A stretch of 64,000 bases of DNA from Thelephora terrestris (Eukaryota; Basidiomycota; Agaricomycetes; Thelephorales; Thelephoraceae). The notes under the pieces were generated by a model that ran no database searches, was not told the origin of the DNA, and saw only the letters and a list, made by a program, of their open reading frames with translations. Below, piece after piece: positions 1 through 64,000 of this stretch; position 1 is the stretch's first letter; each line of letters opens with the position of its first letter. Both the position numbers and the translations under genes were made by a program. The stretch is taken from NCBI GenBank assembly GCA_015956445.1, contig WIUZ02000017.1:434001-498000 (forward strand), read 5' to 3'.

Positions 1-436
1 TCACGATCACACCCCCATCGCCGAGGGAATTAGGTTGAAGGCCCAGCATGAATGTCGGTTCTTTCCCTTTCACCGCCTGTCGCGCCGGCGATCGTGCCGA
101 TTGGTTTTACAGACAATGGACGAGCACCGTCCAGCGGGGGTCAGTCCGATTCAGTGTACGGTAGGTGAATCCCGGAAACTCACAACTCGAAGCGGAAGAA
201 AACAAATTGTGATAGAATACCCAATCCCATTGCTGGACCTTTCCCGACCAAGGCCTAAACTCGCAATTTCTACACGTCCAAAGTTATCGTGCAACAAACG
301 ATACACTAGCCCCTCGTGTAGGGCGAAGACGAACTGCGAAGGCTTTGAGAGCGTTCGAAGGAACTCTCGATCGGTGATTGCGTGCAAGATTTGTGATTGA
401 CCCAGACAGGCTCTGTCTTGCTTTCACCATCTCCTC
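1..436. other. No gene recognised
   Basis: I see no conserved coding sequence here. Short open frames exist on both strands but have no family features and no consistent splice structure. The stretch is the upstream flank of the F-box pseudogene that starts near 437. Confidence 0.5.
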
Positions 437-1060
437 ATGGACACGCCTGTTTTCCCTGCTGAAGGCCTCTCGCTTTCGGAACTCGTCTTCGCTTCGAACG
501 AAGAGTTGAAGCGCGTGGCATATCATCTTTCGTAAGTCGTGCGATCATTATGCCTCAATAGCGATCATCCCTTCGACACAGATTCACCCTCGATACGGTC
601 TTTCAACTTGACCGGGTCGCAGGAGTCCTCTCCCTTATCCATATCCACTTCCCCCGCGAGTTGGACCTCTATCACGCAAGTTCAGTGTGTCGTCGTTGGC
701 GTGCAATTTTATGCCAACATGCCGTGTTGTGGTCTCATTTGAACATGGGTGTCAAACATCCAGTCTCCTCGTGAAAACCCAGCTCGAGGGCGCACAAGGC
801 TTAGGTCCACTGGATACCACCTCTGCTCGCTTGAACAGTCCAGACATCCAGACATTAATTAGCTCTCGCGCTCAGCAGTTCAGTGGATTCCATTCCTACG
901 ATGACTATTAGTCGCACATCCAAAAGTTTCCGAAACCGCTAACGGTATCTTCCCGCTCTTCCACAAACTCCGAATCCACGTCGTTGACCACGTACCGCGA
1001 GACCCGCACTCAGCACTCCGCCCCTCGCTACCAGGAGATGATTGTGACAAATGGTCAGGA
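437..1060 (+). pseudogene. F-box protein pseudogene, paralog of 1925-3474
   Basis: Read on the plus strand, this is a decayed copy of the intact F-box gene on the opposite strand. It begins with ATG at 437 and a leader like the intact one (GLSLSELVFA against GLSLSQLVFA). The same intron position follows (gtaagtcgtgcgatcatt...cag), then HASSVCRRWRAILCQHAVLW, matching HASSVCRHWRRTFNQHAILW. About 25 codons between the intron and the F-box core are missing. A stop follows the segment ending HSYDDY near 909, and homology resumes in another frame (LRIHVVDHVPRDPHSALRPS near 965-1025). Homology then ends. The deletion, frameshift and truncation make a functional product unlikely. Confidence 0.8.
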
Positions 1061-1858
1061 TTCCATGTAATCGTAACAAGATACATGCCACGGTTAGGGG
1101 TGAGGTGGAGAGGACCGCATGAAGATGTCGTTGGGTGATACTATTTTCTGCTTAAATGTCCGGGGGTGTTCAGGGATCGGACTTCCATGGGCGTGAAGCT
1201 TACTATGAGGCAGCTTCGAACCTGTGATTACGTCACGCGTGCATGGTGCGTTCAATCCCGGTTGGTGAATGGTGAGAGGCAATTCTGGAGGAGGTGCTAT
1301 AGTTGATGAAGCTGTATATAAAAAATCTCAGATACATTGCGCTGATTGGAAGCGTGTTGGATACGACCGAGTGGTAGTGTCGTACGTCGCTCGCGGCCAT
1401 AAAATTTCTAAGCTCTACTATGAAATCACCCTCGAGAAGAAAGGGTCTAGTTGGATGGCCCTCTCCGGAGAGGAGCGCTGCACATGCAGACAGGGTCATT
1501 TGGCACTACATTAAGCTTGTCGTTGAGCCAGACTGAAAACCCAACGCCGTCACGAAACCGTCGACGCAAAGTGGGGCCGAACAATGCAGGGACTTTTTAC
1601 AATCTCCACCGCCCAGCCCAAACAGTTGGTTGTCAAATTTCATCCGTGAGACGACCCTAAATACTCAGGAGTCTTAGCCAGCCACCATGCACCATCCTTG
1701 ACGTGAGTGGTCATTAAACAAGGCCAAGAAATCTATCTTGCCGATTTAACGTGCTCTTGCGTCTCTCCGACAGCAACTCGATATGTAGAACACCAGGACG
1801 TACGATTACCATTGCATGGAATTCCGACCATCTGCTTCGTTCATCTTCTGGTGAAAGT
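1030..1858. repeat. Imperfect inverted repeat, about 50-bp arms, in the F-box spacer
   Basis: The reverse complement of about 1030-1085 (core catggaatcctgaccat) matches about 1803-1855 (core catggaattccgaccat) at roughly four bases in five. The arms are separated by about 720 bp that has no recognisable gene. They lie at the end of the F-box pseudogene and just outside the 3' end of the intact F-box gene, so they may be remnants of a duplicated flank. The rest of 1061-1924 shows nothing I recognise. Confidence 0.45.
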
Positions 1859-1924
1859 GCACGCCACAAACCCATAGCTGTAGCCTCTCTGCTATATCCG
1901 TCGCAATTTCCTCCGACGGGAATA

Positions 1925-3474
1925 CTACGCTTCTGAAGGGTACGCCCTTCGCATATTGTGCCTTTGCAAACTCCACAATGGCGTCCTCAGAACCCTTGTC
2001 AAGGAGTTCCTCAGGTAAGGTCGTAGATCGGAAGCGTCGAGGACCAAGTCCTCCAACGGGCCCATGGACTTGAATAAACGTCCGATCACCCCCGCGGCGC
2101 GTCTGAGCTGATCCGGGTCGATGGGACTACGCAAATCCTGGATGCGCAGGCGCTTGACGTTTGCAAGTCGAGGATGACTCTGAATAGCCTCGGAAGCCTT
2201 GTGGAGAGCATCGACGTACTCCCATCCCAGAATTAGTTCGACCTCGTCACCGTCTTCTGTCTGAATCATCCTGTAACCCACTTCGAGGGTGGCCGAACGA
2301 GGGGAAAGGAAGGAGATGGTGCATGATAGGTTGTAGGAAATTATCGACTCCAATACGACTTCGTCAATCTGATTCGCCATATACCAGGGAGGTATCGCAT
2401 TCCATGTGACCGAGGTAGGGAATGCATCTGGTAGTACAGCGAGGCTATATATATCCTCTCGTATCAGCGACACGTGTTTTGCAGAGGGGCATGATATGTA
2501 GGTCGCAATCTTGTAACCAGGTTCCTTTTCTGCGATAGCGAGCCTCTCTACGTTGGGTAAGACAACGATTCTCCCTGGTTGAACACCTTCTAGTGATGTC
2601 TCCGCGTTGATTGTCACCTGGACGGTACGAAGGGTGGGAGTAGCGTCGAAAAAGTCGAGAAGCTGTGAGGCAGGGAATGTCTCTTCCTCGGTGATCGCTG
2701 TTAATGTGAAGGTCGTGAGGCTTGGGAAGGTGAAGTGATTCAGGTAAGGCACACCCTCTACGTTTGAGCGGAATTCTTTTAGATTGACGGCACCACTAAA
2801 CAGAGGAAGCGAGGGACGGATTGCTGAATCTGAGTCTAGCGGGTCATAGTCCACGACGTTAATTCGGAGGCTGTGGAGGAGGGGGAGGGGTCCATTGATG
2901 GCTTCGGAAAACGTTTGGATGTGCGACCAAAAATCGTTGGGAAAATGGAGTTTCCTGATTTGCTGAGCGCGAGGGCTAATCAATGCCAGGATGTCTGGTT
3001 TACCCGAGCGATAAGCGGTGATATCCAGTGGAGCACCCTTCACGCGTTCGAGCCGGGTTTTTACGAATAGGTTGGTCCTTTTAATTGCCAGGTTCAACTC
3101 AGACCATAGTATGGCATGTTGGTTGAAAGTTCTGCGCCAGTGACGACACACAGAACTTGCGTGATTGAGGTCCGACTCGCGGGGGAGGTGGGTGGGGATA
3201 AGACAGAGGACTTCCTGCGGGAAACGGTTTACAGGAACTAGCGAGTTCCTCCACTCGCGAATATCCGCCAACGCGATAGAAGTGCCCTGGTCAAGTTGAG
3301 AGACCATATCGAGGGTGAACCTGTGCCAAAGGGGTCCATGGTCACCACGAAGCCGAGCCATAATGATCGCACAGCTTACGAAGGGTGGTGTGCCACGCGC
3401 TTCACTTCTTTGTTCAGAGCGAAGACAAGTTGCGAAAGCGAGAGACCCTGGCCAGGGTAAGCATGTACGTCCAT
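1925..3474 (-). CDS. F-box protein with leucine-rich-like tail
   Basis: Predicted substrate receptor of an SCF ubiquitin ligase. I place the start at 3474 (ATG GAC GTA CAT) rather than at the longer upstream frame, because the paralogous pseudogene shares this leader and the intron 3321-3379. Exon 1 is 3474-3380, exon 2 is 3320-1925, and the product is about 496 aa. The F-box core lies near residues 60-105 (FPQEVLCLIPTHLP then HASSVCRHWRRTF, with ILWSELNL). The rest alternates short hydrophobic strands with S/T-rich loops (LHSLRINVV, FPSLTTFTLTA, VERLAIAE), as in the large agaricomycete F-box families. The substrate cannot be inferred. The inverted pseudogene copy at 437-1060 shows recent family turnover. 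Confidence 0.75.
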
Positions 3475-3622
3475 GAGGAGATGGTGGAGGTGGATGTCGG
3501 CAACGAGCCTTGTCTGGGTCGATCATCAATGTTGCGTCAACTTTAGGCAATTGCTGATCGAGTCCGAGTAACCTCCGAGTCCGAGCCTTCGACCTTCAAG
3601 CTTCACGACTCACGATTGTACG

Positions 3623-4806
3623 ATGTACGGATACTCAATTTATGGCGAGCCGCCGTCGACGCCATCGCGATCGTCGCGCTCCCAACTCACTCCCGCAACG
3701 CCCCGGTCAAGCGTGATGACGACACACACTGGGCCCAGTGGAGATGCGGGGAATGGAAACCCAACGCTGATCACCTACACCACGATATCCCAGGAGTATG
3801 CTTCGTTGAGGTACCCTGGACACTGCCCGCTCGGGATGTACTTGATCCCGGACAAAAGTAACCTATTTGTTTGGGATGGAGTGTTCTTCATACACCAAGG
3901 TTCGTCACCCACCCATCCGTACACCCCCCTCTGCCTCTTGTGATAATTAAAGAGCTGACTTGCCCTTCACCTTCATTCCGATCTGTACCCCGTCATTCAT
4001 ATTCGACTATGACGGTGATATATGACGACGTGAACTCGACCTTCATAAAGGCTATTACTCGGATTGCATCCTAAAGTTCCGCCTCATATTTCCAAAAGAT
4101 TATCCAAACTCGGCACCACAAGTCCAGTTCTTAACGGACGTCTTTCACCCGTTAATTTCACAAAAAGACGGGAGTTTCAACCTCTCCCCGCGGTTCCGAC
4201 CATGGAGGTAAGCAGTCTAGACCCCCCCAAGAGAGTTGAGAAAAACAAATCCGTCTCCTCGTCGTCTCATACATAACCACGTAACCATAAGGAGGATCGT
4301 GAAGGTCTCACGTGTATCATCCTTATCTTCTAGGCCAAGTGAACATCACGTTTACGATGTGTTGCATTGGGTCAAAGCTTCCTTCAAGAAACAAGCCCTG
4401 GACGAAATCAAGGACCACGACTGCTTCAACAAGGAAGCATTCAGATTGTGAGTCGTACGACCAGAAATCTCCTTACCTCACCTCACCTCATTCATTCACC
4501 CGGACCTCCGCACTCACCTCATTCATTCTCCATCTCGTCATCTCACACACGCGCACGCTCACACGACCTCGCACACGACCTGGGGTACCCACTCTACACA
4601 GATACCACGAGTCAACGTCCTCATTCGCAGCGTTAGCGACCCAATCATCCATGCTCTCCCAGTCCGCCTCCGCGTTGTTCGACAAAGACCATCCTTCGAT
4701 GGCGGGTAAAGGCACGCATGGGATCGCGTTCAAAGAGCTCAAACACGATCAGCTCGATGCGATCCGAAAGAAAATTGGATTACGAGATTGGGGCGATGAG
4801 TCCTGA
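3623..4806 (+). CDS. AKTIP/FTS-type UBC-fold protein (inactive E2 variant)
   Basis: Four exons (3623-3899, 4051-4207, 4334-4447, 4602-4806) encode about 250 aa. An S/T-rich N-terminus leads into a ubiquitin-conjugating fold: SLRYPGHCPLGMYLIPD, LFVWDGVFFIHQG, YYSDCILKFRLIFPKDYPNS, PQVQFLTDVFHPLI. The segment where active E2 enzymes carry the HPN motif and catalytic cysteine reads HPLISQKDGSFNLSPRF, so the cysteine is absent. That is characteristic of AKTIP/FTS, a partner of Hook and FHIP proteins in dynein-linked endosome transport in fungi and animals. The tail (KELKHDQLDAIRKKIGL) also fits that family. Family assignment is from memory of its features; complex membership is inference. Confidence 0.8.
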
Positions 4807-5931
4807 CTCGTCAGGCTTCGAAGCCTGTAGGTTTCCTGCCCCCTCCCTTCCACCGGTCCTTCTCCCCGTTCTTCCATCCCCACCTTACGGCTCTCCATCT
4901 AGCCTACATGTGTCCTCTCATGGTGCAGGGTGGAGTTACGTATGCCCACGCGCTCGAAGCTCTAGAGCCTATGTCTTGTGCGCCACAGGAGAGAAGGTCT
5001 CACAAGACCATAAGATCGCAAGACCACAGGACCCTATTCCCTTCCTCATGTTCTCCTTGCACGCATTTCGTAATGAGCAGTTTCCATAAATGCGATACTT
5101 GACATCCCAGAGGTATTCGAATCACAACATGATGAATTCTGAGTGCTCGAGGGAGAAAATTAAAGCATGTGCGAACCAAATGCTACCCCTAGAAGAGATA
5201 GCGAACCAAGAACTGGACTGAGAGACAACAAGCAAACTGAGCTAAAGTGGAATGAAAACGAAACTAGACAGAGCTAAAATGATACACCAATCTACGTGCT
5301 ACTTTACTCGTACAGCGCTCCACGGCAGGGAAAAAAGGAAAGGAAAGAGAAAAAAGAAACCACGGCACGAAATCACAACGAACGTTCGTCGGCAGATGGT
5401 GAACGTTGGCGCTGAGATCTGGACGCTAGAACCCACTGCCCCTTCATATATAAACCCCCTCCATCTCCTCCCCCCTTCGCCGGACATCACCCCAGTAGTT
5501 GCAGATCGTAACGAGCCGGTACCCCGCGGTACGACACTGCGGGGAAGCCACGAGGCAAAGGCGTTTATTCGGGGCTGCTTGCCACTCCCCCCTCGGTGAC
5601 TGAGGTCGCAAGGGGCGCAAATAGGGTATCGGATTCTTCACCCTATAAGATAAATGGAGAATTGAGGTCAGAACGTTGCAACCACGAGCTTAGAGGAGAA
5701 AAGGGGAGGACGCAATGATTATGAAATAAAACATTGAGAATGGCAAGCGGCGGTAATAAAACAGCACGATGGGCGACAAAAATAAATCACAGCTAATATC
5801 AAACGTGACATAACGATTCGTGCAGCGATGGTGATAGATGAGTCATGGATGGGAGAACATATGCACGGTGCGTGGATGGTGGCAAAGATGCAAGCGATAG
5901 CGAAAAGTGACGAAAAGCATGAGACAACAGA
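4807..5931. other. Convergent intergenic region, no gene seen
   Basis: This lies between the 3' ends of the AKTIP-like gene (plus) and the VIP1 gene (minus). It contains A/G-rich low-complexity stretches (near 5330-5370 and 5690-5800). No conserved coding sequence is visible on either strand. It presumably holds both 3' UTRs. Confidence 0.5.
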
Positions 5932-8900
5932 TCAATAAACGGTGCAGACTTTCATGACCATGAAGAGCGAAAGCAACAGCATAAGAGGAGCGGAAATAAA
6001 ACGACATGCCATTTCTAGACGATAAAAGTGTTTGGACAACTTGGCGATCACGTCACTGTAAGGCAGATGTTGGGTCAGTTTCCTACGCGGCTGGACGTTG
6101 AGCGAGTGTCTGTCATCGAGGGACGAGTCGAGGACGTTGGAAGAGTGTGCGCCTTCGCTCAACGAAAGCTTGATCGAATACTCTTTGTCCGTTTTGCCCC
6201 GACCGTAATTACGCTCGTAAAGCTCGAATGTGATGTGAGACTGGGAGAGTAAAAGACAACGAAATGAGTTTAACGTGATGGGTCGAGGGGAACGCGTACC
6301 GCATAGTCCAACTCGGGTATCCTCCTGTTTGCGATGGGTAGACCAGAGAGCAGGACGAGATTGACGAGGGTATGAATGTGGCTCTCCTTGGTGAAGTAGA
6401 GGTTCAGGGAGCTGCCACCACTTCCCCTGGCCGCCTCGAGGTCTTCTACGACGTTCTTGAGCAAGGGCAACGAAGTGAGGATGGATATTTCCTCCTTTTC
6501 GTTGGGTTCAATGCCGTATTCCTGAGGAGCGACAAGATCAAAGAGAGCCTTGGCACGAGCATAAAGCTCATGAAGCTTCCGATCCTTGTCCCGAGGCCGT
6601 CCCTCCTGACCACCACTTTCGCTGAAGATGGCGAACAGGAACGTGCGGTGGTGCAAGGCGCAGTACTTGATCGTGTCGTACAATTCGGATACCTGAACAC
6701 CGGAGGATAAGGAAACGACGCGGGGCAGGCGAAGGTGGTGTCACTCACCCGCGAAGGATCAAACTTTTCCTGAGGGACGTCACAGAAGTCTTCGAAAAGC
6801 TTCTCCCAACGTTCGCGAAAGAGCCAAGGTTCATCGTCACAGCACCTAAGCAGTTCATGCGATCAGCAGAGGCATAGAACACACAACGGGTCGGTCATAC
6901 CACTTATCCTGAATCTTGTCAAGATCGAGGATATCCCAGTTCCTCCTCATGGTATCGCGGAATCCGCTCAAAAGCTGGATGACCTCCTAAGGTGGGGTCA
7001 GTCTCGCAATAGGGGGAAAACGCCAAAGGGCACGGCACCTTGACGACTTCTACAGGTTCCTTCTTCATGCTCTTGGGCCAGATGAGCTCAGGCCTCTTCT
7101 CGGACTCACCCGGACGAAGAAGGATCTTGAGACGCTTCTTGACATCGTCCATCAAGTCTTTGGCGGCATTGGAATCGTCCAAGAGATCCTTGCGGATGAT
7201 GAGGTCGATGGGCCTCTGATGGGAGGTGAGGGCGGGCGCTTTCGAAGAATGATACCCGGAATTGCCCGCATCAATGGAGGCTCTGGACGATGGACGATGG
7301 CTGGGGGTAGGAGGGCCAGAGGAGGTACCGGCATAATGGACATTATCAAACAGGGCGGCAGAGAATGCTTCTGCGGATGCGACGACACGACGCTCGGAAG
7401 ATGTATAGATCTGGGCGGCCGATAAGGAAAATAGCTTATCAATGGATTTGGGGGGGAAAGGGAGAAAAAGGGGGATTTTACCTTTACATTCTTGAGGACT
7501 TCCTTGCTCATAATCGAAATATCCTTGCCAAAGTTCTCTCCGAGATCCTTGGACTGATATTTAGCCGAATGAGTGAACTAGCGATAATGGAAATAGGCAT
7601 AAGCAACGATGTCCGATATCGGGGGAAAGATTGATAGATCGACTGACCTCTCCTCCCCATTTGAAGACGAGCATGAGCTTGGTGAGATGTCGAAGTTTGG
7701 TGCCTGGCTGTTTCTTGGAATAGACGGGCTTGAGCTGGGCTTTGGTACCAGGGAGCTCGATCTTGCTAGCAAGGGCCTTGTTGAGCTGGGTCAATTTGGT
7801 GAGATCTTCACCGACGGCCCCGAGGCTCTTCGCTTCCTCGATAGCGGTAGCGATTTGAGTCAACTGGTCGCTCTCTCGAAGGATGATTTCTTCTGTTTCT
7901 TCGTTGAGAAGGCGAACGAAGGGTCGAGTCCATGGTTCGTCGATAGGGAAGTTGAACTTGAGCTTTTGCTTCGGAGTTCGGTCGGCGTGTCTGAGGACAG
8001 TTACGTTTGCCTTGAGGATCCAGGTGGAGGATTCTGGGGTGGACTCTATGGCGAGGGGGCGTTCGGGAGAAGCAGAGAGACGACGGAGACAGATCCCAGA
8101 CAGAATGTCGGCGGCATGGTCTACGTAAAAAGGAGATGAGTACGCGATGGATGTGATAATAAAATGGAGACCGCCGCCCACCATAGTATTCTTCGTTACC
8201 CTTGACGAAGCTCCAGCCGTTGACGTCAATAACCTGACTCTTCATTCCTCCGGCGCACCTCAGCATATCAAATCCGCAGACGGTTTGACCGAACCCTTCG
8301 CAGATTTTAGCCGCCCAAATTTTCTCCTCAGCTGACAGGCTCGTGATGTCCCTGAAACGGGAAAAATGAATGAGAACGTGCGCTGGAATTGAAATATCCC
8401 ACGTGCGACTTGCCTGATCTCTTTCCCCTCCGGGTTTCTTTGCACGAGTCCGTCCACGACAGGAGATTTCCTCGTCTCGGCAAGGGTGTACTCTGGCCCC
8501 ACAGTGTACACCTTGATGTCCTCCATGTTATCCACTTCAATGAACTTCTCGTAGATGTAAGACCCATCCGTCCTGGGATAGTTCAACGTCGGATCCAATT
8601 CGCTAGACTTGTTCCCAATCTGTAGCTGCCGTAAACTTCCGCATCTTGCATATATATCAGAGAGCAACGAACCTTACGGAACAGTCGACGTCCTCCTCCT
8701 CCCTTGAAGTAGATGTACACATTGTGGTCCTCTCCGCTCACAGGCTTTTCCACGAAGGGTTTCTCCAACACTTGTCCGTCGACGATGATCGCGTCTCCGT
8801 CTTCTCGCAGGGTCACCTCTGGTGTTACCTGGAACCCGCCTAGGTTGATGCCGATCTTCTTCTTCATGTGCGCCCTCAGCTCCTTGTCGACCTTGGGTCC

Positions 8901-9499
8901 CCCGTCTCGCGACACCTCACACCGAGGTGGGGTCGGCACTCCCAGGTGATCCAGCACTTGCCCCACCAACCGTCGATCCCACAGGAGCGCCTGTGGTGTA
9001 AGGTCGTTGATGCAGTACACGTCCCGAAGCTTCGCATAAGCGATAGCCTTGTCCAGCGGGAAGTCCGTAGAGAAGAAAGAGATAAGGATGTCACAAACTG
9101 GCCAGTTTTCCACATCTAAATTCAAAAATTCAAAGGTTTCGCCACAAAGTTATTAACTTCAACTCTTAGTTGAGAGCAGGAGAAAAGCCGTCTCTTACCT
9201 TCGTCCAGGATGACCTTGTCACCGAATATAATTATCTCCGCTGCACCCTTCGTACGGTCCACAAGTCTCGTCAGAATCTCCCTCATCGGTTTCGACCTGG
9301 CCTTGATGTCCATTGCACACACGCCCAACAGCATTGGTCGTCTTCCCACATCCGTTCCCGTCGAGATGTCGGATCGTGAGGCGCTCGGTGACGGAGAAGA
9401 AGCTCGAGTGACAGCAGACGGTGATCTTGCTTGCCACTCCGCGGAGAACATCGACGCCAACCGTGACCTTGCGTTACGCGAGTCCCAGCCAGGCATCAT
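5932..9499 (-). CDS. VIP1: Inositol pyrophosphate kinase/phosphatase (VIP1/Asp1/PPIP5K)
   Basis: Bifunctional enzyme that phosphorylates InsP6/InsP7 at the 1-position and carries a histidine-phosphatase-like domain. Eleven exons (9499-9199, 9115-8673, 8619-8414, 8351-8182, 8120-7648, 7553-7482, 7410-7039, 6986-6901, 6845-6749, 6692-6300, 6240-5932) give about 973 aa. The ATP-grasp kinase half shows [58 protein letters not shown] and [11 protein letters not shown]. The phosphatase half opens with [10 protein letters not shown] near residue 420 and has the distal SHITFELYE motif near residue 872. Intron 8352-8413 appears to use a GC donor. The last 30 residues are unusually hydrophobic, so the exact C-terminus is less sure. 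Confidence 0.93.
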
Positions 9500-9803
9500 G
9501 TCCGGTCTTATGCTGGACGTTCAAGTGGATTGGGAGGATAGAAGGTGGCCAAGCCCGAGGTTTCCAGGGGCACCTAAAATGAGACGGGATCAACAAAAAA
9601 GCGAATTGGTGTTGGTCCGATCAAAAGTTAAAAAGGCGCTAAGCCTTCGGGGACTTGCTGAGGGAGAGGAGAGGAGAGGAATGGCGGGGAGGGGAGATTG
9701 ATGCAAATCTTTCCTACACTCTGGCATCCTGTATATACGTGTACATGCGTAGTCCTGCCCCCCCGAGGTGGTCGTACGACCACCTTTCTGTAAATCACAA
9801 ACT

Positions 9804-11955
9804 CTACACTTCGATGCCCTCGAGATTGGTTCCCTGACGTCAGATCACATCAATCTCAGCAAAAACCGGAGCGGGTTGCCCACTCAATGGGAGAAGACAA
9901 GCACATACCAGCTTCGGTAACCTGACATACACATCGGTGCCTTCAAAAATTTGTCCAACAGGACGATAAGGAGTGCGAATCCATCCGGAAACAAGCGATA
10001 CGTACCCCATCCATCCAGAGACACCAGTTCTAAAGATCCTCCAAAGTACCTGTGACGCGTTTCAACGATAAACCTCGACGGCGGACCAAAAATGTGAAAG
10101 AGAAGATCCCTCACCGAGCATAGATGTTGCTCATTGGCAACCCGATTCCAATCCTTGCGCGGACGTCTGCTCCTACACGTTGCGCTGGGTCCGGTTGGTC
10201 GTCACCAGCTAAAGGAACCGGTCTTCTCGAACGCTTCTTATCAAGTTGCTCTGCCACAGTCGCCATCAGCCCTTCCGTGCTCTGACTCGCGTCCCTCAGA
10301 GCTCCCAATCTCGAATCATTTAGCCGCTCCGAGTTCCGGACGTGCGAGAAAGAAAACAAATCTGAAGGCGTCTTTACGTTTGATAGTCCACCGCCTGGTC
10401 ACCGCCGCCAAAGCATAGGTGTCAGTTTTCTCATCCTGGATGAACTACCCTAGGATCTAAGAAGAGTGAATGCACCTTGATCTGATATCCGAATTGAAAT
10501 GTCGTCCTTGCTGGCTGCGATCGTCGCACGGACCTCGGGGGAAGTAGTCGCGGCGTGGTGGTGCAACGCAGTTGCGCGTATCGACTGATAGGAACTCATA
10601 TCAGTGGAAAAATTCAAACGCGGCACACGACCAGAAACTTTTCATATCACTAACGTTCTTCAACAGCTCGAACACGATGTATCTATCAGAAGATTATCAG
10701 AACTCTTGTTAGAACATCACAAGAGCGCGAAAAAAGGGTAGGAAACCACGCTTACTCCAGATGCTCGCGGATGTAGGAAAACTCGGTATCGAGTTGACCA
10801 TCAATCACGACATTCGGCTTCTTGAAAAAAGCCTTTCCGGGGTCTGGCCCCTCCGGGGGTTGATCGGCAGACTCACTCAAGTACCTTACGCAACGTTGGA
10901 TGCAGTCCTTCACCTTCAAGTTCGTATAAATGATCCCAACGTGGTCTCCTCCATCTGGATCGCGATCTCTCCCATGGAACGCGCTCGAAAGCGCCAGATG
11001 GTGTTCTGCCAGCACGCGCCTAGATATTCTTGACACGAGCATCCTTCTCATGAAGGAGTCTAGCCTCTCGGGCGCGAGGAAGTGTGATGAAAGCGAGAGG
11101 CCAAGGGACAGGCTTGGGATCACTGGGCCACTTTTACAACGTAAGGGAAGTTCATTTTGATGAGGTGGGTTAGGGGGAAGACTTTACTGTTCGTCCAGCA
11201 TTTCTCGCAGGAACGCGCAAAATGCGGTATTATCCTCGAGCGTCTCAATTTCTGGGTATTTTCGCAACCTACTCCAAATCATGAGGTTTTGGAGGTTCTA
11301 GATCTTTATAAACAAACGTTCGTTCTCACTTTTCAAAAGCGGACCAATACAGCTGAGGAACGTGCGCGAGGTTAGCCAAGTTGTGGGTGAGATGAGGACG
11401 GGATCCACCGAATAGCGAGGGCACGTACCTCGTAGACTTTGGACACCCCTTCCCTAGTCATGACAACGTACGGTATTGCTTGCATATCCCGCAGTCGGTG
11501 TGAAATCCGAATCGGCAACTCAGTTCGCACATAATTCGCACTCTGTTTGGGGGTCGACAACGTCGAAGAATGAGGAAAATCATTGAAACAATCATGAGCG
11601 GTCAAGATAGAGTCACAAGCGCCGCTCACCGTAATCAACCGTTCTCGGGTCATAAAGCGGCCAAACCAGACCTAGGAAGTTCCGTTTCATGTTTCGGCCG
11701 TGGACTAGGAGGCAAACCGGGTAGTGGTTTGCGGATGAGGGAACGAACCAGTTGCCTGAGTGTCAATCTACGGGCCTCCTTTACCGCATAGAGCTCCAAT
11801 TGTTTGTTTCGGTAGAAATTCGCGTGGTCAGATATTTTCCGTTGTTGCCCGCGGAGTGGTTGCGGCTGCCCCAGTTCGCAGTTTGCCAGCTCTCGCGACG
11901 AAAGAGAGGACCGGCTGATCTGCCTTCTCGTCGTTGCAGGTAGTGATGTGAACAT
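9804..11955 (-). CDS. Mitochondrial PDK/BCKDK-family protein kinase
   Basis: Kinase of the pyruvate or branched-chain 2-oxoacid dehydrogenase complexes, acting in the mitochondrial matrix. Twelve exons (11955-11749, 11671-11630, 11542-11429, 11352-11330, 11268-11188, 11130-10756, 10682-10655, 10584-10476, 10394-10115, 10049-10006, 9940-9909, 9833-9804) give about 454 aa, normal for the family. Visible blocks are FYRNKQLELYAVKEARRLTL, ANYVRTELPIRISHRLRDMQ, MRRMLVSRISRRVLAEHH, the GHKL N-box EYIVFELLKN with SIRAT, the G1 box SDQGGG, the G2 box GIGLPMSNIYARYFGG, and SLDGWGTDV. The last 30-nt exon encodes GTNLEGIEV. The N-terminus is R/S-rich, as expected for a matrix-targeting signal. PDK and BCKDK cannot be separated by eye. 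Confidence 0.92.
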
Positions 11956-12061
11956 GAATGTTGTCGAGTCAAAGCATCGATGGAACCCAAAGACCGAGAG
12001 CGGAAGCAAAGTGATTTCCGGTCTACTACTCCAGCGCCAATCTTACAGTGGCCGCCTCCAC

Positions 12062-13065
12062 TCAGATGATACCCTCCGACCTGAGAGCACCGATGATCAA
12101 GTACGCTGACCGTCGGTCTCTCTCTACTCCAACCCAATCCCCCGGTTTGAACATAGTCTCTTCGTCCTCACCCGATGCCCAGATGTCATCCTCCGAATCC
12201 TCCTTCTTTTCGACATTTTCCCCCTCTTCATTTTCGTAGAAGATCACTTCAGCCCACTCGAAATCGCTGACCGTTACTGCAAGAGTTTTCGCCCCCGGAA
12301 TTTGAGGAAGCACGGAAGTCAACAAATTCGTTACCATTTCCGAGGTATTGTCCCCTAGTAGAACGGTCACTGTGGGTAAGGGGAGGTACTCTGCCTATTC
12401 AATCCCGTCAGATGAGAACAAAGGCGCTCTGTCCTAGGGAATTACCTCAAGGAGTATACCCTTGACCGCCCCGGTAGACGTTATGACGTTCCCAACGCGC
12501 ACCATCCAATCTGTGCCGATAGAAAATATGCTGCCTTTGATCGTCAACTGAGGTCCTGTCGTCTGCCCTCTCACAGACCCCCACCGGGCACGCAGGAGGC
12601 TCAGGAGCTGTTCCAGCGCGCCGGGCGGAGAAAGCGTAATATACGTGCTCTTCAGGTGAGTGGGTTTCGTAGCCAAAGAAAGCGTTTGAAGATCGTATCG
12701 TCCGGGTGAAATGGGGTCGTCGAGTAACACAAACACGTTTTCGCCCATCGTGAATGTGGCCATGGTGCGTTCGGCGGGGAGGTTCAGACTCGGTTCGTTG
12801 TTGAAAGTTGACCGGTAAGATCGGATTCCGACTTGCCATTCCCCCTTGTACTGGCCCTGCCCGGTTCGAAGCGTAAACATCGGATGAGAAGTTCGCAGCA
12901 GGAGAAATAATCAACGGACATGATAATTTCGAACGATGTTTTCGGAAATGAGATTCAAGCCTGTAGTGGGAGCATCAATCCAACGGGCGAGTCTGTCCTA
13001 TAAATCTGAATAAAAAACACGGAATTTGTGGGGGAGAAGGGATGGTCGCACCCAGTGAAGCCCAT
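12062..13065 (-). CDS. MED20: Mediator complex subunit 20
   Basis: Head-module subunit of Mediator with a TBP-like fold, acting at RNA polymerase II promoters. Four exons (13065-13052, 12992-12920, 12856-12446, 12388-12062) give about 274 aa. A 14-nt first exon supplies MGFTG, and exon 2 supplies LARWIDAPTTGLNLI and IVRNYH. Exon 3 contains GEWQVGIRSYRS, TFTMGENVFVLLDDP and GTDWMVRVGNV. Exon 4 contains the second TBP-like half (TVTVLLGDNTSEMV, DFEWAEV). The donors GTGCGA and GTCCGT of the first two introns are weak but restore the conserved N-terminus. The gene is divergent from ORC4 across 155 bp. Confidence 0.85.
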
Positions 13066-13220
13066 CTGGGTGTGGGAAAAGATGAGAGTGACCTCACATG
13101 ATCGCGACGCGTCGAACTCAATTATTAAGTTCTCACAACACCCATCACGTCGCGACTCTTTGGGACTCTTGTTATCTCACTGCGTCGCCGCAACCGCGCA
13201 CTGCGACTTCTTGACTTACA
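13066..13220. promoter_or_regulatory. Bidirectional MED20/ORC4 promoter with MluI cell-cycle box
   Basis: The whole upstream space of two divergent genes is 155 bp. It contains the palindrome GACGCGTC at 13106-13113, whose ACGCGT core (13107-13112) is the MCB bound by MBF/SBF in G1/S genes of ascomycete yeasts. It lies about 110 bp upstream of the ORC4 ATG. A related tcgcgac motif recurs near 13150. The presence of the motif is seen directly; its use here is inference. Confidence 0.5.
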
Positions 13221-15810
13221 ATGCCTCCCAAACGGAAAGCTCCCGCGGAGCCTCTGCCGTCTGAACCTTCCCGTCGTAAACTCCGATCGGATGGTCCAGT
13301 AACACCAGCGAAACCACCCCAGAAATCCCGGGCTACCGCGCGGACGACCCGACGCGCTGCTGTGGGCGTGGAACCAGGGACTGAAGACTCGGAGCTACCA
13401 GAACCTGCGAAGAAGAAGCCGGAAGCTAGGACAACACGATCTAAGGCTACCACTGGGCCATCCAAGACTGTGAGGGCTCCGCGGAAGGGGGCAGCCAAGG
13501 AGGCTACCGCTGTGCCCACGAAGGTTGATCCCACAACGGAAGTGGAGACTACCGAGGCTCCTAAGAGACGGGGTGCACCACCTGGTGTACGACATTTGGT
13601 GGTGGAAGAAAAGGCAATTCAGGCGAAACTGCCGCTGAAGAAATCTTCGACGAAACTTCCTTCTACCAAGCCTCCTTCCACCCGAACGACCACTCGCACG
13701 GCCAAGGCCGGTCCCTCCAAGCCGACCACCAAGACCACAAGGTCGCGCACGACGAAGAAGAGTGTCCCTACACTAGTCGAGGAAGACGAGGTTGAGCCGG
13801 AAGAAAGAAACAAGGAACCATCCCCGAAGCCAGCCCCACCCAGGCCCACTACTCCAGTTCGGCAGAGGATAATCATGGACGCTGTGGAAATCGTAACACC
13901 AAGTAGACCCCGCCACCCGTTTGCTTCGAACCAGAATACCCCCATACACCCCAGACCTAGCCCGATGAAATCGCCTAGCATACACCCCCATGTAATCCCT
14001 GTCGGGCCCACTACTCCTTCCCGTCCTCGTGCCCTCCCACCAACTTCCCCAGGAAAGCGACGCCGAAATGAGCGGTCTCCATCTCCAGAACCTCCCCGAT
14101 TACCCTCCCCGTCGAAGCGGACCGTGCGATCTGGTGCTTTTACAACCCCCGGAACGACGAGGATCGCTAAATTGCCAGCGCATTACCACCCATGTCTACA
14201 GGCGCAGAAGCGGGCTATTATGGCTGCCCTTAGTAATCCGCCTGACATCGATATGGAGGGTGACCAGGGAGAAACTCCCCCAGCCAACGAGTTGGCGTTT
14301 GATGATTTGTGTGACTTGTTGACCGGGAGTGTCGTTCGCGGCGAAGGGAACAGTTGCTTAGTTATTGGACCACGAGGAAGCGGGAAGACTCGGGTACGTT
14401 GATACAGCTCATTTCTTCGCTGACCATACTCACCGCTAGATCACGTCAGCTGGTAGATCGAGCGTTATCCCAAGTCTCAAATGATGTCTCCCCGATCGTC
14501 ATTCGATTGTCTGGAGATATACAACGGAATGATCGGCTCGCAATTCGGGAAATCGCTTGGCAGCTCTCACACCAAACGGGTAAACAGATTACTGTCGGGG
14601 ACGAAGAAGACAGCGACAATCCGGACATCAATGAAGATGAAATGGAACAACAGGGCACGGCCTCCCTACCCCCTCCAGCTTATTTGCCCTCGTTGATATC
14701 AACTCTACCGAGTCAACCTAAGCCAGTGGTGGTCATTTTGGATGCCTTCGATGAATTTGCGCTTCACGGCCGCCAGGCCCTACTCTATTGCCTCCTTGAT
14801 ACCGTGCAGAGTTGCAGAGTGGGGTCGGGGCTGAATGGACTCGCAATCATCGGCGTGACAAACAGAGTGGACACCATCAACCTCCTTGAGAAACGGGTGA
14901 AGAGTCGATTCTCTGGGAGGATGCTGCGAACTGCTGGTCCGAGGAACGTGAAAGATTGGTGGAAGTTAACTGGTGCGATTCTGACGGTGCCACTTGGCAA
15001 GGTAGACGATGTTGATGGATGGAAGGAGCTGTGGGGTGGGAGCGTGAATAGATTTTTGGAGGAGAGGAGTGTTAAGACGGCATTACATGAGACGTGGGCC
15101 TTGGTGAAGGATGTCAGGATGCTGACGAGGATCTTGGTGAGTCCCCTCAATCCACGCCTTTGTGCGTTGTCAAAGCGGTGGGACTGATTGTTGGATGATT
15201 TGAAGACTACTCCGGTGCTAATGCTGTCGCCGGCCTCTCCATTCCTCACCTCAGCAAGCCTTTTGAACTCGATCACTGAGCAGCGGTGTCCGGTCGGGAA
15301 CTCTTTCCTCACATGTAAGTTCAAAAGTTTCATAGCCACTATCGAATCAGCGATTCATCGATTATGATTAGCCCTTCCTTACCCCGCCATCTGCCTCCTG
15401 ATCGCATCTGTCCATACCCGAACTGCCGGTCACGACACATTCACGTTCGAGATGCTCCATCAGTTGTTCAGGGACCAGGTACGACTGTCAATAGTGGCGC
15501 CCGTCCAAATCGAAGGCGGAGGTTCGATAGGAATGGTCAAGTGCGGCCGGCAAGTTATGATGGGGGTGAGTTTCAAAAATACTTTCTCGGCTGCCTTCGC
15601 TCAGATTTCGTGATTAATGCGTAGGCTTTTGAGCACCTAGTGAGCGTAAGGGTGTTCGTTGGCGTGGCTGCGGCGTCTTCGATGGTTGCGAAGGAGTTTG
15701 TGAAGTATCGGTCGAATGTGGACAGGGAGGAGGTGAAAAAGACGGTTGAGAAGCTCGGGACGATGAGTTTGAAGAAATGGTTAGGAAAGTCTCAACAAGT
15801 TCACAATTGA
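13221..15810 (+). CDS. ORC4: Origin recognition complex subunit 4
   Basis: AAA+ subunit of ORC, which loads the MCM helicase at replication origins. Five exons (13221-14393, 14450-15136, 15206-15314, 15372-15565, 15625-15810) give about 782 aa. Residues 1 to about 310 are basic, proline-rich and S/T-P-rich low complexity. The Walker A motif GPRGSGKT is near residue 385, and Walker B (VVVILDAFDEFA) is near 483. LAIIGVTNRVDTINLLEKRV and VKSRFSGRML (sensor 1 and arginine-finger region) follow. The C-terminus has the ORC4 winged-helix region (CLLIASVHTRT, FEMLHQLFRDQV, EHLVSVRVFVGVA). The N-terminal extension recalls that of S. pombe Orc4, although I do not see canonical AT-hook RGRP cores. A broken copy of its exons 3-4 lies at 16660-17012. 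Confidence 0.93.
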
Positions 15811-15954
15811 TTCCGAGGTCGAAATACATTGCATTACATAAACTCATTCGTGGCCCCCCTTGTTCTCAGCAACGCTGTGGATTGGATAAACTCTGTTACA
15901 CTGCTTCTTTACTTCATTTGGAACCCTTGGTACACCCGTCATTCGTATACGATC

Positions 15955-16510
15955 CTACTTTTGGTAGTTGTTGACTTCGACGACCTCAGTGTAACGGTTC
16001 TCAGCCCTCTCCTTGGCTGTGCAACTGATCAGCGCAAATTCTTAGTACGACCAGGGAAGGACAAACCATGTTTCTTCGCCTTCTGCTTGTCGATGAAGTC
16101 GAGCTACGAGTGTGAATTAGAAGGGTGATCGCGACGAGATCTTGGCTACTCATACCCCCCTGCTCTCGACCTCGTGGTCGATGAAGGCGCCGGCGAATCC
16201 AGCCCTGGAGGAACAGCGTAGCTTAGCATAGTGCGATGGCGTAGATCGTTGAAAGATGACGACTTACAGAAGTTCTTTGGCCTTGGCATGGTTTTGGGGC
16301 TTGCCGTTCTTTTCGCACCATTTCTCGTATTCGTGAGCGGCGGCGAAGGCTGCAGCCCCGCTCAAAAGCTCGTGAGAGACCTCGGCTTTGTGCTTGCCCT
16401 GGTACTGAAGATGGGTGTGATGAGAGATCGCCCAAATTCGGGGATTTGGGGAGTATAGATACCTCATTGTGGAGGTCTTTCTCCTCGTTGAAGTGGTTGA
16501 ACAATCCCAT
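15955..16510 (-). CDS. CipC-like protein, DUF3759, copy 1
   Basis: Five exons (16510-16463, 16404-16268, 16204-16156, 16103-16067, 16016-15955) encode about 110 aa. The sequence starts MGLFNHFNEEKDLHNE. It continues with the family core HKAEVSHELLSGAAAFAAAH, NGKPQNHAKAKELLAGF, AGAFIDHEVESRG and LDFIDKQKAKKHAKERA. It matches the fungal CipC family, first described as concanamycin-induced in Aspergillus. The biochemical role is unknown; homologs are often stress- or virulence-associated. It is small, soluble and without a signal peptide. Copy 2 (17179-17748) has the same five-exon structure. The 3' end lies 145 bp from ORC4, converging. Confidence 0.88.
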
Positions 16511-16589
16511 GGCGGTAGATGTAAGAGATGGATGGATGCAGAGAGAGATGCGGGTGTAGATAGAGAGATGAGATAAAGCCCGAGGCGGT

Positions 16590-16660
16590 TCTTATACCTT
16601 TGGGGTCGCCAAGCATACTAAAAATACCAAGACGGTCCGATGGCAGTGATGGAATATCTA
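16590..16660 (-). promoter_or_regulatory. CipC copy 1 promoter: TATA box and shared element
   Basis: On the minus strand a TATA-like ggtataag (16591-16598) lies about 80 bp upstream of the copy 1 ATG. It is followed upstream by a block read on the plus strand as tactaaaaatacc (16617-16629) and acggtccgatg. The same TATA and block occur in the same order upstream of copy 2. This shows that promoter sequence was duplicated along with the gene, or is conserved for co-regulation. Confidence 0.55.
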
Positions 16661-17012
16661 GAAATGCCGGCTGGCAGTTCGGGCATGGACCGATGTGATT
16701 GAGAGACAGACGGCAGGGTAAGGAAATGCTGATCGTAATCGATTAATCGACGAATCGCTGATTTGATGTGGCTGTGAGCCTAGGTTCGTTCTAAACCCCC
16801 TCCCCTCGGTGAACTTCGGCCTGCGGCCTACAGCTGGGCTCGGCACAAGCCCGGGCTTGTGCCGAGCCTAGCTGTGAGCCTGATGATACGTGTGAGGAAA
16901 GAGTTCCCACCGGACGCGGCTACTCAGTGACCCGGTTCAAAAGTCTTGCTGGAGTGTGGAATGGAGAGGCCGGTGACAGCATTAACACCGGAGTAGCTAT
17001 CTTGAAAAGATC
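16660..17012 (-). pseudogene. ORC4 fragment (exon 3, intron, exon 4), broken
   Basis: Read on the minus strand, about 17012-16885 matches ORC4 exon 3 (actccggtgttaatgctgtc against actccggtgctaatgctgtc, continuing through gggaactctttcctcaca). About 16765-16665 matches the end of the next intron and exon 4 (aatcagcgattcgtcgatta, then tttccttaccctgccgtctg and gtccatgcccgaactgcca). The copy has an in-frame stop (cactgagtag) and small indels. It also has a 100-bp insertion in the intron remnant. It is inverted relative to ORC4 and lies between the two CipC genes. Confidence 0.85.
16771..16881. repeat. 100-bp insertion with 44-bp palindrome, flanked by 11-bp direct repeats
   Basis: The 11-mer gctgtgagcct occurs at 16771-16781 and again at 16871-16881. 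Between the repeats lies a near-perfect palindrome at 16831-16874: 22-bp arms with one mismatch, and a central perfect core from gctcggcacaag to cttgtgccgagc. The insertion sits inside the intron part of the ORC4 fragment, and the intact ORC4 intron lacks it. The layout of a target-site-like duplication around a foldback sequence suggests a very small non-autonomous element. Confidence 0.6.
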
Positions 17013-17178
17013 CGAATTGATTCTGTGGGCCGAGATTACTGTACTTCGAACACGTTTACCATGAACTCTCTCGTGATCTGAACAATACTGTAGATTGTAT
17101 ATATTCTGTTACACTGCCATTGTTTACTTCATTTTTAGAGAACTTGTGTGCACCCGCCCTTCGCATGAACGTATTCGT

Positions 17179-17748
17179 CTAGTTGTATTCGTCGACCTCG
17201 ACGACGTCGTAACGTTCCTTCGCCCTCTTCTCGGCTGCAGTGCAACCAGTCAGCGCGAATTCCTAGTACAACAAGGGGTAGAAAGAAAAAGACAAACCTT
17301 CATGCTTTGCCTTCTGTTTGTCGATGAAGTCGAGCTGCGAGTGTGTGAATTAGAAGAGATAATGAGACGATGTCTGTGCAACGTACCCCCCTGCTCTCGA
17401 CCTCGTGGTCGATGAAGGCGGCACTGAATCCAGCCCTGGAGAAGTAGCATAGGTGAGCATAGTGCGATGGCGTAGATCGTTGATGGATGGCGACTTACAG
17501 GAGTTCTTTGGCCTTGGCGTGGCTTTGGGGCTTGCCGTTCCTTTCACAGTACTTCTCGTACTCGTGAGCGGCAGCGAAGGCAGCAGCTCCGCTCAGAAGC
17601 TCGTGAGAGACCTCAGATTTGTGCTTCGCCTGACCGAACTGGAAGGTAGATGGAATGTGATCAGAAGGAGATCCAGAGTCGATGATTGGAGGGAAGGTAC
17701 CTCGTTGAAAGCTTGGCTCTCATCAGATTCGTGGTGGAACAATCCCAT
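17179..17748 (-). CDS. CipC-like protein, DUF3759, copy 2
   Basis: Five exons (17748-17701, 17638-17499, 17435-17387, 17334-17298, 17234-17179) encode about 109 aa: MGLFHHESDESQAFNE, HKSEVSHELLSGAAAFAAAH, NGKPQSHAKAKELLAGF, SAAFIDHEVESRG, LDFIDKQKAKHEAEKRAKER. Exons 1, 3 and 4 are exactly the same length as in copy 1 (48, 49 and 37 nt), so the pair is a tandem duplication. The divergence is mainly in the N-terminal exon and the C-terminal tail. Molecular function is unknown. Confidence 0.88.
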
Positions 17749-17846
17749 GGCGATGAAAGATATAGAAGGTGGATGGATACAAATAGATTGGCTGATAGAG
17801 AAGATGTGGATGCGGACAGGGAGATGGGATAAATTCCAAGGGGGTA

Positions 17847-17915
17847 CTTATACCCTCGCGGTTGCAGAGTGTACTAAAAATACTCCAACGGTCAGATGAC
17901 ATTGATGCAATGGCT
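17847..17915 (-). promoter_or_regulatory. CipC copy 2 promoter: TATA box and shared element
   Basis: The minus strand carries ggtataag within 17847-17855, about 100 bp upstream of the ATG. Further upstream, read on the plus strand, are tactaaaaatactcc (from 17872) and acggtcagatg. These match the block upstream of copy 1 in order and spacing. Confidence 0.5.
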
Positions 17916-18577
17916 GACACAGTGACAGAACGATTGCGCAAGTCCCATCCCCAACGTTCCTAGGCCGAGTTAGGATATGGTGACCGCGGCGCCGGCGAAC
18001 TAGAGTGAATGGGGAGTACTCCGAACTCCCATGAGAATTCCTTTGCTATGGCATGATGAAACGATAGCTTCTGAAGAGTCGTCGCCGAGAAACCCCGGGA
18101 AAGTACGTACCCCATAACACAGGACGGGAGATTAGATTGATCTGCTGTTCCACCCTCGTTCGGGTCTGCCTTCTGGGGGCGAGATGTTCGTGAGAGCTCA
18201 CCGCTTTCTTGGGTTGCCGTCCCCCAAATCAGAAGCCTCCTTTGAGCTATAAAGGTGGGTTCTAGTCCATGCTTATCCGTCTAGATTTCCAATGGCAAGA
18301 TCGCTCGCCGGCGTCGTCATCAGCGATAATAATCAGTCTCACGCCTCCCCCACGAGCACACGAATACAAGCCTGCATTCTCCACAAATCATTATGAGTGC
18401 GCCCATGAGAGACTCCCCCCAGCGTCATCATGATCATCTGCTGTTCAAGTGATCGCGGATAAGCGCAAACCGATCGGTGGCAAGGATAATTCACGTGATC
18501 CGATTTTTGGGGCGGCGCAAGTGCGGCTTGTCCCCGTTCTAGTGACCCGAACACTCAAACCACCCTCTTGTTCCACG
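17916..18577. other. Divergent intergenic region between CipC copy 2 and the lipase gene
   Basis: I see no conserved coding sequence. The region serves as upstream DNA for both flanking genes. No convincing paired motif was noted beyond the CipC promoter block. Confidence 0.4.
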
Positions 18578-21500
18578 ATGCCGACCGGGTCATCGCCCGG
18601 AAAGGGCGCAAATACCCTCGAAGAACTCCTGAGTGCAGACTATGTCAACGAATCGTGCGTTTTTGGGGTCGTAAACTCGATGATTGCACATCACTAAGTT
18701 GGATGGGGCCGCAACTACACTCAGACACATGGAGACATATGCTCATTTTTTGAGCATGGCCGATAGCGAAATCAACGAAGTGTTATCACCTGTGGTACAA
18801 CCTGACACACCCCTGCTAGAACCCCGTCGGTTTCGAAAGGTTTCTGCCCTATCGGACTTCGCACCAGTCAATTTGAAAGTCCGGAAGTATGTCATCCGCC
18901 TCAGACCTGGAGCCGGGGTTGACAATCGGATCGTTTTAAAGGAGAAAGCGTGGGGAGCGAACCGACGAACGAAGACAGGAGCTGCTGTATCTTCTTGTTC
19001 GGTGGCCTTTGCTAGTGCGTCTTGCCCGCCACTTGAGATACATGTGCCTGAACTTACCCGCATCCTTACCGCTAGTTCTTAATATTTGTGATCATTCTTG
19101 CCGAGTTTGGGTTCTACGTCTTCATACGCCAGATCGTCAACGCCAAGGAGTGGCTGTCTGCTTGTAGGCCTCCTTCCGTTATCATTCGTCCATCGCCGGA
19201 TCTTAAACTTACATGTAGGGAGGGGCAGGAAAGGCCTTCTACGTGTTCAACTTCGAGGGGCCAAGACATACCAAGTGAGATTAGTGCCCTTACAACGAGT
19301 TTGCCTAACTTGTACAGGAATGGAAAGACGTGGCTCAGACGCTCGATGAATACCTTAAATTCGATGCCTGGAAGGCGGTCGACGAAGACAATCTTTATGA
19401 TTGGAAACTCATAAGCAAAGTGCGACGCTCTCTAAAGGCACTTCGCGAGAAAAACGATGTAAGAGGGCTGTTGGGCGTTTTGGAGATGTGTGTGAGGGAT
19501 AACTTTGGGGGAGTGGAGTCCTCAAGGTACTTTACGTTCATTACGTCCGAAGCCGAACATGCCCTTATCTCATATTTTGACAGGCTGTACAGCGAGGTGC
19601 GTTGAGGCATGCAGAAACTACTGGAACGGAAATTAACATGGATCCAAAGACCTTCTATGGTACTAAATGCTTGATCGAATGTCCGTGGCTTCCCTTTCTC
19701 GCGCACCATATGGCCTATTTTGACAACGCTGCGCAGTATTCACCGATGAGCAAGAGAGGGCCCTTCGTTACATTCGGAAATCGAACGCTATCTCTATCGA
19801 AGAGAAGAAACGATTCTACCGAAGCGTAAACATCAACCTTGGTGCCACAGCCCTTTGCCTATCTGGTGGTGCTTCGTTTGGGTACTGTACGTTTGTCCCG
19901 GGTCCTATCGCTCTCGTTATTGATTCACAGCCTACGCAGATCATTTCGGGGTGGTCAAGGCGTTTCTTGATGCGAACCTCCTTCCGCGTGTCGTATCTGG
20001 TACCTCCGCTGGAGGTTTGGTTGCATCGTTTGCGTGTTGTTACACTGAAGATGAACTTAAGACGCTTTTGGTTCCCGGCCTGGCGGACCGAATTACAGCT
20101 TGTGAAGAGCCATTTAGTGTGTGGTTCAAGAGGTTTTGGACGACAGGTAAGATCTACCCGTCCACGCGGACAAACTGTACCCAAAGTTGCATCTAGGTGC
20201 TAGGTTCGACACCCTGGCATGGGCCAAGAAGGTTTTTGGCGATACCCTGCCAGGTCTGACGCGTCCTGACTTGGGTTAACAGTGTACATTCTTTACCCGC
20301 GGGTCGCTTACATTCAGAGAGGCATACATAAGGACCGGCCGTATCTTGAACATATCTGTTATCCCTGCAGATCGCCACTCGTACGTTTTTGCCCTGTTTG
20401 TCCCTTGACAATGACATTTGAACAAGAACCAAAGGCCGACCAAACTTCTGAACTATATGACCGCTCCGGATTGCGTAATCTGGAGCGCACTTCTCGCTTC
20501 TGCCGCCGTACCTGGTATCCTCAACTCGGTCGTTCTGATGCAGAAGATGAAGGACGGGACGATCACCCCGTGGAGCTGGGGAAGTAAGTTCAGGGACGGC
20601 AGCCTAAGGTTGGCTGCGTTCTCAAGGATAATCTCCCCGTGCTTATGGTCTATAGGGTCGATATCCCGGTACAAGCGTTGAACCTTTACTTCAACGGTCG
20701 GTAGTGCAGTGCGTTCCCATGGACGAACTGCTTAATTTGCGAGACTTTTCCAGTAACCCACCCTATCGTTTCCCAAGTCAACCCCCACGTACACCTATTC
20801 TTCTTTGCTCCTCAAGGGTCCGCGGGGAAGCCGGTTGCCCACAGGAAAGGAAAAGGAAGAGGTAAGTTCACAACACTTCTTGTAACTCGACATTCAATTA
20901 CGTGTTACAGGCTGGCGGGGGAACTTTTTATTGTCCGCAGCAGAGCAGTGGTTGAAACTGGAACTGACCAAGAACTTCAAGGTTTGTGATTCACGCTCTT
21001 CCAATGGTCTCTTCGTTCCACTGATAGGAAGTTGATGGGTAGCTCATTCGTGACTTGGACTTGCTTCCGCAACTGTTAGGCCAGGACTGGTCTAGCGTGT
21101 TCTTGCAACGGTTTGACGGAACTGTGACGTGAGTTCCGATGTTGAGACTCTCTCTGTGGATATCGACCTCAGCTCCCAGGATATGGCCACGAACACGATT
21201 TACGGTGAGTTCCTCCGTGGAGAAACCGGGACAGGATGGCTAAGCGAGTCTTACCCCAGGACTGGTTCCGTATCCTGAGTGATCCAGACCCTCCAGAACT
21301 CGAGCGTATGATGCGCGTGGGCCAGTTGGTTACATGGCCGAAGGTGAGTCTAAGCCCGCAGGACTGTAGCCTGTACTATCAACTATTATCAACTATTTCG
21401 TAGCTTCATATGATCCAGAACCGGCATCGGATCGAGAATGAAGTATTGCTAGGTCGGCAGGCTGTTCGGAGTGTACCACAAAATAAAGACAAGGGCCGCG

Positions 21501-22216
21501 AAGCCGCAAAGCCGCAGTCAGGTCAGCTTCCACAGTCGATTACTGGAACTCGACTCCCCCAAGATGGGACGGATACAGGTCCCGTTCCGACAACCTCTGA
21601 GGCACCCATGTCCATGGATACGGATGCAGAGGACGCCTTCAAGAAGGGTTCTCATTGGTTCTTTAAACGGGATCCTAATCGGTCCGGGTCGTTGACACCT
21701 CGTGACAAGGGGGCAGAGCCAAGGGACTCTAGACACGTCAACGGCGTTGCGACTCAGCCTCCCACCTGGCGTCGTAGCTGGTCATCATTTTTCCATGCAC
21801 AGGGAGCAGATCAAGCCCTCACTACCCCACAGCAAACCGTTGCGGAACCGGCTGAACAACCGGATGAGGCGGTGACACAGAACGTGATGCTTCCATCCAG
21901 TCCCAGCATTTTCAATAGAATCCGACGCAAGTCTGCCCTTTCATCACCATTCAGCACCTTGCGACACACTGCAGCGAGGGTTTCCAGCAGGCCGGGAAGC
22001 GAACGTGGTGCGGAGGACACTCAGGGGATCTGGAGCAGTGATACGTCCTCGGATGAAGACCTACCTTCACCCGAATGGAGGGGATCAAGGCTCCTGCAAT
22101 CCCCGTCGCTTGGCAAGTTTGAAGACATTGACGACATTTCGTTCCTTTCAGCGCCGAACGATGGCCATGCTAGTCAGGACGTGGAGGCAGAAGGCGTTGG
22201 GCCAGGCTCGTGCTGA
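18578..22216 (+). CDS. Patatin-like lipase/phospholipase, TGL3/4/5-SDP1 type
   Basis: Predicted lipid-droplet triacylglycerol lipase. Twenty exons give about 855 aa: 18578-18654, 18725-18886, 18975-19014, 19076-19163, 19219-19274, 19318-19526, 19584-19596, 19650-19680, 19737-19886, 19940-20146, 20197-20231, 20283-20380, 20435-20608, 20656-20696, 20754-20861, 20911-20981, 21043-21128, 21180-21204, 21260-21343, 21404-22216. One hydrophobic segment (FLIFVIILAEFGFYVFI) is near residue 95. A DUF3336-like region follows (EWKDVAQTLDEYLKFD, DNFGGVESSRLYSE). The patatin core has the oxyanion GGASFGYYHFGVVKAF, the nucleophile elbow GTSAGG near residue 292 and the catalytic Asp in RDGSLRVDIPVQAL near 441. 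The last exon is a long S/T/P-rich tail. Exon 7 is only 13 nt. The start at 18578 was chosen because its exon joins in phase to HMETYAHFLSMAD. Confidence 0.9.
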
Positions 22217-22541
22217 TTGTTCGCTGTTTGTGCCACTGCCAGTGGATCGATAGTTCCACTGAAATATACCTGTATATACGTGTATCTTATCTCACAGTGA
22301 GCACTTGTACGGTACCTTACTTGCTTGGTACGGTAAATAATTATGTATCGTCTGGTGTCCGCCCACCCCAGACAACTTTGACGTACACTATCCTGATCGC
22401 TGTGATTGGCTGGATTGTGTGGCAGGAGAACTCACTATTATGAGTAGCCGCCACACTTTTGTGAATTGATACGGGGTATTTAATCTGGGGTAGGTACGAT
22501 GGAAGTTTTGAACCCTCTCCTCGGTACTCTGCACTCTCCCC
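22217..22541. other. Intergenic, no gene seen
   Basis: This is the 3' flank of the lipase gene and the promoter of PUB copy 1. No conserved motif was recognised. Confidence 0.4.
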
Positions 22542-23518
22542 ATGGCCTCTTGTGAAGTGTCCGACCGCCTCGCGCTCAGAAACCCTAATGCGGTGGCGAT
22601 CTTGAGGGCGGCTGAGGCACGGAACCCTACCGCGTCCGCCGTTTCTGGAAGGACGCCAAGGGTTTCGAAAAACAGCCAATTCGAGCCTTGGGACGCCAAT
22701 CACCCTGTACGGCAAGAGTTTCGCCGGCTGTTGGACCCCGGAATCCTTGGACGTAACAATAAAAAGGATGCTGTAGTGTCACTAAGGGCAAGGAATCCAA
22801 GTGGTGTCTGGTGACTGTTCACCTCGAAGCTAATCCTTGGATCACAGTTGTTGAACAAGATAACGGAGAATATTCTGAAATATCCCAACGATCTCAAGTA
22901 TCGGCGGCTCGACACCAACCTTGACAAGGTGAAACTTCATATCATGTCGAAGAACGGGACGGTGGAGTTCCTACAGAGGGTATGTTTTCAGTTCGTGGAG
23001 AATTTCATCGACTGACCGGCACGTATCGGACAAAGATGGGATTCCGGAGGGAGGTGCGCACGTAATTTCTTACGATTGGTGATCAAAGGGTTCTGACCCA
23101 CTCCGGTGTAGGTGAAGGATTTACAGGCCATGCTCGTTTTTAACCCGGATAGGATGAAAGATTTACGTACGGGCGCCAAGTGTCTTGAGGAGGTCATCCA
23201 GAATCAAGTCCAGGCGATCGAAGACGAGGAACGGGCAAGGCGCCAGGAGATCGCCAATCGGCAAGCCGCAGTGACCAAGGTGCGCCAGTCGAAAGCCAGA
23301 GTCCATCATGAGAAGCACTTATTCTGTACTTCAAGGTACGAAACAAGATCTACGAGGACCGAGTGAACGTTACTGCAAGGGTCGAGAGGGAAAAGTTGGC
23401 GAGGGAACGCGAGGCTACTCAGACTCAAGCAGACAACTATGAGCCTCCGGTGGATGAAATGGCCAACTTGAAGATCAAGACACTGAGCGACTACCAAACC
23501 CCACAAGAGCAGGAATAG
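22542..23518 (+). CDS. PUB-domain protein, tandem copy 1
   Basis: Five exons (22542-22787, 22848-22979, 23036-23053, 23112-23279, 23336-23518) encode about 248 aa. The segment DANHPVRQEFRRLLDPGI leads into a PUB/PUG-like domain: LLNKITENILKYPNDLKYRR, LDKVKLHIMSKNGTVEFLQR, MGFRRE, VKDLQAMLVFNPDRM. PUB domains bind p97/Cdc48. The C-terminal third is charged and probably coiled-coil (EDEERARRQEIANRQAAVTK, VERE KLARERE). Exon 3 is an 18-nt micro-exon, and intron 1 appears to use a GC donor (AGG|gcaagg). Exons 2-4 are identical in length to those of the downstream copy (132, 18 and 168 nt). A Cdc48-linked adaptor role is inference. Confidence 0.8.
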
Positions 23519-23779
23519 TTACTTCCACGAAGTGTTCGAGTTGCGATATTCGCGCCAAATGTAGCGAATGACTCGTCAGTCCAAACCATGTGTACCATCA
23601 AACCTTTTTCGATACCTGAAATGTCCCTGTTGTCCTGTAATACTACAAATTTCACTTTGCCCGCATATCCTCACGACGCGTTGCACTAACGTGACACGAG
23701 CTCAACCGATCACTTCCCTTTTTTGGAAGGGTGACTCTAGACCTCTGGCCTGGTCTCGGATAGTTGCCCCCTCGAGCCA

Positions 23780-23786
23780 TATATAA
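23780..23786 (+). promoter_or_regulatory. TATA box of PUB copy 2
   Basis: A perfect TATATAA lies about 50 bp upstream of the ATG at 23835. The rest of 23519-23834 is spacer between the tandem copies, with no other feature recognised. Confidence 0.5.
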
Positions 23787-23834
23787 GAACCCTCTCAAGC
23801 AAAAATCCGGTCCACTTTCAACCCTCGTTCACCC

Positions 23835-24812
23835 ATGGGCGACCGAGAAACCAGACTAGCTGCGATTGAGAATAGGAGGAAGAGCACTGGACCTTCTTCT
23901 CCGGCGTCCGCTCCTGTGTCAGATTCGGGCGCTGCCATCCCCAAGGCACATAATTATTCTAACTTCGATAAAGACCACGATAGGAGACAAGAGTTTCGAA
24001 GGCTTGCGGATCCTGGTATCACTAGACCCAACTCGCGCGAGGTAGCTTACGAAGCCATCAAGGTAAGGTTCTCAGTTTCGCCGAAGCGACCAGGACTGAT
24101 AGAATACTCAAGACTCTGCTGACCATTGCCGGGAACGTCATCGACCACCCTGATGAGGACAAGTATCACAAATTCAAACCCACAAACACCGCCATCCGAA
24201 GGAAGATCGTGGATCCAAAGGGGACGTTGGAGTATGCTGTGGAGGTAAGGGCGATTTCTCCATCGTTTTGTTATCCTGAGTCTTATCTCACGTATGACGT
24301 ATACCCAGCTAGGATTCAGGCCAGAGGTAAACCCGTGCCTGACCTCTCGTCTGTTTTCTGAGGACTCATCTTCAGGGATAGGTTATTGATTTCCAACCGT
24401 ACTACATTTTCCACAAATCGAGGTGGAACGACCTCTTGATCGGTCACGCGGTCCTAAAGGAATTCGAAGAGCGTGAAGCTGAGAAGGAGCAACGCCTGGC
24501 GAAAGCTAGGGCTGAGGAGAAAGCGGCGATCGAAGCTCAGAAAGAAAAGGTAGAGTTTCACCCTAGGTTACCTGCTGGATGTCATTCTGATCACTGGTCG
24601 TGTAGACTCGATTGGCATTTTTGGATGACAGGAAATCAAAGACACAGCTCGACGAGAGGGAAAGAGAACTTCGAGCGGCCCGTGCCGCTAGACTGCCAAG
24701 TCCAGAGCCAGAGACGGAACTTGCTCCCCCACAGTACATGCCAGGGAGCGGTCACCTTCTCTCGGGAACTGGGACTCCTCCTGCCCCAACCAATGATGAC
24801 GTGATTGATTGA
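23835..24812 (+). CDS. PUB-domain protein, tandem copy 2
   Basis: Five exons (23835-24062, 24113-24244, 24309-24326, 24382-24549, 24606-24812) encode about 250 aa. DHDRRQEFRRLADPGITRP precedes a canonical PUB domain: TLLTIAGNVIDHPDEDKYHK, IRRKIVDPKGTLEYAVE, LGFRPE (an 18-nt micro-exon) and VIDFQPYYIFHKSRWNDL. It is followed by a charged helix (EFEEREAEKEQRLAKAR) and an S/P-rich tail. This copy keeps the PUB consensus better than copy 1, including LGFRPE where copy 1 has MGFRRE. Expected partner is Cdc48/p97. The 3' end converges with the YP-block gene 278 bp away. Confidence 0.86.
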
Positions 24813-25090
24813 TCCAGTGTGCCATCGCGCCACGATGTGTTGCACATTCCAGCGAAGCAAAGCGTTCTACAGGAAGAATCACTCCACCATTTTCCAGTCG
24901 AGCGATAAAAATCATTAACGACTACGTGCTGTATTTGTAGACTGCATTCTGAGAAAACATTTCGAACTGAGTCTATGTACGCTATTCTACAGTTTGTTCT
25001 ATATATGCGGAGATGCGTCTAGGGGCGATAAGTTACAAATAATCAAGAATAATTAAGAAAAATGGACAAAACAACGAGCGAAGCGGGGGC

Positions 25091-28000
25091 TCAAGCCCGC
25101 TTAGGGGAGAGAGGGAGTGACCTCGTTGATCTGCGAGGGGGGCGATCAAAACCAGGTTCCAAGGGTTCCACAGCTACATTCAACTGTTTTATTCTCTGCG
25201 CGACTAAAGCACTCTGTCTCCTCTTCGGCGTGATCGGTCGCACAGGCATCGATTGTGACCTCGTGAGGGCTGCCGGCTCGTCAGAAAATTCTGACTCCAT
25301 CGAAATGATCGTCAACCCGTAGCATCCCCCTATCATCCCATCCGTAGTTGTGATATCTTCCTGAACATCTTTGGTGGCGGCCGGTATACCTAGCATGACT
25401 TCGTTATGAGGTTCCTCTTGGCCTTTGAGAGCTGGTCTCGGTTGAGGTACATCATTAGCTGAGGGGACTAGCGCTCGGGGGCATGGGGGGTAGATGTTGA
25501 AGTGAGGATACGCTGCCTTGTCTGCGCACCAGATTAATAGACGATCCGGAAGATGGAAGGCTCGACTCACCTATTTCGAGTGCTGGGTACGCTGGGTACG
25601 ATAACACAGGCATACTCCCTAGCTGAGAAGCCGATTCTCCAGAGTTAACAGAGGAGAAAGGGTGCACTTCCTCTTGGAGCTCGCAGGGAGGTTTAAGTGC
25701 CTTGATGACCTGCTCAACTGCAGGGACCACCTGAACGCATGTCCATGATGGATAAATATCAAAGTGCGGGTAGACCGGGTCATCTAGCACGAATGGAGCG
25801 TCGGTCGTTGAAGGATATGGTTCCTTAAAGCAAGGCAACTCACAGATCTTAATGACAGGATACGGCGGCTTCGATACACCGACAGGTTTGGGTGGTGTCG
25901 TCGTGGGACTATCTACTGTAGAAGCCAAGGGGGGTTCGTGACGGACTCCGGTGTGATTTTCGCGTCGAGGGCGATCCTGCGTGCGCGACCACGATGGGTA
26001 GATATTGAAGTGCGGGTAATTTTGTTTGTCTAGGGGTCGTAGGATGCGTCAAAAATACATGAAGAGGACTGGAGGAAAGTTTGATTGACAAATCTCTATA
26101 ACGGGATACAAAGGGCCGGGAGTGTGCACAATCCGTGTTGTAGGTGTCGCAGTTACTTTTGAAAGATGAGTACGCACAACTTCAGGAGGCGAAGGGTGGA
26201 TAAACCTACCTGCGACTCTGTTTTTCACTAAGGCCCCTCTTATGGTGGGATAAATATCGAAGTCAGGGTACACGGTGGGATCTAAACGAAACAAACCATA
26301 AGGTGGGAGGGAAACTTTCCAGAAATAGACTCACAGATGTCCAATCGGGGATACGCAGCCCCTATTTTCACCGAGACAGAGACCACGTTCAACTTCCCAG
26401 AGGCCGCTCTCGATCGTTGTTCTCGAGGTGGTTGGGCGGAGCTTCTTCCGGCTACCGCTAGATAAATGTCGAAATAAGGATACACTGGAGGATCTACCCT
26501 CGCAAGAAACAGCAGCAATATTTTTCAAATTGTTGAGTGAGATCCATTGACAAAAGAACCAATCAGAAGGAGAAAGTTAATCACAGATTGATATCACCGG
26601 ATACGCGAATGGTTCCTGGAAGGATGACGCCTGGTCGTGTTGTGAAGAGGGTGGAAGTGTTTGTGAAAGTGCTTGCAGAGTCACGTAGTCCGGTAACTTT
26701 GGAACTGGGGGTGCGTCTTCATCAGCTGTGAACCGCTTGCGTAATTTGGCGCGCGCTGGCCGGTTCCGTGGTTGACGGACGGATGCTTGCGATGGTGTCC
26801 TGGTGATTTCGCCAGCAATGGGAGGGTAGACATCGATCCATGGGTACACTGGAGGATCTATACCGAGCCGACATCTGAACACTCGAGCCCGTGTTTGTGG
26901 TCGAAGACTTACATATGACTAAGGAAGGATAGCCAACTGTGAGATGTACATCTGCGGCTTTGATGCTGCTCAATGCAGAAGGAACGCGTGTTGGATGTGA
27001 TGAGCTTAAAGTACCAGTAACTGTAGGATAGATGTTTAGGTGAGGATAGACAGAGGGACCTGAGGGAACATAAGCGAAAACCAACACGTGGAGGGACAAT
27101 TGCTTACAGATATCGAAGACTGGGTAGGCCCCTGGCAAGCGCGCCGAGATCGTCATCTTGGGGACATAACGAGCAACCTTTGGGTAAATGTCGAAGTGAG
27201 GGTACATTGCGTTGTCTACGGGGACTATCAAAACCACGGTGTTTGTAGGCGGCCGGAGAAACACTTACAGATCTTCATCGCCGGGTAACCAAGTTTCGTT
27301 CCCGTGGATTTCTTGGGGGCGACTAAAAAGTGCGGCTGTACGGCTGGTGTCGGACGCCGAACCGGGATGTACCTTTCCACCGAAGGATACACATCGAAGA
27401 AGGGATAAACGGCTGGATCTAAGGGCATCGAGATTAGCAAATACTTATAGCATAGAGTTCCAAGCCACGGTGAACTCACAAATTTTAATGGCAGGGTACG
27501 CCATGGCGGACTTCGGAGTTGGAGACGGGGTTAAGTCGGCGACAGAGGGTGGGCCTGGAGTCGGGCGAGAATCGGGTCGAGAAGAAGGCCCCCCGAATGC
27601 CCACGGTTGTGTCCCTAGAACATTCGGACCAGAGAGTAAATACGAGTCGAGTTCTCGCCCATCGTCACTGGGCTTTACCGCCACTCGGGGTTGGGCAGAT
27701 TGGATCTTCGGGTAGATCTCGAAATAAGGATATACCGCGGGGTCTACTTGTATTATGGTGGTTAGAACATCATGTCATGTAGAAACAAGCGAAGGAATGT
27801 TATCGATCACGCGGAAAGAGGGATACGTACAGATATCAAGAGCTGGGTATGCAACTCGACTGGCTTTGGGTAAAGTGCCCGTGATTAACGCAGACGAAGT
27901 CGCGGAGGTGGTAGGTCCTTGCGTCCTGATGGCTGAGATGTTGGGCAGGCTACTGGAGGCGTGACTCTGAACGACGGAAACAGCCTGGACCGAAGGGTAA

Positions 28001-30242
28001 ATGTCGAAATGGGGATACACAGCAGGATCTATGCGTAGGATTGCAACGTGAGGAAACAAAAAGTGATGAAGTGTAAGAAACCGCTCACAAATCTTGATGA
28101 CCGGGTAGGCTGAGCGCTCCACCGTACTGACATGTTTCCGCGATTCCACCGGACCCAATGATAAAGCTGACTGTGTCAGGTATTTCCACAGCCCTGGCTC
28201 CTGAGATTTTGAATTTTCTTCATTGGGCATCAAACATGGCCAGACGATGTTCCAAGGAACAGATGATCCAGGCGTCATAGCCGTCCGTTGTGGCGCAAGA
28301 TCTCCAATTTCCTCCGCAAAGCTGAAAAACCGTTGGGCGGCGTCTGGAGTGCTCACTCTATTCAACGTAGTTGGGGTAGGCGGCCACTCCTCAGGAGGCC
28401 CCCAAGAAGTCGCAGTGCTCGGTGTTACCGGTCTGCTGCCTTCAGCCCTTCTCCCGAGATCAACAGAAGGTGGTCTACAGTAAGCGAATTGTGGCTCGAG
28501 TGAAGGAGAAGGTGGGTACTCGGAAGGAGGGCCCCAGGATGTGGTCGTTGAAGGAGTAGCGGGTCTGCTCCACCCAACCCTCTGCCCCAGGTCCAAGGAT
28601 GGGGCGCGGCGGTAGTAGGGCCATTGGGATTCTGGATCAGGCGAAGGAGGATATTCAGAGGGAGGTCCCCAGGAGGTAGCAGTGGTGGGCGTCATCGGAC
28701 AGTATTCCAAGTTCCTCTGACCAAGGTCGGGGGAAGGGAGCCTGAATTCTGATGTAACGGGAGAGAGGGGGTCGTAGTCACCTGGTCCCCAAGAAGTACA
28801 AGTCTCAGGCGTGAGAGGAACAGAGCCAATCCCACGTCTATCCATATGTACAGATGGCAGACGGCACGAGGAGACGGAGGCAGGGGAGTCGAGAACCGAC
28901 GGTGGGCCTAGTGAAGTGACGCTCCAGGAGTAGTCCTCTGGGTTTATCTCAGACCGAACCTCGTCCACTTCAACGGCCGGATCGTCCAATGAAAGTGTGT
29001 TGGGCATGTTGGCGGGATCCAGGCTAAGTTGTCCTGTTGAAGCGAGGAGGGTTGTGTTGAAAGTAGCGCCTGCCCTCCAAGACTCGACCAGGTTGTCGAT
29101 TCCCTCCCTGCGGGATGAAGGAGGCTCATTTTCCTGTACAAGGGGCGATAGAACTGGGTTCTCCGCGAGAGGAGGCGCAGGGTGGAGTTCTGGCATAGAC
29201 AAAGGGACTTGCTCCGCGATTGGCAAAGGGTTTCGGGGCGAAGAATCATTCAAGTCGAAACGTTCGAGCAGGGAGAGCCGTTTCGGTGTAGATCTTGCTC
29301 CATTTTTGGTATCAGTAATAGCCTGATTCTGCTCTTGTACATCCTCAAAGTTGACGGTTGTCTTGCTCTCCTGACGTTGATGAATGGAGGCGACGTGAGT
29401 GGGTGACAGAGACCCTGAGGATGTCGTCTCACGGCGAGACGCTGAGACCCAGGAGTCATACCACCGAGCTTTCCCAACGTCTGCGAATTGTGTCAGCCCA
29501 CAAAGGCGATCTAAGCCCGTTTACGAAACGTACCAATGTCAAACTCTATCCGACCAGAGATGGGAAGGCCGCCGCTTGGACCAGGAGCGTTCGGTTCGAA
29601 CAGGTGTCCCCAGAGGATCCCCCACGACTCTTCGCTTATCCGAGGTGTAAATGGTGTCCCAGCTTCATTGAGGGACATATACAGAGAGATCCCCACGATA
29701 CTCGGGAAATTGAATTCCCGCGCGATCGCGCCCAATTGTGCATACATCTGGATAGTTCAATGTGAACGCAATCAGTAAAAGATGCCATCTCCTGATAGAT
29801 GTGACACATATCAACTGACCGTCGAGTACAGGGGCATTAGCAATCCCTGGGACAGTCGAGAACTTGGGCCCGACGATAGTGTTTGGCCGAACACTCCCTG
29901 TGACTGGGCGACGAAGGCTGGAGGGAGTACAAGGACGAGCCAACGGGAAGCCCGGTGTCGTGAATGTTCTCGAGTGGACTGATTGTAACCTAGAACGGAG
30001 GTAGCGGTGCGGCTTTGCATCCGGGTCGGAGTTTCAGAGAGACCTGCTAGCGAAGGAAGGCTCGAGAATGAGAGTTCATTGGAATTGCCAAATGGATTGT
30101 GGTTGCCGGGCGTATTTGCTGGTAAACCCAAGTCATTGATGTACGGCATGCTGGCGGCGTTCGGAACGGCTGTGACAGCACGGTCGACGACTTGTTGAGC
30201 GGATGGTCTGTTCACATGGTGGGCGGATGTGAAGCGGGACAT
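25091..30242 (-). CDS. Large YP-block repeat protein, function unknown
   Basis: Fourteen exons sum to 4350 nt (about 1449 aa): 30242-29820, 29747-29534, 29480-28089, 28028-27831, 27743-27480, 27418-27269, 27215-27108, 27059-26913, 26857-26585, 26493-26335, 26281-26090, 26029-25844, 25783-25571, 25521-25091. Residues about 90-230 look like a folded domain (RWLVLVLPPAFVAQSQ, MYAQLGAIAREFNFPSIVG, FTPRISEESWGILWGHLFEP, RIEFDIDVGKARWYDSW). I believe it recurs in basidiomycete hypothetical proteins but cannot name it. Exon 3 adds an S/P-rich stretch with TSWGPP repeats. From exon 4 on, every exon starts (Y)PxVYPxF(D/N)IYP and ends YPx(I/L)xI; all these introns are phase 1. No signal peptide, membrane segment or enzyme motif is seen. 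It is divergent from CSN4 (371 bp). Confidence 0.8.
25500..28110 (-). repeat. Eleven YP blocks at successive exon junctions
   Basis: Joined junctions, 5' to 3' of the gene: YPVIKI-YPAVYPHFDIYP, YPALDI-YPAVYPYFEIYP, YPAIKI-YPAVYPFFDVYP, YPAMKI-YNAMYPHFDIYP, YPVFDI-CPSVYPHLNIYP, YPSLVI-YPPVYPWIDVYP, YPVISI-YPPVYPYFDIYL, YPRLDI-YPTVYPDFDIYP, YPVIEI-YKQNYPHFNIYP, YPVIKI-YDPVYPHFDIYP, YPALEI-DKAAYPHFNIYP. The hyphen is the intron site. The codon there is tyrosine split T|AT or T|AC in nine cases, cysteine (T|GT) in one and aspartate (G|AC) in one. The linkers between blocks are diverged, P/S/T-rich and 36-91 codons long per exon. Confidence 0.85.
28340..28880 (-). repeat. Tandem 40-44 residue TSWGPP repeat inside exon 3
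   Basis: Four clear units share TP-T-TSWGPP-EYPPSP followed by PS-DLG-R. TSWGP(G/P) occurs near 28790, 28670, 28538 and 28406, so the period is 120-132 bp. A fifth, weaker PSV-MDRR edge lies upstream near 28850. This repeat is unrelated in sequence to the YP blocks of the same protein. Confidence 0.75.
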
Positions 30243-30566
30243 GGCGGACTGGGGCTGACTTGCAGCGGCGAGAGAGAGAGGGAACGAGTCTCACAGAAAC
30301 CCAGAAGGTGGAATGAAACGAGGGAGGGAGAACGGCCTGATGGAGCGGGGTAGAGTAAGCATATATCGGACACTGCCTGAGTGTTCCCACAGCGACAATT
30401 TGCGGTTCTGTAGTTCATTCGTTATGAGAACATCTTACGCTATTTCTCCACCCCGCTAGCCATTTCTAACCTCCCGCATTGTTCTACAAAGGCTGCAATC
30501 AGAACTAGACTTGTCAAGGTCCATACACTCGAGGCGCGAGATGAATTGGGTCCGGCCATCTTGCAT

Positions 30567-30572
30567 CACGTG
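30567..30572. promoter_or_regulatory. CACGTG E-box in the CSN4/YP-protein divergent promoter
   Basis: A palindromic CACGTG lies 41 bp upstream of the CSN4 ATG, within the 371-bp divergent spacer 30243-30613. bHLH factors bind this hexamer in fungi. Its use here is not shown. Confidence 0.3.
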
Positions 30573-30613
30573 TTAGACAACCTTCATCTCCGCAACCACC
30601 GAGGTCTGATACA

Positions 30614-32173
30614 ATGGATTCGCGTCTCGCCCAGTTGGCCTCTCTATCCCAGAGGGACAAGGGCCCAGCCTACGTCCTCGTCCTCAACGATCTCTTTGCC
30701 AACCAATCAAGTCCATCTTTCTTGAACGACCTCCACACTCTCGTAGATACAGTGGTTAATCAGGATGCAGGCGGTCTTGTAGTTGGCAGACAAGTCGTAT
30801 CTGAGCTCGTAAAAGCCGTGACGGAAGGCGTCGTTCAGGATCCAGAGATCAAGAAGCATATCCTACAGGATACACTCAATCTCGTTCAGCCGAAGATCGT
30901 CAGCTATGAGGAGCACGTTGAGTGGCTGTCTCACCGTTATCGCGCCCCCCTTTGTTCAATATTGTGGACATCTGTCGGATAGGTCAATTCGATAAGACTA
31001 CAACTCGCTCAACTCTTCGAATCAGAAGAGGAATGGAGCGATGCCGCTCGAATCCTCATGGGCCTCTCCTTAGATTCAAGCCAAAGGTGCGTTCCACCCG
31101 AATACGCCTAGTCGAACTTATATAATCCGAAATGCAGATCCATACCAGATCAGGAGAAACTTCAAATATACATTCGTATCGTTCGGCTCCTCCTTGAAGA
31201 TGAAGACAACGTCCAAGCCGAGACATATTACAACCGTGCTGCATTGTTGGTCCATTCAACAAATGACAAGGCAACTCTTCTGGCGTATAAATTATGTCAA
31301 GCCAGGATTATGGACTATTCTAGAAAGTTTTTGGAGGCTGCCAGCAGGTACCACGAACTCAGCTGGGTCGCAGAGATCGATGAAGAGGAGCGTCAACATA
31401 TGCTGTAAGCCCCCCCCTTTCACCTATATTCAAATCCTAATTATCTTTCAGTTCAGCGGCAGTGACGTGTGGCGTTCTCGCTCCCGCAGGTCCCAACAGA
31501 TCCCGGGTTCTCGCTTCGCTATGCAGAGACGAACGAACGGCCGACCTTCCCTCCTTCAACATCCTCCAAAAAATGTTCCTAGATCGTATCCTCCGCTCCG
31601 CAGAGGTCAAAGACTTTGAGGTTACCCTCAAACCCCATCAGCTCGCAAAAGTCGCGTTATCTTCCAACGATCGCGTCGCCTCCGCAATGCAAACCGACGA
31701 TGACGCGAACGACCCCACAATCAGTAAGAGGACCGGTCCCTCCACCGTCCTCGATCGCGCAGTCATGGAACACAACTTATTGGCCAGTTCTAAAATTTAC
31801 AATAATATCACCTTCAAGGGTTTGGGAGCCCTATTGGATCTCTCCCCTAGCGCGGCGGAGAACATGGCGAGGAAGATGATCGAGCAGGGGAGATTGAAGG
31901 GCTCCATCGACCAGGTCGATAAGCTTATCTGGTTCGAAGCGAGCAAGGAAGAGGATGATGCCCAGGGTAAGGCTGGCGGTCTAGGGGATGTCGAGCAGAC
32001 GACGGAGGATACCGGCGCTTTGTTCACCAAACGATGGGACCAGCAGATCCGCATCACTGCTGCAAACGTATGCAGACTCATCATGGCCTTGTACGACGCT
32101 GACCTGAATTTTTTTCCAGGTCGAGTCTATAGTCCAAAATCTTACAGAGAAAGGGCTGGTGACAGTCAGTTGA
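30614..32173 (+). CDS. CSN4: COP9 signalosome subunit 4
   Basis: PCI-domain scaffold subunit of the COP9 signalosome, which removes Nedd8 from cullins. Five exons (30614-30916, 30983-31086, 31138-31404, 31452-32067, 32120-32173) give about 447 aa. Diagnostic segments are SYEEH-VNSIRLQLAQLFESE, RLLLEDEDNVQAETYYNRA, KFLEAASRYHELS, SAAVTCGVLAPAGPNRSRVL, FNILQKMFLDRILRS, the PCI region (VMEHNLLASSKIYNNITFKG, AENMARKMIEQGRLKGSIDQ) and the terminal helix ITAANVESIVQNLTEKGL. Length fits animal and plant CSN4 (about 400 aa). It acts with the cullin-ligase components also encoded nearby (an F-box protein and a DCAF). Confidence 0.92.
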
Positions 32174-32861
32174 AAGTGGAAATCGCTTCACAAAGCATAC
32201 TTTACAAACGGTCACGGGAAGAACAACAATGTAATGTGCGATGTATTTTTACGATCTCTGGGGCAACCCGCAATCGCATTCATGCCCATCTCTTCGGCAT
32301 CAAATTCGATGTCACTCCCCAAAGTCCTCCTGATACACACCCTGTAGCCCGCCCGTCTTGGTCGAGCACCCGCCGCGTTTACCTCTATAAGTTCCGAGCG
32401 ACCTCGTGGAGGCGCTACCTGAGCGTTGTTGAGCCCTACCGCAACATACCGCACTCGCCCGTGGGTGATCGTCCGCAACGTGGCTCCCTCGCCACACGCA
32501 CACTTCCAAGCGTGTCTATCATCTTCAAGTGCAACGATGTGAGGTTCAGCGGCTCGGAAACCAGCGAACGACAGAATCATGATGGGGGTGTGAGTCCTGT
32601 TTTTTGGCACTTCAAAAAACCCTCCCTCAACTGTGAGCATTAGCGCCATCAAGCCTGCCTTCCTCCGATCATGAAGGTATGGTGTATCCAAAGTGCCTGA
32701 TTGTGCGGGTGCTCGATTAGGAACATGATTATGGCATCTTTGGCAAATTTTTCAGTTCCTTCGGGGGGGCAGTCAAGGTTGGATCATTTTCCCCTTGAAT
32801 GAAGGTCTGGGGCACGATCAATACAAACTCCTCGACATGGATTGGATGAAGGTGCCATCCC
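32174..32861. other. Convergent spacer with one unassigned minus-strand frame
   Basis: This lies between the 3' ends of CSN4 and the dual-kinase gene. An open frame of 159 codons (32691-32212, minus) has an ordinary composition, with ALEDDRHAWKCACGEGATL and RVCIRRTLGSDIEFDAEEMG. It matches no family I know and has no visible introns. It may be chance. The remaining 170 bp show nothing. Confidence 0.3.
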
Positions 32862-35626
32862 CTAAGAATTGCTCACTGTCACTGTTGCGGTTGTGAAGTC
32901 CCAGTAATCTTCACCGACCTCATCCGTCTGCACCTTCTCGGGTGCACGCGGAAATGGTGATTTCCAAGTGCCCGAAACGCGCCCCAAATACTCGAATATC
33001 GCCCCGATACTAGCCCTACTTTCTGGCCGGATTTCCCAACAACGGTTCAGCATCTGCCACAAATCATCTGTGAACCACACCCCCTCCGGCCCGTTTGGCC
33101 TTTCTGGACGTTTTCCCTCAGTGACCAGACGCATGACCATGAACTCGTTATGCAGCGCGAAGGGAGGCTGGCCGCTGAGGACTTCAAGTATCACCATCCC
33201 CAGTGCGTAGGAATCCGACTCTTTTGTCGGTCGGGTGTTCTCGGAACCAAACTGGCTTGGATCGAGGAGTTCTGGACTCATCCATCGTGTCGTGCCAGCG
33301 ATCGATAACGAGTTTGTGACTGCAGTGTTGGTGGGATCCGAGATTATGGTGAGTAGCCCAAAGTCCGCGAGGCGTGCGTGGCGATTTTGGTCAATTAGGA
33401 TGTTTGCCTTGAAGAGAGCAGGGTTAAGGCGTGGCAGCAAACAGGGTTTAAAATCATACCCCCTTCAAGTCCCCGTGTACCATCGCCTGACCGTGTAGGT
33501 AGATCAACCCCTGGGCGACATCTTGGAGCTATCGGAAGAAGTATCGGCAAGGTGTGCAGCCAACAGTAGGATCACAACCCCTACTTACGAGCTCAAACCG
33601 ATTCACGTCGTTATGTGTCTTGATGAACTCGTTGATGTTCCCATTCTCCATCCACTCCGATGCCATTGCAAAGAGGTACTTATCCATTGTCACTCCCAGC
33701 AACGGTAACACATTCGGATGACAAAGAGATTTCCAGGTCACGACCTCCCTACAGAACCTCTAAGACGGTAAGAATCAGCTAACCGGCGCACGCTTTCACC
33801 GGACTTTTGGGGCTCACACTTGTTATCTTCTCGAAATCACTTGTCGAGTAAACCCTCAGTACCTTGACCGCAACATGGAGACCTTGGTGTTTACCCCTCC
33901 AGACGTCGGCATACCCGCCGCGATACAGCGGGGCATCAGATCGGTCGTAGCAAAGTGGTATCTGCATTGACCTCGGTAATAGGACTTGATTGCCACATAC
34001 TCTGCACAAAGCAATAAGACACTTCTTCCGGAGTTGTGGTGGAAGACCCGCTGTATCCAAAGCCTTATCAGCGGAACGGCGTAGGCCCAAGAGTAAAGGA
34101 ACGGAGACCAATGGGCTGTCAGACAGCGTATCAGAGATGAGGGGTTATGAAGATGTACCTCGTGAACCACGTCAATGAAGGCCTGCGCGGCGTCCCCCCG
34201 AAGGTCACGGACCATCTGGATCTCGCGCCTGCTGGTGAAGATGGCTTCAATTAGGGAGATGACCTCACGCGGGGAGAAGGTACGGTGAATCAACCGTTCG
34301 CATGCCGATGCATCCAAGCCGACAAGGAGTGGTGGATCGGATGAAGTAGTTTGGGCATCATCGACAGTCCCCGCAGGCACCCCATACGCGGCACTGTTGT
34401 CAGATGGGTCTGATTTTTGGAGAGTTACGAGGTCCTTCCCCATGTTCCGGTGGGTGCTCATGGAAGCAGTGAACTTGGCCGTGTCGGACGTCCGCTCGCT
34501 CTGCGTAGACTTTGTTGTGTCCCGAACCGCAGCCTGGCACGTCGATGGGAGTCGTTGGTAACGTTCGAAGAGTTTAGTGAGGTAGGCGGTCTTCCGGGCG
34601 CTGCGGATGAATCGATGCTGCAGTAATTCCTTCGTATTCGGACGCTATGAACCGAGTAATTAAGTATATTACAACAACCTCTTGTGGATTAATGACTCAC
34701 CGCTGAAGGGTCTTTGGTCAAACAGAGTGATACAAAATCCTTGAAAAGCGAAGAGAAGTCGCCCTCTAACATGGGTAGTTCGGCCATGGGTTTCGGGGTG
34801 AGGTCACGCGCGAGGTTATATTCCGCCAATGGTAGTTCTCCTTGCGCCATTTCCATAGCTGCAATACCCAGACCCCAGATATCCACCTTTGCATCGTATC
34901 CAGCTTGGCAGATAAGTTCCGGAGCTGACAAGAACGAATTTCCGGCAAGTTCGTATCTGAGAGTTGTCGTGAGTCGGACGGCGGAACCGAAATCAGCAAG
35001 TTTGACTCTGCCAGAAGCGGATAAAAGGATATTGGCGGCTTTGACGTCACGATGAATAGTACCCTCGCTGTGGAGGTAGTCGAGACCGAGGAGTAGTTCA
35101 CGGCAGATGATAGCGATGTGTGCTTCTGAAAAGACACCAGCTTTAAGGAGTTCGAAACAAGAGCCACCCTCGAGAAACTCCATAACGATCCACAGCTTGT
35201 AGTCGACCACGAACGATCCATAGTAGCGCGTCACGTATTCCGAGTTGCATTGAGCGAGATTAAAGATTTCCTGCTGGATTTGTGAGATATCGTCATCGGA
35301 AACCTCGAGATCTACCACGGAAGGGATTCTCGTAAGGCTACGCAGGTGGAAAGTGGTGAGCGAACCCGTTTACCGATTTGCTTGACCGCGACGACTTGCT
35401 TGGTCTCGTTATGAATGACCTTGTAGACAGCGCTGAACCTGCCTGTGGCGAGTTCCTGTAATATTGTATACTGACTGGCAAGGTTGTCGCCCGGTTTCGG
35501 GTACGGTCCTGACGGGCGTCGCTCCTGTTGGGAGCTGGAGGCTTCAGAGGATGAGCGTAAGCCTATGGACTCTTGCCGAAGACCAGATAATTTCCGGCGT
35601 TTTCTCAACCAAGTGGGGGAAGGCAT
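32862..35626 (-). CDS. Dual-kinase fusion: GCK/STE20-type plus TKL-type
   Basis: Seven exons (35626-35374, 35311-34701, 34644-34159, 34063-33818, 33759-33589, 33528-33460, 33407-32862) form one frame of about 793 aa. The N-terminal half is germinal-centre-kinase-like: YTILQELATGRFSAVYK, VAVKQIDLEVSDDDISQIQQ, IHRDVKAANILL, LADFGSAV, SAPELI, then RPNTKELLQHRFIRSARKT. The third exon runs on in frame, without a stop, from the GCK tail (DTAKFTASMSTHRNMGKDL) into the usual N-terminal part of agaricomycete TKL kinases (FSPREVISLIEAIFTSRREI, AQAFIDVVHE). A full TKL domain follows: LYRGGYADVWRG, VAVKVLRVYSTSDF, MVHGDLKGANILI, ADFGLLTI, WMSPELLDP. Either half could be a separate transcript, with an alternative start at ATG 34461. 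Confidence 0.75.
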
Positions 35627-36457
35627 GATAAAAATAGAATGGGAAAGGAGGAGTCACTGCTGGCCGCCGTGCCCATCCGCCATTCACACAACCAGCGACA
35701 ATCCGACCGGTTGCGTAAAAATTAAAATCCAGGATATTGCGCTTGACCGCACACTTTGCGGTCGACCTCTTGGACCTTTGCCACACATCTCAACATTTGT
35801 ACTTGGTACTCCGGCGCTTAAACATCTACACGATTACATCCGCGTTCCGCACGCCGCTCGGTCCAAAGTCTTGAAAACGCGTTCAGACAAGGGGTTTATC
35901 AGTTATCCATCGCAAACGCTTGCCGCCACTCGTTACCGACCGCTGAAGCTGGGGTTTGAAGCTTAAAGTGCTGATTCCAAGGCTGGTGGTCTTGCTACAT
36001 CTCTGAAACGTCAACAAATCCTCCAAGGACATACGGCCGTCGCGGCCCTCCAGTACCAACTGTAACCGGTGCAGGGTCTGACTGCGCCGACGAGATTCGT
36101 TCTGTGAGCGATCGAGAGCATCTCCAACGATCAAACACAACTTTCATGGTGGTAGACTATAAAGTATGGTGATCTTGGTCTGCGGACGCACGCCATTACC
36201 CCCCAGGTTGTCCCGCTAGTTGTAAACCATGGTGCGCTACCGGGGAATCCCCGACTTTCGACTCGTACCGATGATGTATTGAGCGGAGTGATAAAGATGT
36301 GAAAAGGACACAGCATTAGAAGAAAGCAGGACGCGAGTCCGTTGAAAACGAAATATTGAGCGACAAATTGCGTACGTGCATGCGAAGTATAGGGTACATG
36401 TTAGGAGAGAAGGCAAGATATTTCGGATCGGGAATTTGGAAATTTGGGAGAACGAGG
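35627..36457. other. Intergenic, no gene seen
   Basis: This is upstream of the dual-kinase gene and downstream of the CTDK-type kinase gene. Open frames on both strands have no recognisable domains and no conserved splice pattern. Confidence 0.45.
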
Positions 36458-39400
36458 TTAGCCAGCGGCTTCTTTCTTGCGTTTCCTCGCCTTCTCCCTC
36501 TTCGTTTCCAGTTCGTGCCACTCGCCTTCTAACGCAACTAACCTATCAAAGCCCAGTGAGCAAGACAAGGGACATGATTCGAATGCATACACTAAACTCA
36601 CCCTGTCGGCTGCTGTGGTGGCGGTTGTTCTTGCGTAAAATAGGGGTGCTGAAGGGCCTGAGTGGCAGATATCCTCTTCGACGGGTCATAATGCAGCAAT
36701 TCCTCCGCCAGCTCCATACCAGACGGCGAGAGCCACCTACAAGTCCCGTCAGAAATTCCACAACGAGCGTGACTAGTGAAACGTTCGCACTTCTTGAAAA
36801 GGTCTCTAAACGGATTCGGGATCACCTCTTTGGGTTTTATAAGTTCATACCAAGGCATCGTCGTGACCCCAGGCCACCGTTCAGGAGTCGGAGTACCAAG
36901 GACCTTGTAGATTACGTCCAACTGATGAATCTCGTCAGTCCCTTGGAACACCGGCTTTTTCGTGAATAATTCCAGCATGATGCACCTATTACCCCCGTGA
37001 TTAATGATGAGCCGCATCGTTTATAGACGGACAAGGGAAGGGAGTGAATGTAGAAGGCGTACCCAGCGCTCCACATGTCAACCTCAGGCCCATATACTGT
37101 CGTGCCAAACAGGAGTTCCGGCGGGCGATACCACAGAGTAATAACTCGGTTAGTGTAATCGCTCTGTCGCCGTTTCTGATAGAACCTTGCCAAGCCGAAG
37201 TCTGCGAGTTTCAGCTCTCCTCGGCAGTTAACCAGGATGTTTGATCCCTTGATATCACGATGGATGACACCTTTATGGTGGAGGTACGATAGACCCGCCA
37301 ACATTTGTTGACATAAGCTCTTCAGCTGGGCGTCGTTAAAGGTGAATTGCGTTTGAGACAGGACCCCGGTGAGGTCATGGTCCATGTACTGGAACACCAT
37401 GTAGACGGATCCTGGTTTCATGAATCAGTAAGTGCCCCAAGGATAAGTAATAGAACAAACCGTTTGACACCATCATCTCATGCAATCTTACTACGTTATC
37501 GTGCCTCAGAGACTGCAAGAGCTTGATCTCTCGCATGGCAGTGACAGGGAATCCATCCTTCTCAGCCTCCATCCGCACCCTCTTCAAGGCCACGATCGCG
37601 TTGGTGGTGTTATTCCGGGCTTTGTACACTTTTCCAAATGTACCCTCTCCAACCTGCGTCATGATTGAAAACGCCTCTCGAGGTTCCTCATAAGCATACG
37701 CAGGGGACCACGTGGGTGAAGGTGAGCGAGGTGGACCGCTTTCATGTATCGGTTGTTGGTAAACATTCCTACGCGTAGCTTCAGGCGGCGGAGTTGTGCT
37801 CGTGTCCATCTCCATCGACATCCGGTCTGGCGATCCATGGTCTTGTGGTTGCTCACGTTCGCGATCTCGATCACGTTCACGATCGGACTCATGGGGCGCT
37901 TGGTCGCGTGGCTTGAGCATTGGCTCGTCGTCATCGTCAGCAGGGAAAAATTGACGCAGCGAGGAGCTCGCCCATCCGATGGGTTTGAAACCAGCCTTCT
38001 TCCCCTTCGCTGGTGACGGAGCGGCTAATTGCTGAGGGCCTTCCGCACCAGGTTGGTGGAAAGTCCGGGGAACAGGGGGTGGAAGCATATCAGTTCCATG
38101 ATTGTGTTTCGGATTTGGTTCGAGCATTGGTCGCTTATTAGCTCGCTTTGGGAAGGCGTGCGATCAGAGAAACGCGGGAAATAGTTCTAGTGTTTGGGGA
38201 CTAACCTCAACTTTGGGACTGGTACTTTGGTCTCGCCCCCGACGCCCGCTCTTCGGGGAGTGGTCCTGTGGGGCAGCGGTTTTGGACATCGACAACGTAA
38301 TGTCAATGTCACGAACATTAGTCGCCGTCGGAAGACGATGCAGCGTCCGCGGTCGGTCCCCAGCCCCGGAGCTTCGACTCGAAGCAGAACTAACACTTCT
38401 CGATGAGGGGGAATACACAGGAGACGGACTCCTCCGCCGATCACGTCCTCTGTCTCGATTCTGTTGATTGTCAACAAACCGGTTTTTCTTCCGATTCTGA
38501 CGCTTGTTGATGGGGCTCGAATCGTGCCTTGAAGGACTGATACTATGTCGTAACCGCTTTGGAGATGGAGACCGCGACCGCGACCGTCCTCCATGGGAGC
38601 TTCGTCGAGAGTGGAAGGAGTTCGTAGGCGACGCGGACCGTGATCTCGAGCGCTGAGGTCGACGCTTGAGTGGTATCTGATTAGCATTCACCGATAGATT
38701 CGTGTCGCGTCGTGTCCAGCTGAACGTTTTTACGGGTTCAGAAGATGCCTCGAGCAAAGCGAATAAACGGAACACGAACTTGTTGGGGTTCGGGTCATCC
38801 TGCTGCTTCCAGTCCCCCCGCTGCTTGTCCTTGTTTTTCCACTTCTTGCCCTTGTGCTTCCCCGTTCGATTACCGCGATTGTAATTATTGAAGTTACCAG
38901 AGTGACCAACGCTGCCGTCGCCCTGTCGTTGTTGGTGACGCTGGTTTCGATGTTGGTGATTGGGGCGACTGTTTTGGTTCTGTTTCCAACTGGGAGCGGG
39001 TTCCCAGTTCCGGGGAGGCTCATCGAGTCGGGGTTCCTCCACAAACGGAGGAGCTTCCCGGTTCTCGACAAACCGACTGTCCCAACCGGAGTCAGACACA
39101 AAGCGTTGTTGACCGCTGTCTCTCCACCCTCGGGTCCCCTCATCCATAAAACGACGCCCGTTTTCCGGCGGTGGCCTCCGGTCGTCTTCTACCCAGTCGT
39201 ATCCCACACCCCGTCGCCCAGAATTGTAGCCAGCATCGCCGTAGGAGTTGTAGCCTGGTTGAACAAACTCTTCGGGGGGTTGCCAAGGTGTTCCGTACGG
39301 TTCGACTGCACCCCAGCCCTCACCATCCCTATCTAACCTGTCATAAGAGTTTCTCCCACCGCTGTTGCGTCTCGGAAGGTCATCGTAGTTGCGGTCGTGC

Positions 39401-39687
39401 ATGGAATGAGAAGGTTCTCCTCTCTGTTGCCAGTTGTCGATGTCACCACGTCGGTTACGCGACTGGTTCGTGTCCCTCCTCATGTCGTACGAGCCAGCCG
39501 CTTGGTAGGAGTGAGAATGATGAACGGAGTAGTTGAGATCGTTGGCGTCGTCTAGCAAGACGGCTGATGAAGCAACTTCATGGGAGTTGTTGCGTGGTTG
39601 ATGCTGTTTGTTATGATTTCGACGTCTCTTCCCTCCACCGGTATTCCCGCCGCCAGTGCCACCACCTGCCGAATGTGGGTTGTTCAT
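36458..39687 (-). CDS. CTK1: CTD kinase, CTK1/Lsk1/CDK12 type, with RS-rich N-terminus
   Basis: Cyclin-dependent kinase that phosphorylates Ser2 of the RNA polymerase II CTD during elongation. Six exons (39687-38206, 38145-37461, 37411-37063, 36985-36791, 36736-36602, 36542-36458) give about 976 aa. Residues 1-490 are low complexity: G/N/R-rich, then RS repeats (RSRSRSASPTNS, GRSRSRSPSPKRLR), as in CDK12. The kinase domain starts near residue 650: VGEGTFGKVYK, VALKRVRMEAE, the cyclin helix DGFPVTAMREIKLLQSL, VFQYMDHDLTGVL, VIHRDIKGSNILVN, LADFGLARFY, TLWYRPPELL, EVDMWSAGCIMLEL. A short basic tail follows (ELETKREKARKRKKEAA). It could be Bur1/CDK9, but the RS domain and the MDHDLTG motif favour CTK1. 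Confidence 0.86.
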
Positions 39688-40440
39688 GGACGTGCTGGAG
39701 CGGACGTCGTAAGCGAGTGTTTAGAGGAAATGAGATGGAGTCAAGGGTGTTAGTCACCTTTTGCAAACTGCCAACCCACGGGTGGAACGATTTGAAGGGT
39801 TTACCGAACAATGGACCGAAACTTTACAGCACGGGTTCACGAGGGGTAAACTCACGCAACCCTACGCACTGAGACTTCCGATTGAGAGTTGAAGCGTGGA
39901 AGAAGAAAAAAAAAAGGATGAATGGATCGTCAGCGCTATGAACTGCACACGGGACGGGTCCAGGAAGAGACCGACTGGGAGAGAGGACTTACGCGAAAGG
40001 TTATGCGATAAAGTTGAGCGGCTTGGAGACAAACCTGTTCCTGTTTCGTCGTCGACCTCAAAGGAGAGCGTCGAGACTGGGTCCGTACAGTGACGATGTG
40101 TGCCGGTGAGCCCGCCGTCGCGGATAGTGGGAAGGCGTTGAGCGTTGTCACGATCCGGGGCGGGTAGTTGGCCTAATTCCTCTCTCCTCCTTCCTCAAAT
40201 CCCCTACTTCCCAAATCTCATCCAAACAGCCCGAAAGGTATCGGCCTTCATCGAAAGAAACGGGTCGGGTGCTCAAAAATGCTTGTGGCTTGCAGATGGG
40301 GGCCATCGCAGGTTGTCCAAGTCGGTGTGACAAGTCAGAAATTGGCAATCTCTATCGCAAGCCGGAAGCGTGTTCAGCACAACATAGGTGGGTAGATAAG
40401 GTACAACGATGGTGATACAACAAAAACTTATTTCCGCCCT
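39688..40440. other. Intergenic, no gene seen
   Basis: Upstream DNA of the CTK1-type gene and 3' flank of the WD40 gene. An A-rich run lies near 39900-39915. No coding sequence is supported. Confidence 0.45.
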
Positions 40441-42687
40441 CTACTGGTGTGTACATTGAGAAGGATCCACTGAACCCGATTCGTCGACAATAATCCCAAT
40501 GTCCTGGAGGAGTGAGACTATCGGAGGGACATTGACGCTGCCCACGTTGCGATTGATGATACTCCCTGCTCTGTCGAGCCTCGACCATTCATCTCTTCCT
40601 TTGTGGGGGCTAAATAACTGAACTACAGTGTGAGTGTCGGGGAAGAAAGCTTCACAAGGGAAGGAATCACCTTGGGCTCGTGGTCGATACCACTCACCGC
40701 AATCAGCGGAAGAGTAGGATGGGGCTCGATGACGTTCACAACGCTTCCATCCCCCTCGTATATCCCATGCAGAGTACCGCTTTCTCTTCTCCACAGAAAG
40801 AAATACCCGTCATCGGAACCAGAGGCGACGAACTCATCGTTTGGTCCGACGAAGGCGACTGCGAAGGATTTTATATAGTCAGTAACGAGTACTCCTCGGC
40901 CAGCCACAGATACCGCACCATCCTTGATCGTCTGCAAGTTCGATACCCCTTTGAAGGACCGCCGCGGTAGGACCAATGGAACGTCCGAGTATTCCGTTTC
41001 TTCTTCTTCCTCTTCTTCTTCCTCGCTCTCCTCTCGGTCGCCGCTCTCATCCATTTGTACATCTTCATGGTCAAAGGGGCCTTGGCCATCTGCTGGACGC
41101 GGAGCATCTCCACTGATAGGATCGTCTAGTCCAGTTGAAGAGGGGCAACCACTTGACTTCTGTTGCCTTGAATTGGGCGACAGTATTGGGGACGGGGTCC
41201 TGGATTTTAGGGAAACTTCCGTAGGGTCGTCCAGGGTGGAGAACAAGTAAACCGAGTGACCACCATATGCTGGCGCATCCGATAAACTCGACTCAAATAG
41301 CTAAAAGTGAACCCCATAGACTTACATAAGATAACCTGATGGCCCCATTACAACGTAGTTGGAATAACACAATACAACCTGCTTACCTCGTGGCCATTGC
41401 TAAAGGACACCCTTGCCGCAGTGATGTACTCATGCGGTGAAGGTTTTGCCATGATCGAGAATCGTCTGACGCAAGTGGTGAGGCTGCTGTCCTCTACAGG
41501 GACTCCCCATTCGGTTTGAAGGAGCCGACCGATTTGCCTGCGGTCAAAGAGATAGCCCTGTATGGAATGAGTTCAAGAAAGCTTGCTTATAAAAAGATGA
41601 AACATACGTATGGGTGGTTTCCAGCGACGACGAGTTGATGTGGTGCGGATGGGGCTATCGACATGGAGAATAGGCGGTAAGGCAATTTGACCAGTGGCGA
41701 AGGACAGGCTCCTCCTCCCTCGGATCTACAGTGATGCACCGGGGCCCTCAGGTCGTGCTGCCTTACAGTACCATCCTTTCCCATACTTTCAACCTTGGAC
41801 GATGGCGTGCACTCAAACTATGATACTGACCTCCGAAATGGTGAGGAATACATCCGGACTGAGCTCCGTAGTAATCCTTTTCACGGAATCTGAATGACAC
41901 CGGATTGTCCTTTGTTTCCAGGCCGGGCGCACTGGGGACCCCCTCGAATGCGAGGAGGCAGAGTCGAATGTGGTAATCTCCGCGCTAACATCGAAGACCT
42001 TAACCAAGCCGTCTCGGGCTGTGGTAACCCTATAGGATCGTGTTCATTCATCAGTTTATAGATTCAAAGGAAAACGGAGAGGGGGACCGCACGCACAGCC
42101 TAGTCGAGAACGGTAGCATCTTCGCGGAGAAGATGTTGTCCCAATGCCCCGTGGGGACTTGATGATAACAGACAAAGGGATACTCGTCGTCTGGGTCGCC
42201 CTTATCTTCAGACATTCGCCAGAATCGTACGCTGTTCGATTGTAGGGTACAGCCAGCAAAAAAGGGTGCGAGAACTAAGCTGACAATTAAAGGGCGCAAA
42301 CAATGAGCGAGAATACGGACGTAGTATCATCTCCTCCTGAGATCAAGGTTTCGCCATCACTCGTCCAACTTAATGCGTTCACACATCTTGGAGCGGAAAG
42401 TTCGGAAACGGAGGCTCGTTAACAAAGGCTATCTTTCCCAGGAGGGGAAGAGGGGGAAGAAGGGAAGGGTCTCAGTTGTCAGTCATGGTAACCCACCCGG
42501 TATGCCCTTCTAAAACCTTTACACGATGTAAGGGCCATTCAAGCGACCTGGACAACAGTTCCTTTCGACACAACGAGAGTCTTGACGCTGATGGAAATTT
42601 GCGCAGGAGGTTCGTGAGAGATGGAGAGAAGATGTTGCCCGTTTGAGGGACGGAATCCGAGGGCGCGTCGGGGATCGTCTCAGCCAT
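40441..42687 (-). CDS. DCAF-like WD40-repeat protein (CUL4-DDB1 receptor)
   Basis: Predicted substrate receptor of CRL4 ubiquitin ligases. Nine exons (42687-42497, 42386-42321, 42231-42097, 42029-41831, 41775-41608, 41557-41387, 41300-40919, 40858-40671, 40617-40441) give about 558 aa. The start is ATG 42687; the in-frame GTG at 42741 is not used. WD repeats: VLEGHTGCVNALSW with GGDDTTVRFWRM, NIFSAKMLPFSTRLVTTARDG, CHSDSVKRITTEL with EDGTVRQHDLRAPV (a DxR-type DDB1-contact motif), PHQLVVAGNHPYGYLFDRR, DEFVASGSDDGYFFLWRR, VVNVIEPHPTLPLIAVSGID. A long acidic insert (a run of nine E) separates the N-terminal and C-terminal repeats, as in DCAF6/DCAF8-type proteins. The target is unknown. Confidence 0.86.
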
Positions 42688-43806
42688 GATCCTATCACGT
42701 CGTGACTTTGCGATCAAGTCTCGTCCGTTTTCTTCCCACACTTGAGACGTCCGTGTTCGCCGGGAGCGGTAACGACGGATGTAAACTTACTGCGCGTACT
42801 GTCAGGTGTCGGTATACTATAACCTAGACGCTGTATCTGGGCTGCGCATCTGCTGGGCGGCCCAAGTTACCGCTCTTTGGGCCGACGATCCATTCATGGT
42901 TACTTCGCAGCCATTTAACCGCGGCCCAGTGTCCTAAACCAGTCTTGGAGAAGTCATCCGAAGATCCTGGTGGATCACCTTTCCGCAGCTGCCCCCAGCC
43001 CTTTCATGCCATCTCTAGCACTTTGGGCGGCCTGCCCAGTCGCTCAAAATGCTTATCTGCTTCACGCTGCGGAACACGTGTACCCTAACGCAATCCACGC
43101 CGGGTTCCAAATCGCATCACGCCATTTTTGACCATTCTAGTATTTGAGAAGTCCAGATGACTAGACCTCGGCCTTTACTCATCTTGCCATGTATAGAACC
43201 GATCGGGATCATCTGTGATTTCTCTAATTCACAAGAATGGAGACCTCAAGCCGAAAATGTTAGGAGTGCCCGGAAAGGCTCATAAAACATATTCCATAGA
43301 CGAGCGAAAGGTGTATGTAAGTTACAAGTGTTATTGAGAGGATGGTGTTACAATCAATACGATATCATTTTTTTTCGTTTGTGTTATCCGCTGGTCGTCG
43401 CTCCCGACACAAAAAGCTACTCGATGAGAAAAAAGAGTCCGTCGAGGAGAATGCGAACATTCGGGAATTACTCCGATGGGTGGGTGGGTGAGCAAGGAGA
43501 AAGTATAGGAAGACTGGGAGGAAAGCCGATTAACATTCTGAATGGAGTCGAAGTTAGGTAGACGGATAACTTACTCGATGTTCCGATAACCCCACTGCCT
43601 TTTGACTAAACAAAAGGCAACTACTAAAGAGGTGGATAAAACCGACAGGCTCGGAAGTGGGAAGTGGATAATGGACTCCCTGCGGGTTGGAGCGCGGGCA
43701 GCACGCCGAGGGTGTGTGTGATGGTGGTAAAGCCTTGGAGAAGTAGTGGATCTAAGCGAGACCTCACAATTCCTTGACCGTTGAACAGTGGAGTGCGGCT
43801 GCACGA
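42688..43806. other. Long intergenic region, no gene seen
   Basis: About 1.1 kb without a supported gene. A G/C-rich part (about 42830-43080) has several ggcggcc/ggcccag words in both orientations but no clear terminal repeats. An AT-rich part (43280-43560) holds the 3' flank of the DUF6699 gene. I cannot assign either. Confidence 0.4.
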
Positions 43807-44643
43807 CTATGATGTACCGAAGTCGACCAGCCATGTGACCTCACCCTGGCCAGAGATGTTGAGGTACTTTAACTGCTTGATGCAGGTCTTCCTCAACAAG
43901 AAGTCCACGCGACGGACTCCGCGTGCCCTCTCGGTCTTTGCATCGGATGGGAATGGGATCTTCTCCAGCCGGCGATGCCAAGCTTTGGAGATCAAGTCTC
44001 TGTGGGACTTGGAGTTGGCGTCGAACTCAGCCTGCTTAACGGGCCTGTGCAAGCTGGTGTACAAGGCGTGTAGGACATCCAAGACGGTGACAAAAGGAGA
44101 GGAGGTGGTAGTGGGCTCGACGGTGATGCTCCAGGGAAGCCCTTCTGCGACAATTTTCATGATCTTGGTTGGAGGGTGAGTCGCGGGCATAGAGAGGTGA
44201 GTGTGGTGGATGTGGAGTCGATCTGGGTGCGGTGGGAAGGCAACGTCAAGACAAATACCCCCAGGGCTGGCAAGGAGATCATGAAGATTGGGTGGAGCAG
44301 AAGTCGGCGTCGGCGGGGCAAAATGACGAACAGCGTGGTGAGGAACAACTGGGTTCTTCTTCACAGGGGAAAATGCGTGGGGTGGTAATGGGGCATTGGG
44401 GGTAGAAGGTGTGAAGGGCCCGGCGGTAGATGCCAGGGAAGATTGTGAATAGGCTGGCGATGGGGTGTCTGGGACGGGGGAGAGGGAGATTGGGAGTGGG
44501 GACTCGGAAGGTATCAAGAACTTGACGTGCTTCTTGGGCTTGGTCTGTTCAACGGGAGTAGTGATGGGTTTGGAATGCCTGGCCATTGCAGATGGAGATG
44601 GGATGAGTAGGTTGGTTGGGGAGTTGAGTGAAAGACTGAGCAA
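43807..44643 (-). CDS. DUF6699-domain protein
   Basis: A single exon of 278 codons; an internal ATG at 44586 (MARHSKPITTP) is an alternative start. The N-terminal half is P/S-rich. The C-terminal half matches the agaricomycete DUF6699 pattern: GGICLDVAFPPHPDRLHIHH, ATHPPTKIMKIVAEGLPWSI, FVTVLDVLHALYTSLHRPV, then a basic stretch and GVRRVDFLLRKTCIKQL. The function of DUF6699 is unknown. It is expanded in mushroom-forming fungi, often as single-exon genes like this one. Confidence 0.82.
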   Translation of the reverse strand: MLSLSLNSPTNLLIPSPSAMARHSKPITTPVEQTKPKKHVKFLIPSESPLPISLSPVPDTPSPAYSQSSLASTAGPFTPSTPNAPLPPHAFSPVKKNPVVPHHAVRHFAPPTPTSAPPNLHDLLASPGGICLDVAFPPHPDRLHIHHTHLSMPATHPPTKIMKIVAEGLPWSITVEPTTTSSPFVTVLDVLHALYTSLHRPVKQAEFDANSKSHRDLISKAWHRRLEKIPFPSDAKTERARGVRRVDFLLRKTCIKQLKYLNISGQGEVTWLVDFGTS

Positions 44644-45238
44644 ATTCGCAAGATAAGATATTTATACGCGAAATAGCACACGGCACAGGAAACGATAAAT
44701 CCGGTGCACAGTGCCGTCCATGGAGTCATATCCCACCCGGATCCGTGGTATTTTGATTCTATTGGCTCCCTGGGATCGCTGTCCACTTAAGCGACGATGT
44801 GCCGCGGCGGGACATGAAAATTGACGCACTATAGAAATATGCACAGCAGGGAGCTGACGTGGCGAAGTAGCCTCGATGGTATCATCTGCACCGGCCTCAC
44901 TTCTCACGCCCAACGCCTCCTATGCACATGGCGCGCTCGATACATCCTTGGATACAGATGCTATGCACCACGACGCCCGTCAGTGTCAAGCTTCAACGTT
45001 CAACGCTCACGAACCCACTCTGCTCCACGAAATCGGCGCAGCGCCCACACCCCTCATGACTTGCGGTGTGCGGCCATCCTGTCAAGGCAACATCGATTCA
45101 TCTCTTCACGGTGCCTGTCTCCCGTTGAGTCAGATTAAGACTTCATTCGGAGCCTTTGAGAGCGATGGGATTGCCAATGTACAATAATACTTGTCATTAC
45201 GGTGAACGACGGGATATGTAAACGGGGAATGAAATAAC
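44644..45238. other. Intergenic, no gene seen
   Basis: Upstream flank of the DUF6699 gene and 3' flank of PEP4. Two short overlapping plus-strand frames (44821-45187) lack family features, so I do not call them. Confidence 0.4.
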
Positions 45239-46798
<1,560 letters not shown>

Positions 46799-46947
46799 GG
46801 TTGTCGAGGAAGAACAAGTCGTAGTGAGAGTGGACCGAAGTGCGGGAGCTGCGGACTGGAGCAACTTGAACGACCCGAAAAGGAAGTGGCAAGTGACGTA
46901 CCTCTGCTGCCTCAATCGAGAGGTTCGTTCTCACAACCTCACCTCCG
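46799..46947. promoter_or_regulatory. Bidirectional PEP4/BRD8-like promoter
   Basis: 149 bp separate the start codons of two divergent genes, so they must share core promoter DNA. I see no TATA box or named element in it. Confidence 0.4.
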
Positions 46948-49223
46948 ATGGACCAACTCACCAACACCGAACGGCTGCTCCTCGCTCAGGCAGTGTACCA
47001 GGAAGGCGCAAAAGACTGGTCAAAGATTTCTCAGATCATTTCCAATCATCCTCTCATCGGGCGGCCAAAGTCGTACTTCAATTCTTCGGTATGCATCGCC
47101 CCCGGACACCGAAATCTCACCATCATAATACGCTTATACCCAGGTATGCAGTTTGATGTACATGGGTATGATCCATGCTGCGGGACTAGATGAGTGAGCG
47201 TTCATCAACTATAACCTCTCCCGCCGCGCTCTGAACGTGTGGTCAAGTATGGCTAAAGATAACGCGAAACCACGCGGTATGTCATCCAAGCCGGCATAAC
47301 CGTGCAACCCGCATATACTCACGGCTATCTAGCTGAGGTAAATCGGAAGCTGGCTGAAGTGCACTACACTACCCGCGTCACGGAACTGCGCGACCTCATA
47401 TTCCAAGAGGAGACACGATTCAAGTAAATGGGTTCCGTGTCTCGGATCCTCTGACTATTCTTAACATCGCTTCATACTGCCAGGACTGTGCTTACAGAGA
47501 TCGAAGATATTCGCTCAGGGCTATGGGACGAGAGAATCAAAGCCTCCCTTGGGATAGTCTCTCCGGAAGTCTCTCCGGAAGTCCTTCCTGAGCCCACCCA
47601 TGACCCACCGGCTGCGCAGGAAGTTGCGGAGGTTGAGGAAATTGAGGAACTGACTAACGACAACGAGCACGTATCTATGGTTGATGCAGTGCCTCCAGAA
47701 CAACAGCACGGCCCAATCGCCATTGACGATTCAGACGCTACGACGGATGAGCCGCCCCTTGCACAGCACGCCACCCAAGCGCTGGAAGAGGAAGAAGTTG
47801 ACCTTCATCTGACACCGAATTCTGTCCCTCCGTCACCAAAAACCATCGAACTAGTCGATATCGCACAAGAACAAGTTATCGCTCAGGAGCAAGTTACCGC
47901 ACAGGAGCAGGAGCACGCTGTTGCGCAAGAACAGGTTGTCACACAAGAACAGGACATTGCACAAGAGCAGGTTGTCACACATGAACCGGTTATTGCACAA
48001 GAGCAGGTTATTGCACAGGAGCAGGTTATTGCGCAAGAGCAGGCTGTTGCACAGGAACAGGTTGTTGCACAAGAACAGGCTGTCGCGCAGGAGCAGGCTG
48101 TTGCACAAGAGCAGATTACCGCACAAGAGAAAGATACCACCCAAGAGCCAGTCGTCACCCAAGAGCCAGTCGCCATCCAAGCGCTTGTCGCCACCCAAGA
48201 GCTAGTCACCGCCCAAGAGCTAGTCACCACCCAAGAGCTAGCTACCGCCCAAGAACTAGTTACCGTGCTAGAGCAAGTGGAGATCACGAGCGAAGTGCCC
48301 GTTCAGGAGGAAGCCGAGCCACATTCACCGTTCACCGAACAGGATCCAGGAGAACAGGATGCCGAAGGTCCGTCCAGGGTTTCATCCACCCTCTTTTGTT
48401 CACTGACCCTTACCGGGCATAGATGGGGCAGATGAGGCGGAACCGGATCGGACTCCCTCACCCGCTCCGGATCCTCCGGAGACAACAACTGCGGATGACG
48501 AGACGGAACAAGGGGATGTTCAAGAGGTATTCGCTTCCGAAAAGGACGAACCCGACACGGGAGTCCAAACACGTCGAGGTCTGTCCCAAAGCGTGGCCAT
48601 CGTGACTCTCACAAGAATACCAATCCAGTGCTCGCACTTCATAGGTAAACGTAAGGCGGAGGCGGAGGCGGACCCCAGGAGGGAGAAGAAGAAGTCGCGA
48701 GAAATCTCCGAACCCCCCGAGGAAAGCGAACCTGAGCCAGGCAAGGACATTCCCGCTCGTCTGTCCCATCTCTAATTTCTCTGTTTCTCTCAGCGCCAAC
48801 CAAGAAGCGACGTGGAACTACTTCGGAAGCAGCCTCCCGGATATTTCAGAGCGTCATAAACCTTCTCCATGACCAGATATGCCAACTTCGAAATGGGAGC
48901 ATCTTCCACGGTCCGGTAAAGGTTTCCGACGCCCTGGACTATTATGACATCGTCAGACGACCGATTGATCTGAAAGCGATCAAAACGAAAATACGAGATG
49001 GGCAGATAACCAACTCCCTCGAATATCAGAGGGACATATTTTTGATGTTTGCCAACTCGATGATGTACAACCGACCGGATTCTGACCTTTACAAGATGGC
49101 CGAAGAGGTATCATCGAAACTTCCTTCCCATCACTTTTGTTAACGTCGCCCTCCTTCCAGATGATGCTGGAGAGCGAACAGCTTATCAACCAGTTCAGGC
49201 AGACAGAAGGTTGGAACCAGTGA
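46948..49223 (+). CDS. BRD8-like bromodomain protein with AQEQ repeat
   Basis: Likely chromatin factor, related to the BRD8 subunit of NuA4/TIP60. Nine exons (46948-47088, 47144-47193, 47248-47276, 47333-47423, 47484-48367, 48423-48578, 48645-48758, 48794-49107, 49161-49223) give about 613 aa. The N-terminus is SANT-like (NTERLLLAQAVYQEGAKDWS). A helical stretch follows (AEVNRKLAEVHYTTRVTELR, then LTEIEDIRSGLWDERI), as in BRD8. The middle is acidic, with a long (V/I)xAQEQ repeat and a basic patch GKRKAEAEADPRREKKK. The bromodomain (about 497-595) has RIFQSVINLLHDQICQLRNG, IFHGPVKVSDALDYYDIVRR, PIDLKAIKTKIRDGQI, FLMFANSMMYNRPDSDLYKM, with the acetyl-lysine Asn visible. TRA1, another NuA4 subunit, is the convergent neighbour, 121 bp away. 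Confidence 0.85.
47863..48271 (+). repeat. 18-bp period AQEQ/TQEL coding repeat
   Basis: About 22 hexapeptide units are encoded in tandem. The first part is (V/I)(V/I/T)AQEQ; the last third drifts to TQEPV and TQELV. Synonymous changes (gcacaagaacag, gcgcaagagcag, gcgcaggagcag) show that it is not a very recent slippage product. It sits in the acidic middle region of the BRD8-like protein. Confidence 0.85.
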
Positions 49224-49344
49224 CTGTTTTTTCTGGACTTAGTACTATGATTATGCTCTATAAAAGTACAGAAAAATATGGTACATTCAAATCGATGTCT
49301 GACAGGAATTGCATGGTGTTTGATGGAAGCAGATGTACACGATT

Positions 49345-52300
49345 CTAAAACCAAGGAACAAAGATCTCCGTCATCTTCATTAAACTGACGGGACTCGTCG
49401 AGGTGTCCACAAGACTTTTGACTGTGTGAACAATTACCCGCGCGTTGGGTGTGGTGGGATTTTGGGCAGCCTAAATAGCAACCTGTCAGCCCCAAAGGAG
49501 AAAACCCATCCCAATAGACATTTACTTGTTCACGTTCCAGTTTACAGGCAAGAGTCTCCGCTCTCGTCACAACACCCTTGGTGCTGTCAGCAACACTCGT
49601 CCTAAACGACAAGTCAAACATCCCCGGTTTTCCTCTACCGTGAAGCCAGGTCATGACTTCATCCCTACTGAACAAGCAAAGTTGTTGCTCAAGCTCGAAC
49701 TAAAGCGACAAAAATTAGCGGTCGTGAGGCATCGGTAAGTGTCGCATCTACCTCTGGCTCAGTCAAACCTCGACCGATTGCCATCAAACTTGGGACAAGG
49801 ATGCCCTCTTGGAAGACAGAGCCAATGAACCGTTGCAAGTTTGGGGTCAACCTAAATGGCACGACGTCACTCGAGGCGAAGACCGGGGCTTGACTGGACG
49901 TAGACGGCAGCAGCTCGCTCATCGCGATCAGGCCGGTCGTCCGCGACAGGTGGAACCGTGAGGGGAATCGGCTCGTCAAGCAGAGGATATAGGTCATGAA
50001 GCACGTCGCGGCGAGCTGAGTGGTGAACTGCTTCCGCATTCTCCACAGATCCGTCGGACTGTTCATCGTCTTCACCATATACTGTGTCGTGGACATGAGG
50101 CGAGTGAACGAAAAAAGTCAGCATACAAAGACTTACCTTGATAAGAATATCGTCCGGCATGAGTTTGTTGGTTACCTCGGAGAGAACCTCAGTCTTCAGG
50201 GTGAAGTACTCCGATTTGCTCGGCTATCCGAGGTGAATTAAAACTGCAGAGAAGAAAAAGATGAACATACCATTTTCCCGTGAGAAGCCTTGTAGTCTCG
50301 GAGAACGGTTTTGACCTTCTCTCCAATCATGAGGATCGGCTCTTCCCTGGTGATACCAGAATCTTCGCAGTACTGATCATAGATATCTCCGAGGGTGATG
50401 TAAGAAGAGTCATTCTGGATCAACCGCAAGTTCGGGCTACACGAAATTGCTGCAGGAAGGTGGAAACGAAGATTTCTCTTCTTTGTCTCCCTCTTGCGAG
50501 ATAGGGCACTTTTAAACAGTCAACAAGTGAGAAAGAATTGAAGTTCCCAGGTCATTCGCACCCATTGAAAGTCCTAAACAATTGCGTGACCCTTTCCTCT
50601 CGTTTCGTATGTCGTCCTGCGGGCAGCTGGACAGCAAACTTCGTGACGGACCCGTCGTTCCCATGCATGCTGAATCTTCGCCAACAGGAGCCATGCGACC
50701 TGCAGTTCTCGAACTTGTGCCCGAACTTCTGAATCTTGATGAAGTTCTGATTGTTATCCTTATCCTATTACGGTGGGTTAATTCGGTCGCCGGACTACAT
50801 GAACGAGATTTCACACCTCGAGATATTGCCCCGGTACCTCGATATCGTCGAATCTAGTGTATTGGAAGTCGACCAAATAGTGACTGAGAAGATCAAGCGA
50901 TTGTTCGCGGGGCTTGGAGTCTAGAAGACGCTCATAGCGGTGTCTCCAGTTCTGCAGTCGACGAAGGTACTCGTAATGTGTCAAAGGGGTTTTCAAAAAG
51001 TCTTCATCGTACTCTTTCTGCTCGAGGCTATGTTAAGACGGTAATGGGCAACGCGGAGATCACACACCCTTGCGAAAGGCGCGAGGTTCGTGGCCATCTT
51101 CTTGAGAGTCGCCACGGTCACCGGAAGAACCATGCCATCGTCATCCGGAACATTCATCCTCAGAACGTAATTCTAAAGGACAAGTTAACGTACGACCGTG
51201 TCGGAAAATGCTGTATTACCTGAATAGCGTCCTGCATGAGCATGCAGACAAGGCGATAGGTTTCCTCCTCCCCAGTAGCTTTGAAATGGGAGTTGATTTG
51301 GTCAACCAGCGTTTCCATGCAGAGGATCAGGAGTGGGAATGCTGTCTTCAGAATCTGGTTCACTTCCTCGATATGATCCCAGGCACCACGTATAGAAACA
51401 GGTGCAGCCGCAGCTTCCAACTGAGCTGCGGTTTGTGTTGTGGGCTGGGTGGTCGCGCCATTCACTGCGGAAGATTAGCAGGGGCTTGCGTTTGGAGCCG
51501 CCTTCTCACCTTCGCCTGGGACATCCTCCGTGTTGACGTCGGACATTGTGACGTCCTTGATCTCTGTCGCCTGAGCCTGCTGGTTGGCATCGGAGTGCAA
51601 TTGGGAGGCCTGTGCAGCGTGAGCCTGTGCTTGATTTGCAGTCATGGCACGTATTGCAGCCCGTTTCACAAAGCCCATCTCCTCCCTTGTGGTTCGTAAC
51701 GGAAAGAAAAGAGCCTAAAAGGATGATCAACCCTGGATCGAGTGGCATGCGCAAAGCCACCCACCTGGGGGAACAGCTTGGCGAGATTCAACAGGATGTA
51801 CCTCGCCTGCTTCACTTCCCGCTGAGAGATAGAACAACAAAGCTGAGGTATCAAGGTAATCCAATACCAGAACGCAGCATCCCCTTTGTATGTGTCGAAT
51901 GACCTCGAGATCGTGAAATTGGCATCGTCGACGCTCAGAAGCCAGAGCACCCGGGTCAACAGTGGACGACTCTTGCAGTTCTTGTAGAGGCCAGCAGCAT
52001 GCAGGTAACAGGTCACTGCGGTACCAGCGTAGACCATCTCCGTTGGATTCTCCTTGAACATGTTATCGCTGAACTTGCCCCAAGAAGCCCACGCCTTCGC
52101 TTGATTGAGATCCAGCTGGACCGCGTGGTTGAACTCCCCGCCCGCATCGTCCGTTCGTCCAAGTTTTGCGTGGAACATCGCCTTGAGAGTAAAGAACTCT
52201 GCCTTCTGTGCAGCGGAAAAGTACATGAGATTGGTGTTGTTAATGACGTCCAATCCCGCTTGTAGGTCATTGGGTCGCTGGTAGTGACAACGGGCCTGCT

Positions 52301-55300
52301 CTCTGAGTTTCAGAAACGCCTCAGAGATTTCGATGTTCGGCAGCGTATAGATCTTATTGAGGGAATTTGCGCAAACGTCCAGGAGGTCATGCTTGCGAGC
52401 GACATGAGCAAATCGGTTGATGATCCAGGCAGTTTCGTGAAAGCCTCGGTAGCCGAATGTGTTGGTGCTTGTTCCGGCGGTGCCGCCCTGGCCCGATGTC
52501 CCGATGAGAGGGAGGTACGTCTTGTTGATGGCATTGAAGACGTTCTGCCGCCAAGCCACAAGGTCGCTCCAGATACTGATGTCGTCGCAAAGGTTGGGCA
52601 GGCGTTCCCTCCAGAGTTGGAGGACCATTTTGAGGTCAGCAGACTTCTTCTCGAGGTTCTGAGCGGTGGTGGCGGAGAGGGAACCAAATATCTGGACAGC
52701 CTCCTGCAGCTCGACGAATTGTTGGAAGTGTTGAAGGAGCGGAATGTGCGCAGCGGAAAGGTGTGGTGGCAGTGTAACCCATTTCCTAAGGCAAAGCTGC
52801 ATTGCGTCTTCGAGAATCTTGGTGAATTCCACGTTCTTGTCCAGAGCGGCGGGTAGCTTGAGAAGGGCGAGGAATGCTTCATAGACACGACGACGAGGTG
52901 TAGGAACCTCGGGAAGAAGGTGGACCTGTTCCTCCAGTGACTCCATCTCATTCGGCCAGTCCTTGATCCTCCAAGCACTCTCCAGCATCAGCTCGTAGTT
53001 ATTCTCTCCGCGCGCCAAATCGTACAGGATATCCCAGTGCTGCAGTTTTTCGGAAGACAACATCCAGTGGTCCTCCCACAACGTGTACTCGTGATCGACG
53101 AAAGGGATGGCCCCAGAGCGCGCTTTGGTCTGGGCGTGCTCGTACAGAGTGGCGGCTTGTTCCCACATACCGCTCTGTTCCAGTGCTAGAGCCATATTGG
53201 TATCCTGGTAGTAGGAACCGCGGCGCCATAAGCCATAGAATGCGTCATCTTCTGCGAGTTCTGCGTAAAGCTCGGCCAGGGATTCAAAAACCGTGAGAGA
53301 GTCGGGTGAAGAATCGTCTGAAAATTTCATGTAACTCTCGAGGATCTCTATGCATACGTACCAAGCGCCAAACATCTTGGCCAGGTACTTGACCAGGTGG
53401 GGTGGGAGGAGCATGGGAGGAGAGCATCCGTGGATTCCTGCCAATAGGGTCTGGACAACGTTGGGACGTAGGTCCGCCTGCTTGATGTGGTACTCGCGAC
53501 TTAGGATGGTGATCATGTGCTGCGTCATCTCGCCTTGCTCACGTTTCGACAAACAAGACCAGACGGTGGGGAAGAATAGAGCCCAGATCTCGTGAGACGT
53601 CTGCGGGTCTAGGAACAAGATTCGTTGAACAGGGCGGATGAGATTGGAAGTAATGACCTGGGGTGGAAAAGTAGGGACGTTCCCAGCGAACGGCACATGT
53701 GAGTTCTGGACGAGAGATTGCTCGCCATCGAGCGTGCCGAAGAGGAGATGGAGAGCGAGGAACGTCCAATTGTGGTCACTGAGAGGCTCCCAGCTCTGCA
53801 CGCCAAGGATATAGGTGAGCCGATTCGACAACGACCTAGGGACGCTGACATCTAACAAATCGATGAACTTTTCCCGAATGGTTACGTCCTTCGCACGGCA
53901 GCCAACGAGGAAGCATGCCTCTAAACGTGTCGTAAGTTCGCTGCGACGCAAGGTTGGGGACGTGAAGATGTCGTAAATGAGTTCGTAGAATGGCTCCAGG
54001 ACGTCCGGTCGAGATTCGAAAGTCACCATTTTCGTCAACAACATCGCCTTCTCCTTCATCGTGGGGTATGCCTCCTGGCGATCCAAAGTCCATTCTCGCA
54101 CCATGCCTAAGATATATCGGCAGAGGGGGATACTTTTGGAGAAGGAGATCAAGTGGACGAGGGAAACGATGAGCTTGACACGGTTGTCTTGTCCGACGAA
54201 AGAGACAGAAACTTTGTAGATATCCAATATGCTCGTCAGCATCTTCACGTTGCTCTCAGAAGCCCCCGGTGTCGATGAGGTAGAAGTGGAAAGCTGGCCA
54301 TGCTCCTTGGTGATCTTCCCGAACAACTTGTTCAAGTACTCGCTAAACGGAGTGACGCGCTCTGGTATCGCCTGAGTTACCGACTTCAGCATGAGCAGTG
54401 CACCGCGAAGGGAAGTGTTGTTAAGGAGGCTTTCTGTGATGGAAGAGTGGATCCAAGCATAAAATTCTGCCATCTCCGTCTGGTCTTCTTCGCCCTCCTT
54501 CGGAAGCGGGAACAGTTGCATTAGACGATCGAACACTGGATGGAGAGCTTCTAGTAGGCTGGAGTCATCAGATGTTATCCCTTTGCGGATCAACTTCTGG
54601 AGGATGACGGCGTTCGCGGTGTACCAGGCGTCTTCCTTCTCCGCAGAAACGACTTGGAGGACCTTCGCTGCCTGGATGGCAAGGCTTAACTGAGGCTCAA
54701 GGGCAAAATCGAACTAATGACGCATCAGCGTTCTGAACTATGGGGGGGGGGGGGGGGGGGGGGGGGAGGAATACGTACTTGTTCAAGTGCTCGAACAAAG
54801 AAGTGCAATTTGACGGTCACATCGTTCCAGCCAGATAGACCCAAGACCGAACGGAGAAGATTGAGGGCACGGGGAATCACGAGGTTCTTGGAGTGTGCCT
54901 CCAAAGGGGTGGTCGCAAGCTTCACGAGATAGCTGACCATGGTTTCCTTGAAATTGATAGGCATCTCCCAGTGCGAGCCAGCGGGTTCGTCCACAGCCAT
55001 TGCATCGCCTGTTCCAGTCGCTTTTTGCTCCCATTCGAACATAACCTGGACGACCTCCACAGAAAGCAAGCGCGAATCGTGGGTGTTGGATCCTCCCAAT
55101 CCTAGCTTGAAAAGCGAATTCACCATGTGAGGGACGAAGACCGAACGGACGGGGTAGAAGAGATCTCGTTGGCGGACGATGAGTTGGTAGATGATCAAGA
55201 TCTGAGAGATCCCTGCCCCTTCTTCTGCCAACAGTCTGCGGGTGGTTTTCGCCCACTGGGGACAACCGCCGTCGTTGGACTGCATACGGGGGAGCGTCAC

Positions 55301-58300
55301 AGCGAGGACGTCCAACGCTTGGCGCACGAGTGCCCTTCCTTCGTTATGTGGTGGCCGCAATAAGCCGGTCCAAGCCCGGACAACAAACTTTTCTGGAGTG
55401 GGGAACGACTCAAAGAATCGCGCGGCAAGTAAATAGGCTGTGTATTTGACCACAACGTCCTCGCTCGTGATGTAATTCCATGCGCTCTTGATGATGACTT
55501 TTTGAACGTCTATAAGGAACTGGGGGTAATGCTGAACCATGATGGACGTGAGATGAAGCAGTTCGACCTTCAACGCGTCGTCTTGTTCAGGGAAAGAGTC
55601 TTTGATGTTCATCGGCGCCCAGATACGACTGTGAAGCATCCTAACAATTTCTTCGTCGACAAGACCGCCTTTGTTATCCGATGCAGTGGCATGAACGAGG
55701 AGCATGGGGGAGATGATGTACCGGATGAAGTATGTTTTCCGAACCCAGGTGACGGAGGGATCGCTGAACCACGAGAAGAACCGCAAAAGGATGCTTCTCT
55801 TGTAAAAAAGGTCGTTTGATGAGGCGACATGCTGGTAGATGAACCTCGTTAGGCTGAGGGTCTCGATGGGAAGGTTATGCGTAAAAATGGTGGTTATCTC
55901 GAAAGTGAGGTCGATTCGTGGAGCTTGCTTGAGTGCCTTGACAAAGATAGAGATAAGAAGGTTCGCCCGTTGGGATGCATCCAGGATCGCTTCCAGATTG
56001 TGTTCCATGCGGGCGGGGATGTGCGTCCTCCAAAGTCGAACGAGGCCATCGACGAGGAATTGGTTCGACATCAGGAGGGTTTCGTCCTGCGATGTGATAT
56101 CGTCGATCAGAAGCAAGCCGGGGACAATATGCTTGTGGTCCGTCGTCTGGAAACAGGCTGTAACGATAGCAGAGGCTCGCGCGACCACCTCTCGCAATAA
56201 TCGGGGAGCCAACTTTGTCTCTAGAACGCTTCTCAAAGATCGAATGTGTCGGGGGAAGAGGATGTGGTTCATGAAGAAGTCCATGGAGTCAACGGGGTAT
56301 CTGTTGAGATACTTGGCCAATGGTGTAGTGAACGGACTCGGGCCCGAGAATTGCATCTGCGCCTCAATCTGGACGATCGCGTTGACCAAGTTTTCGAGGT
56401 ACATGTTGGCGGTAGAGGGCAGGAGATGGAAGATGTTGGTGATACGGACGAGCTTGTTGATGCCTTCGTTGTCATGAAGAGGCAGTTTGGAAGAGGCTTG
56501 CAACATTTGCGGGTCGGCGACGAATCTGAAATGGTCCAGGAGCTTCGAGCCAATCTCAACTTTGAAGTAGTTCGTGAGGAGTTCAAGCAATCGCGCGAGT
56601 CCTTCGAGCCCCGAAACGGAGAGCCGCTTTGGATCTGCGAGGTTCATCAAGATCGGCCGGAGGCCAGTCTGTAACAAGTCTCGCGGCAGTTTGTTCTGGT
56701 GAGACATAACCATCTTCAGCCCTTCATAGGCGACTTCCTTGATCTCGGGAGAACTCGAGTATAACGATTTGAAGTAGGTGGATGAAACCCTGTATTCAGA
56801 ACTGTAGGTTTCAAAAACTTGCGGAGACAAAAAATCACCCACTTCTGCCTTGTCTGGATCTGCTTGGCGAAAAAGTCCGTCATTGGCATAGACGCGGTCA
56901 ACAACTTGATGCAAGCCACTCTCAACTTCGTGATCTCGATCAGTGACTGTCGCGGGTTTGCCCTCCCGAGGAGTGCTGCGTCCTCTGCGTCCGCCAAGGC
57001 CAAAACTTCGTGGAGTAATCGCAACAGTTCATCGTTGAGTTCCACGAAGTGCGTTTCCAAGCTAACGCAGTACCGAACGGCCTCGATGATACCGATCTGA
57101 ATCGAAAACGGGAGGGCGCGGAGGGGCTTCGTATACAGGGTCGCTAGGATCTTATCGCGTAGTGGCATGAGTAGATCGACGAGGCTCTTGTCGGTGAGTT
57201 CCGACAGAAGCTGAAGACACTTCTGCGATGCGTTTCTGACGAGAAGATTGGGATTCGACAAATCTTGGAAGAAGACACTGGTGAGGTGCATAAGTCTGTT
57301 GAGCTGCGGAGGGTCGGTCGGCTGGCTCGGAGGCATGTTCGAGCTACTGAGACGAAGAACGCGAGTCATTACGTCAATTACTTCGTCGACATCTCGCGTG
57401 AGGTCGTATGGCATATCTTTGAGCACATGCAGGAGCGTGCGGACAACAGTGACGTCGCGGTCGATGACGCACTTCTGTCCTAGTCCGGGCATACAGGCGA
57501 TGATTTTTATTCCAGCACACCCGGCGCTCTTGCGGGACCAGCCAGGTTCCAAACAGAGGGAGCTGAACCTCGCCGTGATATGGTACAGGATTCTCAGCAC
57601 GTCGACCTGGGAGAAGTTCGCGTCTACGGTCATAGAAATAAGGTTGGTGATGATGGTGGTCGCGAGCTCTCGTGATTTTGTCTTCTCCGCGGCATTCTCC
57701 CGGGCCAAGGAAGCGGGGAAAGTTTCCAAATAACACCCAAGCATGGGTCCGGGGTACCTACGGGCGGTCGTATCAGAGGGTCGTTCTGCAATTTCTTGCG
57801 CAAAAATATGGCGCGAAAGGTTCTTGATGTAGGTTTCCGCTTGATTCTGGAGCTCAGGGATGTGCACCGCGTCGAAAACTCCTTCCAGGCACCGTACGAA
57901 AACCTCTTCATGATCGCGACCCTTCACTCCCTATCTTCGAAGTCAATATACCTTGACCGCGATGCAGACGGAAGGAACGTACATCTTGGACAAGGACAGA
58001 TAAACAATTCTCGAGGTAGGCATATGCATATCCCTGATACTGAACCTTAGAATTAGCTGGGACCGTGGTAGGTGGCTTCTTAATGGTCTTCAGGGCTAAC
58101 TTCGACACGGGCGCTAGGTTCAAAGTTGTCGCATTCCCGGAGAACGAGACTCTGATCTTGGCGGGGTCTGAAAACTGTCTGTAGTCCAACAACGGCTCCT
58201 GATCCAACAGTTTCCGGTTCCTTCCTCCCAACTTTCCGAGTATCCGAATCGTCGTGTGCGCGTGATGGTGGTTGGCAGGGACAGGCTTGAGCAGGTCGTG

Positions 58301-60924
58301 AAGCGCCTCCATAAGATCCCTGAGGACCGTATTCAGGGTTGGATCCAGGAAGTCGGGGGTGAGGTTGTCAATACATAGCTCGAGTGTTCGAAGACCCTGA
58401 GATACCAGTTCGTTACCCCCACGCAACGCGAGAACCAAAGGCTGCATCAAGTATGTTAGGTGAGGCAACAAATGGGTGAGTCGTAGTGGCACAGTCAGGC
58501 ACAATTCGACAACTAGATCCCGATGAAATCCGGAAGAGGAATTGAGCTGTCGATTAAGGCATTCGAGCATCTCCGGAAGGAGAGGGAGCACCTCCTTGTA
58601 TATAAGCTCGAATTTTCCACCGCCTCCACCGATCGCTCTGAATAATCCGCGAAGCAGGTGGAAATAGTGCGTTCCATGAGGGGATTTGGCCGCAAGGGGG
58701 AAGCAGTCCATGATTAACCTTCCTAGCCGAGAAGCAAGGACAGACTCGTTGTCTGCAGGGAAGAGAGTTACAGCGCCAAATGCGAGCTTGAACATCCGGA
58801 TGATGGCCACCGCGACGGACTCGTCGAGTTCGCCCAGTTCAGGTAGCCTGGACATTAGGTGATCCAGAACGATTGGGACGAGAGTGGGAGAGATGTTGTC
58901 TCGAGAGAGGAGCTGCTGGATGATGGCAAGGATCCAGACCCGCTTCTTCGCGCAATCAACGTAAACCCCGATCTTCTGCGTCCAGACCTCCTGAACAATG
59001 TGGGGGTTGATCTCCACGAAGCAGAGCGCCAACCACTCCATGGCCTCGTTGACTTCCCGATCTTGACCGTCAAAAAACGATAGGCCATGCAGACCCGCTT
59101 CGAACATTCGGCTGACCAGTCCACCGTCAGGGACAGGAACCTCCAGTTTCCGCATTCCATTAAGGCAGGTCCGGAACCCGTGAACCAAAGTCCGGTAAAG
59201 CATTTTATACTCTGAAAACCACCTTAGCTCCGTCATGTGATCATAGACTCCCTGCACCTACCTGGCAGGATGTTCTCCGATTTCTCGCTTGCGAACAGCG
59301 CGACCGCATATGGCCTGGACTTCTCAATAGCGATCATATCCGATCCGGCTGCCTCGCCATTCTTTGTTTTTTCTGCTCGAGCAAGGATATCTTTATGAAC
59401 GGTAAGCATACTCTCTAGTTTCGCCGCAGAGATCTCGAGCATGGCAAGCAGCACTTTCGCAGCGGTATGTTTCGATGAAGCGCTCTTGGTAACAATCACT
59501 TCGACGGAGTTGTAGGCCATCTTAGCGCTAAGAATATGTGTGCTGATCGTAAGACAAGAGTTGTGCGTGAGGCCAAGGTAAAGGACAGCAAAGCGAGATA
59601 GCTGGTCGGGTTCCAGTTCTGCTCGCAGATAGTGGATGAGGTCCACCACCGAAAAGTATCCTTGCGAACTGCGCAGAACAGAGTGAGCAATTGGTATGTA
59701 GTTTGTGCAAGACGAACCGTAAGTATTCCTGGGACGCTATACTCGTTCCCAAGAGGACGCGCTCGTCGAGGAGAGTATCCAGGTGGTTGATGAGTGCCTT
59801 CCTCTTTGAGTTGACCGCGAATATGTGTCGCATGACGATCATCAAGTCCTAACCAAGAGAACCGGTCAGCTGTTTGTAGATATGAGGTACTTCGAAACTT
59901 GCTCTTCGTGAGAGTATCGCATTCGGAGGGCAATCTTGACAGAGTCTCAGTGATGTGAGCACGAGCGCTTCCCCGAAGGTTTCAAATTGTTCCCCCATGC
60001 CACGGAGGGTGAAGGTAAGGTAGGAAACCAACTACTAGATTTGTGAGGGTCTGTCGACGAGTATTCTGAGTGCTCTACCTTGATCTGTGCATTAATGAAA
60101 TCTGAATAGGCTTGGTTGTTCTTGATCGTTGGCGCAACACCAGCCCAGACGTTTCCCATAGCTTCACAATCCTCCCTTGCCTTCTTTTGCGCGGGAGATT
60201 CCAAGGCGAGAACCTCGAGGGTCAGTGGGATAGTTGGTTGCATCGCGGAAGTAACCATGACACGGTGGGATTGCATGAAGGTCATAACCACCATGCCCAT
60301 CTCCGCGAGGACCTTGAAACTCCGAACCGAGGGAAAGACCACGTTGGGGTCTAAGCGCGGAGAATCCTCAGAGAGTGTCTCCTGAACTAACGATTTCATG
60401 TTGCGAAACATTTCGAGTAGGATGGAGAAAAATTCTGCGACAATCTCTTCGGAGAGAGCTTTGAAGGAGCGCACGATATCGATGATAGTTTTGCAGCACG
60501 TTACGCCATTCTCCTCATTGTCGTGCCGAAGTAGGTAGAGCATTCCTTGGAACAGCGGGAGGGCCTGAGGCCGTATTGCGTCGCCAGATGGGATCCGGTG
60601 AAGAATGTCCACAAGGACACGGCGGAACTCGTACTCTGTGGTTTCTCGTTGGAACGAAGCCTTCCCAGAACGCAAGACCTCGATGATCACTGGAATCATA
60701 TTAGGAATAACTCGGGGGGTTTCAGAGTCTCTGGCAGTATCAATGGTTTCACGTAGCTCGCAAGCTAATGCATATTTTGTCTTTAGGTCTGGATTGAATC
60801 ACGAGATCTGTCAGCATCGTTGTGGCTGAGCGGAGGGACTTCGGTGAGCACCTATCCCAGGGTCCGCAATCCTCCCAACTTTGAGTTCCACCTCGGCGGC
60901 GGTGCTGACTGGCGCAGAGTCCAT
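49345..60924 (-). CDS. TRA1: TRA1/TRRAP, SAGA and NuA4 scaffold subunit
   Basis: PIKK-family pseudokinase that binds transcription activators. Nineteen exons give 3551 codons plus stop: 60924-60852, 60788-60079, 60031-59891, 59848-59718, 59668-59262, 59211-57983, 57930-56843, 56789-54779, 54713-51765, 51714-51510, 51464-51220, 51172-51068, 51020-50817, 50764-50562, 50508-50271, 50223-50137, 50081-49752, 49699-49526, 49470-49345. HEAT repeats fill most of it. The FAT domain follows (YAGTAVTCYLHAAGLYKNCK, YWITLIPQL). The kinase-like end has FQYTRFDDIEVPGQYLE, HGNDGSVTKFAVQLP, NSPTDLWRMRKQFTTQLAAT and RFHLSRTTGLIAMSEL where active PIKKs have catalytic-loop motifs. The FATC end is SLMKMTEIFVPWF. 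The length is slightly below that of yeast Tra1. Confidence 0.95.
54742..54766 (+). repeat. G25 homopolymer inside a TRA1 intron
   Basis: Twenty-five consecutive G on the plus strand, that is C25 on the coding strand, lie in the intron 54714-54778. They are about 12 nt downstream of the donor, so the tract sits between the donor and the branch region. The true length is uncertain, because such runs are prone to assembly and sequencing error. Confidence 0.85.
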
Positions 60925-61421
60925 CACGAATAGATGTAGGACGCGTCAAGGTACGCGACAAATGACCTCAGGCTTCTGCCTGGATTTCGAGGTCTGTTGT
61001 GAGCTCCTTCGGCAAACCCCGATCAGGCTCTCCGGTCGGTGGGGAAGAGCGGCGACTTGGGCGCACGCGGCTGGCGACATATCCACGACGGACGCAATAT
61101 TATTGACGTTTTCCGGCCTGCGGGAATCTAATGTGTTACATGTGGCCGACCAAGTACGGTGATGGGATTGATCTTGATTCTGTTCGGCCTCGGAGGTGTT
61201 TGATGTCGGTTGCTGCACACAGCCTGCAAGCTCCCAGTTCTCTGAGGATCTGAGGGTGAAGACGAGTTGCGGCAATCACGACATTCGGAGGCTTGTTCTC
61301 CCCTCTCATCACCTCTCCTTTCTTCCACAGAGCTGGTCTCAACGCTGGAGCTGGCCTCTCCAGTCATTTTATTTGTATTATCCTCTAATTTCCTGGTGTG
61401 TCACTAAAAGAGGATCTTTTC
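60925..61421. other. Divergent intergenic region TRA1 / membrane protein
   Basis: 497 bp of upstream DNA shared by the two divergent genes. No conserved coding sequence or named element was recognised. Confidence 0.45.
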
Positions 61422-63676
61422 ATGGCCTGGAACATCCGTGGCCTTGAAAACCCATCCTCCGATGAGTTCTTGAACAATCCCGATCTGTAAGTGACAATTC
61501 ACTCGTCTCTCTTTCCATCCTCCGCTCTGACCAACCGCCAATCATAGCCGCCAGATAGCTGCTTTCTTCCTTGGCTGGGTTTTTATCTACAGTGTACAAA
61601 TCATCCTGTCCTCCCCTCTACTCCAGGAGGACTTTGTGCGCGCATGTTTCTCCTTTTTCTCACTCGTTACAAACCCCATCAAGAGACGACATGAATCAAA
61701 CGATGTTGAAGCACCCACTCACGCTGAACCGGCGAACGCCCCCCGGAGGTCCCCTAGACACAATACTGCATTTAACAGCTCGTCCGATATCTCTCGTCTG
61801 AAGATACAAGAGGACAATGCCTTGTTGATCACCCTGGCCCTTTGCTTCACGTGCGCAAGCGTAGCCCACTTCGCTTCTCTACTCCAATACCCTACTACTG
61901 GGAATGTCGCGTGCGGTGAGCAGGCCTCGGTTTGCGCAACCTTCTTTCGCTGATTGTGGATGAAGCGTTTGTGGTGGCATGGGGTGGCACAGCGGCACAA
62001 GCAGGAAGACTCACAGGACTTTTGATCCTCAGCCTTGAGTTGAAGAAACTTGCAGTTAGGCGCAAGGAAATCTACATCTTTTGGGTATCGCTTCTCATCC
62101 TTTTGGGTGAGCACGCCGACAATTCCCGCCCGACTGTGCTGACCCTTGCTAGGCCTTACCTTCGCCAATAACGCCGTCGCTGTCGGTACTCTCCGGTATG
62201 CAACCCCCAAGCTGTGATCCACCCATGTCTAACGTGTTGATACAGTCCTGTCCCATCGTTGCGGATCTCCTTGTGTTATCGCAGACAGTGAGGGCAACTA
62301 TTTTGTGTTAGCTAGATGCGGCCGTGAATTTGATCGGATCCCTTTCTAGCTTCGCTCCCACTGGTCTTGCTTCTTCTCTTGCGCTGATCTTGGCTGAGTT
62401 ATACCTGGTTGCCCGGTTTATTTTCCTCATTTCGTCAAAAGGTCTCGGCTGGCTCAGCCAGCTTGACTTGCTGGGTGACTCCCGGATGTCTAGAGCCCTC
62501 AGCCTCCTGTTGTTGGATGTGCTGACCATCACATCTGCCACTAAACCAACCAACCTTCTGGTAGATTTCGTCCCTTTCGCGATCGGTGCAATGGTGGTTT
62601 TGTGTGAGCCAGCTCTACCTTGAGTCTCTATCTCAGCTAACCGCGCGAATACAGTCGCATTCAACTCTGGATCACCAAAGAAGGAGAAAGAGACTGCTCC
62701 CTCGTTATGGTCATACTACCACGAAACTCGGAGGTTCGCGTTGTACCCAACTCCAGCCCCTTCGGTGGCGCCCACTCTCTCCATTCGGCGGATGTCTGAG
62801 CGTACAACACACACCACCCCACTGCCGAACACTCACTCCTCGGAACATGAGCCACCCCCGGCCCCAACGCGCTCCGCTCTCAGCCTACGTGTAGCCCTGA
62901 GGAATTTTACCACTCAAGAACAAGAAAACTCGCGAGCTGTGATCGATGGACACACCATGATCAGAGCAGAATCTCCAACGCTCTCAAGCCCAGCAACCGT
63001 ACAGTCACGCACGCGCTCCTCGGTTCTAAGGCTTTTCCACATCCGCTCCGAAAACCCTGGGACCCAAAGCGCCCGGCAATCCCTCAGAAACGGCAAACGA
63101 CCCCAAATGGCCCTATTTATCAACCCCGAGAAAGAGGTCCCTCACTTGCCGGAGAGCTCTGCCACTTCTGAGTCGGGGTATTACGCCGCTGATTCCCTTC
63201 GAATGCCTACGCCAAGGAAACGAAGCAATCGGACCAAGAGGTCTTCTACGTCCAGTGGATTGACATACATGACTCCAAATTCGCATAAGATCATACCCAG
63301 TCGACGTCCTTCGTACCTTCTCTCCCCATCGAGGTCCTTCCAGCAATCGATGGCATCGACGCCACGCACTCCGATCCCCACTTGGGAGGACATGTATCGT
63401 CAACTAGGACTGCAATTCGATCCAAGCAGTGAGATTCCTCCTGTTCCAAGCAGAAGTGATTCCCTCAATCATCAGCCCATCTCGCCCCATACGCCCTTGG
63501 TTCCTTCCATCGCGTTTATCGCAAGATTACCCATGCCGCCCCCGCCTGGGTTGACGAAGTTTCAGCCGATAACTCGACCTTCTTTATTGGCCAACACTCC
63601 GCCCGTGGAGCGAAAGAGGGGCATAAGGGGACCCCGACCCTTAGTTACGACATCGAGGCCTCGAAACAGAGCCTGA
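61422..63676 (+). CDS. Fungal multi-pass membrane protein with long cytosolic tail
   Basis: Likely exons: 61422-61486, 61548-61915, 61966-62106, about 62153-62181 or 62195, 62246-62287, 62312-62603 and 62655-63676 (about 650 aa). Hydrophobic segments suggest about seven membrane passes: QIAAFFLGWVFIYSVQIIL, LLITLALCFTCASVAHFASL, RLTGLLILSLEL, IYIFWVSLLILLG, PIVADLLVLSQT, ASSLALILAELYLVARFIFL, LLVDFVPFAIGAMVVLF. The tail of about 330 aa is S/T/P-rich with no domain (TRSALSLRVALRNF, PTWEDMYRQLGLQFDPSSEI). The junction after exon 4 does not keep phase with the obvious donor at 62195; a donor at 62181 does. A receptor-like or transporter-like role cannot be chosen from sequence. Confidence 0.65.
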
Positions 63677-64000
63677 GGGATGGTGTATAGTTCCTGGTTA
63701 GCTTATGGTTGACGCCGAGCACTCACCGATTTCGCGTAATCAATTGATTTCCTATGTGATGATACTGTATTCCGGCCACATAGCTCTCGATTCGCGTTAC
63801 CTTGCACATATAGTGCATTCAAACCCGAAGCGTGCGGTATATCCTCCCCCGGCCTTTGCCCATAGTCCCACAACTGCAAATTGCAAATACAGAGGTGATG
63901 TATGGCGCTGCATGTCGAAGCATCATCAGATTCAGCACACGATAGCCACCTCCCGCAGTACCGTGTCAAGCAAGTGTCAAGGCAAACCTGCGTGGGGCTG
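63677..64000. other. Window end, no gene seen
   Basis: 3' flank of the membrane-protein gene. A minus-strand frame (63969-63703) has no family features. Confidence 0.4.

Follow-up and report, generated by a model that had tools for sequence, protein, structure and literature searches.

Arrays of short binding motifs are an already known way to gather proteins, and tandem arrays of symmetrical phase 1-1 exons are a trait of animal modular proteins. Among described ligands, PacC is bound by PalA through two YPxL(I) motifs, which flank a cleavage site (PMC4832277), and the ALG-2 type 1 motif is given as PPYP and YP, four residues apart, in PMC5037681. The locus described here is marked by a 20-residue block that was absent from every library searched and was kept by selection while its linkers changed, together with an exon layout through which blocks could be gained or lost as whole units.

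In this work, we have analysed a window of 64,000 nucleotides from Thelephora terrestris (contig WIUZ02000017.1, positions 434,001 to 498,000; all coordinates below are those of this whole stretch). Spliced translation of the minus strand from 30242 to 25091 (25091..30242) with a 14-exon model gave a product of 1449 aa with no internal stop, consisting of a small N-terminal domain, a long P/S/T-rich region containing four TSWGP repeats and then eleven 20-residue blocks. The coordinates, strand, exon number, product length and block number proposed in a first-pass annotation were each reproduced in this way, and the observation of 14 exons and eleven blocks is confirmed at the level of the translated sequence. 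All exons lie on the minus strand. Exon 1 (29820..30242) codes for aa 1-141, with the N-terminal domain starting at about aa 95-99, exon 2 (29534..29747) for the core of this domain (QLGAIAREF...ISEESWGILW...GRIEFDI), and exon 3 (28089..29480), which is open over 464 codons, for the end of the domain (KARWYDSW), the repeat-bearing P/S/T-rich stretch and the first half of block 1. Exon 4 (27831..28028; 198 nt) carries the second half of block 1, a linker and the first half of block 2, and is followed by exons 5 (27480..27743; 264 nt; blocks 2/3), 6 (27269..27418; 150 nt; blocks 3/4), 7 (27108..27215; 108 nt; blocks 4/5), 8 (26913..27059; 147 nt; blocks 5/6), 9 (26585..26857; 273 nt; blocks 6/7), 10 (26335..26493; 159 nt; blocks 7/8), 11 (26090..26281; 192 nt; blocks 8/9), 12 (25844..26029; 186 nt; blocks 9/10) and 13 (25571..25783; 213 nt; blocks 10/11), all of phase 1-1. 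Exon 14 (25091..25521) ends the gene with the second half of block 11, a C-terminal tail and the stop.

For the block introns, splice sites were chosen by visual inspection, guided by the repeat. When the donors were fixed, a YAG acceptor placing the second half-block in frame was found 35-120 nt downstream in all 11 introns; this acceptor is the sole candidate in six introns and one of two in the other five, and in each of the 11 one acceptor yields identical block spacing. A dynamic-programming splice search with guessed weights did not return the hand-set model, nor any single stable model: one run ended after 656 aa, and the three that were made to extend to the last stop yielded 15, 29 and 40 exons. 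The 15-exon result agrees with the hand model at 11 of 13 donors, and for 6 of 13 introns it agrees at both ends. At the 5΄ end, comparison with a relative that the same genome carries on contig C45 supports the frame used for exon 1 (score 56; maximum of 49 in 1000 shuffles). Another reading frame tried for the end of exon 1 scored 33 against this relative, with a shuffled mean of 36, and was discarded.

Our results show that the block is conserved in eleven copies, as first described, but that its length is better given as 20 residues than as 18, in the form of two tandem decads, YPxΦxIYPxΦ. The block pattern matches 11 times in the product and never in 2000 residue shuffles of aa 641-1330, and the two decads share 53 identities out of 110, a value that none of 10000 permutations reached (mean 12). 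Y1, P2, I6, Y11, P12 and Y17 are invariant in every copy although their codons vary; position 7 is Y in nine blocks, with YP at 7-8 in six. The decads also differ consistently from one another, with I, L or M at position 4 in 10 copies out of the 11, Phe at position 14 in nine and His at position 13 in six. Pairwise comparison of the copies gave a pS of 0.90, at which synonymous sites are saturated, and a pN of 0.22 (pN/pS 0.24; column bootstrap 0.13-0.37), with pS exceeding pN in all 55 pairs. Synonymous saturation combined with restrained amino-acid change shows that the blocks are old and under purifying selection. The linkers, by contrast, align at about chance level (3 of 45 pairs at p<=0.05), so that the claim of selection on blocks and not on linkers holds. 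The 18-residue cores are 18 to 73 residues apart, and such uneven linkers, with no similarity above chance, favour independent sites over one continuous solenoid.

It is in its introns that the gene is more unusual, because each block is put together again across a phase-1 junction. All 11 block introns fall in phase 1 at an identical codon position in the model, and the length of each of the ten internal block exons is a multiple of three, so that skipping any of them would still join two half-blocks into a complete block. Tandem symmetrical phase 1-1 exons are common to this fungal gene and to animal modular proteins; unlike in the animal arrays, here the intron splits each repeat and the junction restores it. 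The intron sequences resemble one another at chance level (3 of 55 pairs at p<=0.05), and exon duplication is therefore deduced from position and phase alone. Literature on exon duplication in fungi showed nothing comparable among the matches listed.

The statement that blocks and N-terminal domain lie outside known families was borne out in the databases searched. The 1449 aa product matched no Pfam-A family at E<=10, and the PDB sequences gave no match at E<=10 for the domain, for one block or for a two-sequence domain profile. The block pattern had no match in a viral contig collection and a single match in each of six stretches of a genome contig collection, all of them bacterial records, which we read as chance; in the viral collection, 18 stretches matched the pattern of the domain and none was confirmed. 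The exact block strings gave no match in the literature, and the Tyr-Pro repeat literature contained nothing on this protein among the matches listed. In its own genome, block searches recovered the gene itself, two places with parts of a broken, incomplete copy and one place that looks like chance. The domain is not isolated: a single relative of it was found, in the C45 gene (L011, ORF 3664-5682), with which it is homologous at E 5.8e-12 over aa 99-192 and a second segment at E 7e-6 over aa 202-228. That gene differs in having an insertion of about 110 residues in the domain and no half-block pattern in the six frames of the 9.9 kb around it. Structure prediction of exon 2 alone gave a mean pLDDT of 48.

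What may be the role of this protein? We lean, with slight preference, towards an intracellular multivalent docking scaffold whose array grew by exon duplication; the earlier suggestion of a multivalent scaffold fits the data, and we retain it as an interpretation. Each block would be an independent peptide docking site, in which prolines may keep the chain extended, with the Tyr and the aliphatic or Phe side chains alternating between its faces. Numerous copies of a single partner would be gathered by the array, which the N-terminal domain may link to a second one. Duplication of phase 1-1 exons would have enlarged the array, and gain, loss or skipping of exons could shift valency by whole units with the blocks left intact.

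Other explanations have to be weighed against this scaffold. The exon model could be an artefact, fitted to the repeat in a decaying gene, as the broken partial copies elsewhere in the genome and the other models returned by the mechanical splice runs might suggest; the selection on the blocks (pN/pS 0.24), the long open exon 3, the acceptor test and the conserved N-terminal domain make this highly improbable. Similarly improbable is a cargo of adaptor proteins carrying YxxΦ sorting signals, or an extracellular structural protein rich in Tyr, secreted or of the wall. YxxΦ matches 47 times in the protein, but it is a loose motif, and AP mu-subunit cargo consists of membrane proteins that carry it in their tails, whereas hydropathy reveals no segment hydrophobic enough to act as a signal peptide or to span a membrane: the highest 19-residue Kyte-Doolittle mean is 1.3, at aa 101, which agrees with the initial reading on this point. 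A better case, though still an unlikely one, can be made for self-assembly, in which cohesive sticker blocks would pair through Tyr/Pro and aliphatic contacts, by beta pairing or in a condensate, and form a matrix or condensate with no receptor. The sticker-and-spacer anatomy, the two-faced decads and the two similar stretches per block fit this idea, and on present data self-association accounts for the block about equally well; the consistent differences between the decads, however, exceed what a simple sticker needs.

The identity of a docking partner leads back to the ligands of PalA and ALG-2. In an ESCRT-side scaffold, the blocks might bind the V domains of Bro1-family proteins (through YPx[LI]), calcium sensors of the penta-EF-hand type (through YP-X4-YP) or both, and gather membrane-repair or pH-signalling machinery, which we hold to be doubtful. 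As in PacC/Rim101-type ligands of PalA/Rim20 and Bro1, YPx[LI] is present, 14 times against 1.0 expected, and the first tetrad of the block fits it in 9 of 11 copies; as in the ALG-2 type 1 ligands ALIX and PLSCR3, YP-X4-YP spacing occurs, 16 times against 0.065 expected. The genome has two loci with Bro1 and V domains and two penta-EF-hand loci, all candidate receptors, and for the one of the latter compared with the PDB the closest entry was ALG-2. Nevertheless, these enrichments follow from the block itself and were spotted afterwards. The PacC-type motif spans four residues, whereas conservation here extends over 20 and I6, Y11, P12 and Y17 are invariant as well; YPx[LI] leaves I6, F14 and Y17 unaccounted for. 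The two motifs of PacC contrast with an array of eleven blocks, and since there is no Pfam match the product has no zinc finger, unlike PacC/Rim101-type ligands. Of the 16 YP-X4-YP matches, 14 lack the leading proline of ALG-2 type 1 ligands: PxYP-X4-YP occurs twice, and PYP-X4-YP, hence PPYP-X4-YP, never. Moreover, PMC5037681 states that ALG-2-ligand-like motifs had not been found in the yeast homologues of ALIX and Sec31A. Neither motif accounts for the whole block. Less likely still is the composite proposal of a scaffold of splice-adjustable valency, in which the eleven blocks (22 decads) would dock ESCRT-side calcium and pH machinery, the junctions would regenerate the ligand, and exon skipping or gain would add or remove single docking sites while both reading frame and motif are preserved. 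A Bro1-family or penta-EF-hand partner, if that is what binds the blocks, would make the gene a hub of membrane repair or of pH signalling in this fungus.

Outside the blocks, neither the TSWGP stretch nor the last 66 aa had a further match in the own genome at E<=10 among the best candidates; the four TSWGP repeats lie within about aa 431-599.

Our results show that the product of the gene on the minus strand of the window (25091-30242) carries a block whose commonest residues, with the eleven copies aligned in register, read [AG]YPxΦxI-YPxV-YPxF[DN]I-YPx[VI]. The first-pass annotation had the number of copies right, although what it took for a conserved 18-residue unit resolves in the alignment into two tandem decads, identical to each other at 53/110 positions where permutation gives a mean of 12. 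Searched with a block regular expression, the product gives 11 matches and 2000 shuffled versions of its block region give none, and six block positions are invariant across the copies even though the codons there vary. Over the 55 pairs of copies pS is 0.90 (saturated) and pN is 0.22 (unsaturated), with a pN/pS of 0.24 (column bootstrap 0.13-0.37). The ten linkers, measured between the 18-residue cores, span 18-73 aa. Since pS is saturated, pN is low and the linkers are no more alike than their shuffles (3/45 pairs at p<=0.05), the blocks, judged from these comparisons, are old, separate and under selection, in agreement with the earlier proposal that selection keeps the motif and not the linkers. 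The same protein has a second repeat family of four TSWGP-type units with TP sites, at about aa 431-599 (window 28089-29480, minus strand).

The gene model itself was set by hand, the block introns being positioned by eye with the repeat serving as guide. Spliced, the 14 exons (30242-25091) give 4350 nt and 1449 aa with no internal stop, reproducing the model first put forward for this locus, and all 13 introns (48-91 nt) have GT-AG ends. A mechanical splice search did not recover this model or settle on any single one: one run stopped the product at 656 aa. Made to read through to the last stop codon, three others returned 15, 29 and 40 exons, the 15-exon run having in common with the hand-set model 11/13 donors and both intron ends in 6/13. 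With the donors fixed, every one of the 11 block introns offered an in-frame acceptor for the second half-block (unique in six, one of two in five), and in all 11 equal block spacing could be obtained from one acceptor.

In the hand-set model all 11 block introns fall in the position-7 codon, in phase 1. Each of the ten internal block exons has a length divisible by three and runs from the second half-block of one copy to the first half-block of the following copy, so that skipping of any of them would rebuild a whole block. Tandem duplication of such exons would be the simplest origin of the array. No similarity between introns is left as a trace of it (3/55 pairs at p<=0.05), which is what copies of the age implied by their synonymous sites would be expected to show.

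The genome searched (40.6 Mb, 60 contigs) has 43 DUF6533 matches, a count that suggests an agaricomycete. The second-half-block pattern occurs in it at 12 places. Nine belong to this gene, two of whose eleven blocks contain residues that the pattern does not allow; a further two are the partial copies, one each on contigs C8 and C22; the remaining one, also on C8 and adjoining stops, looks like a chance match. The places found with a narrower block pattern (four) and with a protein query (five) all lie inside this gene. The two partial copies (C8:910500-920400, at about 4797-5340 of that stretch; C22:135500-143613, at about 4414-4948) are broken versions of window 25894-26407 that include parts of exons 10-12 and are 83-89% identical to it, the C8 copy having gap positions of 14/405 and 2/110. 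They are 99.5% identical to each other across a common 8.1 kb segment, with the C22 copy situated some 3 kb from its contig's end. Among the best candidates scored, neither the TSWGP stretch nor the C-terminal 66 aa gave a second genome match at E<=10.

The N-terminal domain has a relative on contig C45 (C45:843500-853400, ORF 3664-5682 of that stretch, plus strand) that carries a long insertion in the domain. At first a weak match (E 0.09), it aligns with aa 99-192 at E 5.8e-12 and with aa 202-228 at E 7e-6; its ORF gave nothing above cut-off in Pfam, and the 9.9 kb around it hold no half-block pattern. The end of exon 1 has two open reading frames. That of the model scored 56 against the relative (maximum of 1000 shuffles, 49); the alternative frame scored 33, with a shuffled mean of 36, and was rejected as no match. 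Neither the N-terminal domain nor the blocks matched Pfam or PDB entries, which bears out the initial view that the product is not recognisable as any known family. Seven exact block strings had no match in the literature searched, although the protein may still have been described elsewhere. Exon 2 folded alone reached a mean pLDDT of 48, and therefore no fold is claimed.

What might such a protein do? Its anatomy is best read as that of a flexible scaffold carrying repeated candidate docking sites, which we consider somewhat probable; the leading alternative, self-association through these blocks, is unlikely. Three classes of Tyr motif were tested for clues to partners: YPx[LI], YP-X4-YP (ALG-2 type 1) and YxxΦ. 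The last is very unlikely to be the explanation: it matches 47 times, yet the product has no membrane-like segment, just as the first-pass annotation had stated. The other two would make the blocks ligands for Bro1-type V domains or penta-EF-hand proteins, on the ESCRT side, which we regard as quite improbable. YPx[LI], through which PalA is described as binding PacC (PMC4832277; the founding paper is among the references of PMC12345238), occurs 14 times against 1.0 expected, and YP-X4-YP 16 times against 0.065, but this enrichment is a by-product of the block itself, spotted post hoc, and neither motif accounts for the invariant I6 and Y17 or for the Phe at position 14. ALG-2 type 1 ligands are reported to require PPYP, PYP or PxYP being weaker (PMC5037681), whereas here PYP-X4-YP is absent and PxYP-X4-YP occurs twice. 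Possible receptors are encoded in the genome. Its two Bro1 plus V-domain loci are expected from the fungal pair of ALIX homologues, Bro1 and PalA/Rim20, named in PMC2171039. There are also two penta-EF-hand loci (C12:2951080-2951820 and C60:1030942-1031236), one of which, compared with PDB, is nearest to ALG-2, while in Candida albicans Pef1, located at growing tips and membrane damage sites, is apparently the sole such protein according to PMC13232526. Yeast Pef1p is described as binding the Sec13/31p complex only without calcium (PMC3394733).

Upstream of the gene, a PSMD12/CSN4-type neighbour starts at about 30614 on the plus strand (PSMD12-CSN4_N and PCI matches). Elsewhere in the window, a Tra1-like gene with Tra1_central, Tra1_ring and FAT matches occupies 51669-59257 on the minus strand.
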